The position numbers and the translations under genes are program-made. This document shows positions 1 to 64,000 of a stretch of DNA of 64,000 nucleotides, in pieces. How positions within the stretch are numbered: the stretch's first letter is position 1; each line of letters opens with the position of its first letter. This stretch comes from Candidatus Pelagibacter sp. HIMB1321. Lineage in GTDB: Bacteria > Pseudomonadota > Alphaproteobacteria > Pelagibacterales > Pelagibacteraceae. The stretch lies in the NCBI RefSeq assembly GCF_900177485.1, contig NZ_LT840186.1, positions 62,001 to 126,000 on the forward strand, given 5' to 3'. A model generated the notes under the pieces. That model was given only the letters and a program-made list of their open reading frames with translations. It was not told the DNA's origin and did no database searches.

Positions 1-227
1 TGTCTGCACCATTGTCTGATGGTGCCGTTGAATATTCAGATGGAACTCAGGCATCGGTACAGCAGATGTCAAAAGATGTGACAACATTTTTAATGTGGGC
101 TGCAGAACCGCATTTAGAAGCACGTCATCAAATGGGTTTCAAAGCAATTGTATATTTAATTATTTTAACTGTATTAGTTTATTTCAGTATGAAAAAAATA
201 TGGTCACGTGTTGAATCTGAAGTTTAA
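1..227 (+). CDS. petC: Cytochrome c1, C-terminal end (partial)
   Basis: This is the 3' end of a gene entering from the left; the open frame runs through base 3 to a TAA at 225-227. The visible residues carry the cytochrome c1 tail: the stretch WAAEPHLEARHQMGFK followed by one membrane anchor (about IVYLIILTVLVYFSM) and a short charged end, KKIWSRVESEV. In the bc1 complex this helix holds the periplasmic haem domain that passes electrons from the Rieske protein to cytochrome c. The haem-binding motif lies outside the window. The last 24 bases overlap the end of ychF on the other strand. Confidence 0.93.
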   Translation, partial: SAPLSDGAVEYSDGTQASVQQMSKDVTTFLMWAAEPHLEARHQMGFKAIVYLIILTVLVYFSMKKIWSRVESEV

Positions 228-1277
228 TACATCACCATCTTTAACTATATAGTCTTTACCCTCAAGCCTCATTTTGCCATTTGTTTTAGAATTAACCCAT
301 CCATCATTTGCAATAAAGTCTTCATAAGATACAGTTTCAGCTCTTATAAATCCTTTTTCAAAATCTGTATGAATTTCTCCTGCTGCTTTAGGAGCTGTAC
401 AGTTTTTTTCGATAGTCCATGCTCTTGTTTCTTCAGGACCAGAAGTAAAGTAAGTATCTAATTCTAAAATTTTGTAACCTTTTTGAATTAATAGATCTAA
501 ACCTGTTTGATCTAAACCAATCATATCCATATAATTTTTACGTTCATCTTTATCTAATTCGTTAATCTGATTTTCAATATCTGCAGATATAATTAGAGTA
601 TTTTCTTCACCAAATTTATTTATAAAGTTTTTTGTATATTCATTTCCATTTTGAACACTTTGCTCGTCAACATTACAAACGTAAATTTTAGGTTTTATTG
701 TTAACAAGCCACTTTGATTTAAAGTTTTTTTGTCAAATTTTTCTTTTAAAACTGATAAATCTTTATCATTATTGATACAATCTTGAGCAATTTCTAATAT
801 CTTCAATTGTTCTTCATCAACATTTTTTTTGTTACTTTTTTCAAGTCTTTTTTGTACAGACTCTAAATCTGCTAACATCATTTCTGTTTCAATTATTTCT
901 AAATCTCTGATGGGGTCTACAGTGGGGTTAACGTTTTGAATATCATCAGAGTCAAAACATCTAATCATATGTATTATCGCATCAACTTCTCTAATATGGG
1001 ATAAAAATTTATTTCCCAGTCCTTCTCCTTTAGATGCTCCTTTTACTAATCCAGCGATATCAACGAAAGAAATAGTTGTATTAATTATTTTTTTTGATTT
1101 CGATACACTTGCAAGATTATCTAATCTTTTGTCTGGTACTGGAACTACCCCAACGTTGGGATCAATAGTACAAAATGGAAAATTTGCAGCTTGCGCTTTG
1201 CTAGAGTCTGTTAATGCATTAAAAAGTGTGGACTTACCAACATTAGGTAGACCCACTATACCACACTTAAAACTCAT
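204..1277 (-). CDS. ychF: Ribosome-binding ATPase YchF/Obg-like
   Basis: This 357-residue P-loop protein has the full YchF architecture. The P-loop GLPNVGKS is at 9-16, the Walker-B-type DIAG at 73-76, a central coiled-coil region at about 130-185, and a TGS domain from about 275 to the end. The usual NKxD base-recognition motif is replaced by NVDE (202-205), which in this family goes with ATP rather than GTP preference. It is the last gene of the minus-strand operon, and its ATG overlaps the stop of pth by 4 bases, as expected for translational coupling. The pth-ychF pair is widely conserved. Family members bind ribosomes and respond to stress, but their exact cellular task is unsettled. Confidence 0.97.
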   Translation of the reverse strand: MSFKCGIVGLPNVGKSTLFNALTDSSKAQAANFPFCTIDPNVGVVPVPDKRLDNLASVSKSKKIINTTISFVDIAGLVKGASKGEGLGNKFLSHIREVDAIIHMIRCFDSDDIQNVNPTVDPIRDLEIIETEMMLADLESVQKRLEKSNKKNVDEEQLKILEIAQDCINNDKDLSVLKEKFDKKTLNQSGLLTIKPKIYVCNVDEQSVQNGNEYTKNFINKFGEENTLIISADIENQINELDKDERKNYMDMIGLDQTGLDLLIQKGYKILELDTYFTSGPEETRAWTIEKNCTAPKAAGEIHTDFEKGFIRAETVSYEDFIANDGWVNSKTNGKMRLEGKDYIVKDGDVLNFRFNT

Positions 1278-1837
1278 TTTTTATTATTTACTGTACTTGA
1301 AAATAGATCTAATTTTTTTTTAATTAGAACTCCAATAGAGTCAGTTATATTTTCAGAAATTTTATCAATACCTACAAGTTCCTCTTCATCAAAATTCTGA
1401 AGAACAAAGTCACCAATTTCAATAGGTGTTTTTGGTTTTCCAATTCCAATTCTCACTCTTGAATAATCTTTGCCTATGAACTTATCAATTGATGCAATAC
1501 CATTATGACCTGCGCTAGACCCACCAAATTTTGCTTTAATTTTTCCGAATTCAACATCTAAATCATCATGAAAAACAATTACTTCTTCAGCATCAAATTT
1601 GAAATACTCTAGGAGTTCTCTTATGCATATCCCAGAATTATTCATAAAGGTAAGAGGTTTTATTGCATAAATTTTTTCACCTTCAATCTCACCTGTGGTA
1701 AGTAGCCCTTTAAATTTCGGCTTTTGTTTAGATAAACTAAATTTTTTATTTATTGCATCAATAATTTTAAAACCAACATTATGTCTATTATTTTCGCTGT
1801 CTGGTGTTGGGTTACCAAGACCTACAAATAAAAGCAT
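1274..1837 (-). CDS. pth: Peptidyl-tRNA hydrolase
   Basis: This cytosolic enzyme frees tRNA from peptidyl-tRNA that has dropped off the ribosome. The 187-residue protein has the normal length. It shows the N-terminal GLGNP motif (6-10), the catalytic histidine H19 in the NNRHN segment, the substrate-binding FMNNSG at 64-69, and the catalytic aspartate within HDDLD at 90-94. It lies 33 bases downstream of rplY and overlaps ychF by 4 bases. The order rplY-pth-ychF is common in Proteobacteria and fits a translation-quality operon. Confidence 0.97.
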   Translation of the reverse strand: MLLFVGLGNPTPDSENNRHNVGFKIIDAINKKFSLSKQKPKFKGLLTTGEIEGEKIYAIKPLTFMNNSGICIRELLEYFKFDAEEVIVFHDDLDVEFGKIKAKFGGSSAGHNGIASIDKFIGKDYSRVRIGIGKPKTPIEIGDFVLQNFDEEELVGIDKISENITDSIGVLIKKKLDLFSSTVNNKK

Positions 1838-1870
1838 AATTTATTGGAATTTAAATCTTTGATTAATTGA

Positions 1871-2566
1871 TTATTTTTTTTCTTCAGCAGGTTTTTTATC
1901 TTCACCTTCTTTTTTCTCACCTTCAGCTGCACCCTCAGCTGCTGCTCCCTCAGCTGGTGTTTCACCCTCTGCAGCCTCTGCTTCAGCAGGTTTTTCTGGT
2001 TCCTTCATAACAGTTGGTGCTGCTAATGTAGCAATTACGAAATCTCTTCCTTGAATAGTTGGAACAACATCATTGTCTAAATTAACAGATGAAATTTTAA
2101 AACTTTCACCAATTTCAATTCCATCTAAATCAAGAGTTAATTTTTCTGGAATTTTTTCACTTGGACATTTTAATTCAACTTTTCTTCTAACAATATTTAA
2201 TACCCCGCCTTTTTTAAGACCTGGAGATTTTTCATGGTTTATAAATTCAACTGGAACTTCTATTCTGATTTTAACACCCGGCACAACTCTTAGAAAGTCT
2301 ACGTGAATAGGTTCATCAGTAAGCACATCATAAATTACTTCTCTAGGTAAAACATTCTGATTTTTACCATTGCATGAAAGAGTAATAATACTTGATAGGA
2401 AATTTTCCTTTTCAATTGTTGATTTTAAAATTTTTTTGGAGATAGAAACTTTCTCATTTTCTTCTTTTCCACCGTAAATAATAGCTGGCACGTTACCACT
2501 TGATCTAATGGCACTTAACTGACCTTTGGTCTTGTTGTCTCTTACAGTAGCTTCTAGTGAAATCAT
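1871..2566 (-). CDS. rplY: 50S ribosomal protein L25/Ctc form
   Basis: This 231-residue protein belongs to the long (CTC) form of L25, which binds 5S rRNA. The N-terminal L25 beta-barrel domain is about residues 1-90, and the TL5/CTC C-terminal domain follows at about 95-185. The last 45 residues form a low-complexity tail of Ala, Glu, Pro and Lys, probably disordered and of unknown role. The start is an ATG with 45 bases between it and prs upstream. The pairing of prs and rplY recurs in many alphaproteobacteria. Confidence 0.96.
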   Translation of the reverse strand: MISLEATVRDNKTKGQLSAIRSSGNVPAIIYGGKEENEKVSISKKILKSTIEKENFLSSIITLSCNGKNQNVLPREVIYDVLTDEPIHVDFLRVVPGVKIRIEVPVEFINHEKSPGLKKGGVLNIVRRKVELKCPSEKIPEKLTLDLDGIEIGESFKISSVNLDNDVVPTIQGRDFVIATLAAPTVMKEPEKPAEAEAAEGETPAEGAAAEGAAEGEKKEGEDKKPAEEKK

Positions 2567-2611
2567 AAAAACACAGGTTTTTAGCCCAAGTTAAAGAATA
2601 ACTCAAGGTAA

Positions 2612-3544
2612 TTATTTGAATAAATCAGATACAGAGGTTGAATTTGATATTCTTTTGATAGCCTCTCCCATCAATCCAGAAATTGATAAAACCTCAATAT
2701 TTTTAGCACTTTTAACTTTTTCCAAGTTATCGATTGTGTCAGTGATTACTAAATTTTTAATTACTGAATTTTTGATCTTTTTGACAGCTTCTCCACTAAG
2801 CACACCATGAGTTATATAAACATATACTTCTTTAGCCCCTCTGTCTTTAAGAGCTTTTGCAGCATTTACTATAGTGCCTCCGGAGTCTATTATATCATCA
2901 ACAATAATACATGTTTTATCTTTTACATTTCCAATTACGTTCATCACTTGAGATTGTCCTGGCTTAGGTCTTCTCTTATCTACAATAGCTAAACCCACAT
3001 TTAATAATTTTCCAAGCGCTCGCGCTCTTTCTGTACCACCTACATCTGGTGCAACACATAGTAAGTTTTTACTTTTAATTTTTTTCTTTACATGTCTTGC
3101 AAATATTGGAGTTGCAAATAAATTATCAACTGGAATATCAAAAAATCCTTGAATTTGACCTGCATGCAAATCGACAGTTACTACCCTGTCTGCGCCAGCT
3201 TTAGTTATCAAATTAGAAACTAGTTTTGCGGAGATTGAAGTTCTTGGCACAACTTTTCTATCTTGTCTTGCATAACCAAAGTAGGGGATTACCGCTGTAA
3301 TATTTTTTGCCGAGGATCTTTTTAAGGCATCAATACAAAGTAATAATTCCATTAAATTATCATTCGCTGGTGAGGATACTGATTGGATAATAAAAATACT
3401 GTTGCCTCTAATATTTTCATTAATTTCAATATAAATTTCTCCATCAGAAAATTTTCTAATGCTAGAGTTTACAAGTTTAGATCTTAAAAACTTGGCAATT
3501 TTTTTTGAAAGTGGTTTGTTGCTATTTCCGGATAATAATTTCAT
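2612..3544 (-). CDS. prs: Ribose-phosphate pyrophosphokinase (PRPP synthetase)
   Basis: The enzyme makes PRPP from ribose 5-phosphate and ATP, feeding purine, pyrimidine, NAD, His and Trp synthesis. Its 310 residues match the class I length. The flexible ATP loop [10 protein letters not shown] is at 88-97, and the PRPP-binding [10 protein letters not shown] loop is at 215-224. It is the fourth gene of the minus-strand operon, 7 bases after pgeF and 45 bases before rplY. PRPP users in the same window are nadC directly and the carAB/dihydroorotase pyrimidine route downstream. Confidence 0.97.
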
Positions 3545-3551
3545 TAATAAC

Positions 3552-4313
3552 TCAATTAATCATAATTACAGATATATTTCTACCATAATCATCATTTTTT
3601 AGTTTTAAAGATCTTCTAGCGCTAAAAAAATTATTTTTTTTCACATAAGTATCCTTATCAATCAGATCTATTTTATTAATTAAATTTAATTTAAGTTCAC
3701 TTCTAACATAACCCTTTAAATCAAAATAAATCATTTTTTTTTTAGAGGAAAAAAATTTATTGTTATTTTTATTCTTTATTAAAAATTTTTTTTTAAACTC
3801 CAACCCAACTTCATAGTTTTTCTGGGATATTGCGGGTCCAATAGCTGCTATCATGTTTTTAGTTTTACAGCCTTTTTTTGTCATAAAGTGAATAACTTTT
3901 TTTATAATATCTTTATAAGCTCCACGCCAACCAGCGTGAATAGCAGCAATCATTTCTCTTTGATGATCGTAAACTAAGATTGGAACACAATCAGCAGTTA
4001 GAACTGCAACAGGGACTCCTTTTTTTTCACTTACAATAGCATCACCAGTTATAGTTCTGGTTTTGATTTTAGAATTTTTGTTTAAGTATATAAATTTATT
4101 ACTGTGATATTGTTTAACTAGAAAGATTTCTTTTGTTTTAGATCCAAGTTTTTTTTTTATAATTTGAAGATTTTTTTTGACATTAGTTTTTTTGTCTTTT
4201 GATCCAATACCACAATTTAAACTTTTATAAATTCCGTCAGAAACACCACCACTTCTATTAAAGAATCCATGTTTAATTCTTAAAAAAGGAGATAATTTTT
4301 TTGACTTTATCAA
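3552..4313 (-). CDS. pgeF: PgeF/YfiH multi-copper-like purine nucleoside phosphorylase/laccase-domain protein
   Basis: This 253-residue protein is in the YfiH/LACC1 family, once called polyphenol oxidase. The metal-binding residues of the family are visible: H70 in QYHSN, C109 in TADCVP, and H126 in AIHAGWRG. Members act on purine nucleosides, and E. coli YfiH also edits muropeptides, so the precise substrate here is open. The start is a TTG overlapping the TGA of midA (TTGA), so translation is probably coupled. The C-terminal half is very lysine- and phenylalanine-rich, reflecting AT pressure. Confidence 0.9.
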
Positions 4314-5359
4314 TTTTCAAACCCTAACTGAGATTCTATATCAGAATTTTTTATTAACATTATCTTAAATAAATCACCCATTTGGTTACTATCTGTAAGT
4401 CTTTTTACTCGATAAAATATTTCGGCTTTTTCTGAAAATTTTTTATTTTTACTTAAAATTTCTGCTCTTTGAAAAATTCCTAAATTAGTCAAAAAATTTC
4501 TTTGTGTAGTATAGTTATAATCTAGATCTTTATAATTTTTTATAATCTTATCAAATAAATAGTAATTAATATTGTAGGTAATATCCGACTTACCAATATT
4601 TTCTAAAATATCTGAATGATTTTTATCGTATATTGCTTTTAATGTATTTTTAAATTTGCTTTTAAAATAACCATAATCAATAATTAACAATCCGCCTTTA
4701 CACTTTTTAATAATCTTTATTAACGCTTTTAAATAATTTATTCCTACGGGTGAGTATTCAATAAAATTTAGTTTATTTGAAATTTTAAAATTAATTTTAT
4801 TATCTAGAATACTAATATTTTTCTTTTTTTTACTAAAACTAAGATCATTGTTTTTTGATACTTTTACATATCTTTCATACCAAAAATTTCTCTCTTTCAA
4901 ATATTGTTTAATTGGTATTGCATCAAAAAACTCATTAGCCAAAAAAATACATGGTAATTTATTTAAATTCTTAAAATCTTTTACCCATTTAACATTTTTA
5001 TGTTGAATTTTATTTTTTTGAACTTCAATTAATTTTGGGCTCTTTTCATGAATGATTATATTGCATCCATCTAAAAAAATTGGAAATTTTTTAAAACTTT
5101 CAATCATAATTTTCATCATTTCCCCATTACCTGCTCCAAGTTCAATTAAATTGAATTTCTTAGGACACCCTAAGTTTTCCCAAAAATTAATTGTCCAGAT
5201 AGCAAGCATTTCAGAAAATAATCTTGAAATATTTGGAGCTGTAATAAAATCACCAGTTACTCCAAATGGATTTTTAGTCATATAATATCCATTTTTTTTA
5301 TCGTATAGACAATACTCAATGAATTTATCTAATGTTAAACTATGATTTTTTTTGAGCAT
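4310..5359 (-). CDS. MidA/NDUFAF7-type SAM-dependent methyltransferase
   Basis: This 349-residue protein has the DUF185 fold of MidA/NDUFAF7. The SAM-binding glycine motif LIELGAGNGEMM is at 71-82, and the N-terminal GYYMTKNPFGVTGDFITAP segment (24-42) is diagnostic for the family. Mitochondrial NDUFAF7 dimethylates an arginine of a complex I subunit; a similar role in a respiring alphaproteobacterium is plausible but inferred. It overlaps lgt by 20 bases and pgeF by 4, so all three are one transcription unit. The order lgt-midA-pgeF is typical of alphaproteobacteria. Confidence 0.9.
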   Translation of the reverse strand: MLKKNHSLTLDKFIEYCLYDKKNGYYMTKNPFGVTGDFITAPNISRLFSEMLAIWTINFWENLGCPKKFNLIELGAGNGEMMKIMIESFKKFPIFLDGCNIIIHEKSPKLIEVQKNKIQHKNVKWVKDFKNLNKLPCIFLANEFFDAIPIKQYLKERNFWYERYVKVSKNNDLSFSKKKKNISILDNKINFKISNKLNFIEYSPVGINYLKALIKIIKKCKGGLLIIDYGYFKSKFKNTLKAIYDKNHSDILENIGKSDITYNINYYLFDKIIKNYKDLDYNYTTQRNFLTNLGIFQRAEILSKNKKFSEKAEIFYRVKRLTDSNQMGDLFKIMLIKNSDIESQLGFEN

Positions 5360-6119
5360 TAATTTTTGAATAAAATAAAAGTATTCCAGCTAAAAGAAAT
5401 AAAACACTTATCATTTGACCCATAGTTGCATTTAAAATTAAATAACCTAATTGCTCATCTGGGACTCTGAAGTATTCTATCGTAAATCTAAAAATTGAAT
5501 AAAAAATTAAAAATAGAGAAGATAAAATTCCAGCATTTTTTAAGCCTTCTATCTTTCTGCAGAATAGAAGTATTAAAAATAAAACAAAACCTTCAAAAAA
5601 AGCTTCATACAATTGAGTTGGATGTCTGTATAAATCATCTATTTTTATAAATTTGACACCCCATGGCAGGTTTGTTTCATGGCCATATAGTTCAGAATTA
5701 ATAAAATTTGCTAGTCTTCCAAAAAATATACCGATAGGGGACACAATTGCAATGACATCAAGGTATTCAAAAATATTATCTTTGTTTTTTTTAGCAAATA
5801 AAACAGTTGCAATAATTATTCCTATAACTCCACCGTGAAATGACATACCCCCTTGCCATAATTTGAAAATATCAAAGGGATTTTCAATATAAAAACTGAG
5901 ATTATAAAATAAAACATAACCAAATCTACCACCTAAAATTATTCCTATGATTACAAACGTTATGTAATCATCAAATCTTGCATAAATATCTTTATCTTTT
6001 AAAAATCTTTTAGCTAAAAACCATCCTAGCAGAATACCTGCTATGTATGAAAGTGAATACCATCGTATTTCAATAGTAAAAAATTCAATTGCTACCGGGT
6101 CAAAATTATTGATGAACAT
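5340..6119 (-). CDS. lgt: Prolipoprotein diacylglyceryl transferase
   Basis: This inner-membrane enzyme moves diacylglycerol from phosphatidylglycerol to the lipobox cysteine of prelipoproteins. Its 259 residues contain about seven hydrophobic segments. The FHGGVIG motif is at 94-100 and the Lgt signature GRLANFINSELYG at 134-146, with the essential arginine at 135. It is the first gene of the seven-gene minus-strand operon and is divergent from ubiK across only 50 bases. A client in this window is BamD, which has a clear lipobox. MlaA, normally a client, does not. Confidence 0.96.
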   Translation of the reverse strand: MFINNFDPVAIEFFTIEIRWYSLSYIAGILLGWFLAKRFLKDKDIYARFDDYITFVIIGIILGGRFGYVLFYNLSFYIENPFDIFKLWQGGMSFHGGVIGIIIATVLFAKKNKDNIFEYLDVIAIVSPIGIFFGRLANFINSELYGHETNLPWGVKFIKIDDLYRHPTQLYEAFFEGFVLFLILLFCRKIEGLKNAGILSSLFLIFYSIFRFTIEYFRVPDEQLGYLILNATMGQMISVLFLLAGILLFYSKINAQKKS

Positions 6120-6169
6120 AATTAATATTAAATATAAGATATAGTTATATTAACATAATAAATAAATAT

Positions 6170-6421
6170 ATGAAAAATTCTAAATTCGTATTTGATAAAT
6201 TTGCAAAACTATTTGAGCAAGGTCTTGTTTCATCTAGGGATATAGCAAATGAACTAATGACAATTTTAAAATCCAAAAGAGATGAAATTGTTTTTAAAAT
6301 GAAACTTACAAGCAAAGATGAATTTGAAGTGCTATCTAAAAGGGTAGAAAGTTTAGAGAAAAAAATTGAAAAATTTCAATCACCAAAGAAAAAAAAAACT
6401 AAACGGGTAAAAAAATCCTAA
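6170..6421 (+). CDS. ubiK: UbiK-type accessory factor (BMFP domain)
   Basis: This 83-residue protein matches the YqiC/UbiK (BMFP) family. A helical N-terminal part leads into a C-terminal coiled coil (about 48-72, heptad pattern VLSKRVESLEKKIEKF) and a basic tail of Lys and Arg. Family members form trimers that bind membranes and help ubiquinone synthesis in Proteobacteria; that role here is taken from the family. The gene is alone on the plus strand, and its last 23 bases overlap the end of the sensor kinase gene on the other strand. Confidence 0.82.
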   Translation: MKNSKFVFDKFAKLFEQGLVSSRDIANELMTILKSKRDEIVFKMKLTSKDEFEVLSKRVESLEKKIEKFQSPKKKKTKRVKKS

Positions 6422-7718
6422 CTTCAAGCCCATTTAATTTAGATTTTTCTAATTTAATGTTTCCTCCATGGGATCGAACAATATCTGAGGCAATTGAAAG
6501 TCCTAAACCAACACTAGATTTTGAATCGCCTCTTCCTTTATCTATTTTATAAAAAGGTTTGAATACATTGTCGTATTCTTTTTCAGGGATGCCAGGTCCA
6601 TCATCTTCAATTTTGATAAAAATATTTGAATTTTTCTTGGAAAGTTCAATGTGAACATTTTCACCATATTTTAAAGCATTATCAATTAAGTTATTTATAC
6701 ATCTATTAATTAAATTTTTTCTCCCACTAAAATAAATTCTTTCAATAATATTTTTAGATATATTGTGATTATTATATTTATTGATTATTTCTTGAAGTAA
6801 TTCACTCAAATTAAATAATTCATCTTTTTCAAGATAAGTTGAACTTGTAAACTGAAGATATTCATTAAGCATTTTTTCCATTTCATTAATATCATCTACT
6901 AATTTGCTTGAGATATCTTGATCCTTGATGAAGGCCGTCTGCAATTTCATTCTTGTTAATGGAGTTCTGAGGTCGTGACTTATGCCAGATAACATTTCTG
7001 ATCTTTGATTGAGATGTCTTAATATTCTTTTTCTCATTCGATCGAATTCTAAACCAGCCTGCCTTATTTCAGATGCTCCTGAAGGTTTAAATTCCTCTAT
7101 TTCTTCCCCTTTGCCAAATTGTTCAGCTGCCTTAGCAAGTGCAGTTATAGGTCTTGTTTGATTTTTTAAAAATATGAGAGATATAATTACCATTATAAAT
7201 GCTGGGACGGTTATCCATAAACCAAATATTCTTGCTGATGAACTAGTCAGTCTATCTTTTGGAACAAGAAATTTAAAATAGCCATCTTGATATTTTATTC
7301 TTAAATCTATTAATTCTTTGTAATTTGTAGTGCTGAACCAATACTGCCCAAGATTAAATTTTGATTTTAATTCTCTTCTTAATGTTCTATCTATTGGACT
7401 AAACCATCTTTCATTATACTGATTTTCAAATTCATCTTCTTTGATAAATTCAATATTTAAATCTTGATATACTGAAAAAAGATTGGTGATCTCATCTTTG
7501 TCATAATCATCATTACTATAAACTTCAATAAAAGTTTTAATTTCATTAACCAAAGCTCTTGTCATACCTTGGTTGGTTTTAATCCAAAGACTATCAAAGA
7601 AAACGATAGTGATGATTAATTGTATAACAATTACTGGTACAGCAACAATCAGCAATGCTCTATAAAATAATCTTTTAGGCAATAAATTTTTTATAAATTT
7701 ATTCAATCCATAAAACAT
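6399..7718 (-). CDS. EnvZ-like sensor histidine kinase
   Basis: This membrane sensor kinase is about 439 residues from the chosen ATG; a GTG three codons earlier (7727) is the alternative. TM1 is near residues 20-42, a periplasmic domain of about 120 residues follows, and TM2 is near 162-184. A HAMP domain precedes the phosphoacceptor motif SGISHDLRTP with H248. The ATPase part shows NLIDNALKYGE and DDGPGIP. This is the EnvZ layout. The start lies within the last codons of the response regulator gene, so the pair is coupled. The signal is not identifiable from sequence; osmotic or envelope stress is a family-based guess. Confidence 0.92.
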   Translation of the reverse strand: MFYGLNKFIKNLLPKRLFYRALLIVAVPVIVIQLIITIVFFDSLWIKTNQGMTRALVNEIKTFIEVYSNDDYDKDEITNLFSVYQDLNIEFIKEDEFENQYNERWFSPIDRTLRRELKSKFNLGQYWFSTTNYKELIDLRIKYQDGYFKFLVPKDRLTSSSARIFGLWITVPAFIMVIISLIFLKNQTRPITALAKAAEQFGKGEEIEEFKPSGASEIRQAGLEFDRMRKRILRHLNQRSEMLSGISHDLRTPLTRMKLQTAFIKDQDISSKLVDDINEMEKMLNEYLQFTSSTYLEKDELFNLSELLQEIINKYNNHNISKNIIERIYFSGRKNLINRCINNLIDNALKYGENVHIELSKKNSNIFIKIEDDGPGIPEKEYDNVFKPFYKIDKGRGDSKSSVGLGLSIASDIVRSHGGNIKLEKSKLNGLEVRIFLPV

Positions 7719-8376
7719 AACCAGCACCCCTTATTGTTTGTAGAAATTTAGGATTTTTTGGATCTAATTCTATTTTTTTTCTTAAACGAGTAATAATGAC
7801 ATCAATTGATCTTTCTTTGTCTAAATCAATCAATTTACCAATTTCCAATCTTTCAAAAGTTTTACCAGGATTGTTTATCATTTTCTCTAGGATGATTTTC
7901 TCAGTATTGTTTATTTTATATTCTATATCATTTTTGAATATTAATTGTTTATTTAGGTCAATTTTAATATTTTCAAATTCAATTACTCTTTTTTGATCAA
8001 TTTTTTTTGTTTTACTTAAAATGTTTTTAATACGCAGAAGAAGTTCTTTTGGTTCAAAAGGTTTTGGTAAATAGTCATCTGCACCAACTTCTAGACCTTC
8101 AACCCTTTCGTCTGACTGTCCTTTTGCAGTTAATAGAATTATTGGTGTATCTAAATCTTTTTTATTTTCTTTTATAAAATCTAATCCACTTTTACCTGGC
8201 ATCATAATATCTAGAATTATTAGATCGAATTTTATAATTTTAACCTTTTCAAAGGCATCTTCCGCACTACTCGCAGTATTAACTAAATATTGATTTTCAT
8301 TTAGATACTTCTTTACTAATGATCTTATTCCCTCATCATCATCAACAACAAGAATGTGAGCTAAATAATTATCCAT
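7699..8376 (-). CDS. OmpR/PhoB-family response regulator
   Basis: This is a 225-residue two-domain regulator. The receiver domain holds the acidic pocket DDDEG at 12-16, the phosphoacceptor D56 in LDIMMPG, and the conserved lysine in YLPKPF. A winged-helix DNA-binding domain occupies about 128-223 and ends with the RGAGYVLW motif typical of OmpR/PhoB proteins. It overlaps the MarR-family gene upstream by 8 bases and the kinase downstream by about 20, so the three are one operon. The target genes cannot be read from the window. Confidence 0.94.
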   Translation of the reverse strand: MDNYLAHILVVDDDEGIRSLVKKYLNENQYLVNTASSAEDAFEKVKIIKFDLIILDIMMPGKSGLDFIKENKKDLDTPIILLTAKGQSDERVEGLEVGADDYLPKPFEPKELLLRIKNILSKTKKIDQKRVIEFENIKIDLNKQLIFKNDIEYKINNTEKIILEKMINNPGKTFERLEIGKLIDLDKERSIDVIITRLRKKIELDPKNPKFLQTIRGAGYVLWIE

Positions 8377-8806
8377 TTAAGATTTTATGTAAAACACTAT
8401 CAAAGTTTAATACTTCCTCTGATTTTGAATTAAGTAGAGCATTATATATTCTCTTTTTTTGTGCCTGAAATATCTCTTCCGAGATAGTTTTACCCTTATC
8501 ATTTAAAAAAACATGTTTTACTCTTGTATCCTGATCATCTTTTTTAAAATCAACTATTTCTAATTTGATTAGATCTTTAAGCACTCTATTTAAACTTTGT
8601 TTAGTAACCTTAAGCCTTTTTAACAAGTCAGAAATAGAGATACCTTCATACATTGACAAGAGATGTATGACTTTATTGTGGGCTAGACCAATTGAATACT
8701 TATCTAGAACTTTTTTAGAGTCTAAAAAGATTTCTCTATAACTAACAAATAATTTTTCAATCAGATCCTTTAGTTGATCATCTTTTAAATATAAAAGTTC
8801 TTTCAT
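8369..8806 (-). CDS. MarR-family transcriptional regulator
   Basis: This 145-residue winged-helix protein has the MarR organisation. A helical dimerisation segment comes first, a helix-turn-helix lies at about 55-80 (ISISDLLKRLKVTKQSLNRVL), a beta-wing follows with the DxR motif (DDQDTRVKHVFL), and the C-terminal helices close the dimer. It is the first gene of an operon with an OmpR-like regulator and an EnvZ-like kinase. It is divergent from ilvE, with an imperfect inverted repeat between them that may be its operator. Its ligand is unknown. Confidence 0.88.
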   Translation of the reverse strand: MKELLYLKDDQLKDLIEKLFVSYREIFLDSKKVLDKYSIGLAHNKVIHLLSMYEGISISDLLKRLKVTKQSLNRVLKDLIKLEIVDFKKDDQDTRVKHVFLNDKGKTISEEIFQAQKKRIYNALLNSKSEEVLNFDSVLHKILNG

Positions 8807-8815
8807 GATGGGTAA

Positions 8816-8833
8816 GTTATATTGACATATTAC
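8816..8833. promoter_or_regulatory. Candidate operator between marR-like gene and ilvE
   Basis: GTTATAT and ATATTAC are separated by four bases. The arms match at 6 of 7 positions as an inverted repeat. The element overlaps the -35 box of the ilvE promoter and lies 10 bases upstream of the MarR-family start codon. MarR proteins typically bind 15-20 bp palindromes of this kind in their own divergent promoter region. Binding is inferred, and AT-rich sequence makes chance palindromes common. Confidence 0.35.
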
Positions 8834-8850
8834 AGATACAAAGATAATTT
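8822..8850 (+). promoter_or_regulatory. Promoter of ilvE
   Basis: A perfect -35 box TTGACA (8822-8827) is followed, after 17 bases, by a -10-like TAATTT (8845-8850). This places the start of transcription near 8857, with a short leader to the ATG at 8875. It is a good sigma-70-type match in sequence and spacing, although the -10 is only fair. Confidence 0.55.
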
Positions 8851-8874
8851 TCAGTAATAATTTTTAATTCATAA

Positions 8875-9756
8875 ATGATACCGTACGATAAAAGATCTGG
8901 AAAAATTTGGTATAATAGTGAGCTTGTAGACTGGGCTGATGCTAAAATTCATGTTTTAAATCACGGCTTACATTATGCTAGTTGTGTATTTGAAGGTGAA
9001 AGAGTTTATGATGGATCAATATTTAAATTAGAAGAACACACCTCAAGACTTTTTTATTCAGCAAAGAGAATGGGGATGACTATCCCTTATTCAGAAGCAG
9101 AAATTAATGATGCTTGTAATAAAATTATCGCAGTTCAAAAAGTAGAAAATGGATATGTAAGACCTACTATTTGGAGAGGAAGTGAAATGATGGCTATCTC
9201 AGCTCAACAAACAAAAATTCATGTTGCAATTGCTACATGGGAATGGGGGTCTTATTTTGATCCAAAGTTAAAAGTTGAAGGTATAAAATTAAACATTTCA
9301 AATTGGAGAAGACCTGCACCAAATACTATTCCCTGGGATACGAAAGCGTCAGGACTTTATATGATTTGCACTTTATCAAAACATGAAGCAGAAAAACAAG
9401 GTTACACAGACTCATTAATGTTAGATCATGAAGGAAATGTTGCTGAAGCTACAGGAGCGAATATTTTTTTTAAAGACAAGAATAATGAGATACATACTCC
9501 AATTCCAGACTCGTTTTTAGACGGAATTACAAGACGTACAGTTATTGATATTGCAAAATCAAAAAATATCAAAGTGCACGAAAGAAAAATTAATCCATCA
9601 GAACTTTCTAATTTTATTGGTTGTTTTTTAACTGGAACAGCTGCAGAAGTCACACCAGTTTCATGTATTGCAGACAATCAATTTAAAGTATGTGATCTGA
9701 TTATAGATTTAAATGAAAGTTATCAAAATCTAGTTAGAAAGAAAAAAGCAGCTTAA
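8875..9756 (+). CDS. ilvE: Branched-chain amino acid aminotransferase
   Basis: This class IV PLP-dependent aminotransferase carries out the last step of Val, Leu and Ile synthesis. It is 293 residues long. The PLP lysine is K157 in WDTKASG, and the conserved EGNVAEATGANIFF segment (about 187-200) carries the pyridine-nitrogen-binding glutamate. The N-terminal WADAKIHVLNHGLHYASCVFEG is characteristic of IlvE rather than D-amino-acid transaminase or aminodeoxychorismate lyase. It is monocistronic, with its own promoter upstream, and overlaps the end of pgsA by 4 bases on the opposite strand. Confidence 0.94.
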   Translation: MIPYDKRSGKIWYNSELVDWADAKIHVLNHGLHYASCVFEGERVYDGSIFKLEEHTSRLFYSAKRMGMTIPYSEAEINDACNKIIAVQKVENGYVRPTIWRGSEMMAISAQQTKIHVAIATWEWGSYFDPKLKVEGIKLNISNWRRPAPNTIPWDTKASGLYMICTLSKHEAEKQGYTDSLMLDHEGNVAEATGANIFFKDKNNEIHTPIPDSFLDGITRRTVIDIAKSKNIKVHERKINPSELSNFIGCFLTGTAAEVTPVSCIADNQFKVCDLIIDLNESYQNLVRKKKAA

Positions 9757-10337
9757 TCCTTATTATCTTCTGATATTGCGTGATCAATGCCCTTACGCAT
9801 ATATTCATATCCAGTAAACAAAGTTAACGCAGCTGCTAGCCACAATAATATTATACCTATAGTTTGTGCATTATAATCTTGAAAATTTAAAATTCTATTT
9901 CCAGTATCTCCGGATAATAACAATGCGATAGAAACCATTTGTAAAATTGTTTTTAATTTTGCAAGATTTGAAACTGGTAATTTGATTTTACCTTTTGCAA
10001 GAAACTCCCTAAGACCTGAAATTAGTATTTCTCTTGTTAGTATTATAATTGCAGCAATGACTTCATAATTTTTTATAGTTCCATCCATTACTAAGAGTAT
10101 AAGAGCAGCCGCAATAATAATTTTATCAGCGATTGGATCTAATAGCTCTCCAAGCTTAGATTCTTCGCCTAACATTCTTGCTAACATGCCATCTAAAAAA
10201 TCAGTGAAAGATGCGATTATGAACAAAACTAGAGCTGTTAAATCTCCATAAAACCCTGGAAGATAAAAAGCTAAAACAAAAAATGGTACAATTATTATTC
10301 GCCCAATTGTAAGAATATTTGGAATTTTTTTTAACAT
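9753..10337 (-). CDS. pgsA: CDP-diacylglycerol--glycerol-3-phosphate 3-phosphatidyltransferase
   Basis: This integral membrane enzyme makes phosphatidylglycerol phosphate, the precursor of phosphatidylglycerol and cardiolipin. The 194-residue protein carries the CDP-alcohol phosphotransferase motif D-x2-DG-x2-AR-x8-G-x3-D-x3-D within DFLDGMLARMLGEESKLGELLDP (about residues 46-68, written here as its known parts). About four to five hydrophobic segments surround it. It is the last gene of the uvrB operon, 2 bases after uvrC. The uvrC-pgsA adjacency is also seen in E. coli and many other Proteobacteria. Confidence 0.95.
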   Translation of the reverse strand: MLKKIPNILTIGRIIIVPFFVLAFYLPGFYGDLTALVLFIIASFTDFLDGMLARMLGEESKLGELLDPIADKIIIAAALILLVMDGTIKNYEVIAAIIILTREILISGLREFLAKGKIKLPVSNLAKLKTILQMVSIALLLSGDTGNRILNFQDYNAQTIGIILLWLAAALTLFTGYEYMRKGIDHAISEDNKD

Positions 10338-10339
10338 AA

Positions 10340-12175
10340 TTACTCGTGAAAAAAGTTATATATCTTTTTTGCCACTTTTTCTTCAACACCTTCTACTGAT
10401 TTAATTTCATCCAAGCTCGCAGATTCAACCGATCTTGCTGATCCAAAGTGGTTTAATAAGGCTCTTTTTCTGATAGCACCAATACCTTCAATCTGATCTA
10501 ATAAGGATTTACTGATACCTTTCTTCCTTTTTGCTCTATGGGCACTGATTGCGAACCTATGTGACTCATCTCTTATTCTTTGAAGAAAAAATAAAGTTGG
10601 ATCATTTTTAGAAAATTTAAATTCTTTTCCATTGTGGAAAAAAGTTTCATTTCCACTATTTCTAAATTTGCCTTTTGCAATTGCTATAATAGGAATATCG
10701 TGAAGACCTAATTCGTTTAAACTTTCTCTAGCAACTGAATATTGACCTTTTCCACCATCTACCATGACTAAATCAGGAAAGGATAGGGAGTTATCTTTTT
10801 CTTGAACGGCTCTTTTAAACCTCCTGCTCAACACCTCTCTCATCATTCCATAATCATCTTGTTCATTTTCTTTATTTTTAATATTAAACTTTCTATATCT
10901 TTTTTTAATAAAGCCTTCGTCACCATAAGCTATCAAAGCTCCAACGCTATTTGTTCCTTGAATGTGACTATTATCGTAGACTTCTATTAGATTAATACTT
11001 GTCTCAAGATTGAATTTTTTTGCAATTTGATCAAAAAGTTCTTTGTTATTCTGACTTTCATAAAGCTTTCTATTTAAGCTATCTTTAGCGTTTTTAATTG
11101 CTTGATTGACAACTTTGAGTTTTGATCCTTTTTTAGCAACAGTAATGCTTATTTGTTTGCCTTCTTTTTCAGTTAGAGTTTTTTCAATTAAAATTTTTTC
11201 TTTTATTTCTTCTGATAGAATTATTGCTGAGGGTACACTTTTATTTTCATAAAACTGAGAAATGAATGAATTCAAAATTTCACTTAAATTTTCATCTGGA
11301 TCATGTTTTGGAAAAAAGGCTTGATTTCCCCAGTTTTGCTTTGATCTATAAAAAAAAACTTGAATACATGTTTTGCCTGACTCTTTATAACCAGCAATTA
11401 CATCTGCCTCTACTAAATTTGCTTCATTAATTCTCTGAGAAGATTGAATAATATTTAGTGCTTTGATTCTATCTCTTAGAATTACAGCTTTTTCAAAGTC
11501 CAACTCTTCACTAGCTTTCTCCATTTGATTTGATAAATTTTTTTGTATCTTCCTTGATTTGCCAGACACAAATTCGATTGCATCATCAACTGTCTGCTGG
11601 TAGTCATTTTTTTCTACATAACCAACACATGGTCCCGAACATCTTTTGATTTGATAAAGAATACAAGGTCTTTCTCTATTTTTAAAAACAGTATCATCAC
11701 AAACTCTGAGATGAAAAATTTTTTGTATCATTTTAATAGTCCAATTTGCAGATCCTGCGGATGCAAATGGACCAAAATAAAAACCTTCTTTTGATTTTTT
11801 TCCCCTATGTCTTTTTATTTGCGGCCATTTATCTTTGTTGCCAATGAATATAAATGGAAAGGATTTATCATCTCTTAATAAAATATTAAATTTAGGTTTA
11901 AATTTTTTAATTAAGTTTGCCTCTAAAAGTAATGCTTCACTCTCATTTGAGGTAGTTGTAATTTCAAGTTTTCTCGTCTGAGAAAGCATTCTTTCGGTTC
12001 GAATAATATGATTTTTTTCAGCAACATAACTTTTAAGTCTATTGGGTAGATTTTTGGCTTTACCAACATATAGAATATCGTTTTTCTCATTTAGCATCCT
12101 ATAAACACCTGGCAGTTTAGGAACTAAAGGGAGCTCTTTTTTAATTACTTCTTTTCCAATTTCAGAGCTTATCAT
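10340..12175 (-). CDS. uvrC: Excinuclease ABC subunit C
   Basis: UvrC makes both incisions in nucleotide excision repair. The N-terminal GIY-YIG nuclease domain begins at PGVYRM and [17 protein letters not shown] (UvrB-binding) motif lies near 200-235, an RNase H-like endonuclease domain in the middle (DNSHIQG and the MVDGGKGQ segment), and tandem helix-hairpin-helix motifs close the protein. I chose the ATG at 12175 (611 residues, close to E. coli's 610). A TTG ten codons upstream (12205) would lengthen it and give a 44-base overlap with folB. With the ATG the overlap is 14 bases. Confidence 0.95.
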
Positions 12176-12587
12176 GACTTCTTTTTTTGGTAATTTGGAT
12201 ACCAACGGACGAGCATTGTTTTAAAATTTCTAATTTTTCAATTTTCAACATTATTTTAGCAATTCTTTTGTCTTTAAATAATTCATCAAAAACTGCTTCA
12301 GCTAAAGTCTCAAGGAAGTTGTAGTGTTTTTTCTTAACAAGCTTTGTTATTAACTTTACAATTGTACCATAATTTACAATTGATTTTATATCTTTATCAT
12401 TTGATGGCTTCTTATCCTCGTAATCAATTTCTAAGCTAAATTTTACTTTTTGGGTTTTATTTTTTTCAAAGTCGTAATAACCAAGTTTTAAATCTAATAC
12501 CAATTCATTGATTAATATTTTTTTTTCGTAGTTGAATAAACTTTTATTCTTATCGATTTTTACAACGTTTAGATTATTTTTTTTCAT
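12162..12587 (-). CDS. folB: Dihydroneopterin aldolase-like protein
   Basis: This 141-residue protein belongs to the FolB family. The central region shows the strand-helix pattern of the tetrahydrobiopterin fold: [20 protein letters not shown], the [10 protein letters not shown] helix, and the conserved [12 protein letters not shown] segment with the glutamate that anchors the pterin. A C-terminal [15 protein letters not shown] follows. FolB cleaves dihydroneopterin to 6-hydroxymethyl-dihydropterin in folate synthesis. The ATG overlaps the stop of the upstream SDR gene by 4 bases. That SDR looks like a pteridine reductase, which strengthens the pterin assignment. The first 25 residues are a non-conserved extension. 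Confidence 0.82.
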
Positions 12588-13317
12588 TCTTTCGTCATAA
12601 TATCAGGTGTTTTCCAATTTAGACTTTGCCCACTATCTACAGCTAAGACTTGACCGGTAATAGATATATTTTTTATAAAAAAGTCAACAGCATTACAAAT
12701 TTGCTTTACATCAACTTGTTTTTTTAGAGGGGTTGCTAAATATTGTTTTTTAAAGTGTTTTTTAGATTGCCTTTGATTTTTAATAGTTGGCCCAGGCGCA
12801 ATTCCGTTAACTCTAATTTTTGGAGCTAAACTCATCGCACTTGTTTTGGTAAGTGTATAAAGTCCAGTTTTACTTATAGTGTAAGAAAAAAAATAAGGAG
12901 TAAGCTTAAAAACTCTTTGGTCTATTATATTTATAATATTATTATTTAAACCCTTAGCATTTTTTGCAAAACTTTTAGACAATAAAGCTGGTGATCTTAA
13001 ATTTATATTAATATGTTTATCCCAACTTTTTGAAGTAAAGTTTTCTAATTTATCATTTTCGAATAACGAAGCATTATTTATTAAACAGTCAAAATATTTA
13101 AGTTTTAATTTTGAAAATTTCATTATTTTATTAATGTCATTTTCTTTTTCCAAATCACCTTTAATCAAATAAATTTTAGTACCATTTTCTGATAATTCTT
13201 TTTTTAATTTTTCAGCTTTAGACCTAGATTTATTAAAATGAATAACAATCTCTTTATTGGGACCAGATAATTTCTTTGCAATTGCAGCACCAATTCTTGT
13301 TGCCCCACCTGTAATTA

Positions 13318-13336
<19 letters not shown>
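12584..13336 (-). CDS. SDR oxidoreductase of the pteridine reductase (PTR1/FolM) type
   Basis: This 250-residue NAD(P)H-dependent SDR has the cofactor motif TGGATRIG at 9-16, which fits the TGxxxRxG form of pteridine reductases rather than the common TGxxxGxG. NNAS is at 87-90. The usual catalytic serine is replaced by aspartate: D139, Y152 and K156 reproduce the D-x12-Y-x3-K spacing of PTR1. The gene lies between uvrB (19-base overlap) and folB (4-base overlap), so reduction of dihydropterin, dihydromonapterin or dihydrofolate is the most likely job. Which of these it reduces cannot be told from sequence. An ordinary 3-oxoacyl-ACP reductase is unlikely given the Asp. Confidence 0.78.
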
Positions 13337-16713
<3,377 letters not shown>

Positions 16714-16721
16714 TTATCTTT

Positions 16722-17666
16722 TTAGTGAGATAAAAATTTTTCAGCTTCAAGAGCAGCCATACAGCCCATACCCGCAGCAGTTACAGCCTGTCTAAAGGTT
16801 TTATCTTTTACATCACCTGCAGCATAGACACCTGGAATATTTGTCTCTGTTGAGTCTGGTTTAGTGATTAAATAGCCTTCTTTATCCATTTCTAATTGTT
16901 CTTTGAAAAGTTGTGTTGCTGGATCATGTCCAATTGCAATAAATAAACCATCAACTTTCATTTCAGTAACTTCATTCGTTTTTAAATTCTTCACTTTGAT
17001 ACCTTTTACATTTTTAGGTTCATTGTCGCCAATTACCTCATCAACTGCACTGTCCCAAATAATTTCAATTTTTTTATTCTCCATTAACTTCTTTTGAAGC
17101 ATCTTTTCAGCTCTTAATTCATCTCTTCTGTGAATTAGTTTAACTTTTGATGCAAATTTAGTTAGGAACATTGCTTCCTCTACAGCAGCATTACCACCGC
17201 CAACAACAGCGACCTCTTTGTCTTTAAAGAAAAAACCATCACAAGTTGCGCAAGCAGAAACACCAAAACCTCTGAACTCTTGTTCAGATTTTAAATTTAA
17301 CCATCTTGCTTGAGCGCCTGTTGAAATAATTATGCTATCCGCTGTGTATTTTTGTCCACTATCTCCTACAGCTTCAAATGGTTGAGATTTTAAATTCACT
17401 GATGAAATGTGATCTTCAATCATTTCAGTTCCAACAGCTTTAGCTTGATCTTTCATTTGGTCCATTAACCAAGGGCCTTGAATTACATCTGCAAAACCAG
17501 GAAAATTTTCAACATCTGTTGTTGTAGTCAATTGTCCACCTGGTTGTGCTCCATAAACTAAAATTGGGTTTAACATTGCTCTTGCAGCATAAACTGCAGC
17601 TGTGTATCCGGCTGGACCAGATCCAATAATTAATACTTTTGTGTGTTTAGTTGGATTTTGACTCAT
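16722..17666 (-). CDS. trxB: Thioredoxin reductase
   Basis: This NADPH-dependent flavoenzyme reduces thioredoxin. The 314-residue protein has the FAD motif GSGPAGYTAA at 16-25, the redox-active CATC at 139-142, the NADPH motif GGGNAAVEEA at about 155-164, and the C-terminal FAD segment YAAGDVKDK. It is a complete low-molecular-weight TrxB. The start is an ATG, and only 21 bases separate it from the divergent ELM1-family gene, so both promoters must lie within the coding sequences or overlap strongly. Confidence 0.97.
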   Translation of the reverse strand: MSQNPTKHTKVLIIGSGPAGYTAAVYAARAMLNPILVYGAQPGGQLTTTTDVENFPGFADVIQGPWLMDQMKDQAKAVGTEMIEDHISSVNLKSQPFEAVGDSGQKYTADSIIISTGAQARWLNLKSEQEFRGFGVSACATCDGFFFKDKEVAVVGGGNAAVEEAMFLTKFASKVKLIHRRDELRAEKMLQKKLMENKKIEIIWDSAVDEVIGDNEPKNVKGIKVKNLKTNEVTEMKVDGLFIAIGHDPATQLFKEQLEMDKEGYLITKPDSTETNIPGVYAAGDVKDKTFRQAVTAAGMGCMAALEAEKFLSH

Positions 17667-17687
17667 ACGAGAGGTATATAGTCATTA

Positions 17688-18626
17688 ATGTCTAAATTAA
17701 AAGCTATTTTATTAACTGAAGGAATGCATGGTATGATAAGCCAAGTAGAAGGTTTAGCTAAAGCTCTTGATTTAGATTTTACTCACCACAAAGTTGAACT
17801 TGATAATTTTTGGAAATTACTTCCACCAAAATTAACTCCCATTTCTCAAAAAGTTTTTAAAAAAATTAATACAGATGATTTTGATGTAATCATATCATGT
17901 GGGAGAAAAAGTGTAATTCCATCTATTTATTTAAAAAAAAATTCACCAAAGAAAGTTGTAAATATCCATATTCAAGACCCTAAAGTTTCTCTTAATAATT
18001 TTGATTATATTATCGCTCCACAACATGATGGTCTTATGGGCAATAATGTTTATCAAACTAATGGTGCTATACATTATTTAACACAAGATGAGATTGATAG
18101 TCATTCAGACTATTTAAAAAGTAGATTAGATTTAGATAAAGATTATTTTTTACTTGTATTAGGTGGACCAACAAAACATTATGATTACTCAGAAAAAAAT
18201 ATTTCAAATGTTTTAAATATTTTTAATAACTTGGTAATTAAAAATAATCTTCAGGGGATAGTAATTCCCTCAATGAGGACACCAAAAAATATAATTGAAT
18301 TATCTAAATTTAAACTTCAACAAAATAGCCTTGTGATAGATACTATTGATAAAAAAGCATATTTATCTGCTTTATCATTAGCAAAATATATTTGTGTTAC
18401 ATGTGATTCAACCTCAATGATATCAGAGGCAGCTTTAACTGGTAAACCAATCTATGTTGCTGATATTCCAACCAACAAAAATGATCAGAGAATTAGAAAG
18501 TTTAGAGAATTATTTGGCAAATTAAATATAATTAAGAAATTAGATAATAGTCTTGAAAGTTGGGACTATGAAAGACTTGATGAAACTAGTAGAGTCGCAA
18601 ACGAAATTAAAAAACAATTATCATAA
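17688..18626 (+). CDS. ELM1/GT1 (DUF1022) family protein
   Basis: This 312-residue protein belongs to the family named after plant mitochondrial-fission factor ELM1 and is widespread in alphaproteobacteria. Visible family features are LTEGMHGMISQVEGLAKAL at the start, VIISCGRKSVIPSIYL, HIQDPKVSLNNFDYIIAPQHDG, and a C-terminal CDSTSMISEAALTGKPIYV that resembles the nucleotide-sugar site of GT-B glycosyltransferases. The bacterial function is not established; a glycosyltransferase-like role is inferred. No signal peptide or membrane segment is seen. The stop and the next start share one base (taATG), so it is coupled to the oxygenase gene downstream. Confidence 0.85.
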   Translation: MSKLKAILLTEGMHGMISQVEGLAKALDLDFTHHKVELDNFWKLLPPKLTPISQKVFKKINTDDFDVIISCGRKSVIPSIYLKKNSPKKVVNIHIQDPKVSLNNFDYIIAPQHDGLMGNNVYQTNGAIHYLTQDEIDSHSDYLKSRLDLDKDYFLLVLGGPTKHYDYSEKNISNVLNIFNNLVIKNNLQGIVIPSMRTPKNIIELSKFKLQQNSLVIDTIDKKAYLSALSLAKYICVTCDSTSMISEAALTGKPIYVADIPTNKNDQRIRKFRELFGKLNIIKKLDNSLESWDYERLDETSRVANEIKKQLS

Positions 18627-19288
18627 TGTCATTTTTAAAAAGTATCACAGATCATTCAAAGAAACATAACTTTCCATTTGATCATTGGGAATATCAAGAT
18701 GCATTAAATGATGGAGCTATTAACGAAATTGTTAGTGCAGATATACCAGATGTTAAACAATTTGATCTTAATTATGATGGCACAAGAGCAATCGATGGTG
18801 GTGCAGCAGAGTTTAGAGAAGGCAATCCATCAGGAGGTAAAGCAATAAAATTTAGATGTTTTGTTACAAAAGAAAATGCTTCTCAATTTCCACATTTAGT
18901 AAAATTTATAGAAGAACTTCAATCCAAAGAAGTGCATGAAAGAATTTCTAAAATGATTAATAAAGACCTGTCAAATTCATATGTGAGAGTAGAGGTAATC
19001 TGTGATAGAGAGGGTTTTTGGCTGAAACCTCATTGTGATATTAAAGAAAAACTAATGTCTGGCTTAATATTTGTGAATGATGCCAATGAATCTGAGGATC
19101 TTGGAACTGATTTTTATAATGAAAAATTAGAAAAAGTTAAAACAGTCCCATACAAACACAACTATGGCTATATGTTTACTAGTGGACCTAACACTTGGCA
19201 CGGAATGGAAAAGAAAAAGATAATTAAAGAAAGACGATGTATTCAAGTCAATTATGTGACTTTTGAAACTGACTGGAAAGTTGAATAA
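18626..19288 (+). CDS. 2-oxoglutarate/Fe(II)-dependent oxygenase-like protein
   Basis: This 220-residue protein has a plausible double-stranded beta-helix iron site: H136-x-D138 in KPHCDIKEK, H192 in NTWHGM, and a 2-oxoglutarate-binding arginine among R203/R204 in KERRCIQVNYV. The surrounding strands (RVEVICDREGFWL, GLIFVND, YGYMFTSGP) fit the prolyl-4-hydroxylase-like branch. The substrate is unknown. Being coupled to the ELM1/GT-like gene, it could modify a sugar or protein handled there, which is inference only. It ends 2 bases from the convergent 73-residue membrane protein gene. Confidence 0.75.
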   Translation: MSFLKSITDHSKKHNFPFDHWEYQDALNDGAINEIVSADIPDVKQFDLNYDGTRAIDGGAAEFREGNPSGGKAIKFRCFVTKENASQFPHLVKFIEELQSKEVHERISKMINKDLSNSYVRVEVICDREGFWLKPHCDIKEKLMSGLIFVNDANESEDLGTDFYNEKLEKVKTVPYKHNYGYMFTSGPNTWHGMEKKKIIKERRCIQVNYVTFETDWKVE

Positions 19289-19290
19289 AT

Positions 19291-19512
19291 TTAACTGTTA
19301 GAGAAAAATAAGCCACTTAGTATTGAAAGTAACGCTCCAACATGGACAACCATAATAGCCTTATCTTTCCAAAGATATCCCGTAACAAACCATAAAAAAA
19401 TACCAACAATGAAAAAATAAATATTTAAAGGTGTTAATCCCATTCCAGTAAGACCATATCCAATCAATTGAATTATTGTTGCAATCCACTTAATGATATC
19501 CACTGTTTTCAT
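19291..19512 (-). CDS. Small three-helix membrane protein, unknown function
   Basis: This 73-residue protein has three hydrophobic stretches: about 7-26, 29-46 and 52-70. They are joined by short polar turns, one being the LWKDKA segment. The ATG lies directly after the carB stop codon with no bases between, so it is probably read through from carAB. Similar small membrane proteins occur in alphaproteobacteria without known function. There is no sequence reason to tie it to pyrimidine synthesis beyond the location. Confidence 0.75.
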   Translation of the reverse strand: MKTVDIIKWIATIIQLIGYGLTGMGLTPLNIYFFIVGIFLWFVTGYLWKDKAIMVVHVGALLSILSGLFFSNS

Positions 19513-22500
19513 TTAAATATCCTGAAGAGAAGTAACTTCTAATTTCTTAGTCTTTAAAGATTTAATTCCCTCTAAGCAAGCAAGAGCTGTAGACATGTTA
19601 GTGCAATAAGGCACTTTATTTTTAAGAGTTGCCCTTCTTAGTGCTATTGCATCGTTTAATCTATGCTCACTATTTCCCCCGCCAGTATTAATAACTAAAG
19701 CAATCTTTTTAGAGTCTAAAACATCAACAATATGAGGAGAGCCGCTGCTTACTTTATTAATAATTTTACATTTCATTCCATATTTTTGGATGTATTCAGC
19801 TGTTCCTTTGGTTGCGCAAAGTTTAAAGTTTAATTTTATTAATTGCTTTGCAAGGTCTATCCCTTCATCTTTATGAGCATTTTTTAAAGAGATAAAAGCA
19901 AGACCTTTTTTTGGTAATGAATTAGCTGCAGCTATCTGACTTTTAGCAAAAGCCATACCAAAATCTTTATCAAACCCCATTACCTCACCGGTTGATTTCA
20001 TTTCAGGTCCTAAAAGTAAATCACTGTTGGGAAATTTATTAAATGGAAATACAGCCTCTTTAACTGCATACATGCCTTTAGATTTATCTTTTAAATTGAA
20101 TTTAGATAGTTTTTCTCCTGCCATGATTCTAGAGGCTATTTTTGCAAGGGGTAAACCTTTTGCTTTAGATACAAATGGGACAGTTCTACTTGCTCTAGGA
20201 TTAACTTCGATTACATAAATTTCATCTTTTTTAATAGCAAACTGAATATTCATGAAACCTTTAACATTTAAAGCTAATGCTAATTTTTTAGTTTGATTTT
20301 CAATTTCCTTAATTAGATATGGTTTAATTGATACAGGAGGCAAGCTACAAGCAGAATCACCTGAGTGGATTCCAGCTTCCTCTATGTGCTGCATAATCCC
20401 TGCCACAAAAACATCTTTACCGTCTGAAATAGCATCAACGTCAACTTCCATTGCATGATCTATAAACTTATCAATTAAAATAGGGTTTTCTTCAGCAGCT
20501 TTAAAAGCTTCTTCAATAAAGTTTTTCAATTGATTTTTTTCATGAACTATCTCCATAGCTCTTCCACCTAAAACATACGAAGGTCTTACCATCAAAGGTA
20601 ATCCAATTTTATCTGCAATTTGAATTGCTTGTTTGTAATTTTTAGCAATTCCACTTTCAGCTTGTTTTAAATGAAGTTTGTTTAAGAGATTTCTAAATCG
20701 GTCTCTATCTTCAGCAAGATCGATTGATGTATATTGTGTTCCTAAAATAGGTAATTTATTTTTATGCAAAAATTCTGCTAATTTAATTGGTGTTTGTCCT
20801 CCAAATTGAGCAATGACACCAAGTAGATTTCCTTTTTCTTGCTCTTTTTTGATAATGTTAAAAACATATTCCTCTTTTAAAGGTTCAAAATACAACCGAT
20901 CACTTGTGTCATAATCAGTAGATACTGTTTCAGGGTTGCAGTTTACCATTATGGTTTCAAAACCCGCATCCTTTAATGAAAAACTTGCTTGGCAGCAGCA
21001 ATAGTCAAATTCGATGCCTTGACCAATTCTATTTGGTCCACCACCTAAAATAATTATTTTCTTCTTTGAACTTGGATCTGCTTCACATTCTGAATTAATT
21101 GAAAAATTCCTTTGATATGTTGAATACATGTAAGGAGTAAAGGATTTAAATTCTGCAGCACAAGTATCTACTTTTTTATAAACAGGCAATATTTTTAAAG
21201 CTGTTCGTTTTTGTCTTACAATTTGTTCAGAAGTATTAGTTAATTCAGCAAGTTTTTTATCTGAAAAACCAATAGATTTTATTCTATTAAATTCATTAAA
21301 TTCTTTTGGTAATCCTTTATTTTTGATTTTATTTTCAGTATCAACGATTTCTTTAATTTGGTTTAAGAACCAAAGATCAACTTTTGAAAGATTAAATATT
21401 CTCTTTAGATTTATTTTTTTTCTTATTGCTTCAGCAATATAAAGTAGCTTGTTTGGAATATTTTCTTTAAGTTTTTTTTCAATTTGCTTTGTATTTAGAT
21501 CCAAAATTCTATCTAATCCAGAAAATCCAGTTTCAAGAGAAACTAAAGCTTTTTGTAAAGATTCTTTAAAGTTTCTACCAATTGCCATTGCCTCACCAAC
21601 CGACTTCATTGAAGTTCCTAATGATGCAGGGGAAGTTGAAAACTTTTCAAAAGTAAATCTTGGAATTTTTGTAACCACATAATCAATGCTTGGCTCAAAA
21701 GATGCTGGAGTTACTTTTGTAATTTCATTTTTGAGTTCATCCAGTGTGTAGCCAACAGCAAGTTTTGCAGCAACTTTAGCTATCGGAAATCCAGTTGCTT
21801 TAGATGCTAGAGCAGATGACCTGGAAACCCTTGGGTTCATTTCAATCACTACCATTCTTCCATTTTTTGGATTAATTGCAAACTGAACATTAGATCCTCC
21901 TGTTTCAACTCCAATTTTTCTTAGACACGCAATGGACGCATTTCTCATCACTTGATATTCTTTATCTGTTAATGTTAGAGCTGGCGCAACTGTAACAGAA
22001 TCTCCAGTGTGAATTCCCATAGGATCTACATTTTCAATGGAGCAAATTATAATACAGTTGTCTTTTTTATCTCTTACAACTTCCATTTCAAATTCTTTCC
22101 AACCTTCAAGACATTCTTCTACTAGAACTTGGCTCACAGGAGATTCGTGTAGTCCACTCTTAATTATCTTAAGATAATCTTTTTTATTTTTTGCAATTCC
22201 TCCACCTAATCCACCTAGGGTAAAAGCTGGTCTTATTATTGCAGGTAAACCAATTTGTTTTAAAACTTTTGAAGCTTGGTTGATATTGTTTACAATTTTA
22301 GATTTTGGTAAATCTAAACCAATATCAATCATATTTTTTCTAAATTTTTTTCGATCCTCAGCATTTGCAATTGCTTTTGAGTTAGCTCCAATTAACTCAA
22401 TTTTATATTTTTTAAGAATTCCTTTTTTTTCAGCTTCCATTGCGAGATTTAAAGCTGTTTGACCACCCATAGTTGGAAGGATTGCATCAGGTTTTTCCTT

Positions 22501-22737
22501 CTGAATAATTTTTTCTAAAACCTCTAATGTAATAGGCTCAATATAAGTTTTGTCTGCAACACCTGGATCAGTCATAATCGTTGCAGGATTTGAGTTAATT
22601 AATATGACTTTATAACCTTCATCTCTAAGAGCTTTACACGCTTGTGTTCCCGAGTAATCAAATTCACAAGCCTGGCCAATAATAATTGGACCTGCTCCAA
22701 CAACTAATATTTTTTTAAGATCTTTTCGTTTTGGCAT
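19513..22737 (-). CDS. carB: Carbamoyl-phosphate synthase large subunit
   Basis: CarB makes carbamoyl phosphate for pyrimidine and arginine synthesis. The 1074-residue protein has the two homologous ATP-grasp halves (about 1-400 and 555-935), an oligomerisation domain between them, and a C-terminal MGS-like allosteric domain that includes CATKGTAEY. Each half starts with its own glycine-rich element ([18 protein letters not shown] and [18 protein letters not shown]). It overlaps carA by 23 bases. Length and motifs are normal for the family. Confidence 0.98.
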
Positions 22738-23908
22738 TTTTTTTCATATTGTTAATAAATTCTTTAAATAAGTAGACACTGTCTTGAGGGCCAGGATTAG
22801 ACTCTGGATGATATTGAACTGAAAACACTGGTTTATTTTTAAGTCTTATTCCTTCAATACAATTATCGAATAATGATTTATGAGTAATTTGAATATTTTT
22901 TGGAAGACTTTCTTTTACTATTTCAAAACCATGGTTTTGACTGGTAATTTCTACATTATCATGAATTAAATTTTTCACAGGATGATTAGCTCCACGGTGA
23001 CCAAGTTTCATTTTTTTTGTTTTAGCACCAAGTGCCAATGCTAGAATTTGATGACCCAAACAAATTCCAAAAATAGGTAAGTTTTTTTTAATTAAATCTT
23101 TAATTATATCAATTGCATATTTGCCAGTTGCAGCTGGATCTCCAGGGCCATTTGATAAAAATATACCATTAGGCTTTAAAGATAAAATTTCTTTAGAACT
23201 AGTTTTGCAAGAAACGACAGTAACTTTACAGTTAAAATCTGAAAAATATCTTAAAATATTTTTTTTAATTCCATAATCAATAGTAACTACATGATATTGA
23301 TTTTTATTATTTTTTATAAACCCACTTTCCTTTTTCCAGGTTTTAAAACCTTTCCAGATATAACTTTTTTTTGTACTAACATCCTTTGCAAGATCTAAAT
23401 TTTTTAATCCTGACCATTTAACAGTTGTATTGGTAAGCTTGCTTATATTGAACTTTGCATTTTTTGAATAAGAAATTGTGCCTTTTGGTGCTCCCTTATC
23501 TCTAATAAAATTAGTTAAACTTCTGGTATCTAGTCCCGTAATTCCAACAATTTTATTTTTTTTTAACCATGCATCCAAATGTTGAAATGATCTATAATTT
23601 GAAGGATCAGTAATTTCAGAATTAAATATTACTCCTTTAGTCCAAACATGATCACTTTCATAATCTTCTTTGTTAGTTCCCACATTGCCAATGTGAGGAA
23701 AAGTAAAATTTATTATCTGTCCAGCATATGATGGATCAGATATAATTTCCTGATAACCAGTTAGTGAAGTATTGAAGCAAACTTCACCAGTTGCAATTCC
23801 TTGGTATCCAATACCAATTCCCTTAAAAACCTTTTTGTTTTCAAGAACTAAAATACCTGTATGAATTTGTGAGTTTTTTGAGTTTGTTTTTTTTGGTTTT
23901 TTCTTCAA
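22715..23908 (-). CDS. carA: Carbamoyl-phosphate synthase small (glutaminase) subunit
   Basis: CarA takes ammonia from glutamine for CarB. The 397-residue protein has an N-terminal CPSase domain ([20 protein letters not shown]) and a C-terminal class I amidotransferase domain. The triad is C283 in GICLGHQ with H367 and E369 in YHPES. The start is a TTG at 23908. A stop codon lies directly upstream in frame and no better start occurs before the conserved region, so it is the only reasonable choice. That TTG overlaps the stop of a four-codon mini-ORF in the leader. Some lysine-rich insertions reflect AT pressure. Confidence 0.95.
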
Positions 23909-24000
23909 TTACAACTCATGAGTTAAAGGTTATTACAATAACTGGATTATTATCGCAACAGACATTTATTATAAAATTGTAAAAATACAATTTTTCTTTT
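23909..24000 (-). promoter_or_regulatory. carAB promoter and leader with stacked inverted repeats
   Basis: On the minus strand a TATAAT (23968-23973) is a good -10 box, giving transcription from about 23961 and a leader of some 50 bases. Just upstream of it is an inverted repeat, AAAATTGTA-4-TACAATTTT (23973-23994). The leader itself holds GTTATT-AC-AATAAC (23929-23942) and a perfect palindrome AACTCATGAGTT (23913-23924). The palindrome contains an ATG opening ATG-AGT-TGT-AAT-TGA, whose stop overlaps the TTG start of carA. No clear -35 box is seen. Confidence 0.45.
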
Positions 24001-24035
24001 GAACATTTTTGTCTTTGAAGTAAGTTGTGAAAATT

Positions 24036-24497
24036 ATGTCATTAAAAGATACAATCGAAACTGAATATAAAAATGCATTAAAATCTAAAGATAAAACAAA
24101 GATATCAACCTACAGGTTAATTTTATCTTCGATTAAAGATTTGGATATTTCAAATAGATCAGGACCGAATAAAAAAGATACCGATGATGATGATATTAAA
24201 AAACTCTTAAAGAAGATGGTTAAACAAAGGGCCGAATCGATAGAAATATATAAAAAAAATAATCGAAATGATCTTTTAGAGGTGGAACAAAATGAATATG
24301 AAATCTTAACAAGTTTTTTGCCAAAGCAACTTAGTGAAGAAGATACCAAAAAGATATGTGAAGAAATCATTGCTAAATTGGGTGCAAATTCAATTAAAGA
24401 TATGGGCAAGGTCATGGGTGCTTTAAAACAACAATATTCTGATGATTTAGATTTTGCAAAAGCTGGAGCTTTATTAAAGCAACTATTGAATAAATAA
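24036..24497 (+). CDS. GatB/YqeY domain protein
   Basis: This 153-residue protein from the ATG at 24036 belongs to the YqeY family, related to the tRNA-binding tail domain of GatB. The conserved parts are LKDTIETEYKNALKSKDK at the start, STYRLILSSIKD, the EIYKKNNRNDLLEVEQNEYEIL helix, and the C-terminal KDMGKVMGALKQQYSDDLD. A GTG three codons upstream (24027) is a weaker start option. Its function is not firmly known; a link to aminoacyl-tRNA handling is a family inference. Its stop shares a base with the dnaG start, so it is co-translated with dnaG, as in many alphaproteobacteria. Confidence 0.9.
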   Translation: MSLKDTIETEYKNALKSKDKTKISTYRLILSSIKDLDISNRSGPNKKDTDDDDIKKLLKKMVKQRAESIEIYKKNNRNDLLEVEQNEYEILTSFLPKQLSEEDTKKICEEIIAKLGANSIKDMGKVMGALKQQYSDDLDFAKAGALLKQLLNK

Positions 24498-26275
24498 TGA
24501 AATATCCAAAAGAATATCTTGATGAAATCAAGACAAGGCTAAAAGTATCTTCTGTAGTCTCGAAAACAGTAAATTTGAAAAAAAGAGGAAAAGAGTTTCT
24601 TGGATTGTCACCTTTTAAAAATGAAAAAACTCCATCCTTTACAGTAAATGATGAAAAAGAATTTTATCATTGTTTTGCAACATCTGAACATGGAAATATT
24701 TTTGACTTTGTGATGAAAACACAAAATTTGAGATTTGGTGAGGCAGTAAAATATTTAGCAAACCTTGCAGGTATGCAACCTTATATGTTTTCTAAACAAG
24801 ATGAAGAAAGAGAAAAGAAATGGAAAGAATATGCGTTAATATTTAACAAGTATGTTGATTTTTATCATGAAGAACTTTTAAAAAATGAAAACTTAAATGT
24901 TGCAAGAGAATATTTAAAAGGAAGATCACTTAGTAAAGATCAGGTTAAAAAATTTAAGATAGGATATATTGAAAAAAATCCAAATTTTTTTGAGGAATTA
25001 AATAAAGAATTTAGCACTCAATCTTTATTGGACACGGGTCTATTTTATTTAGATGAAAAGAAAAATACTTATTTAGAGAGATTTAGAGGAAGACTTATTT
25101 TTCCAATTAATAACATCTCAGGCCAACCAATTGCACTGGGTGGCAGAATTATAGAAAAAAGTGATTTTTTAGCAAAATATATAAATTCACCTGAAACAAA
25201 TTTTTTTAAAAAAGGTTCTAACTTATATAATTTAGATCAAGCAAGAAAACTTTCCAACAAACTTGATAATATTTATTTGGTTGAGGGTTATATGGATGTT
25301 GTTGGGTTAAGCAAAAGTGGTATTGAAAATGTAGTAGCTAATCTTGGAACTTCATTAACAGACAAACAAATTTTAACTTTAAATCAATTCTTTGATGACA
25401 TTATTATATGTTTTGATGGTGATGAAAGTGGTTATAAAGCAGCTTTAAGAGCAGCTGAAAATTCAATTAAAGAATTAAGACCTGAAAAACAAATTTCTTT
25501 TTTATTTCTTCCTGATGGAGAAGATCCTGATAGCTATGTAAATAAAAATAGTAAAAATTTCTTTATAGATTTTACTAAGCAAAGTAAAATTTCAATTCAT
25601 CAATTTATTTTCAGTCATTATAAAAAACAGACAGAAAATAATCCTTCTTCAATGGCAATTTTTGAAAAAAAATTAAGATCTATAGCCAATACAATTAAAG
25701 ATGACTTTATTAAGAAATATGTCCTAGAATATTTTCTAGAAAAAATTGCAGAGCTAACTCCACACTCCAATCAAAATAAGAAGAATTATAATTATAAAAA
25801 AACAATAAAAACTCTAGATAGTACAAAAAAGATATTTAAAGATAGTCAATCTCTGACTGGAGTAGAGCTTAAGGAGTATTCATTATTATATTTAATGATT
25901 AATAACCTAAGTTTAATTCAAGAAAATTTACATTTATTAGAAAATATAAAAATTTTTACAGAAATGAATAAACAAATATTTGATTTAATAATTGAAAAAT
26001 TAAAAACAGGAGAAAAATTAACAAGCAATGAACTAAATATAGATTTTCAAATTTTAGAAAGAATTAATAAATTTGCCCCAATTAAGAATATCTTTGAAAA
26101 TAAATCTAAAGATGAGTATGAAGTAATTGAGTTGTTAGAGGATATAAGTAGAGATCTTATGAATTATGATTTAGAGCATCGGATTCAGGAGCTAGAATCT
26201 AAATTTTCCAAAGATCTAAGTGAAGCAACTTTTAACCAGTTAAAAGAGCTTAAAAAAAAGCAAAATATCAATTAA
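24497..26275 (+). CDS. dnaG: DNA primase
   Basis: DnaG lays RNA primers at the replication fork. The 592-residue protein has an N-terminal zinc-binding-type domain, a TOPRIM catalytic core (YLVEGYMDVVGL and CFDGDESGYKAA), and a C-terminal helicase-binding domain. In the N-terminal domain the CHC2 zinc ligands are largely replaced: the positions of Cys, His, Cys, Cys hold S38, K41, C59 and T62. Such loss is found in other alphaproteobacterial primases, so the fold probably persists without zinc. The gene lies between yqeY and rpoD, an alphaproteobacterial form of the macromolecular-synthesis operon. Confidence 0.96.
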   Translation: MKYPKEYLDEIKTRLKVSSVVSKTVNLKKRGKEFLGLSPFKNEKTPSFTVNDEKEFYHCFATSEHGNIFDFVMKTQNLRFGEAVKYLANLAGMQPYMFSKQDEEREKKWKEYALIFNKYVDFYHEELLKNENLNVAREYLKGRSLSKDQVKKFKIGYIEKNPNFFEELNKEFSTQSLLDTGLFYLDEKKNTYLERFRGRLIFPINNISGQPIALGGRIIEKSDFLAKYINSPETNFFKKGSNLYNLDQARKLSNKLDNIYLVEGYMDVVGLSKSGIENVVANLGTSLTDKQILTLNQFFDDIIICFDGDESGYKAALRAAENSIKELRPEKQISFLFLPDGEDPDSYVNKNSKNFFIDFTKQSKISIHQFIFSHYKKQTENNPSSMAIFEKKLRSIANTIKDDFIKKYVLEYFLEKIAELTPHSNQNKKNYNYKKTIKTLDSTKKIFKDSQSLTGVELKEYSLLYLMINNLSLIQENLHLLENIKIFTEMNKQIFDLIIEKLKTGEKLTSNELNIDFQILERINKFAPIKNIFENKSKDEYEVIELLEDISRDLMNYDLEHRIQELESKFSKDLSEATFNQLKELKKKQNIN

Positions 26276-26307
26276 TCGAATAAAATAAGTAATGGATTTT
26301 TAATAAT

Positions 26308-26339
26308 TTGACATTATATAAGACTTCCAAACTTATATT
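26308..26339 (+). promoter_or_regulatory. Candidate promoter of rpoD
   Basis: TTGACA at 26308-26313 is a perfect -35 box. The best -10 is TATATT at 26334-26339, but the spacing of 20 bases is longer than ideal. A start near 26346 would fall after the annotated GTG codon of rpoD (26343) and before an in-frame ATG at 26379, so this promoter favours the ATG unless transcripts also come from dnaG upstream. Confidence 0.4.
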
Positions 26340-26342
26340 GCT

Positions 26343-28163
26343 GTGGAACGAATTATTACTAAATCATTTGCTAGATTGATGGGTCGAGGAACCCACAGAG
26401 GTTTCATTACTTATGAAGAGCTAAGTAAATCACTAGGTAAAAGAAATCTTTCAGATGAAAATTTATCACAAGCATTTATTCACATCTTAGATGAAGGTGT
26501 TGCCCTTGTAGAAAAGAAATCGGACTACAAAGTTTTAAGAAAAAAAGAAACTTCATCAAAAGAAGAGGGTAAAACAATTGAAAAAAGTGACGATCCTATC
26601 AGAATGTATCTTCGTGAAATGGGAGGAGTTGAACTCCTTTCAAGAGAAGGTGAAATTGCAATTGCCAAAAGAATAGAAGCTGGAAAAGATGTAATGTTAA
26701 TCGCATTATCTCAAAGTCCTCTTACTGCACAACAATTTTTTGAATGGAATGATCAATTACAAAAAGATGAAATTTTAGTTAGAGAAATAATTGATATCGA
26801 TACAAATTATATGGAAGATGAAAGTACCGGACCTAGTGCTAAACAAAAAAATGCAGGTGAAACAGATAAAGAAGATGGATCATCAGATGATGATGATTTC
26901 AACCCAACACTTGCTGCAATGGAAACTGAAATTAAACCTAAAGTCCTTAAAACAGTACAAACACTCACAAAAGAGTATAATAAATTAATTAAATACCAAA
27001 AAGAAAAGCTCGAATGTGTTTTAAATTCACAAACTTTTTCTCCAGCAAAAGAAAAAGGTTATGAAAAAATAGTTAATGATATCTTAGAAAAAATAAAATC
27101 ATTACAACTTTCCCCATCTGTTTTAGAAGAACTTGTTCAAAAACATTATACTGAAAATAAGAAAATCATTTCATTAGAGGGAAATCTTTTGAGATTTGCG
27201 ATGGATCATAATATTTCAAGAAATGAGTTTATTAAGTTTTATATTGGTAATGAAATAAATCCTAATTTAAAAAAATTCTTAGATACAAATAGTATTTGGA
27301 AACAGTTTTTTGCAAAAAATAAAGATGAATTTAAAAATATTAGAGAAAGACTAATTGAAATTAGTCACAAACTTGGAATGTCTGTAACTGATTTTAAAAA
27401 ATTGGTTAGCAGAGTTCAAAAGGGTGAAAAAGAATCTAGAATTGCAAAAAAAGAAATGGTTGAGGCTAATTTAAGATTAGTTATTTCAATTGCAAAAAAA
27501 TATACTAATAGAGGTTTACAGTTCTTAGATTTAATTCAAGAAGGTAATATCGGCTTAATGAAAGCTGTCGATAAATTTGAATACAGAAGGGGTTATAAAT
27601 TTTCAACTTATGCAACCTGGTGGATAAGACAAGCAATAACAAGATCTATTGCTGACCAAGCAAGAACAATTAGAATTCCTGTTCATATGATTGAAACAAT
27701 TAATAAAATTGTAAGAACTCAAAGACTTATTTTAAGCGAATTTGGAAGAGAAGCTACCCCTGAGGAGTTAGCTCAAAAGTTGAGAATGCCTTTAGATAAA
27801 GTAAGAAAAGTTTTAAAAATTTCAAAAGAACCAGTTTCGTTAGAAAAACCAGTTGGTGACGAAGAAGATAGTAGTTTAGGAGATTTTATAGAGGATACAA
27901 AAGCTCTTGCACCATTAGAACAAGCAATTAAGTCAAATTTAGGTGAAGCAACTACTAAGATATTGTCAACACTAACACCAAGAGAAGAGAGGGTTTTAAG
28001 AATGAGATTTGGTGTTGGAATGAATACAGATCACACTTTGGAAGAAGTTGGATTGCAGTTTTCGGTAACCAGAGAAAGAATTAGACAAATTGAAGCAAAA
28101 GCACTTAGAAAATTAAAACACCCAAGCAGATCTAAACAATTAAAAAGTTTCTTAGAAAGCTAA
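26343..28163 (+). CDS. rpoD: RNA polymerase primary sigma factor (sigma-70)
   Basis: This is the housekeeping sigma factor, 606 residues from the GTG. Region 1.1 is at about 15-65, region 1.2 begins at [22 protein letters not shown], and a long non-conserved region sits at about 150-340. The core regions follow: 2 ([18 protein letters not shown]), 3, and 4 with its helix-turn-helix ([27 protein letters not shown]). An in-frame ATG at 26379 (Met13) is a good alternative start, being still ahead of region 1.1 and placed sensibly after the TTGACA promoter. The gene is followed after 8 bases by tRNA-Val. Confidence 0.97.
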
Positions 28164-28171
28164 AATCTCTA

Positions 28172-28246
28172 GGGCCGTTAGCTCAATAGTAGAGTACTGC
28201 ATTGACATTGCAGGGGTAGTTGGAGCGTAACCAACACGGCCCACCA
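28172..28246 (+). tRNA. tRNA-Val (anticodon GAC) with atypical D- and T-loops
   Basis: The 7-bp acceptor stem GGGCCGT/ACGGCCC is perfect. The anticodon stem CTGCA/TGCAG encloses the loop TTGACAT with anticodon GAC, read as valine, and an encoded CCA ends the gene. The T-stem GTTGG/CCAAC is perfect, but its loop is AGCGTAA instead of the near-universal TTCRANY. The D-loop AATAGTA lacks the GG pair. Position 48 is A rather than a pyrimidine. The gene begins 8 bases after the rpoD stop, so it is probably cut from the rpoD transcript. It may be a functional variant or a decaying copy. Confidence 0.75.
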
Positions 28247-28304
28247 TTAAAATATTTCTTTAATTGATAACCTTAAAAAAATGATATACTAAACAATGTC
28301 TTTT

Positions 28305-28381
28305 GGGCCTGTAGCTCAGTTGGTTAGAGCAGTACACTCATAATGTATTGGTCCCAGGTTCGAGTCCTGGCGGGCCCACCA
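28305..28381 (+). tRNA. tRNA with CAT anticodon (elongator Met or lysidine-modified Ile)
   Basis: This is a complete canonical tRNA. The acceptor is GGGCCTG/CGGGCCC with one G-T wobble, the D-loop is AGTTGGTTA, the anticodon stem GTACA/TGTAT holds the loop CTCATAA with anticodon CAT, the T-arm is CCAGG-TTCGAGT-CCTGG, and CCA is encoded. CAT can mean elongator methionine or isoleucine after TilS converts C34 to lysidine. The GGGCCTG acceptor resembles tRNA-Ile more than the usual tRNA-Met, but I cannot settle it. A TATACT at 28285-28290 may be its own -10 box. It is not the initiator form, since 1-72 is paired. Confidence 0.9.
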
Positions 28382-28391
28382 AATTAAGCGG

Positions 28392-28877
28392 TTACTTCCT
28401 CTTTTTTATTCCAGCCAGCCTTTGAAGTAGATTGATCTCTGTTTCAGATAATCCTTTGCTTCTTTTTTCATTTATTATCTCTTTTTTAATATTAATAGCT
28501 GAAATAAAGCAAAAAATCAGCGCAAGCAATGGCAGCGCTGAATAATAAAAAAATTTAGGTAGAAAAATTATTAATAACAAAATCACACCAACCCAAATAA
28601 TCATTATACCTGTGAGAATTAATTTTTGGCTTTTTAAGTCTTTTATTTTTACAAAGTAAAAAAATAAAAATGAGATAAAAATCATGACCCCACTAATTGT
28701 AAGCCATAATGATATAGAAATACTTGACGCATTTCCTCCTACAAAAGTATCTTCCATTGCCTTTTCTACAAAAAAAAGAATGACACCCTTGTAAGCTGCA
28801 TATAAAGAAAATAGCAAAGATATTATGGAGGATATTATAAAAGAAAACTTTGGTGAGACTTTGAGTTTAAAACTCAT
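28392..28877 (-). CDS. Four-helix membrane protein of unknown function, downstream of mlaC
   Basis: I do not recognise this 161-residue protein. Hydrophobic segments lie at about 10-34, 52-75, 88-107 and 110-128. A charged cytosolic tail (about 129-161) includes LSETEINLLQRLAGIKKRK. The loop between the first two helices contains a short Asn/Gly/Ser-rich part, possibly periplasmic. It starts 6 bases after the mlaC stop, so it is likely co-transcribed with mlaA and mlaC. Its last bases lie 10 bases from the convergent tRNA gene. A lipid-transport accessory role is suggested only by position. Confidence 0.72.
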   Translation of the reverse strand: MSFKLKVSPKFSFIISSIISLLFSLYAAYKGVILFFVEKAMEDTFVGGNASSISISLWLTISGVMIFISFLFFYFVKIKDLKSQKLILTGIMIIWVGVILLLIIFLPKFFYYSALPLLALIFCFISAINIKKEIINEKRSKGLSETEINLLQRLAGIKKRK

Positions 28878-28883
28878 TAAACT

Positions 28884-29480
28884 TTACTTATTAGAAAAGT
28901 TTTTAAGATTAGCAAAAAGTGCGTTCACATCCCCATCAGCACTCTGAATTATGGAGCTAAATTCCTCCTTCTGAGTTCTGGCTAAGCTTAAACCTTCAAT
29001 GATCAAATCCCTAATCAAAGGTTTATCAGGATTTTTTGTGTAAATTCTCCATTCAATTTTTATTTCTGGTCTTTTATCTGTTGCAACTAGTGTGCTTGAA
29101 ACAATTGTATAATTTTCATTTAGTTTTTCTTTTGAATTTACTTCAATAATTGGGTTAGAGTATTCAGCCAGTCTATCTGCAAAGCTTTTGAGGAAATAAT
29201 TTTCAAAAACTTGATTATAAGTTTTTAGCTGTTCCTTGGTTAAACTTTTTCTAGTTGCTCCTAAGGAGTACATTCCTACTCCATATATATCAACCGTCTC
29301 CTTAGCTATTTTTTTTAGCTCTTCAACTCTTTGTTCTTTAGTAAGATTTCCTCCGAGAGTACTGGCAGCTCTATTAACAGTAGATTGAACAAAAACATCA
29401 GCTTCTATTGAATAAGATGTTGAATTAAAGTTAGTTATAGAAATTAATATCGCAAATATAGTTAAAAGTTTTTTAATCAT
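28884..29480 (-). CDS. mlaC: Periplasmic phospholipid-binding protein MlaC/Ttg2D
   Basis: MlaC shuttles phospholipids between the outer-membrane MlaA complex and the inner-membrane transporter. From the ATG at 29480 the protein has 198 residues and begins with a clear signal peptide (MIKKLLTIFAILISITNF, cleavage near residue 25). The mature part shows the MlaC pattern, including LTKEQRVEELKKI, YGVGMYSLG, and the IEWRIYTKNPDKPLIRDLIIEGLSL strand region. The frame is open to 29513, but that start would put 11 residues in front of the signal peptide. mlaA is directly upstream. Confidence 0.9.
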   Translation of the reverse strand: MIKKLLTIFAILISITNFNSTSYSIEADVFVQSTVNRAASTLGGNLTKEQRVEELKKIAKETVDIYGVGMYSLGATRKSLTKEQLKTYNQVFENYFLKSFADRLAEYSNPIIEVNSKEKLNENYTIVSSTLVATDKRPEIKIEWRIYTKNPDKPLIRDLIIEGLSLARTQKEEFSSIIQSADGDVNALFANLKNFSNK

Positions 29481-29491
29481 GTAAATATGAT

Positions 29492-30277
29492 TTAATTTTC
29501 TATTTCTTCCCAACCAGAGTCGTCCATTGACTCTATAACTTCATTTGAGTTAAGTATTTTTTGCTGTCTGTCTTGCAGATAAACGCTCTTAACAGATGCA
29601 TAAAAATCTAAAGAATTTTTTTGTAGATTTTCAATAGAGTCATAATTTTTTGCTCTAAAATCTACTCCAGCAGTCACTCTTGAAGCATAATAATCAAATT
29701 CACTCACATACTGAGTATCGTTAGCAACTGTGATGTTGTACCAAGCATCACCACCCATGAAATTAAAAGTTGATGCTAAAGTATCCCTAGCAGTTTTGGG
29801 TCCTAAGACTGGTAGAACCAAGTAACACCCTGGTCCAACGCCATGTACCGCTAATGTTTGACCATAATCCTCTTTTTCATATTCTTCAAAGCCAATTAAG
29901 GTTGCAACATCTACAAATCCTAAAATTCCAACAGTAGTATTAATTATAAATCTACCAGTATTCACACCTGCTTTTGAAAATTCACCCTGCAAAATATTAT
30001 TTGGTATAGTGACTACATTTGACAAATTATCTAATGAATTGCTCACGCCACTTTTAATTGGCGTTGGTAATGTTCTATAAACGCTCGCAACAGGTTTGAA
30101 TATAACTTTGTCTAACCCTTGGTTTAAAGCAAAAGAAGCCCTATTAAAACCTTCCCAGCATTCTTTAACTTCTGCAGGATCATTTTTTTTTAATAACAAC
30201 TCGCCATCTGATGATGCGTTTACATTTGCAATTAGCGTAATAGTTGCAATTAAAATTAATGTAATTTTTTTGATCAT
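29492..30277 (-). CDS. mlaA: MlaA/VacJ family outer-membrane lipid asymmetry protein
   Basis: MlaA removes phospholipids from the outer leaflet of the outer membrane. The 261-residue protein has the VacJ core: CWEGFNRASFALNQGLD (about 39-55), the NNILQGEF and GRFIINTTVGILGFVDVA segments, and DYGQTLAVHGVGPGCYLVLPVLGP. The N-terminus is a signal peptide ending near NVNASS, but there is no cysteine at the cleavage site. It therefore lacks the lipobox that makes most MlaA proteins lipoproteins. mlaC follows downstream in the same direction. The inner-membrane mlaFEDB genes are not in this window. Confidence 0.88.
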   Translation of the reverse strand: MIKKITLILIATITLIANVNASSDGELLLKKNDPAEVKECWEGFNRASFALNQGLDKVIFKPVASVYRTLPTPIKSGVSNSLDNLSNVVTIPNNILQGEFSKAGVNTGRFIINTTVGILGFVDVATLIGFEEYEKEDYGQTLAVHGVGPGCYLVLPVLGPKTARDTLASTFNFMGGDAWYNITVANDTQYVSEFDYYASRVTAGVDFRAKNYDSIENLQKNSLDFYASVKSVYLQDRQQKILNSNEVIESMDDSGWEEIEN

Positions 30278-30342
30278 TTGGTCATTTATATATAATAATT
30301 TATCAACATGTAAATTAAGATTTTAACAATAATATAGCTTAA

Positions 30343-31074
30343 ATGAGGCTTAAAATATCAAATTTTTACTCTCCAAACTTTAGTTTACCGAAAAGGAGAA
30401 AAAAAATGATCAAATTTATTGTGATTCATTATACGGGAATGAAAAGTGAGAGCTCAGCAATTAAAAGATTATGTGATGAAAATAAAAATGTTAGTGCACA
30501 TTATTTCATAAAAAAAAATGGTCAAATAATAAATCTTGTTCCAGATTTATATATTGCTTGGCATGCTGGAAAGTCAAGTTGGCAAAAATATAAATCGATA
30601 AACAAAAATTCAATTGGTATAGAAATACAAAATCCTGGTCATGAAAATAGATATCAGAACTTTAAATCTAAACAATTAGGTTCATTAAAAATATTATTAA
30701 AAATATTAATTAGAAAATATGAAATTAATTTAAAGAATATATTGGGACATTCCGACATTGCACCCGAAAGAAAAAAAGATCCTGGGGAAAAGTTTCCTTG
30801 GAAAAATCTTGCTAATCTTAAACTAGCCATTTGGCATTCTTTAAAAGAATCTAGTCTAAAAAAAATTAGAAAAAAAAGATTAAATAAAGATGAAGAAATA
30901 ATATTTATAAAAAATTTAAATAAAATTGGTTATGGAATTGTCAAAAGATTAAGTTTCAATTCAAATAAAAAATTTATAACTAAGGCTTTTCAAAGACATT
31001 TTAGACAAAATTTGGTGAATGGAATTCCTGATCAAGAATGTTATTTAATAAGTAAAAACCTTTTAAAATCATAA
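30343..31074 (+). CDS. N-acetylmuramoyl-L-alanine amidase (AmpD/AmiD type)
   Basis: This 243-residue zinc amidase cuts the bond between MurNAc and L-Ala. The amidase_2 domain has zinc ligands H29 (VIHYTGM), H136 (LGHSDIAP) and D146 (KKDPG), with catalytic E94 in IGIEIQNPGH. A C-terminal peptidoglycan-binding-type helical domain (about 175-243) includes AFQRHFRQNLVNGIPD. No signal peptide is visible, so a cytosolic muropeptide-recycling role is likely, though an export route cannot be excluded. The upstream segment YSPNFSLP is typical of the alphaproteobacterial family and supports the first ATG. Confidence 0.9.
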   Translation: MRLKISNFYSPNFSLPKRRKKMIKFIVIHYTGMKSESSAIKRLCDENKNVSAHYFIKKNGQIINLVPDLYIAWHAGKSSWQKYKSINKNSIGIEIQNPGHENRYQNFKSKQLGSLKILLKILIRKYEINLKNILGHSDIAPERKKDPGEKFPWKNLANLKLAIWHSLKESSLKKIRKKRLNKDEEIIFIKNLNKIGYGIVKRLSFNSNKKFITKAFQRHFRQNLVNGIPDQECYLISKNLLKS

Positions 31075-31084
31075 TTAAAAACTG

Positions 31085-31110
31085 TTGTAAATTTTAAAAC
31101 AAATTATAAA
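31085..31110 (+). promoter_or_regulatory. Candidate promoter of RNase P RNA
   Basis: A -10-like TATAAA at 31105-31110 sits 7-8 bases before the predicted 5' end of the RNA. TTGTAA at 31085-31090 resembles a -35 box, but the 14-base spacing is short. The -10 is the more convincing part. Transcription may also continue from the amidase gene just upstream. Confidence 0.35.
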
Positions 31111-31115
31111 TTCAA

Positions 31116-31477
31116 TCTGCCAGATAAATGATTTATCGCTTTAAATTTATTTTAAAGAGGAAAGTCCGGGCTCCTCAAGGATACAGTGCCAGGTAATACC
31201 TGGCGGGGGAAACCCTAGGGATAGTGCCACAGAAAATATACCGCCATAACATGGCAAGGGTGAAAAGGTGTGGTAAGAGCACACCGGTTCTATTGGTAAC
31301 AATGAACGCTGGAAAACCCCACTGGGAGCAAGACTAAGTAGAGGTGACATTGTGTAAAAACTAAAAGCCATCCTTGGCTCGTCATCAGGGTTAGTTGCTT
31401 GAGCTTGAGAGTGATCTTAAGCCTAGACAAATGATAGATTTAAATGACAGAACCCGGCTTACAGTTTATCTGGCAAA
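31116..31477 (+). ncRNA. rnpB: RNase P RNA (type A)
   Basis: This is the catalytic RNA that trims tRNA 5' leaders. The conserved P4 strands are present: GAGGAAAGTCCGGGCTCC near 31156-31173 and CAGAACCCGGCTTACAG near 31448-31464. The ends pair as helix P1, with TGCCAGATAAA at 31118-31128 matching TTTATCTGGCA at 31465-31475. The J11/12-type block of conserved bases (around GGTAAGAGCACACCGG, 31271-31286) is also visible. The region is clearly richer in GC than the surrounding DNA. Open frames on either strand here are incidental. Confidence 0.95.
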
Positions 31478-31666
31478 ACTTATCAACACTTATAAATAAT
31501 TTATAATTATCAAATGTTCTTGCTTTGATTCAAGTTTGAGACAATTTTGTTCTTTGAATTCAACCCAACTAAGAGAAAAAGACATTAGTTTAAATTATAA
31601 CAAATAACCAAATACTTATTTAGTAAATTTGAAACAATAGGCTTAAAAACGCCTAAAATTCAACAA
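31478..31666. other. Non-coding stretch between RNase P RNA and the mraZ promoter
   Basis: I see no gene here. A perfect AT-only inverted repeat (TTATAAAT-A-ATTTATAA, 31490-31506) follows the RNA and could mark its 3' processing or termination, but no T-run follows. A second hairpin, TAGGC-8-GCCTA (31638-31655), lies 12 bases upstream of the mraZ -35 box. At about 190 bases it is one of the largest empty stretches in this compact window, which may reflect insulation of the dcw promoter. Confidence 0.5.
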
Positions 31667-31695
31667 TTGACAGGTTAATTAATAACCCATATATT
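31667..31695 (+). promoter_or_regulatory. Promoter of the dcw cluster (mraZ promoter)
   Basis: A perfect TTGACA (31667-31672) and a TATATT (31690-31695) are spaced by exactly 17 bases. This is the best sigma-70 match I found in the window. Transcription should start near 31702, about 36 bases before the mraZ ATG. The next eighteen genes follow with overlaps or tiny gaps, so this promoter could drive much of the cluster. Confidence 0.75.
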
Positions 31696-31710
31696 CCCAT
31701 ATATTCCCAA
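31686..31710 (-). promoter_or_regulatory. MraZ operator: three TGGGN boxes
   Basis: On the minus strand, three TGGG boxes are spaced at exactly 10 bp (plus-strand CCCAT at 31686-31690, CCCAT at 31696-31700 and CCCAA at 31706-31710) with identical ATATT spacers. TGGGN repeats separated by 5 bases in front of mraZ are the known MraZ binding site in E. coli. Here they cover the -10 box and the transcription start, which suits repression of the operon by its own first product. The assignment rests on motif, spacing and position together. Confidence 0.82.
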
Positions 31711-31737
31711 ATATGGAATTTTTGAATTTTAAATATT

Positions 31738-32205
31738 ATGTTTTTATCTACTTACGAGAACAAACTGGACAAAAAAGGGAGGGTTTCAGTGCCTGCTAGT
31801 TTTAGATCTCATTTATCTAACCTAGGTTATAATGGTGTTATTTGTTACCCTTCATTTAATAATACATCTATTGAAGCTTGTTCTCAGGATAGAATTGAAA
31901 AAATTTCATCTGCGATAGACTCTTTAAATCCTTTTGAAGAAAAAAGAGATTTTTTTGCAACATCAATTTTGGCAGATAGTACAAATCTACAGTTTGATAG
32001 TGAAGGTAGAATAACAATATCAGAAAAATTACTAAAACATGCAAAAATTAAAAATAGCATGTTGTTTGTTGGTCAAGGTCAAACTTTCCAAATTTGGGAA
32101 CCAGCAATTTTTGAAAAATTTAAGATCTCAGCTAGAAAAAAAGCAAATATCAATAGAGCTAGTCTTAAATGGGAAAAACATTTTATTAACAACGAGGGGA
32201 AATAA
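31738..32205 (+). CDS. mraZ: Transcriptional regulator MraZ
   Basis: MraZ is the AbrB-like DNA-binding regulator that opens the dcw cluster and represses it. The 155-residue protein has two SpoVT-AbrB domains: YENKLDKKGRVSVPASFRSHL (about 5-25) and the second copy at LQFDSEGRITISEKLLKHA (about 80-98). The paired DxxGR signatures are intact. Its operator lies immediately upstream. The stop is 3 bases before ftsZ, whose start is preceded by AGGGGAAATAAAAG, one of the few clear Shine-Dalgarno sequences in the region. Confidence 0.95.
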   Translation: MFLSTYENKLDKKGRVSVPASFRSHLSNLGYNGVICYPSFNNTSIEACSQDRIEKISSAIDSLNPFEEKRDFFATSILADSTNLQFDSEGRITISEKLLKHAKIKNSMLFVGQGQTFQIWEPAIFEKFKISARKKANINRASLKWEKHFINNEGK

Positions 32206-32208
32206 AAG

Positions 32209-33690
32209 ATGACAATTAACTTTAAAGCACCAGAGATCAAAGAACTGCAACCAAGACTATTAGTAATTGGAGTTGGAGGAGCAGGCGGAAATGCAATTAA
32301 TGAAATGATCGAAAATAATTTGCAAGGAGTTGAGTTTATAGCAGTTAATACTGATGCTCAGGATTTAAAATTAAGTAAAGCAAAAACTAGAATTCAATTA
32401 GGATTAAATTTAACTAAAGGATTAGGTGCTGGAGCTAAACATGATATTGGTCAAGCCGCAGCAGATGAATCTTTAAATGAAATTGTAAACACTCTACAAG
32501 GTGCTAACATGGTTTTTATTGCTGCTGGAATGGGTGGTGGGACAGGAACTGGTGCAGCACATGTCATAGCTAGAGCAGCTAAAGAGTTAAATATTTTAAC
32601 AGTTGGTGTTGTAACACTACCGTTTTTATACGAAGGACCTTCAAGAATGAGAAGAGCACAACAAGGTCTTGAGGAATTAAGAAAACATGTAGATACAATA
32701 ATTGTAATTCCTAATCAAAACTTATTTAAAATTGCTAATGAACAAACAACATTTGAAGAGTCATTTAATCTTTCAAATAATGTTTTAATGCATGGTGTTC
32801 AAAGTATTACAGATTTAATGGTAAGACCTGGTTTGATCAATCTCGATTTTGCTGATGTTGAAACTGTTATGGCTTCAATGGGTAAAGCAATGATGGGTAC
32901 AGGTGAAGCCGAAGGTGAAGGAAGAGCAATCAAAGCTGCTGAGATGGCAGTAAGCAATCCTTTGATTGATGATTATACATTAAAAGGTGCAAAGGGTTTA
33001 CTAGTAAACATTACTGGCGGCAAAGATCTTAAGCTTTTTGAAGTTGATGAAGCTGTAAATAAAGTAAGAGCTGAAGTTGATCCTGAAGCAGAACTAATAA
33101 TAGGTGCAATAACCGACTCTGAGCTTGATGGTAAAATGAGGGTTTCAATTGTTGCTACTTCATTAGATGGTCAACAACCTGAAACCAAATCAGTTATAAA
33201 CATGGTTCATAGAATACAAAATAGAAACACAGGTTATTCAGATTTTTCTAATGTTGGACCAACTGCATCATTTAATTTTACCACAAGTAGCTCAAGTCCA
33301 GTTTCTCATGGTGCAAATGCTTTAAAACTTGAAAATGAAGTAACCTCAGATACGGCTAACCAACAAGCTATTAAAGAAGAAGTTAATCAAGCCAATCATC
33401 AATACCATGAAGAACTTCTAAAAAATCAAGAAGTTGAAAATACTATTGAAGAGACTTCAAATGAGCAGGAAATTTCATTTACTGAAGAAGCTACAAGTGA
33501 AGAAAATTCTACAATTGAACAAGAAATTAAAAATGACTTAAGCGAGTTTGGAGTAGAGTCTGATGCTCCAGATTTATTCAGCAATGATAATGATACTTTA
33601 AATTCAAATGAATTGTTGTCTGCAGACAGCGATGATGAACAGGAAGATGATTTAGAGATACCAGCATTTTTAAGAAGACAAAAGAATTAA
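32209..33690 (+). CDS. ftsZ: Cell division protein FtsZ
   Basis: FtsZ is the tubulin-like GTPase that forms the division ring. The 493-residue protein has the GTP signature GGGTGTG at 109-115, the T7 synergy loop [11 protein letters not shown] at 211-221 (catalytic acidic residue), and a long acidic, Asn/Gln/Glu-rich linker at about 325-478. The conserved C-terminal peptide [10 protein letters not shown] near 482-491 normally docks onto FtsA. Its position directly after mraZ is unusual; in most bacteria ftsZ follows ftsQ-ftsA. It has a good Shine-Dalgarno (GAGGGGAAA), which fits high expression. Confidence 0.98.
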
Positions 33691-33708
33691 TGGTCTTCAA
33701 AAAAATAA

Positions 33709-34719
33709 ATGGAAGCCACCATAGTATCTGATGATGTAAAACATTATCCAGTACTGCTAAAAGAAATTATTAGCGTTATTACCCCTCAACATGGTGGCAC
33801 ATTTATTGATTGTACTTTTGGACAAGGTGGATACTCAAAAGAAATTCTAAAACATAAAAACACAAAAGTACTTGCACTTGATAGAGATATCGAAAGCAAA
33901 AAAAAAGCTGATCAAATAGAAGAAAAATATCCAGATCGTTTTAATTTCAAAAACTTAAAATTCAGCAAGCTTAATAATTTAAAATTAAAGAATGAAAATA
34001 TAAAAGGAATTATATTTGATTTAGGTTATTCTTTAACTCAAATAAAAGATCCAAAAAAACGGCTATCATTTAATTCATTAGGAGAACTCAATATGATGAT
34101 GGGCCTTAATGAATTTTCTGCAAATGATGCAATCAATAAATTAAACAAAGAAGACATTGAAAAAATTTTAAAATTTTTTGGTGATGAAAAAGATGCAAAA
34201 ATAATTTCTAAAAATATTATTAAATTTAGGGAAAATAAACACATTAATACTGAAGATCTTGTAAATATCATTGAAAGATCAAAGAGAAAAAAAAACTTTA
34301 AAGTGCATAGTGCAACAAAATCTTTTCAAGCTTTAAGAATATTCGTAAATAAAGAGATTAGTGAACTAATATACGGTTTGATAAATTCTGTTAAGATTTT
34401 AAAAAAAGATGGTGTCTTAGCTGTAGTAACTTTTCATTCATTAGAAGACAAAATAGTTAAATATTTTTTTAAAAGTTTATCTGAGAACAAAAGTGTTTCA
34501 AGATATGAGCCAAAGGTTGATCAAAAAGAGTTATTTTTTTTAATGCCTCATAAAAAACCAATTATTCCAACAGATCAAGAAATTAGTGAAAACCAACCCT
34601 CTAGATCAGCTAAATTGAGATATGTCATTAAAAATAAGGAAACTTATGAAATAGAAACAGACATACTGGATAAATTTTCCAATTTGATAGAAATTGAAAA
34701 CCTAGGGTCAATTTTATGA
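33709..34719 (+). CDS. rsmH: 16S rRNA (cytosine1402-N4)-methyltransferase
   Basis: RsmH (MraW) methylates C1402 in the decoding centre of 16S rRNA. The 336-residue protein begins with [12 protein letters not shown] and the SAM motif [16 protein letters not shown] (about 29-44), has the family segment [12 protein letters not shown], and ends with the [15 protein letters not shown] and [10 protein letters not shown] motifs. The start is the ATG at 33709. It overlaps ftsL by 4 bases (ATGA). The dcw order rsmH-ftsL-ftsI is conventional, except that ftsZ has been inserted between mraZ and rsmH. Confidence 0.96.
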
Positions 34720-35024
34720 CGAAGTTTTTAATTTTTGGGTTGATGCTTTCTTTAGTAATTAGCACCTCATTAATAAAAAACTCAACGCGAGATTTAGATG
34801 AACAAATTTATTCAATTCAGGAAAATTTATTATTTTTAGAAGATAGATTTAAAGATTCTAAATTAGAGTTTGACTACTTGAGTTCTTCTGAAAAATTACT
34901 TGAATACCAAAAATTGTATTTTGAAAATGCACTTATAAAAAAAACTCTTTCAGACCTAAAAATCTTAAAAGTTACTGATAATGGAATAATTACAGATGAG
35001 CTCAAAATCTTAGGTAATAAATGA
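34716..35024 (+). CDS. ftsL: FtsL-like divisome protein
   Basis: This 102-residue protein has one N-terminal membrane helix (about 3-20), a short cytosolic tail, and a predicted coiled coil (about 26-70) on the periplasmic side. That is the FtsL layout. Sequence conservation in FtsL is always low, so the call depends on size, topology and its place between rsmH and ftsI. It overlaps both neighbours by 4 bases. It should pair with an FtsB protein encoded elsewhere and with FtsQ to activate FtsW and FtsI. Confidence 0.82.
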
Positions 35025-36703
35025 ATAATCAAAATAGATTTGTAATATATGAAAATGATGATCAATTTGATTTTGATCAAAAGGGCAAAAAAATTAATAT
35101 AAAATTTAATCGTATTGCTTTTATATTTTTTATTTTTTTTGTTATCTCAATAATTTATTCTATTCACTTAATTCATCTTGGATCTAGAGGATTTAATAAC
35201 GAAAATAGTGGTCAAAATAAAATTTATAACAAGTTAAAAAGAGCAGATATTGTTGATAGAAATGGTAATTTTTTAGCAAAAACAGTAAGTTCTATTGATA
35301 TTGGAATTAACCCAGTTGAAATAATTGATCAAAAGAAATTATTATTAAATTTAGGCATTATTTTTCCAAATAAAGATTATCAATTAATAAAATCAAAGTT
35401 CAATAACAATAAGTTTTTTTGGTTTGAAAAAAAAATCTCTGATGCAAACTATGAAAAGTTAATGTTACTGGGAGATAAATCTATTAAACCTGAGGAAAAA
35501 CTTACTAGAGTTTACCCCCAAAGAAATTTGTTTAGCCATATTATTGGACAAATTGATGATGATAATAATGGAATTTCAGGACTTGAAAAATCATTAGATG
35601 AAAAATTAAAAAAAAATAAAGATATTATACAACTCACTTTAGACAAAAATATTCAATTTCTAATTAGGGAAGAATTACTTAAATATAATCAAATTTTCGA
35701 TACTAAAGGAAGTGCAGCTATTTTAATGGATGTAAATAATGGTGAAATTATATCCTTAGTGTCTGTTCCAGATTTTGATCCAAATCTACGAGAAAATATC
35801 ACAGACGTTAATTATATTAATAGAGCAACTAAAGGTGTTTATGAATTTGGATCAGTATTTAAAACTTTCACAATGGCAGCTGCATTTAATGAAAAAATTT
35901 TTGAACCAGAAAGTGAATTTATTAATTTGCCAAAGTCAATAATGTGTGCTGGGTTTCCAATCAGTGAATATAATAAAGATATACCTTCAAATTTAACACT
36001 TGAACAAATTCTGGTGCGTTCTGGAAATATTGGCTCAGTTCGAATTGGCCAGGCAATAGGTGAAGAAAAATTTAGATCTTTTTTGCAAAAAATTGGAATA
36101 ACTGGATCAATTAATTTTGACATAGAAGAAGTGGGAGTTCCAATAAAATTTAACTGGGGAAAATGTCCATTAGCCACAGCATCTTTTGGACATGGTATAA
36201 CCACTACATTATTGCAAGTTGTTAAGGCATATTCAATCATTACAAATGGTGGTTATAATGTAAATCCTACTCTTATAAAAGGTGAAGAGGTTATAGAGAA
36301 AAAACAAATATTGGATGATAATGTTGCTAAAAAAATATTACCAATTTTAAGAAAAATAGTTTCTACCAAAGACGGAACAGCAAAATTAGCCAACGTAGAA
36401 GGCTATGAAATTGGTGGCAAAACAGGGACAGCTAATAAAATTATTGACGGAACATATTCAAATAAAAAAGTAAATACATTTGTATCAATTTTTCCAACCT
36501 CTAAACCAAAATTTGTTTTAGCGGTAATGTTAGATGAGTCTCAAAACAATAAAAATTATATTTACGAGTATAGAGATGGTTCAAATTTTAAATTAAAAGG
36601 AAGTCCCAGAAATACAGCTGGGTGGACTACTGTTGAAGTTACAGGTCATATAATTGATAAGATTGGGCCTATTTTAGCCACAAAATATAATGAAATTAAT
36701 TAA
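35021..36703 (+). CDS. ftsI: Peptidoglycan transpeptidase FtsI (PBP3)
   Basis: FtsI cross-links septal peptidoglycan. The 560-residue protein has a cytosolic N-terminus, a single membrane anchor at about 32-50, a dimerisation/pedestal domain, and the transpeptidase domain. All three catalytic motifs are present: SVFK (278-281), SGN (334-336) and KTGT (467-470). It is a class B PBP, so it needs the SEDS glycosyltransferase FtsW encoded four genes downstream. It overlaps ftsL by 4 bases and ends 2 bases before the murE::murF start. Confidence 0.96.
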   Translation: MNNQNRFVIYENDDQFDFDQKGKKINIKFNRIAFIFFIFFVISIIYSIHLIHLGSRGFNNENSGQNKIYNKLKRADIVDRNGNFLAKTVSSIDIGINPVEIIDQKKLLLNLGIIFPNKDYQLIKSKFNNNKFFWFEKKISDANYEKLMLLGDKSIKPEEKLTRVYPQRNLFSHIIGQIDDDNNGISGLEKSLDEKLKKNKDIIQLTLDKNIQFLIREELLKYNQIFDTKGSAAILMDVNNGEIISLVSVPDFDPNLRENITDVNYINRATKGVYEFGSVFKTFTMAAAFNEKIFEPESEFINLPKSIMCAGFPISEYNKDIPSNLTLEQILVRSGNIGSVRIGQAIGEEKFRSFLQKIGITGSINFDIEEVGVPIKFNWGKCPLATASFGHGITTTLLQVVKAYSIITNGGYNVNPTLIKGEEVIEKKQILDDNVAKKILPILRKIVSTKDGTAKLANVEGYEIGGKTGTANKIIDGTYSNKKVNTFVSIFPTSKPKFVLAVMLDESQNNKNYIYEYRDGSNFKLKGSPRNTAGWTTVEVTGHIIDKIGPILATKYNEIN

Positions 36704-36705
36704 AG

Positions 36706-39567
36706 ATGTATCTTGGAAATTATATAAAAAATATAGAAAAAAAATATTCTAAGCTACAATTTTCTGGCATAGCCTTTGATAGCAGAAAAGTTAAAAAAGA
36801 TTTCATTTTTTTTGCAATTAAGGGAAATAATTTTGATGGCTATGATTATATCAATGATGCTATTAATAAAGGTTCAAAAATTATAATTTCTGAAAAAAAT
36901 ATAAAGTTAGATAAAAAAAACATCACTTTTATTAAAAGTAAAAATCCAAGAAAACTACTTTCAGAATTAACATATAAATTTTTAATAAAAAAACCAAAAA
37001 AATTAGTTGCAGTGACTGGCACAAATGGAAAATCATCTGTATCAGATTTCTATTATCAAATATTGAGTTTAAATAAAAAAAAAACTGCATCAATAGGAAC
37101 TATTGGTGTTCAATTTGAAAATAAAAATAAAGAAATAAGTAATACAACTCCTGATCCCATCAGTTTTAAAGAAACTATAAATTATCTATTAAAAAAAAAG
37201 ATTGATAATATAATTTTAGAGGCTTCAAGCCATGGTTTAAAGCAAAATAGATTAGATGGCTTGAATTTTGATATCGGTATTTTTACAAATTTATCTCATG
37301 ATCACATGGATTATCATAAAAATATCCACGATTATCAAAATTCAAAATTATATTTATTTAAAAAATTAATAAAAAAAAATGGTGTTATTATTACCGATAG
37401 CGCAATTCCACAATATAAGCTATTAAAGAAAATAGTAGAGAAAAAAAATATAAAATTACTAACAGTTTACAGTCGGAATTCTAATTTAGAATTACTTTCT
37501 CATAGATATAATAATGAACATCAAATTTTAAGCCTAAGATTAAAAAATAAAAATAAGATTATAAAATTTAAAATTAATTTAATTGGAAAAATACAAATAA
37601 AAAATATTTTAATGGCCATGTTGGCCGCAGAAAGAAGTGGCATAAATTTATTTTCCATGGCAAAATTAATGCCTAAACTTAAGCCTGCCGAAGGTAGGTT
37701 TGAAAATATTGGAAAGTTAAAAGATAATAGCAAAGTTATTTTAGATTATGCTCACACGCCTGACGCACTTAAAACGGTTTTAACCAACATCAAAGAGCAA
37801 TTTCCATATTCAAAAATCAGACTAGTCTTTGGTTGTGGTGGTGAGAGAGATAAAACCAAAAGAGCCAAAATGGGCTTAATTGCATCAAAATATGCAGACA
37901 TTGTTTATTTAACTGATGATAACCCAAGAGGAGAAAATCCTAAGACAATTAGAAATCAAATAATTAAAGGCATCAAACAAAAGAAAAAATTAATTGAGAT
38001 TTCAAGTAGAAAAACAGCAATTGCAAGATGTATTAACGATCTTCAAAGTGGTGAAATTGCAATTATAGCAGGCAAGGGTCATGAAAAGACTCAAGAATAC
38101 AAGGATAAGAAATTTTATTTTTCAGATCGAGAGGAAATTTCAAATTGTATAAAAAATAAAAATAAAAAATTATTTAATGATTATAGGTTAAATATAATTC
38201 AAGAAAAAACAAAAATATTACCTAAGAAACTTAAAATTAAAAAAGTATCAATTAATTCTAAAGATTTAAAAAAAGATGATATTTTTTTTGCAATTAAAGG
38301 AAAAAAAAATGATGGAAGCAAGTTTCTTAATGATGCTTATACAAAAAAATCATCTTTGATGATTACTCATAGATTGGTTAAAGCCATACCTTTATCTAAA
38401 CAAATTAGAGTAAATGATACGCTTAATTTTTTAACAGAGTGTGCAACTGGTTATAGGAAAAATATAAATTCATATATAATTGGAATTACAGGTAGTTGTG
38501 GTAAAACCACTTTAAAAGAATTACTTGGTAAAAGTTTAGCCAAAATTACTAAAACATATTTTTCACCACAATCATTCAATAATAAATTTGGTGTCCCATT
38601 AAGTTTATTAAATTTAAAGCAAAATGTAAATTTTGGAGTATTTGAAATTGGAATGGATAGAAAAGGAGAAATAGATTATTTATCTAAAATTTTAAAACCC
38701 AACTTGGGAATTATTACAAATATCAGCTATGCTCATTCTAAGAATTTTAAGAATATTAAGGGTATTGCCAATGCAAAATCTGAATTAATTGATAACATAA
38801 CTGATAATGGAAGTGTTATTCTAAACAAAGATGATCAATTTTATGATTTTTTAAAAAATAAATCTAAGAAAAAAAATTTAAATATTTATGCATTTAGTCT
38901 TAATAGAAATAACAAATGCTATGCAACCTTTGATAAAATTTTGATGATTAATAATAGGTATAAAATTTTTTTTAAAATTGGATCATTAAAAAAATTTTTT
39001 TACTCAAATAACAATTCTAAAAATCATATTCAAAATTTATTAGCAACATTAACAGCAATTAGTCTGTTCTTTAATTTAGAAAAAATTTCAAACAGAATTT
39101 TTTTAGATTTTCAATTACCAGATGGAAGAGGTGATTTATCTAAATTAAAATTTAATAAAAAAATTATTCATCTTATTGATGAAAGTTATAATTCTAATCC
39201 ATTATCTCTAAAAACATCATTGATCAATTTTGCGAATGTTTATTCAAAAAATAGTTTAAAACATGTTTTGCTTGGAGATATGATGGAGCTTGGTCAAATT
39301 TCCTCTAGTCACCACAAATTAATATCAAAGTTAATTAATAAATTGAATGTTCACAAAGTTCATGTTTATGGAAAAGATATTAAAGACACCTACCGGGGTG
39401 TAGTGAAACATAAGAAAGGTTTAATATTAGAAAATCTTATCGATTTTGAAAATTTTATTAAAAAAATAGTAAATTCAGAGGATTATTTAATGATTAAAGG
39501 ATCTAATTCCACTGGCCTGTACAAAAAAACCCAATTATTAAAGCAAGATAATCGTTATGGTTTATAA
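36706..39567 (+). CDS. MurE-MurF fusion: UDP-MurNAc-tripeptide synthetase / UDP-MurNAc-pentapeptide synthetase
   Basis: One 953-residue frame carries two complete Mur ligases. The N-terminal half (about 1-480) is MurE: ATP loop TGTNGKSS (104-111) and the DNPR motif (405-408) that specifies meso-diaminopimelate. The C-terminal half (about 505-953) is MurF: N-terminal domain with DIFFAIKG, ATP loop GITGSCGKTT (593-602), and the ESYNSNPLS segment. The linker near 485-505 is short and lysine-rich. No stop or frameshift separates them. MurE and MurF are separate proteins in most bacteria; fusion would channel the nucleotide tripeptide into D-Ala-D-Ala addition. mraY overlaps its end by 11 bases. 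Confidence 0.95.
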   Translation: MYLGNYIKNIEKKYSKLQFSGIAFDSRKVKKDFIFFAIKGNNFDGYDYINDAINKGSKIIISEKNIKLDKKNITFIKSKNPRKLLSELTYKFLIKKPKKLVAVTGTNGKSSVSDFYYQILSLNKKKTASIGTIGVQFENKNKEISNTTPDPISFKETINYLLKKKIDNIILEASSHGLKQNRLDGLNFDIGIFTNLSHDHMDYHKNIHDYQNSKLYLFKKLIKKNGVIITDSAIPQYKLLKKIVEKKNIKLLTVYSRNSNLELLSHRYNNEHQILSLRLKNKNKIIKFKINLIGKIQIKNILMAMLAAERSGINLFSMAKLMPKLKPAEGRFENIGKLKDNSKVILDYAHTPDALKTVLTNIKEQFPYSKIRLVFGCGGERDKTKRAKMGLIASKYADIVYLTDDNPRGENPKTIRNQIIKGIKQKKKLIEISSRKTAIARCINDLQSGEIAIIAGKGHEKTQEYKDKKFYFSDREEISNCIKNKNKKLFNDYRLNIIQEKTKILPKKLKIKKVSINSKDLKKDDIFFAIKGKKNDGSKFLNDAYTKKSSLMITHRLVKAIPLSKQIRVNDTLNFLTECATGYRKNINSYIIGITGSCGKTTLKELLGKSLAKITKTYFSPQSFNNKFGVPLSLLNLKQNVNFGVFEIGMDRKGEIDYLSKILKPNLGIITNISYAHSKNFKNIKGIANAKSELIDNITDNGSVILNKDDQFYDFLKNKSKKKNLNIYAFSLNRNNKCYATFDKILMINNRYKIFFKIGSLKKFFYSNNNSKNHIQNLLATLTAISLFFNLEKISNRIFLDFQLPDGRGDLSKLKFNKKIIHLIDESYNSNPLSLKTSLINFANVYSKNSLKHVLLGDMMELGQISSSHHKLISKLINKLNVHKVHVYGKDIKDTYRGVVKHKKGLILENLIDFENFIKKIVNSEDYLMIKGSNSTGLYKKTQLLKQDNRYGL

Positions 39568-40642
39568 TTTTTTACTAGAATTTGTAGATATATTTAGTTT
39601 TTTAAACGTTTTTAAATATATCACATTTAGAACTGGTTTAGCAGTTTTTACGTCATTAATATTAGTGTTAATTATTGGCGGACCATTTATTAAAATGGTT
39701 TCGAAAAAAAAAATTGTTAACCCAATTAGAGAAGACGGTCCTGCAGATCACATTGTAAAAAAAATAGGTACACCTACGATGGGTGGATTAGTTATATTAA
39801 TGGGTATAATTGTTTCAATACTTATGTGGTCAGATTTGACCAATATTTATATTTTATTTTTGTTGTATATCTTAATCTCTCTGGGGTTACTGGGTGCCTT
39901 AGATGATTATAAAAAGATTACTAATCAAAATTCATCAGGTATCTCATTTAAATTTAAATTTTTTAGTCAAATTATTTTATCTGTGATTGGGATAAGTTTT
40001 TTGACATACTATTTGAACCATCAAGAGTTAACCAATTTATATTTTCCTTTTTTTAAAGATTTAGTTATTAATCTTGGTTGGTTTTTTATTCCATTTTCAG
40101 TTTTTATAATAGTTGGAGCTTCTAATGCAGTAAATTTAACTGATGGGCTAGATGGACTTGCAACTGTTCCAGTTATCTTAGTTGCAGCTTGTTTTGCTTT
40201 TATAAGTTATGTAGCTGGTAATATAATTTTTTCTGAATATTTACAAATAACTTACATTGAGGGTACTGGTGAAATTTCTATTTTTTGTGGAGCAATAATT
40301 GGTTCGTGTTTAGGATTTTTATGGTTTAACGCACCACCAGCAAAAATTTTTATGGGTGATACAGGTTCATTATCTTTAGGTGGTTCATTGGGCGCAATAG
40401 GAATTATAACAAAACATGAAATAGTTTTAGCAATTACAGGTGGTCTTTTTGTTTTAGAAGCTGTTTCAGTTATAGTCCAAGTTGTTTCTTTTAAATTAAC
40501 AGGAAAAAGAGTTTTCAGGATGGCACCAATACATCATCATTATGAAAAAAAAGGATGGCCAGAGTCAACTGTTGTAATTAGATTTTGGATCATTTCAATA
40601 ATATTAGCATTAATTGGATTGGCTACTCTTAAGTTGAGATAA
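39557..40642 (+). CDS. mraY: Phospho-N-acetylmuramoyl-pentapeptide transferase
   Basis: This polytopic inner-membrane enzyme joins the MurNAc-pentapeptide to undecaprenyl phosphate, forming lipid I. The 361-residue protein has about ten membrane segments. It carries the MraY signatures GTPTMGG, the acidic LGALDDYKK, NLTDGLDGLA, FMGDTGSL, and the loop MAPIHHHYEKKGWPE. The start lies inside the last codons of murE::murF (11-base overlap) and the stop shares one base with murD. Both point to tight coupling. Confidence 0.97.
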   Translation: MVYNFLLEFVDIFSFLNVFKYITFRTGLAVFTSLILVLIIGGPFIKMVSKKKIVNPIREDGPADHIVKKIGTPTMGGLVILMGIIVSILMWSDLTNIYILFLLYILISLGLLGALDDYKKITNQNSSGISFKFKFFSQIILSVIGISFLTYYLNHQELTNLYFPFFKDLVINLGWFFIPFSVFIIVGASNAVNLTDGLDGLATVPVILVAACFAFISYVAGNIIFSEYLQITYIEGTGEISIFCGAIIGSCLGFLWFNAPPAKIFMGDTGSLSLGGSLGAIGIITKHEIVLAITGGLFVLEAVSVIVQVVSFKLTGKRVFRMAPIHHHYEKKGWPESTVVIRFWIISIILALIGLATLKLR

Positions 40643-41934
40643 TGAGTAATAACTCGAATATCTTTAAAAATAAAAAAATTTTAATATATGGTTTAGGTAA
40701 AAGTGGTATTTCAACTTTTAATTTTTTAAAGAGATATAATGAAGTTTTTTTATTTGATGATTATCTAAAAAATAATTTATCAAGTAATGTTAAAAAAAAT
40801 ATTATTTCACAAAAAAAAATAGATAAGATTAAATTTGATTCAATTATATTAAGCCCAGGTATTGATATTAATAAATGTAAACTAAAAAAGTTTTTACTTA
40901 TAAATTTAGGAATTATTTATACAGATTTTGATATTTTTTATTCATTTAATAAAAATACCTGTATCACTGTCACAGGCACAAACGGTAAATCCACTACTTG
41001 TAAATTACTTTTTGATGTACTTAAAAGTCAAAAATTTGATGTCAAACTTGTTGGTAATATTGGGTACCCAATTTTATCAGCTAAAAAGATAAAAAAAACA
41101 TCAATTTTTGTAATTGAAGCCTCTTCTTATCAATTAGAATATAGCAAGCTGTTTAAATCAAAATATTCAATAATAACAAATATTTCTCCTGATCATTTAG
41201 AGCGACATCGAAATCTAAAAAATTATATTTCGGCAAAATTTAAACTTTTTAAAAACCAAGATAAAAATTCTATAGGACTTGTTCCAAAAAATAATCCTTT
41301 AATTCAATCTGTATTGAAGAAAAAAAAAATTAATGGAAAAATTATAAAGGTTAATAATGAAATAGATAAAGAGTTAATCAATTTATTTGATAATCAATAT
41401 TTTTTATCAAATTCAAATAAAGAAAATTTGAGCTTTGTTATTAAATTAGCTAAAATTTTTAAAATTAAAAAGACAAATTTAATTAATGCAGTAAATAAGT
41501 TTAAAGGTTTAGATTACCGTCAACAAATCGTTTTTAATAAGAAAAATATTTTAGTTATAAACGACTCTAAATCCACTAGTTATTCCGCATCAATAGAAAT
41601 GTTAAAAAGTAAAAATCAAATTTATTGGCTTATTGGAGGAATTCCTAAAAAAGGAGATCAGTTTAAATTATCTAAAAAATTTTATCAAAATATCAAAGGA
41701 TACATCTTTGGAAAAAATTATAGTAAATTTGTAAATGATCTAAAAAATAAAATTAAATTAAAAAAATTTATTAATTTGTCAAAAGCATTAGATGCAGTGT
41801 TTCAAGATATGAAAAATGATGATAGTCCAAAAAAAATTATCTTATTTAGCCCTTCAGCAGCTTCATTTGATAGTTTTAACAACTTTGAAGAACGAGGTAA
41901 ATATTTCAATAAACTGATAAAAAAATATTTATGA
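40642..41934 (+). CDS. murD: UDP-N-acetylmuramoyl-L-alanine--D-glutamate ligase
   Basis: MurD adds D-glutamate to UDP-MurNAc-L-Ala. The 430-residue protein has the Rossmann-like N-terminal domain with ILIYGLGKSGIST, the ATP loop VTGTNGKSTT at 110-119, the ISPDHLERH magnesium segment (about 182-190), and a C-terminal ligase domain with NDSKSTSYSAS and SPSAASFD. It is rich in Lys, Asn and Ile, reflecting strong AT bias, but every functional motif is intact. Its TGA overlaps the ftsW ATG. Confidence 0.95.
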   Translation: MSNNSNIFKNKKILIYGLGKSGISTFNFLKRYNEVFLFDDYLKNNLSSNVKKNIISQKKIDKIKFDSIILSPGIDINKCKLKKFLLINLGIIYTDFDIFYSFNKNTCITVTGTNGKSTTCKLLFDVLKSQKFDVKLVGNIGYPILSAKKIKKTSIFVIEASSYQLEYSKLFKSKYSIITNISPDHLERHRNLKNYISAKFKLFKNQDKNSIGLVPKNNPLIQSVLKKKKINGKIIKVNNEIDKELINLFDNQYFLSNSNKENLSFVIKLAKIFKIKKTNLINAVNKFKGLDYRQQIVFNKKNILVINDSKSTSYSASIEMLKSKNQIYWLIGGIPKKGDQFKLSKKFYQNIKGYIFGKNYSKFVNDLKNKIKLKKFINLSKALDAVFQDMKNDDSPKKIILFSPSAASFDSFNNFEERGKYFNKLIKKYL

Positions 41935-43058
41935 TCAGTAAATTTTTTAGTTTTTTTTACTTTTATCAGTGGTGGAAAAATTTAGACAAATTTATTCTTT
42001 CAATTGTTATAACTCTTTTTATAACTGGATTATTTTTTTCATTAGTATCCACTTCGTTAATTGCTTCAGATAAATTGAATACAAACAGCTATTTCTTTTT
42101 TTTTAAACATTTAATTTTTGTTTTTTTAGGATTATTAATAATTTTTATATTCTCTTATTTAGATCAAGACAGTTTATTCAGAATTTCAATTTATATTTTC
42201 TTTTTTTCTCTTATACTTTTAATACTTGTCCCACTAATTGGAGTTAATGTAAAAGGGTCTAAAAGATGGTTAGATCTTTTTATTTTACCAAGAATACAAC
42301 CTATTGAATTTGTTAAGCCATTTTTTATAATAATTATGGGATTAATTATTTCAAATAAAAAAATTTCAAACTTTACTCTTAAGTTTTTTGCTACTTTTTT
42401 GATCACTTCCTCAATTGCAATTTTATTAATTATACAGCCGGACTTAGGGCAAACATTGTTGATTGCAACTAGCTGGATATTGTTAATATTTATTTCTGGT
42501 ATTAATCTTCTAACATTAAGTTTGTTGTCAATAGTTGGTTTGTCATCTTTGTTATATCTTGTTTTTTATGTTCCAAAATTTTTATATATAAAAAATAGAA
42601 TATTTTCTTTTTTTGACAAAGAAACTGGCTCTTATAACTTTCAATCTGACAAAGCTATCGACTCAATAACAAGTGGTGGTTTTTTTGGGAAAGGTATTGG
42701 AGAGGGTACTCTTAAAAATCGAGTTCCAGAGGCTCATACCGACTATATAATTTCAGTAATTTCTGAGGAATTTGGGATAATAGCTATTATAATGATACTA
42801 ATTTTATTTCTAACTTTTGTTTTTTCAGTGTTTAAGAAAGTAGAGAAAATAAACGATAATAAAGTTAAATTGATACTTGTAGGGTCTATTAGCTTAATAC
42901 TATTTCAAGCAATGATACACATTGGTGTAAATATTCGTCTTTTTCCCACTACAGGTATGACATTGCCATTTTTAAGTTATGGAGGATCGTCAATTATTAG
43001 TGTTTCTTTACTTTCAGGGATAATCTTAAATTTGACAAAAAGAAAAGTTGAAATCTAA
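41931..43058 (+). CDS. ftsW: Peptidoglycan glycosyltransferase FtsW (SEDS family)
   Basis: FtsW polymerises septal glycan strands and works with FtsI. The 375-residue protein has about ten membrane helices with SEDS landmarks: NVKGSKRWL, the PIEFVKPFFII region, IQPDLGQTLLI, GGFFGKGIGEGT with the downstream RVPEAHTDYIISVISEEFG, and the last-helix LPFLSYGGSS. The catalytic aspartate region HTDY is intact. Its position between murD and murG is conventional and distinguishes it from RodA. Confidence 0.96.
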   Translation: MISKFFSFFYFYQWWKNLDKFILSIVITLFITGLFFSLVSTSLIASDKLNTNSYFFFFKHLIFVFLGLLIIFIFSYLDQDSLFRISIYIFFFSLILLILVPLIGVNVKGSKRWLDLFILPRIQPIEFVKPFFIIIMGLIISNKKISNFTLKFFATFLITSSIAILLIIQPDLGQTLLIATSWILLIFISGINLLTLSLLSIVGLSSLLYLVFYVPKFLYIKNRIFSFFDKETGSYNFQSDKAIDSITSGGFFGKGIGEGTLKNRVPEAHTDYIISVISEEFGIIAIIMILILFLTFVFSVFKKVEKINDNKVKLILVGSISLILFQAMIHIGVNIRLFPTTGMTLPFLSYGGSSIISVSLLSGIILNLTKRKVEI

Positions 43059-43060
43059 TA

Positions 43061-44125
43061 GTGAGGAAAATTCTTATTACAACTGGTGGCTCAGGGGGTC
43101 ATGTTATTCCTGCGAAAATTATTTATGAGCATTTAAGTAATGATTTTGATATTTTTTTTTCAACTGATTTAAGAGGGTTTAAATTTTTCTCATCTGAAAA
43201 TTATAAAATAGAAATTATAAATACACCAAAAATTAGATTTAATATTTTTTTCCCAATTAATTTGATAAAGCTAATTTATCTAATTGCGAAATCAATTTTT
43301 TTTTTAAAAAAAGAAAAAATAGATAAAGTAATTTCTATAGGCGGATACATGTCTTTACCCGTCATTATCGCCTCAAAAATTTTAGGATTAATAATTATTT
43401 TGATAGAACCAAATATGGTTTTAGGGAGAGGTAATAGATTTTTTTTAAATTTTGCAAAAAAGATATTATGCTATTCAGATAATATTTATAATTTTCCAAA
43501 AAAACATATTCATAAAATTGAATTGATTAAACCTCTCGTTTCAAAAAGTTTTTATGATTTAAGAGCAGATAAAAACTTAAATAATAAATTTTGTTTTTTA
43601 ATTGTAGGTGGTAGCCAAGGTGCAAAAATTTTTGATGAATTAATAAAAGACGTAATTTTTGATATTGCAAAAAAATTTTCCATAAAAATTATCCAGCAAA
43701 CAAGCAAAGAAAATATTGATAATCTTAAAAAATTTTATGATGATAAAAATATTGAAAATCAAATTTTTGATTTTGAGAAAAAATTTCACCAAATAATTAA
43801 TTTTTCTGATTTATGTATTACAAGAGCAGGAGCCTCATCGCTTGCAGAAATGTCCTTATTAAATAAACCTTTTATAGCAATACCACTTCCTTCAGCAAAA
43901 GACGATCACCAATTAGAAAATGCTAATTTTTATCTAGGAAAAGGATGTTGTTGGGTCTTAGATCAAAAAACACTTTCTCACGATAAATTATTAGAATTTC
44001 TTTTAAATTTATTGAATAATAAATCAGAATTAGTTGATAAAAAATCAAATTTAGAAAAATTAAATTACAATAATTCTTGGTCTGATATAAACAAGAAATT
44101 AGTAAGAGCTATTAATGAAAATTAA
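43061..44125 (+). CDS. murG: UDP-GlcNAc--undecaprenyl-PP-MurNAc-pentapeptide GlcNAc transferase
   Basis: MurG adds GlcNAc to lipid I to give lipid II at the inner face of the membrane. The 354-residue GT-B protein begins with the glycine-rich TTGGSGGHVIPA and has the second glycine motif VVGGSQGAKIFDE near 182-195. The UDP-GlcNAc site is ITRAGASSLAEM followed by PLPSAKDDHQLENANF. It starts with GTG two bases after ftsW, and murC overlaps its end by 11 bases. Confidence 0.96.
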   Translation: MRKILITTGGSGGHVIPAKIIYEHLSNDFDIFFSTDLRGFKFFSSENYKIEIINTPKIRFNIFFPINLIKLIYLIAKSIFFLKKEKIDKVISIGGYMSLPVIIASKILGLIIILIEPNMVLGRGNRFFLNFAKKILCYSDNIYNFPKKHIHKIELIKPLVSKSFYDLRADKNLNNKFCFLIVGGSQGAKIFDELIKDVIFDIAKKFSIKIIQQTSKENIDNLKKFYDDKNIENQIFDFEKKFHQIINFSDLCITRAGASSLAEMSLLNKPFIAIPLPSAKDDHQLENANFYLGKGCCWVLDQKTLSHDKLLEFLLNLLNNKSELVDKKSNLEKLNYNNSWSDINKKLVRAINEN

Positions 44126-45512
44126 AATTGCAAAAAAAGAAATCATTCATTTTATTGGAATTGGTGGAATAGGAATGAGCGGCCTATCTTTAATAATGAA
44201 TAGCCAAGGCTTTAAAGTACAAGGAAGTGATATAAATATTAATAAAAATATAGAAAGATTAAAAAAAGAGAAAATTAAATTTTTTTTGGGTCAGTCAAAA
44301 AAAAATTTAAAAAAAGCTACGATAGCAGTTGTTTCTTCAGCAATCAAAAAAGATAATCCTGAATTTATAGAAGCTAAAAGAAGAAATATCCCAATTATTA
44401 AAAGAGGTGAAATGTTGGCTAATTTAGTTTCTCTCATGAAAAATATCGTAGTGGTAGGTTCTCACGGCAAGACAACAACAACATCACTCCTAGCAACTAT
44501 ATTTCAAGAAACAAAAATCGATCCTACAATAATTAATGGCGGAGTTATAAATGCCATAAAAAATTCAGCAAAACTTGGAACAAGTGATTGGTCTATTTTG
44601 GAAGCGGATGAGTCGGATGGAAGCTTCATCCATATCTCGCCAACATATGCAATTATTACTAATATTGATCGTGAGCATATGGATTTTTATAGATCTATGT
44701 ATGAACTAAAAGATTATTTCTCAAGATTTGTAAATAAGGTCCCATCATTTGGTAAATCATTTATTTGTAGTGATGATAAAATTAACAATGAGTTAATTAA
44801 ATCTTTAAAAAATAAGAATTATTATACATACGGCCAAAAAAATGACTCTGATTTAAGAATTATAAACATAAAACAAAATAAATTTTATTCTCAATTTGAT
44901 ATTAATATTAATTTTTCAAATGAAAAAAGTCAGATAATTAAAAACATAAAGATACCTTTATTGGGAATTCATAATATACGAAACTCAGTTGGAGCAATTG
45001 GAGTAGCATTGTCTCTTGGTATTCCTGTAAAAAATATTAAAAGAGGTCTGAAAAATTTTAAAGGTGTTGAGAGAAGATTTAATAAGATTTTTACTTATAA
45101 TAATATTGATGTTTATGATGATTATGCACATCACCCAACAGAAATAAAAGTTGTCTTAGAGGGTATCAAAAAAGTTTTTCACACACATGAAAAAATATGT
45201 GTTTTTCAACCACATAGAATATCAAGACTAAAAGATTTGAAAAAAGAATTTTCTTCAGCATTTAAAGATGCTGACACTGTTATTCTGTGTCCAATTTATA
45301 CTGCTGGTGAAAAAATTAAATTAGGTTTTAGTTATGAGAGTTTTGCGAAATTATTAATTAAAAACTCTAAAATTAAATTATTAATGATTGAAAATAAAAT
45401 TGAATTAGCGAAATATTTAAAAAATAGTATGTACGGAAAAAAATTAATTGTAGGGATGGGTGCAGGATCTATTTCTTCCTGGATTAGAGATTTGCCAAAG
45501 TTAATTAGATGA
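44115..45512 (+). CDS. murC: UDP-N-acetylmuramate--L-alanine ligase
   Basis: MurC attaches the first stem amino acid. The 465-residue protein starts its Rossmann domain with HFIGIGGIGMSGL (12-24), has the ATP loop GSHGKTTT at 115-122, the EADESDGSF segment, and the C-terminal YDDYAHHPTEI. These separate it from MurD, MurE and MurF. It overlaps murG by 11 bases and murB by 4 bases, continuing the coupled series. Confidence 0.97.
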   Translation: MKIKIAKKEIIHFIGIGGIGMSGLSLIMNSQGFKVQGSDININKNIERLKKEKIKFFLGQSKKNLKKATIAVVSSAIKKDNPEFIEAKRRNIPIIKRGEMLANLVSLMKNIVVVGSHGKTTTTSLLATIFQETKIDPTIINGGVINAIKNSAKLGTSDWSILEADESDGSFIHISPTYAIITNIDREHMDFYRSMYELKDYFSRFVNKVPSFGKSFICSDDKINNELIKSLKNKNYYTYGQKNDSDLRIINIKQNKFYSQFDININFSNEKSQIIKNIKIPLLGIHNIRNSVGAIGVALSLGIPVKNIKRGLKNFKGVERRFNKIFTYNNIDVYDDYAHHPTEIKVVLEGIKKVFHTHEKICVFQPHRISRLKDLKKEFSSAFKDADTVILCPIYTAGEKIKLGFSYESFAKLLIKNSKIKLLMIENKIELAKYLKNSMYGKKLIVGMGAGSISSWIRDLPKLIR

Positions 45513-46420
45513 AAATTAATGAATTGAAAAAGATACTTCAAGAGTTTGAAGAAAATGTCATATACGATGCAGATTTAAAAAAAAAAACTTGGTTTAACAT
45601 TGGCGGTAAGGCAAAAGTTTTTTTCAAAGCAAACGATCTTAAAGATCTTGTAAAATTCTTGAAAATTCTAAATAACAAAGAAAAAATTTACCTAATAGGT
45701 GCAGGATCAAATACATTAATTACAGATGAAATCTTTGATGGAGTAGTTATTAAACTTGGTAAAAATTTTAATAGGTTATCTATTCTTAATTCAGATGTGA
45801 TTATCTCAGGTACAGGTGTGAATGATAAAAAATTATCTGAATTTGCAGCAGATAATAGTTTGAGTGGGTTTGAGTTTCTATTTTGCATACCAGGCACAGT
45901 TGGTGGTGCTATTAAAATGAATGCTGGTTGTTTCGGAAAAGAAATTAAAGATATATTAATTTCAGTACAAGCTTTAGATAGAAAAGGAAATATCATCACA
46001 ATACCAGCCAAAGAAATTAAATTTGAATATAGGGGTAATAATTTATCAGAGGATCTAATTTTTTTAAGTGCATCTTTCAAAGGTATAAAAATGAATCATG
46101 AGCAAATAAAAGAGAATATGTTTAATTTAAAAAATAAAAAGGAATTAAATCAACCTACAAAAATCAAAACTAGCGGAAGTACTTTTAAAAATCCAATTGA
46201 TAAGACATCTAAAAAAGCTTGGCAGTTGATAAAAGAATCAGTTGCTAGTGATTTAAAATTTGGTGATGCTTGTATTTCAGAAAAACATTCAAATTTTTTT
46301 ATTAATAAAGGTAATGCTACATTTGTAGATATGAAAAATTTAATTAATTTTGTGGAAAAAAGTGTATTCAGTAAAACAGGAATTCAATTAGAAAAAGAAA
46401 TAAAAATTTTAGAAAATTGA
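45509..46420 (+). CDS. murB: UDP-N-acetylenolpyruvoylglucosamine reductase
   Basis: MurB reduces enolpyruvyl-UDP-GlcNAc to UDP-MurNAc using FAD and NADPH. The 303-residue protein shows the FAD-binding IGAGSNTLI, the IPGTVGGAIKMNAGCFGKEI core, the catalytic serine region KTSGSTFKNP, and a C-terminal KHSNFFINKGNAT. Its length matches the type II (shorter) MurB. The stop overlaps the TTG start of ddl. Confidence 0.96.
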   Translation: MKINELKKILQEFEENVIYDADLKKKTWFNIGGKAKVFFKANDLKDLVKFLKILNNKEKIYLIGAGSNTLITDEIFDGVVIKLGKNFNRLSILNSDVIISGTGVNDKKLSEFAADNSLSGFEFLFCIPGTVGGAIKMNAGCFGKEIKDILISVQALDRKGNIITIPAKEIKFEYRGNNLSEDLIFLSASFKGIKMNHEQIKENMFNLKNKKELNQPTKIKTSGSTFKNPIDKTSKKAWQLIKESVASDLKFGDACISEKHSNFFINKGNATFVDMKNLINFVEKSVFSKTGIQLEKEIKILEN

Positions 46421-47331
46421 AAACAAAAATATTAGTTATCTCTGGAGGATTCTCTAAGGAACGTGAAATAAGTATTCAGACTGGAATACAAGTAGCCAGA
46501 GAATTAAAAAAAAATGGATATATAGTTAAAGTTTGTGAACCAGATCATGAGATATATAAAATCATTAAAAAATTTAGACCAAATAAGATATTTAATGCTC
46601 TGCATGGACAGTTTGGAGAAGACGGTTATTTTCAAACAATTTTAGAAAATATTGGAATTCCTTATACTCATTCTGGAGTTGAAGCTTCAGCAAAGGCAAT
46701 GGATAAAGAAGTGTCAAAAAAATTATTTATAAAAAATAAAATTTTAACTCCAAGATATTTAAAATTTAATTTTGATAGATCTTATTCGTTGTTGCGAAAC
46801 GAAATACAAAAAAAATTTGGATTTCCAGTGGTAATTAAACCCATTGCTGAAGGCTCAAGTGTAGATGTTTTTATATGCAACAAATTGAATTTTAAGAAAA
46901 AAATTAAGTTACTTGAAAACTATAAGAAAATTTTAATTGAGGAATTTATAGCTGGAAGAGAGATACAAGCGGCTGTTTTAAGTAAAAAAAAATTAGGCGC
47001 AATTGAATTAAAACCAAAAAGAAAATTTTACGATTATGAAGCAAAGTACAACTCTAAAGCAAAAACAGAACATATAATTCCAGTAAATATTAGCAAACAA
47101 CAATTAAATACGCTTTTGAATATTTCATTAAAGGCACACAATCTAATAGGTTGTAGAGGTGTAACTAGATCAGATTTCAAACTATTCAAAAATAAATTCT
47201 ATCTTTTAGAAATTAATACACAACCAGGAATGACCAAACTTTCTTTGGTGCCAGAAATATGTGCTTATAAGGGGATAAGTTTTATTAAATTAATTGAGCA
47301 GTTGTTAGATGATGCATCAATCAATAAGTAG
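46417..47331 (+). CDS. ddl: D-alanine--D-alanine ligase
   Basis: This ATP-grasp enzyme makes the D-Ala-D-Ala dipeptide used by MurF. The 304-residue protein has GGFSKEREIS near the start, HGQFGEDGYFQTILE, VVIKPIAEGSSVDV, and the magnesium-binding EINTQPGMT. The start codon is TTG, overlapping the murB stop as TTGA; no ATG is available before the conserved region. FtsQ overlaps its end by 23 bases. Confidence 0.95.
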   Translation: MKTKILVISGGFSKEREISIQTGIQVARELKKNGYIVKVCEPDHEIYKIIKKFRPNKIFNALHGQFGEDGYFQTILENIGIPYTHSGVEASAKAMDKEVSKKLFIKNKILTPRYLKFNFDRSYSLLRNEIQKKFGFPVVIKPIAEGSSVDVFICNKLNFKKKIKLLENYKKILIEEFIAGREIQAAVLSKKKLGAIELKPKRKFYDYEAKYNSKAKTEHIIPVNISKQQLNTLLNISLKAHNLIGCRGVTRSDFKLFKNKFYLLEINTQPGMTKLSLVPEICAYKGISFIKLIEQLLDDASINK

Positions 47332-47986
47332 AAAAATACTAATTTGTTTTTTCTTATTAATAATTTTAACATCAGTTAATAATTTAAAGTATATAAATTT
47401 AGAATTTTTTAAGATTAATCAAATAAATGTTTCAGGATTAAAAAATGAGGAGAATTTAAGTTTATATAATAATATTAAGAATAATGAGAAAAAAAATATT
47501 TTTTATTTAGATGATTTTGAAATAACTAAAAAAATAAATTCAAACAATCTTGTTGAGCAGTTTCGTGTCTTTAAAAGATATCCATCAACTATTAACATTA
47601 ATCTTACTAGAACGAATTTTTTAGGAATAACCAAAATTAATAATGATGATTATTTGATAGGATCAAATGGAAAATTTATAAGGAAAACAGATGATCAATT
47701 AAATGATTTACCCTTTGTTTTTGGTAGCATGGATATTAATAATTTTTTAAAAATAAAAGAAATTTTAAAAAATTCTAAAATTGAATTAAGTAGAATTGAA
47801 AGTTTATATTATTTTAAATCAAACAGATGGGATATTAAATTTAAAGATGGTTTGATTATTCGCTTACCATCTAAACTTGATGTTAATATATTAGATAAGA
47901 TTTTTAAAATTATTGAGGACGAAAGATTTAAAAATCTAAAAACTTTAGATTTTCGACAAAAAAATCAAATCATCACCTATGAATAA
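47309..47986 (+). CDS. ftsQ: Cell division protein FtsQ (POTRA domain)
   Basis: FtsQ links FtsL/FtsB to the rest of the divisome. The 225-residue protein has a short cytosolic tail and one membrane helix at about 9-27. A POTRA domain follows directly (FKINQINVSGLKNEENLSLYN and on to about residue 100), then the FtsQ beta domain with YLIGSNGKFI and LPFVFGS. It is on the short side for the family. The order ddl-ftsQ is standard. Its end overlaps the next gene by 8 bases. Confidence 0.9.
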   Translation: MMHQSISRKILICFFLLIILTSVNNLKYINLEFFKINQINVSGLKNEENLSLYNNIKNNEKKNIFYLDDFEITKKINSNNLVEQFRVFKRYPSTININLTRTNFLGITKINNDDYLIGSNGKFIRKTDDQLNDLPFVFGSMDINNFLKIKEILKNSKIELSRIESLYYFKSNRWDIKFKDGLIIRLPSKLDVNILDKIFKIIEDERFKNLKTLDFRQKNQIITYE

Positions 47987-48677
47987 GAATCTAAATAATA
48001 AATATTTTATTATTTTGAATAAAGATGAAATTATTTTTAAATGTCTCAATTATAATAATAAAATTTCATTAACAAGAAATTATACTTTAAAAAATAATCC
48101 AGATAATTTATTAGAGGAACTTACAAATTTTTTTAATCATAATCTTATTGAGTTAGAAAAAAGTTTAAAGAATTTCATAAAAGAAATTTATATAATTATT
48201 GATACAGATGAGAATTTGAGCGTTAATCTTTCTGCTAAATATAAAGTTCAAAGTGAAAAAATTAATGGGCAAAAAATAAATGACCTATTAAGTACTTTGA
48301 AGTATCAATTTACTAAATATAGCAATGACCAAAAAGTAATTCATATGATGATTAGTAGACTACTAGTTGATGATGAGGAGAAAGATTTTCTATTTTTTAA
48401 AGAAGCTTCAGATAGTTTAACTTTAGAAGTTAATTTTAAATGTTTAAAAAATAAAACAGTACAATTTATTAAGAAACTATGTTCAAATTATCAAATTTCG
48501 GTTAAAAAAATTATGTTAGTTAATCATTTGAGACAGTTTATTGAAAACCATACAGATGATGTTGTTATTATAGCAAACAAAATTCTAAGTGGTGAAGTTA
48601 AAAATGAAGTTTTTTGGATTACTAAAAAACCTATTAATCATGGTTTTTTTGAAAAATTTTTTAAGTTTTTTAACTAA
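47979..48677 (+). CDS. Truncated FtsA-like protein lacking the ATPase half
   Basis: This 232-residue protein occupies the ftsA position between ftsQ and lpxC. Full FtsA has about 420 residues. Residues 8-22 look like the first actin-fold strands but lack the DxGxxK phosphate loop. Residues 65-190 follow the strand/helix order of the FtsA 1C (SHS2) region, with KEIYIIIDTDENLSVNLS, KVIHMMISRLLVDD and the FKCLKNKTVQFIKKLCSNYQI helix. The 2A/2B part is missing. The end, GFFEKFFKFFN, is an amphipathic helix like the FtsA membrane-targeting sequence. It overlaps ftsQ by 8 bases. The FtsA origin is inferred from position plus layout, not from a database match. Confidence 0.62.
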   Translation: MNKNLNNKYFIILNKDEIIFKCLNYNNKISLTRNYTLKNNPDNLLEELTNFFNHNLIELEKSLKNFIKEIYIIIDTDENLSVNLSAKYKVQSEKINGQKINDLLSTLKYQFTKYSNDQKVIHMMISRLLVDDEEKDFLFFKEASDSLTLEVNFKCLKNKTVQFIKKLCSNYQISVKKIMLVNHLRQFIENHTDDVVIIANKILSGEVKNEVFWITKKPINHGFFEKFFKFFN

Positions 48678-48740
48678 ATTTGTATTTTAATGTAACATTT
48701 CTTGTTTTCCTCTAAATGTTTCAAAATACTATATAAGGGC

Positions 48741-49661
48741 GTGTCATTACTAAACCAAAAAACAATCAAAAAACCAGTAAAATTTCAAGGTGTTGGTTTA
48801 CATAGTGGCAAAATTGTAAATTTATGTATCAAGAGTTTAGAGCCTAATGCTGGAATAATCTTTAAAAGAATTGATTTACAAAACAATAATTTAGTTTATC
48901 CAAATTTTAATAACGTTACAAATACCTCTTTAAATACCACTATATCAAATGAATTTGGAGTTAAAGTTTCTACTATAGAACATTTAATGGGTGCATTATT
49001 TGGACTTGGCATTGATAATGCTTTAATTGAAATAGACAATGAAGAGGTTCCTATTTTAGATGGTTCAGCGAAAGAATTTATAGAAAAAATTTTGCTTTCT
49101 GGATTTGAAGTTTCTAATCAACCAATTAAAATAATCAAAATTCTTAAAAAGGTTGAGTATAGTGAAGGTGATAGATTTATCTCTATAGAGCCTTCAAAAG
49201 TAAGTTTAGACATAAAATTTGAGCTTAAATACGAAAATCAAATTATTGGAAACCAAAAAAATAAAATTAATGTTTATGAGGATGACTTAGTTGAAATTTA
49301 TAATTCTCGAACATTTTGTTTATATGAAGATATAGAATTTATTAAAAAAAAAGGTTTAGCTAAAGGCGGTAGTTTAGATAATGCAATAGTTGTAAAAGAG
49401 AATGAAATCCTAAACAAGGAAGGATTAAGAAATAACAAGGAATTTGTAAATCATAAAATATTAGATTGTATAGGAGACCTTTATACATGTGGTTATAGAA
49501 TTATTGGAAATGTAGAGTGTTCTCAAGGAGGTCATTATTTGACTAATCAAATTTTGAGAAAAGTTTTCTCAGATAATAAAAACTTTTCTATAATAGAAAT
49601 TCAAGAAAGAAATTTACCCCACACGTTGATTAATAAAAGTTTATTGAAGTCTATAGCTTAA
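48741..49661 (+). CDS. lpxC: UDP-3-O-acyl-N-acetylglucosamine deacetylase
   Basis: LpxC performs the committed step of lipid A synthesis. The zinc site is intact: the first His in IEHLMGALFGLGID and the HKILDCIGD motif, with a further catalytic His in SQGGHYLTN. From the GTG at 48741 the protein has 306 residues and begins LNQKTIKKPVKFQGVGLHSGK, matching the usual LpxC N-terminus. The frame stays open to a TTG at 48702, but those 13 extra residues look unlike the family. The gap upstream holds TACTATATAAGGG, possibly a -10 region. In the standard order ftsZ would lie just before this gene. Confidence 0.95.
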   Translation: MSLLNQKTIKKPVKFQGVGLHSGKIVNLCIKSLEPNAGIIFKRIDLQNNNLVYPNFNNVTNTSLNTTISNEFGVKVSTIEHLMGALFGLGIDNALIEIDNEEVPILDGSAKEFIEKILLSGFEVSNQPIKIIKILKKVEYSEGDRFISIEPSKVSLDIKFELKYENQIIGNQKNKINVYEDDLVEIYNSRTFCLYEDIEFIKKKGLAKGGSLDNAIVVKENEILNKEGLRNNKEFVNHKILDCIGDLYTCGYRIIGNVECSQGGHYLTNQILRKVFSDNKNFSIIEIQERNLPHTLINKSLLKSIA

Positions 49662-49690
49662 TAAATAAATTCAACTTTATAATTCTAATT

Positions 49691-49710
49691 TTAAACTGTA
49701 TAAAACTGTA
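49691..49710 (+). repeat. Short direct repeat before bamD
   Basis: AAACTGTA occurs twice at 10-bp spacing (49693-49700 and 49703-49710), ending directly at the bamD start codon. It may be a protein-binding site or chance in an AT-rich spacer; there is no recognisable Shine-Dalgarno sequence here. Confidence 0.3.
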
Positions 49711-50547
49711 ATGTTTGGTTTTAAACTTATCCTTATTTTAATCTTTATTTTAAATACAGCTTGTTCAAAGAATGAAAAACAAGTTTCAATTATTAAAGAA
49801 AAGGATTTAAATTCACAATTATATGAGGCCTATAGTGAGGGAATAGAGGCTTTAGAAAAAGGGGATGTTATTTTTGCAGCAAAAAAATTCAATGAGGCTG
49901 AAATCTTATACCCTCAATCAGAGTGGGCTCCAAAATCTTCCTTAATGGCAGCATATTCTTACTATGTACAAGATTATTATTCAGACGCCATAGCAGAATT
50001 AGAACGTTTCATTAAAGTATATTCGACTCATAAAAATTTAGACTATGCATATTATCTATTGGCAATTTGTTATTATGAACAAATTGTAGATGAAAAAAAA
50101 GATTTACAATCAATTATTCAGGCAAAAAAATATTTTATACTAATCAAGAATAACTACCAAAATTCTGAATATGCACTTGATGCAGATTTTAAGATAGATT
50201 TAATTAACGATATTATTGCATCTAAAGAAATTTATTTAGGAAGATATTATTTAGAAAAAAAAAAATGGATTGCTGCAATAAATAGATTTAGAACTGTTAT
50301 TGATGAATATGATACAACAATTTATGCGGAAGAGGCATTACACAGACTTGTAGAAGTACATTATCTTTTGGGTTTAAATGAAGAGGCAGAAAAATATGCC
50401 AAATTATTAGGTTATAATTACCAATCGTCCAGATGGTATGAGCAATCATATAGTTTATTTGATAAGAATTATGAAATTAGAAATAGAGAAATAAAAAAGG
50501 ATAAAGATAGTAAATTAATAAAAAGATTTAAATCTATTTTTAAATAA
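49711..50547 (+). CDS. bamD: Outer-membrane assembly lipoprotein BamD
   Basis: BamD is the essential lipoprotein partner of BamA in beta-barrel insertion. The 278-residue protein starts with a lipoprotein signal peptide whose lipobox LNTAC places the lipidated cysteine at 18. Tetratricopeptide-type repeats follow: SEGIEALEKGDVIFAAKKFNEAE, YPQSEWAPKSSLMAAYSYY, and DAIAELERFIKVY. The C-terminal tail is strongly basic. In alphaproteobacteria it usually follows lpxC, as here, but recN, often the next gene, is absent and ligA comes straight after. Confidence 0.94.
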   Translation: MFGFKLILILIFILNTACSKNEKQVSIIKEKDLNSQLYEAYSEGIEALEKGDVIFAAKKFNEAEILYPQSEWAPKSSLMAAYSYYVQDYYSDAIAELERFIKVYSTHKNLDYAYYLLAICYYEQIVDEKKDLQSIIQAKKYFILIKNNYQNSEYALDADFKIDLINDIIASKEIYLGRYYLEKKKWIAAINRFRTVIDEYDTTIYAEEALHRLVEVHYLLGLNEEAEKYAKLLGYNYQSSRWYEQSYSLFDKNYEIRNREIKKDKDSKLIKRFKSIFK

Positions 50548-50548
50548 G

Positions 50549-52579
50549 GTGGATAAAAAAAAAATTTTAGCAGACTATAATCATAAGATTAGCAGGATTA
50601 ATGAGCTAAACAAAAGTTATTATCAACTCAATAAGACAATAGTACCAGACTTTGAATTTGATCAATTAAAAAAAGAAATCCTAGAATTAGAAAATCAGTA
50701 TGATTTTTTAGATCACAAAAATTCTCCCTCAAAAACAGTAGGATACAAACCTTCAAGAAATTTTGAAAAAATTAAACATAAAGTCCCAATGCTTTCGCTC
50801 TCAAATGCATTTTCAAAAGAAGATTTGGAAAATTTTTATAAAAAAATTCAAAATTATTTGGAATTAGATAGTTCTCAGATTATAGATATAAGTGCTGAAC
50901 CTAAAATTGACGGAATATCTGCATCTTTAATTTATAAAAATAGACAGTTTGTGACTGGTCTCTCAAGGGGAGATGGAAAAGAGGGGGAAGATATTACTGA
51001 AAATCTTAAGACTATTATTGATATACCAAAAAATATTAAAGACCCTACTTTCCCAGACGAAATTGATATTAGAGGAGAAGTTTTTATTCAAAATAATGAT
51101 TTCAAAAATTTATCTGATAAATTTAGTAATCCAAGAAATGCTGCATCTGGTTCGTTAAGACAGAAAGATTCAACAGAGACAAAAAAAATTCCTTTAAAGT
51201 TCATTGCATATACATTTGGATATGAAAAAGGTTTAAAAGTAAATTCTCAAGAAGAGTTTTTAGATAGTTTAAAAAAATGGGGATTTAAAACCAATCATCT
51301 TAATAAAACATTTAATAACATCACAGACTTATTAAAAAATTATAAACATATAGAAGAGAAAAGAAATGAACTTACATTTGATATTGATGGTATAGTTTAT
51401 AAGGTTAATGATTTTAAATTACAGAAAAGACTTGGCTATGTTGCAAATTCACCTAGATGGGCAATAGCACATAAATTTTCAGCATTTAAAGGAGTTTCCA
51501 ACATATTAGATATTGAAATTCAAATTGGAAGAACAGGTGCATTAACTCCTGTAGCCAAAATAAAACCAATTAATATAGGAGGTGTTATTGTTTCTAATGC
51601 AACATTGCATAATGAGGATGAAATTATCAGAAAAGACATAAGAGTTAACGATACCGTGTTAGTTGAGAGAGCAGGAGATGTAATTCCTCATATCATTTCT
51701 GTAGACTTAAAAAAAAGACCAGGTAATTCAAAAAAATTTGTTTTTCCAAAAAAGTGCCCCTCTTGTGGTTCGATTACAATTAAAGAATTTAATAAGACAA
51801 CAAAGAAAACGGACGCAGTTAGACGATGCTCTAGTGAAGGATATGAATGTGAAAAAGTTTCAATTGAAAAAATAAAACATTTTGTATCAAAGGAGGCTTT
51901 CAATATTGATGGTCTAGGCAAAAAGATTGTAGAAAAATTTTGGCAACTAAATTTAATTAGATATCCTTACGATATATTTAAACTTGATTACAAAAAAATT
52001 GAAAACCTAGATGGTTGGGGAAAGCAGTCAATGAACAATTTAAAATATTCAATTGATCAAAAAAAAAATATCTCATTTGAAAGATTTATATATTCATTGG
52101 GTATTAGACATATTGGTTTTGAAGGGGCAAAATTGATTGCAAAAAACTTAAAAAAATCAAAAAATTTTTTAACATTATTAAACAAAAAAAAAATTGAAGA
52201 ATTAAAAAATTTAGATGGTATTGGAGAAACTCAAATTAAATCAATCAAAGATTTTTTTGCTAATTATACCAATTCTCAAATTGTTAAATCTTTATTTAAT
52301 CTAATTTATATTGAAGATTTCAATAGTATTGATGAAAATGGAGTATTAAAGGGGCAAACATTTCTTCTAACAGGTAAGCTTGAAAAAATGAGTAGAGCAG
52401 AAGCCAAAGCATTAATTGAAAAAAATTCAGGAAATGTAGTCAGCAATGTCTCTAAAAAATTAGACTATCTTATAGTTGGTGAAAAACCTACAAAAAGAAA
52501 AATTGAAAGTGCAAAAGAATTTAAAGTAAAAATTATTAATCAATCGGAATGGTTAAAAATGTTAAATTTGACTGGCTAA
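50549..52579 (+). CDS. ligA: NAD-dependent DNA ligase
   Basis: LigA seals nicks using NAD. The 676-residue protein contains the Ia domain (YYxLD-type region at about 24-36), the adenylation motif KIDG at 119-122, the OB fold with GRTGALTPVAKIKP, a four-cysteine zinc motif (CPSCG, RRC and YEC), helix-hairpin-helix repeats, and a C-terminal BRCT domain (about 598-676). It starts with GTG one base after bamD. Its last 18 bases overlap the convergent aminopeptidase gene, marking the end of the dcw supercluster. Confidence 0.97.
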   Translation: MDKKKILADYNHKISRINELNKSYYQLNKTIVPDFEFDQLKKEILELENQYDFLDHKNSPSKTVGYKPSRNFEKIKHKVPMLSLSNAFSKEDLENFYKKIQNYLELDSSQIIDISAEPKIDGISASLIYKNRQFVTGLSRGDGKEGEDITENLKTIIDIPKNIKDPTFPDEIDIRGEVFIQNNDFKNLSDKFSNPRNAASGSLRQKDSTETKKIPLKFIAYTFGYEKGLKVNSQEEFLDSLKKWGFKTNHLNKTFNNITDLLKNYKHIEEKRNELTFDIDGIVYKVNDFKLQKRLGYVANSPRWAIAHKFSAFKGVSNILDIEIQIGRTGALTPVAKIKPINIGGVIVSNATLHNEDEIIRKDIRVNDTVLVERAGDVIPHIISVDLKKRPGNSKKFVFPKKCPSCGSITIKEFNKTTKKTDAVRRCSSEGYECEKVSIEKIKHFVSKEAFNIDGLGKKIVEKFWQLNLIRYPYDIFKLDYKKIENLDGWGKQSMNNLKYSIDQKKNISFERFIYSLGIRHIGFEGAKLIAKNLKKSKNFLTLLNKKKIEELKNLDGIGETQIKSIKDFFANYTNSQIVKSLFNLIYIEDFNSIDENGVLKGQTFLLTGKLEKMSRAEAKALIEKNSGNVVSNVSKKLDYLIVGEKPTKRKIESAKEFKVKIINQSEWLKMLNLTG

Positions 52580-54253
52580 CCATTTCTTTTCTTGAATGTT
52601 TAAGTAAGGTGAAATTTTTGAATAAACTTCCATGTGATATTTAAAAAGATAATTTTTTTCTTTTTGAGTTAATTGACCAAAATTAATTAGATCTTTTTCG
52701 ATAGGAGCAAGTGTCAGATTTTCAAAATAAAAATTTTTACCAACTTTTTTAGCATAAACTAAGTTTTCAATTCTTATTCCAAATTTTTTTTCTTTATAAT
52801 ACCCTGGTTCGTTACTTATTATCATGCCTGGTTTTATTTTAATTGAATTATATTTAGAAATTCCTTGAGGGCCTTCGTGAACATTTAAGAAATAACCTAC
52901 ACCATGTCCTGTGCCATGTCCGTAGTCTAGACCTTTATTTTTTAAGAATTTCCTCGCATTAATATCAATTTTTTTTCCAACATTAATTTTATTAAGGTTA
53001 GTAGTTGCTACAGTTATATGTCCTTTAAGCACATCAGTAAAAATATTTTTCACTTTTGAATTTTGTTTTGAAAAACAAATAGTTCTTGTGACATCTGTTG
53101 TTCCATAATTATATTGCCCACCAGAGTCACATAAAAATATATCTTTAGGCTTAATTACTCTGGTATGATTTTTTTTAGCTCTATAATGAACAATAGCAGC
53201 GTTTGGACCAGCACCAGCAATTGTATTAAAACTTGGAAACACATAATTTTTATTTTTTTTTCTAAATGTTTCTAACTTATTTTGCGCATCAACTTCGGTT
53301 ATCTTTTTTTTATTTTTATTTTTTATCCAAAATAAAAATTTCGTTAACGCCACACCATCTTGAACATGTGCTTTAATAGTATTATCGATTTCAACCTTAT
53401 TCTTGATTGATTTTAGATAATAAATTGGATCATTTTTTTTAAAAACTTTTAATTTTTTTGAAAAAAATTCTTCAAACTTTAATGAACAAGATTTTATATC
53501 TAATAAGATTCTTGAACCTGATAATCTTTTATTAATTTTATAGTACTCTTTTGGCTCTACTATTTCATCAGCCTTTATTAATCTTTTTTTAATTAAATTT
53601 TTCAATTTTATTTTTGGAGCTATCAGAATTTTTTTTCCATTTTGACTTATTAGTAAATGTGAATTTGGAATAGGGCTAGTTGGACTATCTTTGCCTCTAA
53701 TATTTAATAACCAGGCTACATTTTCTGGGGCAGAAATGAAAATATGATCAAATTTATTTTTTTTTAAAAATCTAGTTATGTAATTAATTTTTGTTAAATG
53801 GCTTTGACCAGTTATTTTTTCATTTAGTAAATAAAATTTATTAATTTTTAATTTTTTATGTTTTGTAATTTTATCTATAAGATTTTCTTTAATTACTTTA
53901 ATATTTTTCTTTGGAAAAATTTTTTTAATTTGTTCACTAGTAAATAAATTAGGGTCTAAACCAATTATAAGATCTTTTATTTTCTTAAAATCAAATACTT
54001 TTTCATAACTGAAAATTTCAAATTTTTTTCCACTCTCAATTTTCGCCTGTATTGTATATCTGCTATCTACAAACAAAAAATTCCTATTTTTTAATATTAG
54101 TGCATATCCAGCTGAGCCAGTAAAATTTGTAATTTTTTTTAATCTATCTTTATTGGCATGTTCAGAAAAAAATTCATCATTTTTTGGGATGATATATCCG
54201 TCTATGCCATGTGTATTAAATAATTTTCTAAGCCTTGTTATTAAATTTTTCAT
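52562..54253 (-). CDS. Xaa-Pro aminopeptidase (M24B family)
   Basis: This cytosolic metallopeptidase, 563 residues, removes N-terminal residues before proline. It has the three-domain layout of the long (AMPP-like) M24B proteins. Two creatinase-N-like domains (about 1-290) are followed by the pita-bread catalytic domain with metal ligands in LCDSGGQYNYGTTDVTRT, HGTGHGVGYFLNVHEGP and the late SNEPGYY and IRIENL segments. It overlaps uvrD by 4 bases, so the two are co-transcribed, although no functional link is evident. Peptide scavenging would suit an oligotroph. Confidence 0.93.
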   Translation of the reverse strand: MKNLITRLRKLFNTHGIDGYIIPKNDEFFSEHANKDRLKKITNFTGSAGYALILKNRNFLFVDSRYTIQAKIESGKKFEIFSYEKVFDFKKIKDLIIGLDPNLFTSEQIKKIFPKKNIKVIKENLIDKITKHKKLKINKFYLLNEKITGQSHLTKINYITRFLKKNKFDHIFISAPENVAWLLNIRGKDSPTSPIPNSHLLISQNGKKILIAPKIKLKNLIKKRLIKADEIVEPKEYYKINKRLSGSRILLDIKSCSLKFEEFFSKKLKVFKKNDPIYYLKSIKNKVEIDNTIKAHVQDGVALTKFLFWIKNKNKKKITEVDAQNKLETFRKKNKNYVFPSFNTIAGAGPNAAIVHYRAKKNHTRVIKPKDIFLCDSGGQYNYGTTDVTRTICFSKQNSKVKNIFTDVLKGHITVATTNLNKINVGKKIDINARKFLKNKGLDYGHGTGHGVGYFLNVHEGPQGISKYNSIKIKPGMIISNEPGYYKEKKFGIRIENLVYAKKVGKNFYFENLTLAPIEKDLINFGQLTQKEKNYLFKYHMEVYSKISPYLNIQEKKWLASQI

Positions 54254-56289
54254 TTAATTTTTTTTTGATATCTTATCCAACCAGGACTTCTGACACTATC
54301 TTCACTGTCAATTTCAAAATCTTGATTAAATTCAAAGTCTTCAATTTCATTTTTATCTTCTTCAAAAACAGAATTTTTTTCCAAATAATCACTTGGTAAT
54401 TCATCAATAAATCTTGATGCCATGCTGTCGATCCAGTCACCTTGATAAAATCTATTCATTGAAAAAGATATTAGTGCTTTTTTTTTAGCTCTAGTAATTC
54501 CAACGTAGGCAAGTCTTCTTTCTTCTTCTAGTCCGTTTTGCCCCTTTTCCTCAATAGATTTTTGGTGCGGAAATAAACCTTCTTCCCATCCAGGAAGAAA
54601 AACAACATCAAATTCAAGTCCTTTTGCTGCATGCATAGTCATCATATTTACTTTTTGACCTTCCCAGTCCTGATCAATTGCAGTTGCAAGAGAAACATGC
54701 TCTAAAAAACTTTCAAGATTATCAAATTCCTTCATTGCACTTAGTAATTCTTTTATATTTTCAAGACGATTTTCATTTTCAACATCTTTTTTATTTTTCA
54801 ACATTGCAGAATAACCAGACTCATCTAAAATTATTTGTAACAACTTTACATGGTTAATTTTTTTTATTTCTAAATCATTTCTCCATTTTGAAAGAGAGTT
54901 TAAAAATATCGAAAGTCCCATCTTAGTTTTTGGCTTTATCAAGTTTAGCTCAATCATTTTTCTCGATGCAAATTCAAGGTTGGTAGATTCTTTTTTAGCA
55001 AATTCATGTATTTGTTTAATTGTGTTATCTCCAATAGATCTTTTTGGATTATTCACAATCCTTTCAAAAGCCAAATCATCTCTATGCTGGTAAACTATTC
55101 TTAAATAAGCAACACAATCTTTAATTTCTGCTCTTTCATAAAATTTTGTTCCTCCTAAAATTCTATATGGTAATCCAATTTTTAAAAATCTTTCTTCAAA
55201 TTCCCTTGTTTGAAATATAGCTCTTACAAGAATAGCAACATTATTGAGTGAATATTTCTTTTTAATTTTTTCAATTTCATCTGAAACACCAATTGCTTCA
55301 TCTTTACCATTTTTATAACAATTTAAATTTATTAAATCACCTTCTTCCATTGTCGTTTTTAATGTTTTACCAACTCGATTTTCATTGTTAGATATTAGAT
55401 GAGAAGCAACTGATAAGATATTTTGTGTAGATCTATAATTTTGTTCTAGTCTGATTACTTTTGTGTTTTCATAAATTTGATCAAATTCTAAGAAATTTTT
55501 TATTTCTGCTCCACGCCAACTGTAAATTGATTGATCGTCATCTCCAACACAACATAGATTATTATTTTTTTCAGCTAATAAATTTAGCCATCTACTTTGT
55601 ATGTAATTTGTATCTTGATATTCATCTACTAAAATATATTTAAAATTTCTGGAATATATTTCTCTGATATCTCTATTATTTTCAAGAATTTTAACAACAT
55701 GTAAAATCAGGTCATCAAAATCACAGGCATTTAGATCTGTAAGTTTCTGCTGATAAATTTTGTAAACTGGTAATATAGTTTTTTCATAAATATCTTTGTT
55801 ATTAATAATTACCTCACTAGGATATTGTCCTTTGTTCTTCCATCTGCCAATTATTGAAAGAATATATCTTGGAGCCAGTTGTTTGATATCTATGTTTTCG
55901 GCTTTACAGATATTTTTAACTAATCTTATTTGATCATCTGAATCTATAATAGTGAAATTTGAATTTAGATTTACTGCACTTGCGTGCTTTCTTAATAATT
56001 TAGCACATATTGAGTGAAAAGTACCCAACCAAGACAATCCAGTTGCACTTGCTCCAAGTATTGAGCTTACCCTTGTTTGCATTTCTTTAGCAGCTTTATT
56101 AGTAAAGGTGACAGCTAAAATTTGATTAGGGTATGCTTTTTTTTCTTTTATAATGTGAGCTATCCTGCTTGTTAAAACCTTCGTTTTACCGGATCCAGCG
56201 CCAGCTACTATTAATAAGGGTCCGTCTAAATAAGTAACAGCCTCTGTTTGAGCTTCATTCAGGTTTTTAAGATAATCTGCGTTTACCAT
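54250..56289 (-). CDS. uvrD: UvrD/PcrA-type DNA helicase
   Basis: This superfamily 1A 3'-5' helicase works in mismatch and excision repair. The 679-residue protein has the Q-motif NEAQTEAV, Walker A AGAGSGKT at 29-36, the DEYQDTN motif II, CVGDDDQSIYSWRGAE motif III, and late motifs including MTMHAAKGLEFDVVFLPG and YVGITRAKK. It is slightly shorter than E. coli UvrD, and the acidic C-terminal tail (FEEDKNEIEDFEFNQDFE) replaces the usual Tudor-like end in part. uvrB and uvrC are in the same window but a separate operon. It is divergent from the AsmA-like gene across 29 bases. Confidence 0.95.
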   Translation of the reverse strand: MVNADYLKNLNEAQTEAVTYLDGPLLIVAGAGSGKTKVLTSRIAHIIKEKKAYPNQILAVTFTNKAAKEMQTRVSSILGASATGLSWLGTFHSICAKLLRKHASAVNLNSNFTIIDSDDQIRLVKNICKAENIDIKQLAPRYILSIIGRWKNKGQYPSEVIINNKDIYEKTILPVYKIYQQKLTDLNACDFDDLILHVVKILENNRDIREIYSRNFKYILVDEYQDTNYIQSRWLNLLAEKNNNLCCVGDDDQSIYSWRGAEIKNFLEFDQIYENTKVIRLEQNYRSTQNILSVASHLISNNENRVGKTLKTTMEEGDLINLNCYKNGKDEAIGVSDEIEKIKKKYSLNNVAILVRAIFQTREFEERFLKIGLPYRILGGTKFYERAEIKDCVAYLRIVYQHRDDLAFERIVNNPKRSIGDNTIKQIHEFAKKESTNLEFASRKMIELNLIKPKTKMGLSIFLNSLSKWRNDLEIKKINHVKLLQIILDESGYSAMLKNKKDVENENRLENIKELLSAMKEFDNLESFLEHVSLATAIDQDWEGQKVNMMTMHAAKGLEFDVVFLPGWEEGLFPHQKSIEEKGQNGLEEERRLAYVGITRAKKKALISFSMNRFYQGDWIDSMASRFIDELPSDYLEKNSVFEEDKNEIEDFEFNQDFEIDSEDSVRSPGWIRYQKKIK

Positions 56290-56318
56290 TTTATTTATTT
56301 ATTTATAAGAACTACCTA

Positions 56319-57815
56319 ATGTTTAAAAAAAATATTTTTATCAAAAAAATCTCAAAATTATTATTATCAATTAACAACAGAATAGAAAGTTTTTTTAACT
56401 TAATTAAAGACATAAAATTAACCAAAAAAAAATTTTTTAATTTTTGGAATAAATATCTAGATAAAAAATTATTTATACCATCAATAATAATTGTTTTTGG
56501 AGTATTTATATATTTTTTATTACCAGCCTTTTATGACAAAAATGAAATCAAAAATCAGATAAAAAATCAAATATTAGAAAAGTATAATTTAAACATTAAA
56601 TTTGATAAAGAGTTAGAATACTCTTTATTTCCAAAACCTCATTTTCTAACAGAAGATGTCAAAATAGAATCAGGGTCTCAAATTATTTCAAATTCACAAA
56701 AAGCTAGATTTTATATATCAAATAAAAATAACTTTAAGTTTGATTTGATTAAAATAGATAAATTATTTTTTTTAAAAACTGATTTTAGAATAAGTAGTTC
56801 AAATTTTAAATTTTTTATAGATTTGTTAAGTAATAAAAATTTTAATCATGAATTAAGATTTATAAAGAACCAATTATTTTATTTGGATCAAAATAATGAA
56901 GTAATTTTTTTTTCTAATTCAAAAACAATTGATTATTTTAATCAAGAAAATTTATTAAATGAATTAAATGCAAAATTAGATACCTTTAATTTACCTATAA
57001 ATTTAAAGATATCTCATGATATTCTAAATAGAAATTTTTTCAATGAAATCGAAATTGATAAATTAGGAATTAACATTGAAAATAATTTAAAATATAAAGA
57101 TAAAGACATACAAGGTTTCATTGATTTAAAGTTTATTAACAAAAATAATTTAATTATTTATAGTATAAAAAATAATAATGTTATTTTTAATTTTGAGGAC
57201 CAACAAATAGAAGGTAAAGTAAATATTAAACCATTTTTTCTTTCATCAAGTTTAAAAGTCGAAAATATTAATTTAAAAGATTTATTTAATAAAAATTCAA
57301 TTTTAGTAAACTTGTTAAAAACTGAAATTTTTAATAATAAAAATCTTAATGGTAAATTAGATATTCAAATTGACGGTTTTAATGATCTTACACACATTGA
57401 TTCAGTTAAATTTGATATCCTTTTGGAAGAAGGTGAAATATTAATTTCAAATTTAATTTTTATTTTTAGAGACAATACAATTTTTAATTTTAAAAGTGTT
57501 AATGTTATTATTGAGGAAAATAAATTAAAATTTATTGGTGATCTTTCCATAGATTTTAATGATATCCAGAGTTTTTATAATCATTTTCAAATTGTAAGAA
57601 ATTATAGAAAAAATATCAGTCAAATTAATTCAAATTTTGTTTTCAATTTTGATGACGAAACATTTACGCTGAATGAATTAAAAATTGTTGGAGTCGAAAA
57701 AAAAATGCATGATGAGTATTTGAGTCGATTTAATTTAGATAAACAAAATATTTTTAATAAAATAGTGTTTAGAAATAAAGTTAGAGATTTTTTTGAAATA
57801 CTTAGCTTGGACTAA
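56319..57815 (+). CDS. AsmA-like inner-membrane-anchored protein
   Basis: This 498-residue protein has one membrane helix at about 53-71 after a basic cytosolic stretch. A long beta-rich periplasmic part follows. The start of that part, with the pattern [14 protein letters not shown] (about 108-121) and strand-rich repeats, resembles the N-terminal domain of AsmA family proteins, now thought to bridge or move lipids between membranes. The remainder is dominated by Asn, Lys, Ile and Phe and conserves little else. No partner gene is adjacent. The family call is moderately sure and the function is inferred. Confidence 0.68.
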
Positions 57816-59190
57816 TCATTTTCTTTGGATCAACAATTTTTTTGTAATCCTTTTCGTTTATTAACCCTGTTTTTAGTGCTTCTTTTTTTAGAGTGGTGCC
57901 ATTTTTTAGAGCTGTTTTTGCTATTTTAGCTGCATTATCATATCCGATGTGAGGAGCTAAAGCGGTTACTAACATTAAAGAATTATCTAGGTGGCTTTGT
58001 ATTCTTTTTTTATCAGCCTTAATTCCTTTAACACAATATAAAGCGAAATTTTTTGTACTATCAGCAATGAGATCAATAGACTGGAGTATATTATGTGCAA
58101 TCATTGGTTTAAAAACATTCAGTTCAAAATGACCATGACTTCCAGCAATTGTTATACCACTATGATTGCCAATTACTTGTGCACAAACCATTGTTACAGC
58201 TTCACATTGAGTAGGGTTAACCTTGCCAGGCATAATTGATGAACCTGGTTCATTTTCAGGTAAAATTAATTCTCCATATCCTGCTCTTGGTCCAGATCCT
58301 AAAAACCTAATATCATTTGAAATTTTCATTAAAGCAACTGCGCAAGTATTTAAAGAACCTGAAAAGTTAACAATAGCATCATGTGCTGCAAGCTCTGAAA
58401 ATTTATTTTCAGCAGGTTTAAATGGAATTTTAGTAAATTTTTTTATTTCACTTACTATTTTTTTGTCAAAATTTTTTCTTGAATTAATACCTGTGCCAAC
58501 AGCAGTTCCACCTTGTGCTAAATAAAAAATTTCTTTTAAAGTAATTTCAATTCGATGAATAGATTTTTTCAATTGTGAATGATATCCAGAAAACTCTTGT
58601 CCTAAAGAAAGAGGGGTGGCATCTTGCAAATGTGTTCTTCCTATTTTAATTATATTCCTAAATTCAATTGATTTTTTTTTTAACTCTTTTTCTAAAATCT
58701 TTAAATTAGGCAACAGTTTTTTTAATGTTTCAGTAGCAACTGAAATGTGCATTGCTGTTGGAAATACATCATTAGTAGATTGTGATTTATTAACATGATC
58801 ATTTGGATGCACAGGTTTTTTAGCCCCTTTTTTACCACCCAAAATTTCAATGGCTCTATTAGCAATTACTTCGTTGACATTCATATTAGTTTGAGTGCCC
58901 GAACCAGTTTGCCAAACTTTTAAGGGGAAATTATCATCAAGTTTTCCTTTTATAACTTCATCTGAAGCTTTGATAATAGCTTTTGTAATTTTATTATTTA
59001 TTTGTCTATCTTTTGAATGAACTATAGCTGCCGATCTTTTGATTATTGCTATAGATTTAATTATTGAGATATTGACTAAAATCTTACCAATATTAAAAAA
59101 CTTATTTGATCTTTGAGTTGAAGCTCCCCAGTATTTATCATTAGGGACATTAATTGATCCAATGCTATCAAATTCTTTTCTTTGTTTCAT
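57802..59190 (-). CDS. fumC: Fumarate hydratase, class II
   Basis: This iron-independent fumarase interconverts fumarate and malate in the TCA cycle. The 462-residue protein has [19 protein letters not shown] (about 91-109), the catalytic region [20 protein letters not shown], and the superfamily signature [11 protein letters not shown] (about 317-327), which distinguishes it as fumarase/aspartase. The fumarase identity rests on overall pattern; aspartase is the alternative. Its end overlaps the AsmA-like gene by 14 bases. Confidence 0.94.
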
Positions 59191-59207
59191 TGATTAATTT
59201 CTAAATA

Positions 59208-59223
59208 ATTAATAATTATTAAT
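59208..59223. repeat. AT-only perfect palindrome between fumC and the MazG-like gene
   Basis: ATTAATAATTATTAAT is a 16-base perfect palindrome in the 67-base divergent spacer. It could be an operator for one or both genes. As it contains only A and T in an AT-rich spacer, chance is a real possibility. Confidence 0.3.
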
Positions 59224-59257
59224 ATACATTAAACTTCAAAAAACCAATAGGGGGAAT

Positions 59258-59629
59258 ATGTCAAATTTTAATAAAGTTGGAACTTTTATGAAAACATTTG
59301 GTCAAGAAGTTAAAACAAAACCTTCATTCAGTAGTGATAAAATAAACAAACTAAGAATAGATCTAATCAAAGAAGAGCTTGAAGAGCTTACAGAGGCAAT
59401 GCAAAATAAAGATTTATTAGAAGTAGCAGATGCTTTGACAGACATACTCTATGTCACTTATGGAGCAGGTCATGCATTTGGAATAGATTTAGATAAATGT
59501 TTTAATGAAGTTCAAAACTCTAATATGAGCAAATTAGGTGAGGATGGAAAACCAATTTATAATGAGTCAGGAAAAGTTATGAAAGGGCCTAATTATTTTA
59601 AACCAGATTTATCAAAGTTTGTCTCTTAA
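59258..59629 (+). CDS. MazG-like all-alpha NTP pyrophosphohydrolase
   Basis: This 123-residue protein belongs to the MazG/phosphoribosyl-ATP pyrophosphohydrolase-like fold. The metal-binding acidic helix pattern is visible as DLIKEELEELTEAM (about 34-47) and the second as EVADALTDILYVTYGAG (about 55-71), i.e. ExxEE and ExxD. Related phage and bacterial proteins clean up non-canonical nucleotides. A strong Shine-Dalgarno (AGGGGGAA) lies 6 bases upstream of the ATG, rare in this genome, suggesting good expression. It overlaps the end of nadC by 4 bases on the opposite strand. Confidence 0.82.
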   Translation: MSNFNKVGTFMKTFGQEVKTKPSFSSDKINKLRIDLIKEELEELTEAMQNKDLLEVADALTDILYVTYGAGHAFGIDLDKCFNEVQNSNMSKLGEDGKPIYNESGKVMKGPNYFKPDLSKFVS

Positions 59630-60459
59630 ATTTGTAATTTAAAATCTATAGCTGGGGCACTATGAGTAATGCTACCAATAGAAATTCTGTTAACACCAGT
59701 TTTTGCTATTGATTTTACAGTTTTTAAATTAACGTTTCCTGAAGCCTCTGTCTCGTAAGAACCCTTTATTATCTTAATTGCCTTTTTCAAACTATTTATG
59801 CTCATATTGTCTAATAAAACTCTATCAAATTTAAGACCCATTAAAGATTTTAACTGGTTTAAATTGTCTATTTCTACAGTAATTTTTTTTCCTTTTTTAT
59901 TTTTAATAGCTTTTGTAACTAGAGTTTTTAAATCTGATGATGCAATGTGATTATCTTTGATCAGATATTCATCACTTAAATTAAATCGATGATTAGTTCC
60001 ACCCCCTAATTTAACTGCATATTTTTGTATTACTCTCAAATTTGGTATTGTTTTTCTAGTACAGCAGATATTTGTTTTTTTTCCCACTAATTTTACAAAT
60101 TTATTAGTAATTGTTGCTATTCCAGATATATGAGATAAAAAATTTAGTGCTACTCTTTCAGCTATCAAAATATTTTTTGCTTTTCCTTCAATTGTTGCAA
60201 TCAAAGAACCTTTTTTTACATTAGAACCATCTCTTTTTTTTATCCTAAACTTTATTTTTTTATCAATTAAATAAAAAGCTTGTTTTGCAAATAATAATCC
60301 ACCAACTATTGCACTTTGATTTGCAATAAGTTTAATTTTAATACTTTTGTCATTTTCAACCAAGCTGGATGTGATGTCCCCAGAGGGATAAAGATCCTCA
60401 TTCAGTGCAAGCTTTACAGTATTAAGAATAAAAGTATTACTTAATTGAATTTTTGACAC
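59626..60459 (-). CDS. nadC: Nicotinate-nucleotide pyrophosphorylase (quinolinate phosphoribosyltransferase)
   Basis: NadC converts quinolinate and PRPP to nicotinate mononucleotide. The 277-residue protein has the N-terminal EDLYPSGDITS, the LNFLSHISGIATIT helix, the catalytic CTRKTIPNLR, the KLGGGTNHR phosphate site, and the C-terminal barrel motifs EIDNL, LLDNMS and ISIGSITHSAP. It starts with GTG 5 bases after nadA. nadB is not in the window, so aspartate oxidation must be encoded elsewhere. Confidence 0.96.
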   Translation of the reverse strand: MSKIQLSNTFILNTVKLALNEDLYPSGDITSSLVENDKSIKIKLIANQSAIVGGLLFAKQAFYLIDKKIKFRIKKRDGSNVKKGSLIATIEGKAKNILIAERVALNFLSHISGIATITNKFVKLVGKKTNICCTRKTIPNLRVIQKYAVKLGGGTNHRFNLSDEYLIKDNHIASSDLKTLVTKAIKNKKGKKITVEIDNLNQLKSLMGLKFDRVLLDNMSINSLKKAIKIIKGSYETEASGNVNLKTVKSIAKTGVNRISIGSITHSAPAIDFKLQI

Positions 60460-60464
60460 TTAAT

Positions 60465-61454
60465 TTATCTGCCAATAGCTGCCATTTTTTCAACTGAAAT
60501 TCTGGCTTTATCAATGGTTTCTTTGTCCATTATTATTTCACCAGTTTCGTTTTCTAAGCAATCTAATATCTTTGGGAGAGTAATTTTTTTCATGTGCGGG
60601 CACATATTACATGGTTTTATAAATTCAACATTAGGATTTTCTACTTGTATATTATCACTCATTGAACATTCAGTGACCATCATTACTTTTTTAGGCTGAT
60701 TGTCTTTAACATAACTAATCATACCAGACGTTGAGCCAGCAAAGTCACTTACTTCTATTACATCTGGTGGACATTCAGGGTGAGCAATAATTTTTATACC
60801 TGGATTATTTAATCTTATGTCTTCAATTTCTTTTTTATTGAATTGGTCATGAACAACACAAATTCCTTTCCATGAAATAATCTCAACGTCAGTTTGAGAT
60901 GCAACATATTTAGCAAGATAATCATCTGGAAGAAATATTACTTTTTTTACACCAAGAGATTTCACAATTTTTACGGCATTAGCTGAAGTGCAACAAACAT
61001 CTGTTTCAGCTTTTACTTCTGCTGAAGTATTTACATAAGAAACAACTGGCACCCCAGGATATTTTTCTTTCAATAATCTTACATCTTTACCTGTAATTGA
61101 AGATGACAATGAACAGCCTGCATTCATATCTGGTAGCAGAACTTTTTTACTTGGGCTCATTAATTTTGCTGTTTCAGCCATAAAATGAACTCCTGCCATT
61201 AATATTATATCTGCTGAGGTTTTTGATGCTTCAATAGCTAGAGCTAGAGAATCTGCAGAAAAATCAGCTACCCCATGATAAATTTCAGGTGTTTGATAAT
61301 TATGAGCGAGTATTATTGCGTTTTTTTGCTTTTTAAGTTTATTAATTTTATCAATGTAAGGAGCATGCACTAACCATTCTATTTCAGGCATAACCTTTGA
61401 AATTTTTTGATAAATATGGTCAGTTGATCGTTTTACGTCCTGTGTAAATTCCAT
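60465..61454 (-). CDS. nadA: Quinolinate synthase
   Basis: NadA condenses iminoaspartate with dihydroxyacetone phosphate to quinolinate. It is a 4Fe-4S protein, about 329 residues from the ATG at 61454. Three conserved cysteine sites are present: MNAGCSLS, a central one in the CCTSANAVK area, and PCNMCPHM near the end. The substrate-binding LAHNYQTPEIYHGVADFSADSL is intact. A TTG five codons earlier (61469) would extend it slightly; the ATG is preferred. It forms an operon with nadC. Confidence 0.95.
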   Translation of the reverse strand: MEFTQDVKRSTDHIYQKISKVMPEIEWLVHAPYIDKINKLKKQKNAIILAHNYQTPEIYHGVADFSADSLALAIEASKTSADIILMAGVHFMAETAKLMSPSKKVLLPDMNAGCSLSSSITGKDVRLLKEKYPGVPVVSYVNTSAEVKAETDVCCTSANAVKIVKSLGVKKVIFLPDDYLAKYVASQTDVEIISWKGICVVHDQFNKKEIEDIRLNNPGIKIIAHPECPPDVIEVSDFAGSTSGMISYVKDNQPKKVMMVTECSMSDNIQVENPNVEFIKPCNMCPHMKKITLPKILDCLENETGEIIMDKETIDKARISVEKMAAIGR

Positions 61455-61509
61455 ATCATTATTTACCAATTTGAAAGATAGAAGTCATTCATTTATTATG
61501 AGACATATT

Positions 61510-61595
61510 GCGGTCGTGCTGAAATTGGTAGACAGGCACGGTTGAGGGCCGTGTGGACTTAGTCCATGAGAGTTCGAGTCTCTCCGACCGCACCA
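61510..61595 (+). tRNA. tRNA-Leu (anticodon GAG)
   Basis: This is a class II tRNA with a long variable arm. The acceptor GCGGTCG/CGACCGC is perfect. The anticodon stem CACGG/CCGTG holds the loop TTGAGGG with anticodon GAG, reading CUC/CUU leucine codons. The variable arm TGGACTTAGTCCAT forms its own hairpin, the T-arm is GAGAG-TTCGAGT-CTCTC, and CCA is encoded. It stands alone between nadA (divergent) and ygfZ (convergent, 8 bases away). Confidence 0.95.
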
Positions 61596-61603
61596 ATTAA
61601 TGA

Positions 61604-62494
61604 TCATTTATCAATCCAATCAGGTTTCTTGATACTTATCGATGCTTCTTTTGTTGTGAATTTTGAACTCTGATCAAAATTTTTATCTAAATACTTTATA
61701 AGAGCAAAAGGATATTCGCTTTCAATTAAAACTTTTCCAATTTCAATTTCATTACTAAAAATACTTTCACCTTCATATAATTTTCCCTCAATTATATTAA
61801 TTGGTAATAATCTTTTAGAAAGTTTATTTTTTAATTTAATTCTTGCTGTATTTTCCTGGCCAACATAACAACCCTTTTTAAAATCTATTCCATTTAATTC
61901 ATCGTAGTTACACTCAATTCCAAAAAGTTTGTTTTGTAATTTATTTAAGTTCTTTGGAACTATTCCTAGTTTGTGACTGTGAGAATAATACTCTTCTATA
62001 TTTGCATTTTTTAAATCTAGTTTTTTTAGAGATAGATATAGCTTTTCTAAGTTTATTATTAATCTTGCTCCTAAATTTTTATTTCTTGGATCTAATAAAA
62101 CAGAATCCTCTCTATATTTCAAGGTGTAACCCTCAATATCTTGAGCTTTTTCTAAAGTTAAAAATTTTTGGTAAGATAATGCAGTTACAACAAATTCATT
62201 ACTTAAATCTAAAATTTCAATTTTAGATCTCAGTTTATAAACATTTAATTGTTTAAATAGTTCTTTGCTTTGATCTTTTTCGCAATCAATAAAAAAACCT
62301 GATTTATGTTTTATGATTATGAAATCAAATAAAAACTTTCCCTGAGGAGATAATAATGATCCAAAACAACTATTATCATCGCTTACTTTTTTAATATCAT
62401 TGGTTATTAAGTTTTGAAGAAAGTCTTTTACATCTTCGCCAGTTACATAAAGAACTGCTCTGTCTTTTAAAATATATACTTTATTAATATTCAT
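61604..62494 (-). CDS. ygfZ: YgfZ/IBA57 folate-binding iron-sulfur cluster protein
   Basis: This 296-residue protein resembles the T-protein of the glycine cleavage system. It has the YgfZ signature KGCYVGQENTARIK (about 208-221) with the essential cysteine. YgfZ and mitochondrial IBA57 help assemble or repair certain Fe-S enzymes in a folate-dependent way. The N-terminal region with VTGEDVKDFLQNLITNDIK fits the family. It is divergent from the dihydroorotase across 43 bases. Confidence 0.9.
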   Translation of the reverse strand: MNINKVYILKDRAVLYVTGEDVKDFLQNLITNDIKKVSDDNSCFGSLLSPQGKFLFDFIIIKHKSGFFIDCEKDQSKELFKQLNVYKLRSKIEILDLSNEFVVTALSYQKFLTLEKAQDIEGYTLKYREDSVLLDPRNKNLGARLIINLEKLYLSLKKLDLKNANIEEYYSHSHKLGIVPKNLNKLQNKLFGIECNYDELNGIDFKKGCYVGQENTARIKLKNKLSKRLLPINIIEGKLYEGESIFSNEIEIGKVLIESEYPFALIKYLDKNFDQSSKFTTKEASISIKKPDWIDK

Positions 62495-62537
62495 AATTGA
62501 TTGAATGCTTAATTTAATATAGTAACTTTTCTACTAA

Positions 62538-63845
62538 ATGACAGATCTTATAATTAAAAATGGTAACTGTTTTATTGATAACAACCTAGTCAATACAGAC
62601 ATTGCTATTAAAGATAAAAAAATTTTAAAAATTGGTAAAAATCTTGGGGATGCAAAAGATATTATTGATGCTAGTGGTCTCACAGTTTTACCTGGATGTA
62701 TAGATACACAGACTCATTTTAGAGAACCAGGTTCAACAGATACAGAAGATTTACATTCTGGAAGTAGAGCTGCAATCGCTGGTGGTATTACTTCAGTTTT
62801 TGAAATGCCAAATACTAATCCACCAACATCTAACATGAAAGAGTTTCAAAGAAAATTAGATTTAGCTAAAGATAGAATGTATTGTAATTACGCTTTCTAT
62901 TTTGGTGCAACAGCAGATAATGCCAAAGATTTGGCAAGTTTAGTTGGTTTAGAAGGTTGTTGTGGCATCAAACTTTTTGCAGGCTCCTCAACAGGCAATT
63001 TATTAGTTGCTGAAGAAAATGACATAGAAAAGGTTTTTCAGAATGCCTCAAAAGTTATTGCAGTCCATTCTGAGGATGAAGAAATTTTAAATAGAAATAA
63101 AAAACTTATTAAAGAAAGTGAAGTTCATACCCATCCAGTTTGGAGAAGTGATGAATGTGCAATATCTTCAACAAGAAGAATTGTAAGAATTGCTGAAAGA
63201 TATAAGAAAAAAGCACATATTTTGCATGTAACTACCAAGCAGGAAATAGATTTTCTATCTCAACACAAAGGCAATATTACTTTTGAAATTACACCTCAGC
63301 ATCTAACAATTTATGCGCCAGATTGTTATGATAAGCTTGGAACCTATGCTCAAATGAATCCACCCTTAAGAGATAAATCTCATTATGATCGATTATGGTA
63401 TGGAGTAAAAAATAATCTAAATGATACGATCGGCTCTGATCACGCGCCTCATTTAAAAGAAAATAAAGAAAAAACTTATCCCAACTCTCCCTCAGGAATG
63501 CCAGGGGTACAAACTTTAATGCCTGTTATGTTAAATCATGTAAATGATGGAAAGTTGACACTCTCACAGCTTGTAAAACTTGTTTGCGAAAATCCAGTAA
63601 AAATTTTTGGTATTCAAAATAAAGGTTTTATCAAAGAGCAATATGATGCTGATTTCACAATTATTGATATGAATAAAACTATAGAAATAAAAAATGAAAA
63701 TATTGAGAGTAAATGTGGCTGGTCTCCATTTAATGGTTTTAAATTTAAAGGAACTCCAGTCTCAACAATAATTGGTGGAACAGTTAAAATGAAAGATGGT
63801 AAAATTTTAGGCGACCCAGAAGGAAAACCGTTAAAGTTTAATTAA
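62538..63845 (+). CDS. pyrC: Dihydroorotase (class I amidohydrolase)
   Basis: This 435-residue zinc amidohydrolase closes carbamoyl aspartate to dihydroorotate. The first metal pair is in TQTHFREPGSTDTED, and the carbamylated lysine lies in CGIKLFAGSSTGN. The His sites follow in AVHSEDEEI and HILHVTTKQ, and the catalytic Asp in GSDHAPH. The NSPSGMPGVQT segment is typical of bacterial PyrC class I, although allantoinase and hydantoinase share much of this layout. It fits pyrimidine synthesis together with carAB. Its stop overlaps the convergent SMR gene by 8 bases. Confidence 0.88.
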   Translation: MTDLIIKNGNCFIDNNLVNTDIAIKDKKILKIGKNLGDAKDIIDASGLTVLPGCIDTQTHFREPGSTDTEDLHSGSRAAIAGGITSVFEMPNTNPPTSNMKEFQRKLDLAKDRMYCNYAFYFGATADNAKDLASLVGLEGCCGIKLFAGSSTGNLLVAEENDIEKVFQNASKVIAVHSEDEEILNRNKKLIKESEVHTHPVWRSDECAISSTRRIVRIAERYKKKAHILHVTTKQEIDFLSQHKGNITFEITPQHLTIYAPDCYDKLGTYAQMNPPLRDKSHYDRLWYGVKNNLNDTIGSDHAPHLKENKEKTYPNSPSGMPGVQTLMPVMLNHVNDGKLTLSQLVKLVCENPVKIFGIQNKGFIKEQYDADFTIIDMNKTIEIKNENIESKCGWSPFNGFKFKGTPVSTIIGGTVKMKDGKILGDPEGKPLKFN

Positions 63846-64000
63846 TTTTTCCTGTAAAACTATTAACAAGTATAACTCCAACAACTATCAAAAACATCCC
63901 AACAATTGCCTGCCAGGCCAAAGTTTGTTTAAAAAATATATATCCTAAAATAGCAATTGTAAAAATCCCAAGTCCACTCCACGTAGCATAAACAATTGCA
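63838..64000 (-). CDS. Small multidrug resistance (SMR) family transporter, C-terminal part (partial)
   Basis: The minus strand at the right edge encodes the last 53 residues or so of an EmrE-like protein, ending at a TAA (63838-63840). The visible AIVYATWSGLGIF matches the conserved third-helix motif AxAYAxWxGxG of SMR proteins, and the final helix (about VGMFLIVVGVILVNSF) follows. These proteins are dual-topology drug or guanidinium exporters of about 105 residues. The N-terminal half with the essential glutamate lies outside the window, so the substrate class cannot be judged. Confidence 0.85.
   Translation of the reverse strand, partial: AIVYATWSGLGIFTIAILGYIFFKQTLAWQAIVGMFLIVVGVILVNSFTGKIN

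Follow-up and report, generated by a model that had tools for sequence, protein, structure and literature searches.

In Candidatus Pelagibacter sp. HIMB1321 (assembly GCF_900177485.1), the 232-amino-acid gene between ftsQ and lpxC descends from FtsA. It is an FtsA by descent in which two defining features of FtsA are missing, and such a reduced FtsA extends beyond this one genome to many SAR11 bacteria. We read it, with a probability of roughly 0.78, as an FtsA descendant from which subdomains 2A and 2B were cut out at a domain border and that works as an ATP-independent membrane adaptor.

The ftsA locus and descent from FtsA

We analysed a stretch of 64,000 nucleotides (positions 62,001 to 126,000 of contig NZ_LT840186.1; hereafter the window) from a genome that consists of a single contig of 1,320,649 bases. 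All coordinates are positions in the window. The features of interest are listed below; subdomain borders are approximate, and domain names are assigned by homology.

32209 to 33690, + strand: ftsZ with an intact C-terminal peptide (sequence)
47309 to 47986, + strand: ftsQ, the upstream neighbour (sequence, gene order, tblastn across the fetched regions)
47979 to 48677, + strand: short ftsA gene, an FtsA without domain II, 232 amino acids with an ATG start (position in relatives, fold)
47979 to 48209, + strand: N-terminal part of subdomain 1A, residues ~1-77, phosphate-1 motif absent (secondary structure of the model, long-form alignment)
48210 to 48494, + strand: subdomain 1C/SHS2, residues ~78-172 (strand-helix-strand-strand-helix in the model, Pfam SHS2_FTSA)
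48495 to 48551, + strand: second piece of 1A, residues ~173-191, up to the deletion junction (short and long alignments)
48552 to 48611, + strand: last 1A helix region, residues ~192-211, the first after the junction (alignments, VIA-align)
48642 to 48674, + strand: C-terminal amphipathic helix GFFEKFFKFFN, membrane-targeting-like (sequence, model helix, hydrophobic moment)
48702 to 49661, + strand: lpxC, the downstream neighbour (sequence, tblastn across the fetched regions)

The start of the short gene (47979) overlaps the end of ftsQ (47986), its neighbour in the dcw cluster. The open reading frame and its neighbours agree with a preliminary description, made from the letters of this DNA, that had put a 232-residue gene in the ftsA slot between ftsQ and lpxC. 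With all gene names resting on sequence recognition, we take the cluster to run mraZ, ftsZ, rsmH, ftsL-like, ftsI, a murE-murF fusion, mraY, murD, ftsW, murG, murC, murB, ddl, ftsQ, the short ftsA and lpxC; the identities from murG to lpxC were checked by tblastn across the regions of relatives. Two side observations concern the front of the cluster. There, ftsZ lies directly behind mraZ instead of after ftsA (31738-33690), and mraZ is in the same 5-kb stretch as ftsZ in all 52 other genomes in which ftsZ was read. A 953-amino-acid open reading frame (36706-39567) reads, by sequence recognition, as a fusion of MurE-like and MurF-like ligases.

Queried alone, the window protein matched Pfam SHS2_FTSA at E 0.048 over residues 81-134 (14.5 bits, below the cut-off of 25.4) and nothing in NCBIfam, and a PF02491 search of the genome returned nothing, the short ftsA locus included. 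The comparison with FtsA and SHS2 profiles that the preliminary description had proposed gave clearer matches for the short forms as a group. A profile of 43 short forms matched the FtsA crystal chains 7q6d (E 4.7e-4, residues 47-189) and 7q6g (7.2e-4) and, more weakly, 7q6f (0.0092) and 1e4f (0.28); besides these four FtsA chains it matched one designed repeat protein (0.38). SHS2_FTSA itself was matched by 15 of the 43 at E<=0.1, with a best value of 1.6e-6, and the next family by 3. The corresponding long-form search found FtsA at E 1.4e-25. Used as a single query, the window protein found relatives in 48 of 147 genomes of the family, and a profile in which three long forms were added to the short ones found them in 175 of 250 same-genus genomes; relatives are 22-35% identical to the window protein. 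The same-genus matches are open frames of about 233 amino acids, with 370 in genome G017 and 374 in G069, and those in other genera of the family are mostly of about 395-416. A scan of contigs with the short protein as query returned no relative, and LpxC was used instead.

An AlphaFold model of the short FtsA, built with 43 short sequences, has a pLDDT of 83.8 and a pTM of 0.79 (the model of the long form of G017 has a pLDDT of 84.1). Its order is three strands, a helix and a strand (1A), strand-helix-strand-strand-helix (1C), then a return to 1A with a strand and a short helix, one more helix, a linker of low confidence and the tail helix. Every one of the top 19 chains in Foldseek is an FtsA (best E 3.3e-11, with TM between 0.50 and 0.64 by query length), counting ranks 2, 5 and 6, which belong to entry 3wt0, titled 'Cell Division Protein' and named FtsA in the long-form profile search. 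In VIA-align the first eleven entries are FtsA, with Z from 14.7 to 11.7, followed by PilM and GspL/EpsL, none above Z 10.8. The alignment pairs the model, up to residue 202-210, with FtsA residues from ~2-8 to 374-392, and because the match reaches the ends of the FtsA chain, the helix that follows the missing block takes its expected place as well.

That PilM and GspL/EpsL come next after FtsA in the fold comparisons is what would be expected if an unrelated protein, or an actin-like scaffold of the GspL/PilM type, had replaced FtsA. We consider such a replacement barely credible, since the gene occupies the ftsA position, its tail is common to long FtsA, its profile matches four FtsA chains (besides the designed repeat protein), and FtsA entries precede GspL/EpsL and PilM in both fold comparisons. 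The cytoplasmic domain of GspL/EpsL and PilM share the actin-like core with the short FtsA; they differ in belonging to type II secretion and type IV pili machines, in their gene neighbourhoods and in their lower fold scores. PilM, according to PMC7613929, has a 1C-type subdomain whose cleft binds the PilN tail. Homology to FtsA, which the preliminary description had inferred, is borne out by gene position, by long forms with a like tail in the same slot, by the profile search and by the fold comparison, and common descent with full-length FtsA is likewise seen in the family search and the alignments.

The same description had named two findings that would speak against its reading, a fold unrelated to SHS2/1C and a full-length ftsA elsewhere in the genome. 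FtsA is the best match to the predicted fold, and a search of the 1.32 Mb genome, a single contig, with three profiles turned up no full-length ftsA: profile A1, made from short and long forms, has the short ftsA as its single match; PF14450 matches just one protein, which by its sequence is MreB; and a domain II profile found nothing. The PF02491 null is uninformative for a second copy, since that search missed the short ftsA locus too. The domain II profile also bears on a split FtsA, in which domain II would come from a separate gene and reassemble with the short protein. With it, 12 of the 13 short-form genomes searched, the window's included, gave no match at E<=10, and the thirteenth (G078) gave one weak match (E 0.07, 36 positions, with a stop inside); all five long-form controls were found at E<=4e-41. 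The profile also misses MreB, and a strongly diverged domain II could escape it. We regard a split FtsA as very improbable.

Domain make-up, distribution and maintenance

When short and long FtsA are aligned, the N-terminal part, 1C, the last helix and the tail correspond, and a single block is missing from the short form. This block is 2A plus 2B, about 140-170 residues; as cut here, the 31 long forms have 142-173 extra residues at the junction. In those long forms that possess phosphate-2 and adenosine motifs, these lie within it, and PF14450, the Pfam FtsA family, matches residues 198-250 of the G017 protein, inside the block. No phosphate-1 DxG motif is visible in the N-terminus of the window's short FtsA, whereas long forms of the same genus have DxG in 23 of 23, DxGxxK in 15 of 23 and GxG[SA] in 23 of 23. 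None of the three ATP-binding motifs (phosphate 1, phosphate 2 and adenosine) was found in the window protein, and neither 2A nor 2B was seen in the alignments or in PF14450 and domain II profile searches of the genome. Motif inspection and the long-form alignment thus agree with the preliminary description that the DxGxxK phosphate loop and 2A/2B are gone. Its account of the retained part as 1C-like holds for 1C and overlooked 1A, both pieces of which are also kept in the alignments and the model; with both retained, the 1A-1C cleft survives. The 1C/SHS2 subdomain inserted in 1A is recognisable from the fold and the short-form profiles, the window protein alone remaining below the Pfam cut-off.

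The short FtsA of the window ends in HGFFEKFFKFFN, and similar tails occur in both forms, QGFFEKLFHFFK in the long FtsA of G017 and SGFFEKLFHFFK in the short one of G078. When the window's tail is shuffled, few of the resulting sequences reach its helical hydrophobic moment (rank 0.027); across 45 short forms the median rank is 0.05. Together with the helix in the model, this makes the tail a predicted membrane-binding amphipathic helix, in keeping with its earlier likening to the FtsA membrane-targeting sequence. Compared with FtsA of known structure (1e4f/1e4g, 4a2a, 3wqt, 7q6d, 7q6f, 7q6i), the short form shares the place beside ftsQ, the 1A pieces, 1C/SHS2, the last 1A helix and the amphipathic tail; it differs in having neither 2A nor 2B nor the phosphate-1, phosphate-2 and adenosine motifs, and in its length of 232 against ~370-420 residues. 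Full-length SAR11 FtsA (for example L018, L022 and L082-L095) occupies the same locus, has a similar tail and can be aligned over the whole short protein; unlike the short form it keeps domain II, and the 23 same-genus proteins keep DxG and GxG[SA], 15 of them DxGxxK.

The ftsA region was fetched from 80 genomes, which with the window makes 81; they were chosen to cover both forms, so that the counts are not frequencies. The gene is cut by a contig end in three (G297, G218, G063). The remaining 78 comprise 45 with a short gene (open frame of 220-245 amino acids), 31 with a long one (370-416) and two with a frame-shifted short gene, and long FtsA sits in the same slot in sister SAR11 lineages. 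Eight same-genus genomes were not matched by the window protein; of the six that were read (all but G105 and G127), five (G035, G097, G119, G123, G143) carry long forms and one (G063) is cut. A further 80 named SAR11 records were collected as the closest by LpxC, a choice that favours the short form; this set overlaps with the 81, some assemblies being common to both. In 63 of these 80 ftsQ is also present, and all 63 have the short ftsA; the remaining 17 yielded no ftsQ, and their stretches end no more than 850 bases from lpxC. Many of the named records carry the titles of different MAGs or isolates, which speaks against a single error of assembly. Across the window's class PF02491 matched 361 of 387 genomes, and among the matches listed the open frames have at least 414 amino acids, except for two of 228 and 345 near contig starts. 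PF02491 misses the window protein and that of G003 and is blind to forms as diverged as the window's; more short forms may therefore hide in the class beyond the best PF02491 matches listed.

Three further observations touch on FtsA variation in these bacteria. In both genomes with a frame-shifted short gene, G074 (L096) and G282 (L097), the shift lies near the N-terminus within the ftsQ-lpxC interval, and in G074, a single-contig genome, it is near a run of T and A; the shift may be a true break in the gene, an error of sequencing or slippage. Five genomes of the same class that are 98-100% complete (G446, G545, G560, G567, G642) are without an SHS2_FTSA match; FtsA may be missing from them, or it may be present in a diverged or reduced form. 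Four full-length FtsA proteins of about 400 amino acids were read from genera g2 and g4 (L112-L115; genomes G015, G102, G001 and G051), and none of them has a recognisable phosphate-1, phosphate-2 or adenosine motif, which suggests, as far as motifs can tell, a full-length FtsA without nucleotide binding.

Low identity among relatives (22-35% to the window protein) and the frame shift in 2 of 47 uncut short-form genes could mark the gene as a decaying, non-functional remnant of ftsA. The rates of change point the other way. Across nine chosen close short pairs, ftsA has a dN/dS of 0.11-0.28, the highest value coming from a pair near saturation (G342-G194), and two long pairs give 0.14 and 0.15; values for murB, lpxC and mostly ddl are lower than for ftsA, and those for ftsQ range from 0.09 to 0.49. 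Such low dN/dS indicates that the short protein is kept. The open frame is intact in 45 of the 47 uncut genes and in 63 of 63 readable named records (overlapping sets), and purifying selection together with the short form in all 63 argues against a pseudogene or an assembly error. A decaying remnant is accordingly most improbable.

Origin of the short form

We placed the two forms on a tree of MurC, MurB, Ddl and LpxC for 71 of the 81 genomes, leaving out G005, G009 and G012 (long branches) and seven in which at most two of the four genes were present. The short form appears in four places, as clades of 27 (with the window), 10 and 6 genomes and as G078, which stands beside the long-form G170 (support 94, unstarred). 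Well-supported branches force at least three changes between long and short, and a grouping of all short forms in one clade is rejected at AU p 0.003. Taken singly, with six left out, ftsQ, lpxC, ddl, murB, murC, murG and ftsZ give trees with three to four changes each. The tree of FtsA itself, drawn from the shared columns of 73 of the 76 unbroken genes, has one change, with all 45 short forms joined (support 88, unstarred); for this shared region, two groupings from the flanking genes are not firmly rejected (AU p 0.053 and 0.40). The gap starts and ends at about the same alignment columns in all four short-form groups. Judged by these sequences, deletion may have occurred repeatedly at the domain border, or a single deletion may have spread by recombination; the data fit either course. 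The grouping of the short forms in the FtsA tree could also come from convergence in the shared part.

A proposed membrane adaptor and the FtsZ tail

In the mechanism that we propose, a deletion at the domain border would have removed the second actin-like half (2A and 2B), leaving 1A, 1C and the membrane helix. The short FtsA would be anchored to the inner membrane by its tail helix and would meet late divisome proteins with its 1A-1C cleft and 1C surface, the molecules perhaps pairing through 1C. We infer that ATP binding and polymerisation are lost, that binding to the membrane and to partners is retained and that FtsZ has another tether. As the nucleotide cleft needs both halves, the short FtsA should not bind ATP, and as the lengthwise protofilament contact is IIA-IIB, it should not form an actin-like protofilament. 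PMC7613929 describes the FtsN tail binding in the IA-IC cleft of FtsA, and double filaments of FtsA with IC as the lateral and IIA-IIB as the longitudinal contact. With IA, IC and the membrane tail kept and IIA-IIB gone, a nucleotide-free adaptor for the late divisome is the natural reading. Two points stand against it. In Neisseria gonorrhoeae the contacts of FtsA with FtsZ, FtsN, FtsQ and FtsW were mapped to 2A/2B and not to 1C (PMC5727935), and by analogy an FtsA of 1A and 1C alone might be deprived of partners as well. Further, FtsN was not recognised in these genomes. SPOR domains occur in 6 of 16 genomes, all six short-form (L279-L284), and were not matched in the window's genome; the six proteins begin with a lipoprotein-like signal, unlike bitopic FtsN, and none among the 16 genomes is recognisable as FtsN.

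The deletion would also have removed the surface that holds the C-terminal peptide of FtsZ, so that another tether, or a new mode on the short FtsA, would serve FtsZ. In the structure 4a2a, the site for this peptide on FtsA is reportedly 2B. The same conserved FtsZ C-terminal peptide plus one residue is present in all 30 short-form genomes (the window and the frame-shifted G074 among them) and in all 16 long-form genomes of the same genus; in seven genomes of other genera FtsZ ends in EIPAFLRKQK (four) or a second variant (three), and one further fetched stretch has no ftsZ in it. With 2B gone and the tail still conserved, the tail is bound either by another protein or at a new site on the short FtsA. 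Neither ZipA nor SepF, the obvious tethers for which the preliminary description had suggested a search, was found at E<=0.001 in any of 12 genomes (seven short-form, five long-form), with named controls detected and ZapA present in all 12; being missing from long-form genomes too, their absence is not specific to the short form.

The conserved tail in both forms (30 of 30 and 16 of 16) and the absence of ZipA and SepF from the 12 genomes would also fit a short FtsA that still tethers FtsZ by itself, through a new surface on 1A/1C or the linker and with no other tether. This requires a replacement for the lost 2B peptide site (mapped to 2A/2B in PMC5727935), and FtsEX, FzlC and MinC are other possible binders of the FtsZ tail; we hold self-tethering to be possible but on the unlikely side. 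On the adaptor reading, which we prefer, the FtsZ tail would be held by another protein.

Position, profiles, fold and the absence of a full-length copy thus support the FtsA-derived reading of the preliminary description, whose observation stands. Among the matches listed in a search of the open-access literature, seen as titles and the beginnings of abstracts, none concerned an FtsA without domain II or a reduced FtsA in SAR11. Current models of how division is triggered centre on FtsA filaments, ATP and the contact between FtsZ and 2B. The motif loss in full-length FtsA of g2 and g4 raises the prospect that nucleotide binding may have been lost more than once in the family, and the occurrence of long and short forms within one genus is a natural experiment on what 1A and 1C are capable of and on how the FtsZ tether is replaced. 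With the odds about even, a large part of SAR11 would divide without an actin-like FtsA polymer, having lost domain II several times (or once, with recombination), with some other partner holding the FtsZ tail at the membrane and FtsA confined to the role of a nucleotide-free adaptor, made of 1A and 1C, in septal wall synthesis.
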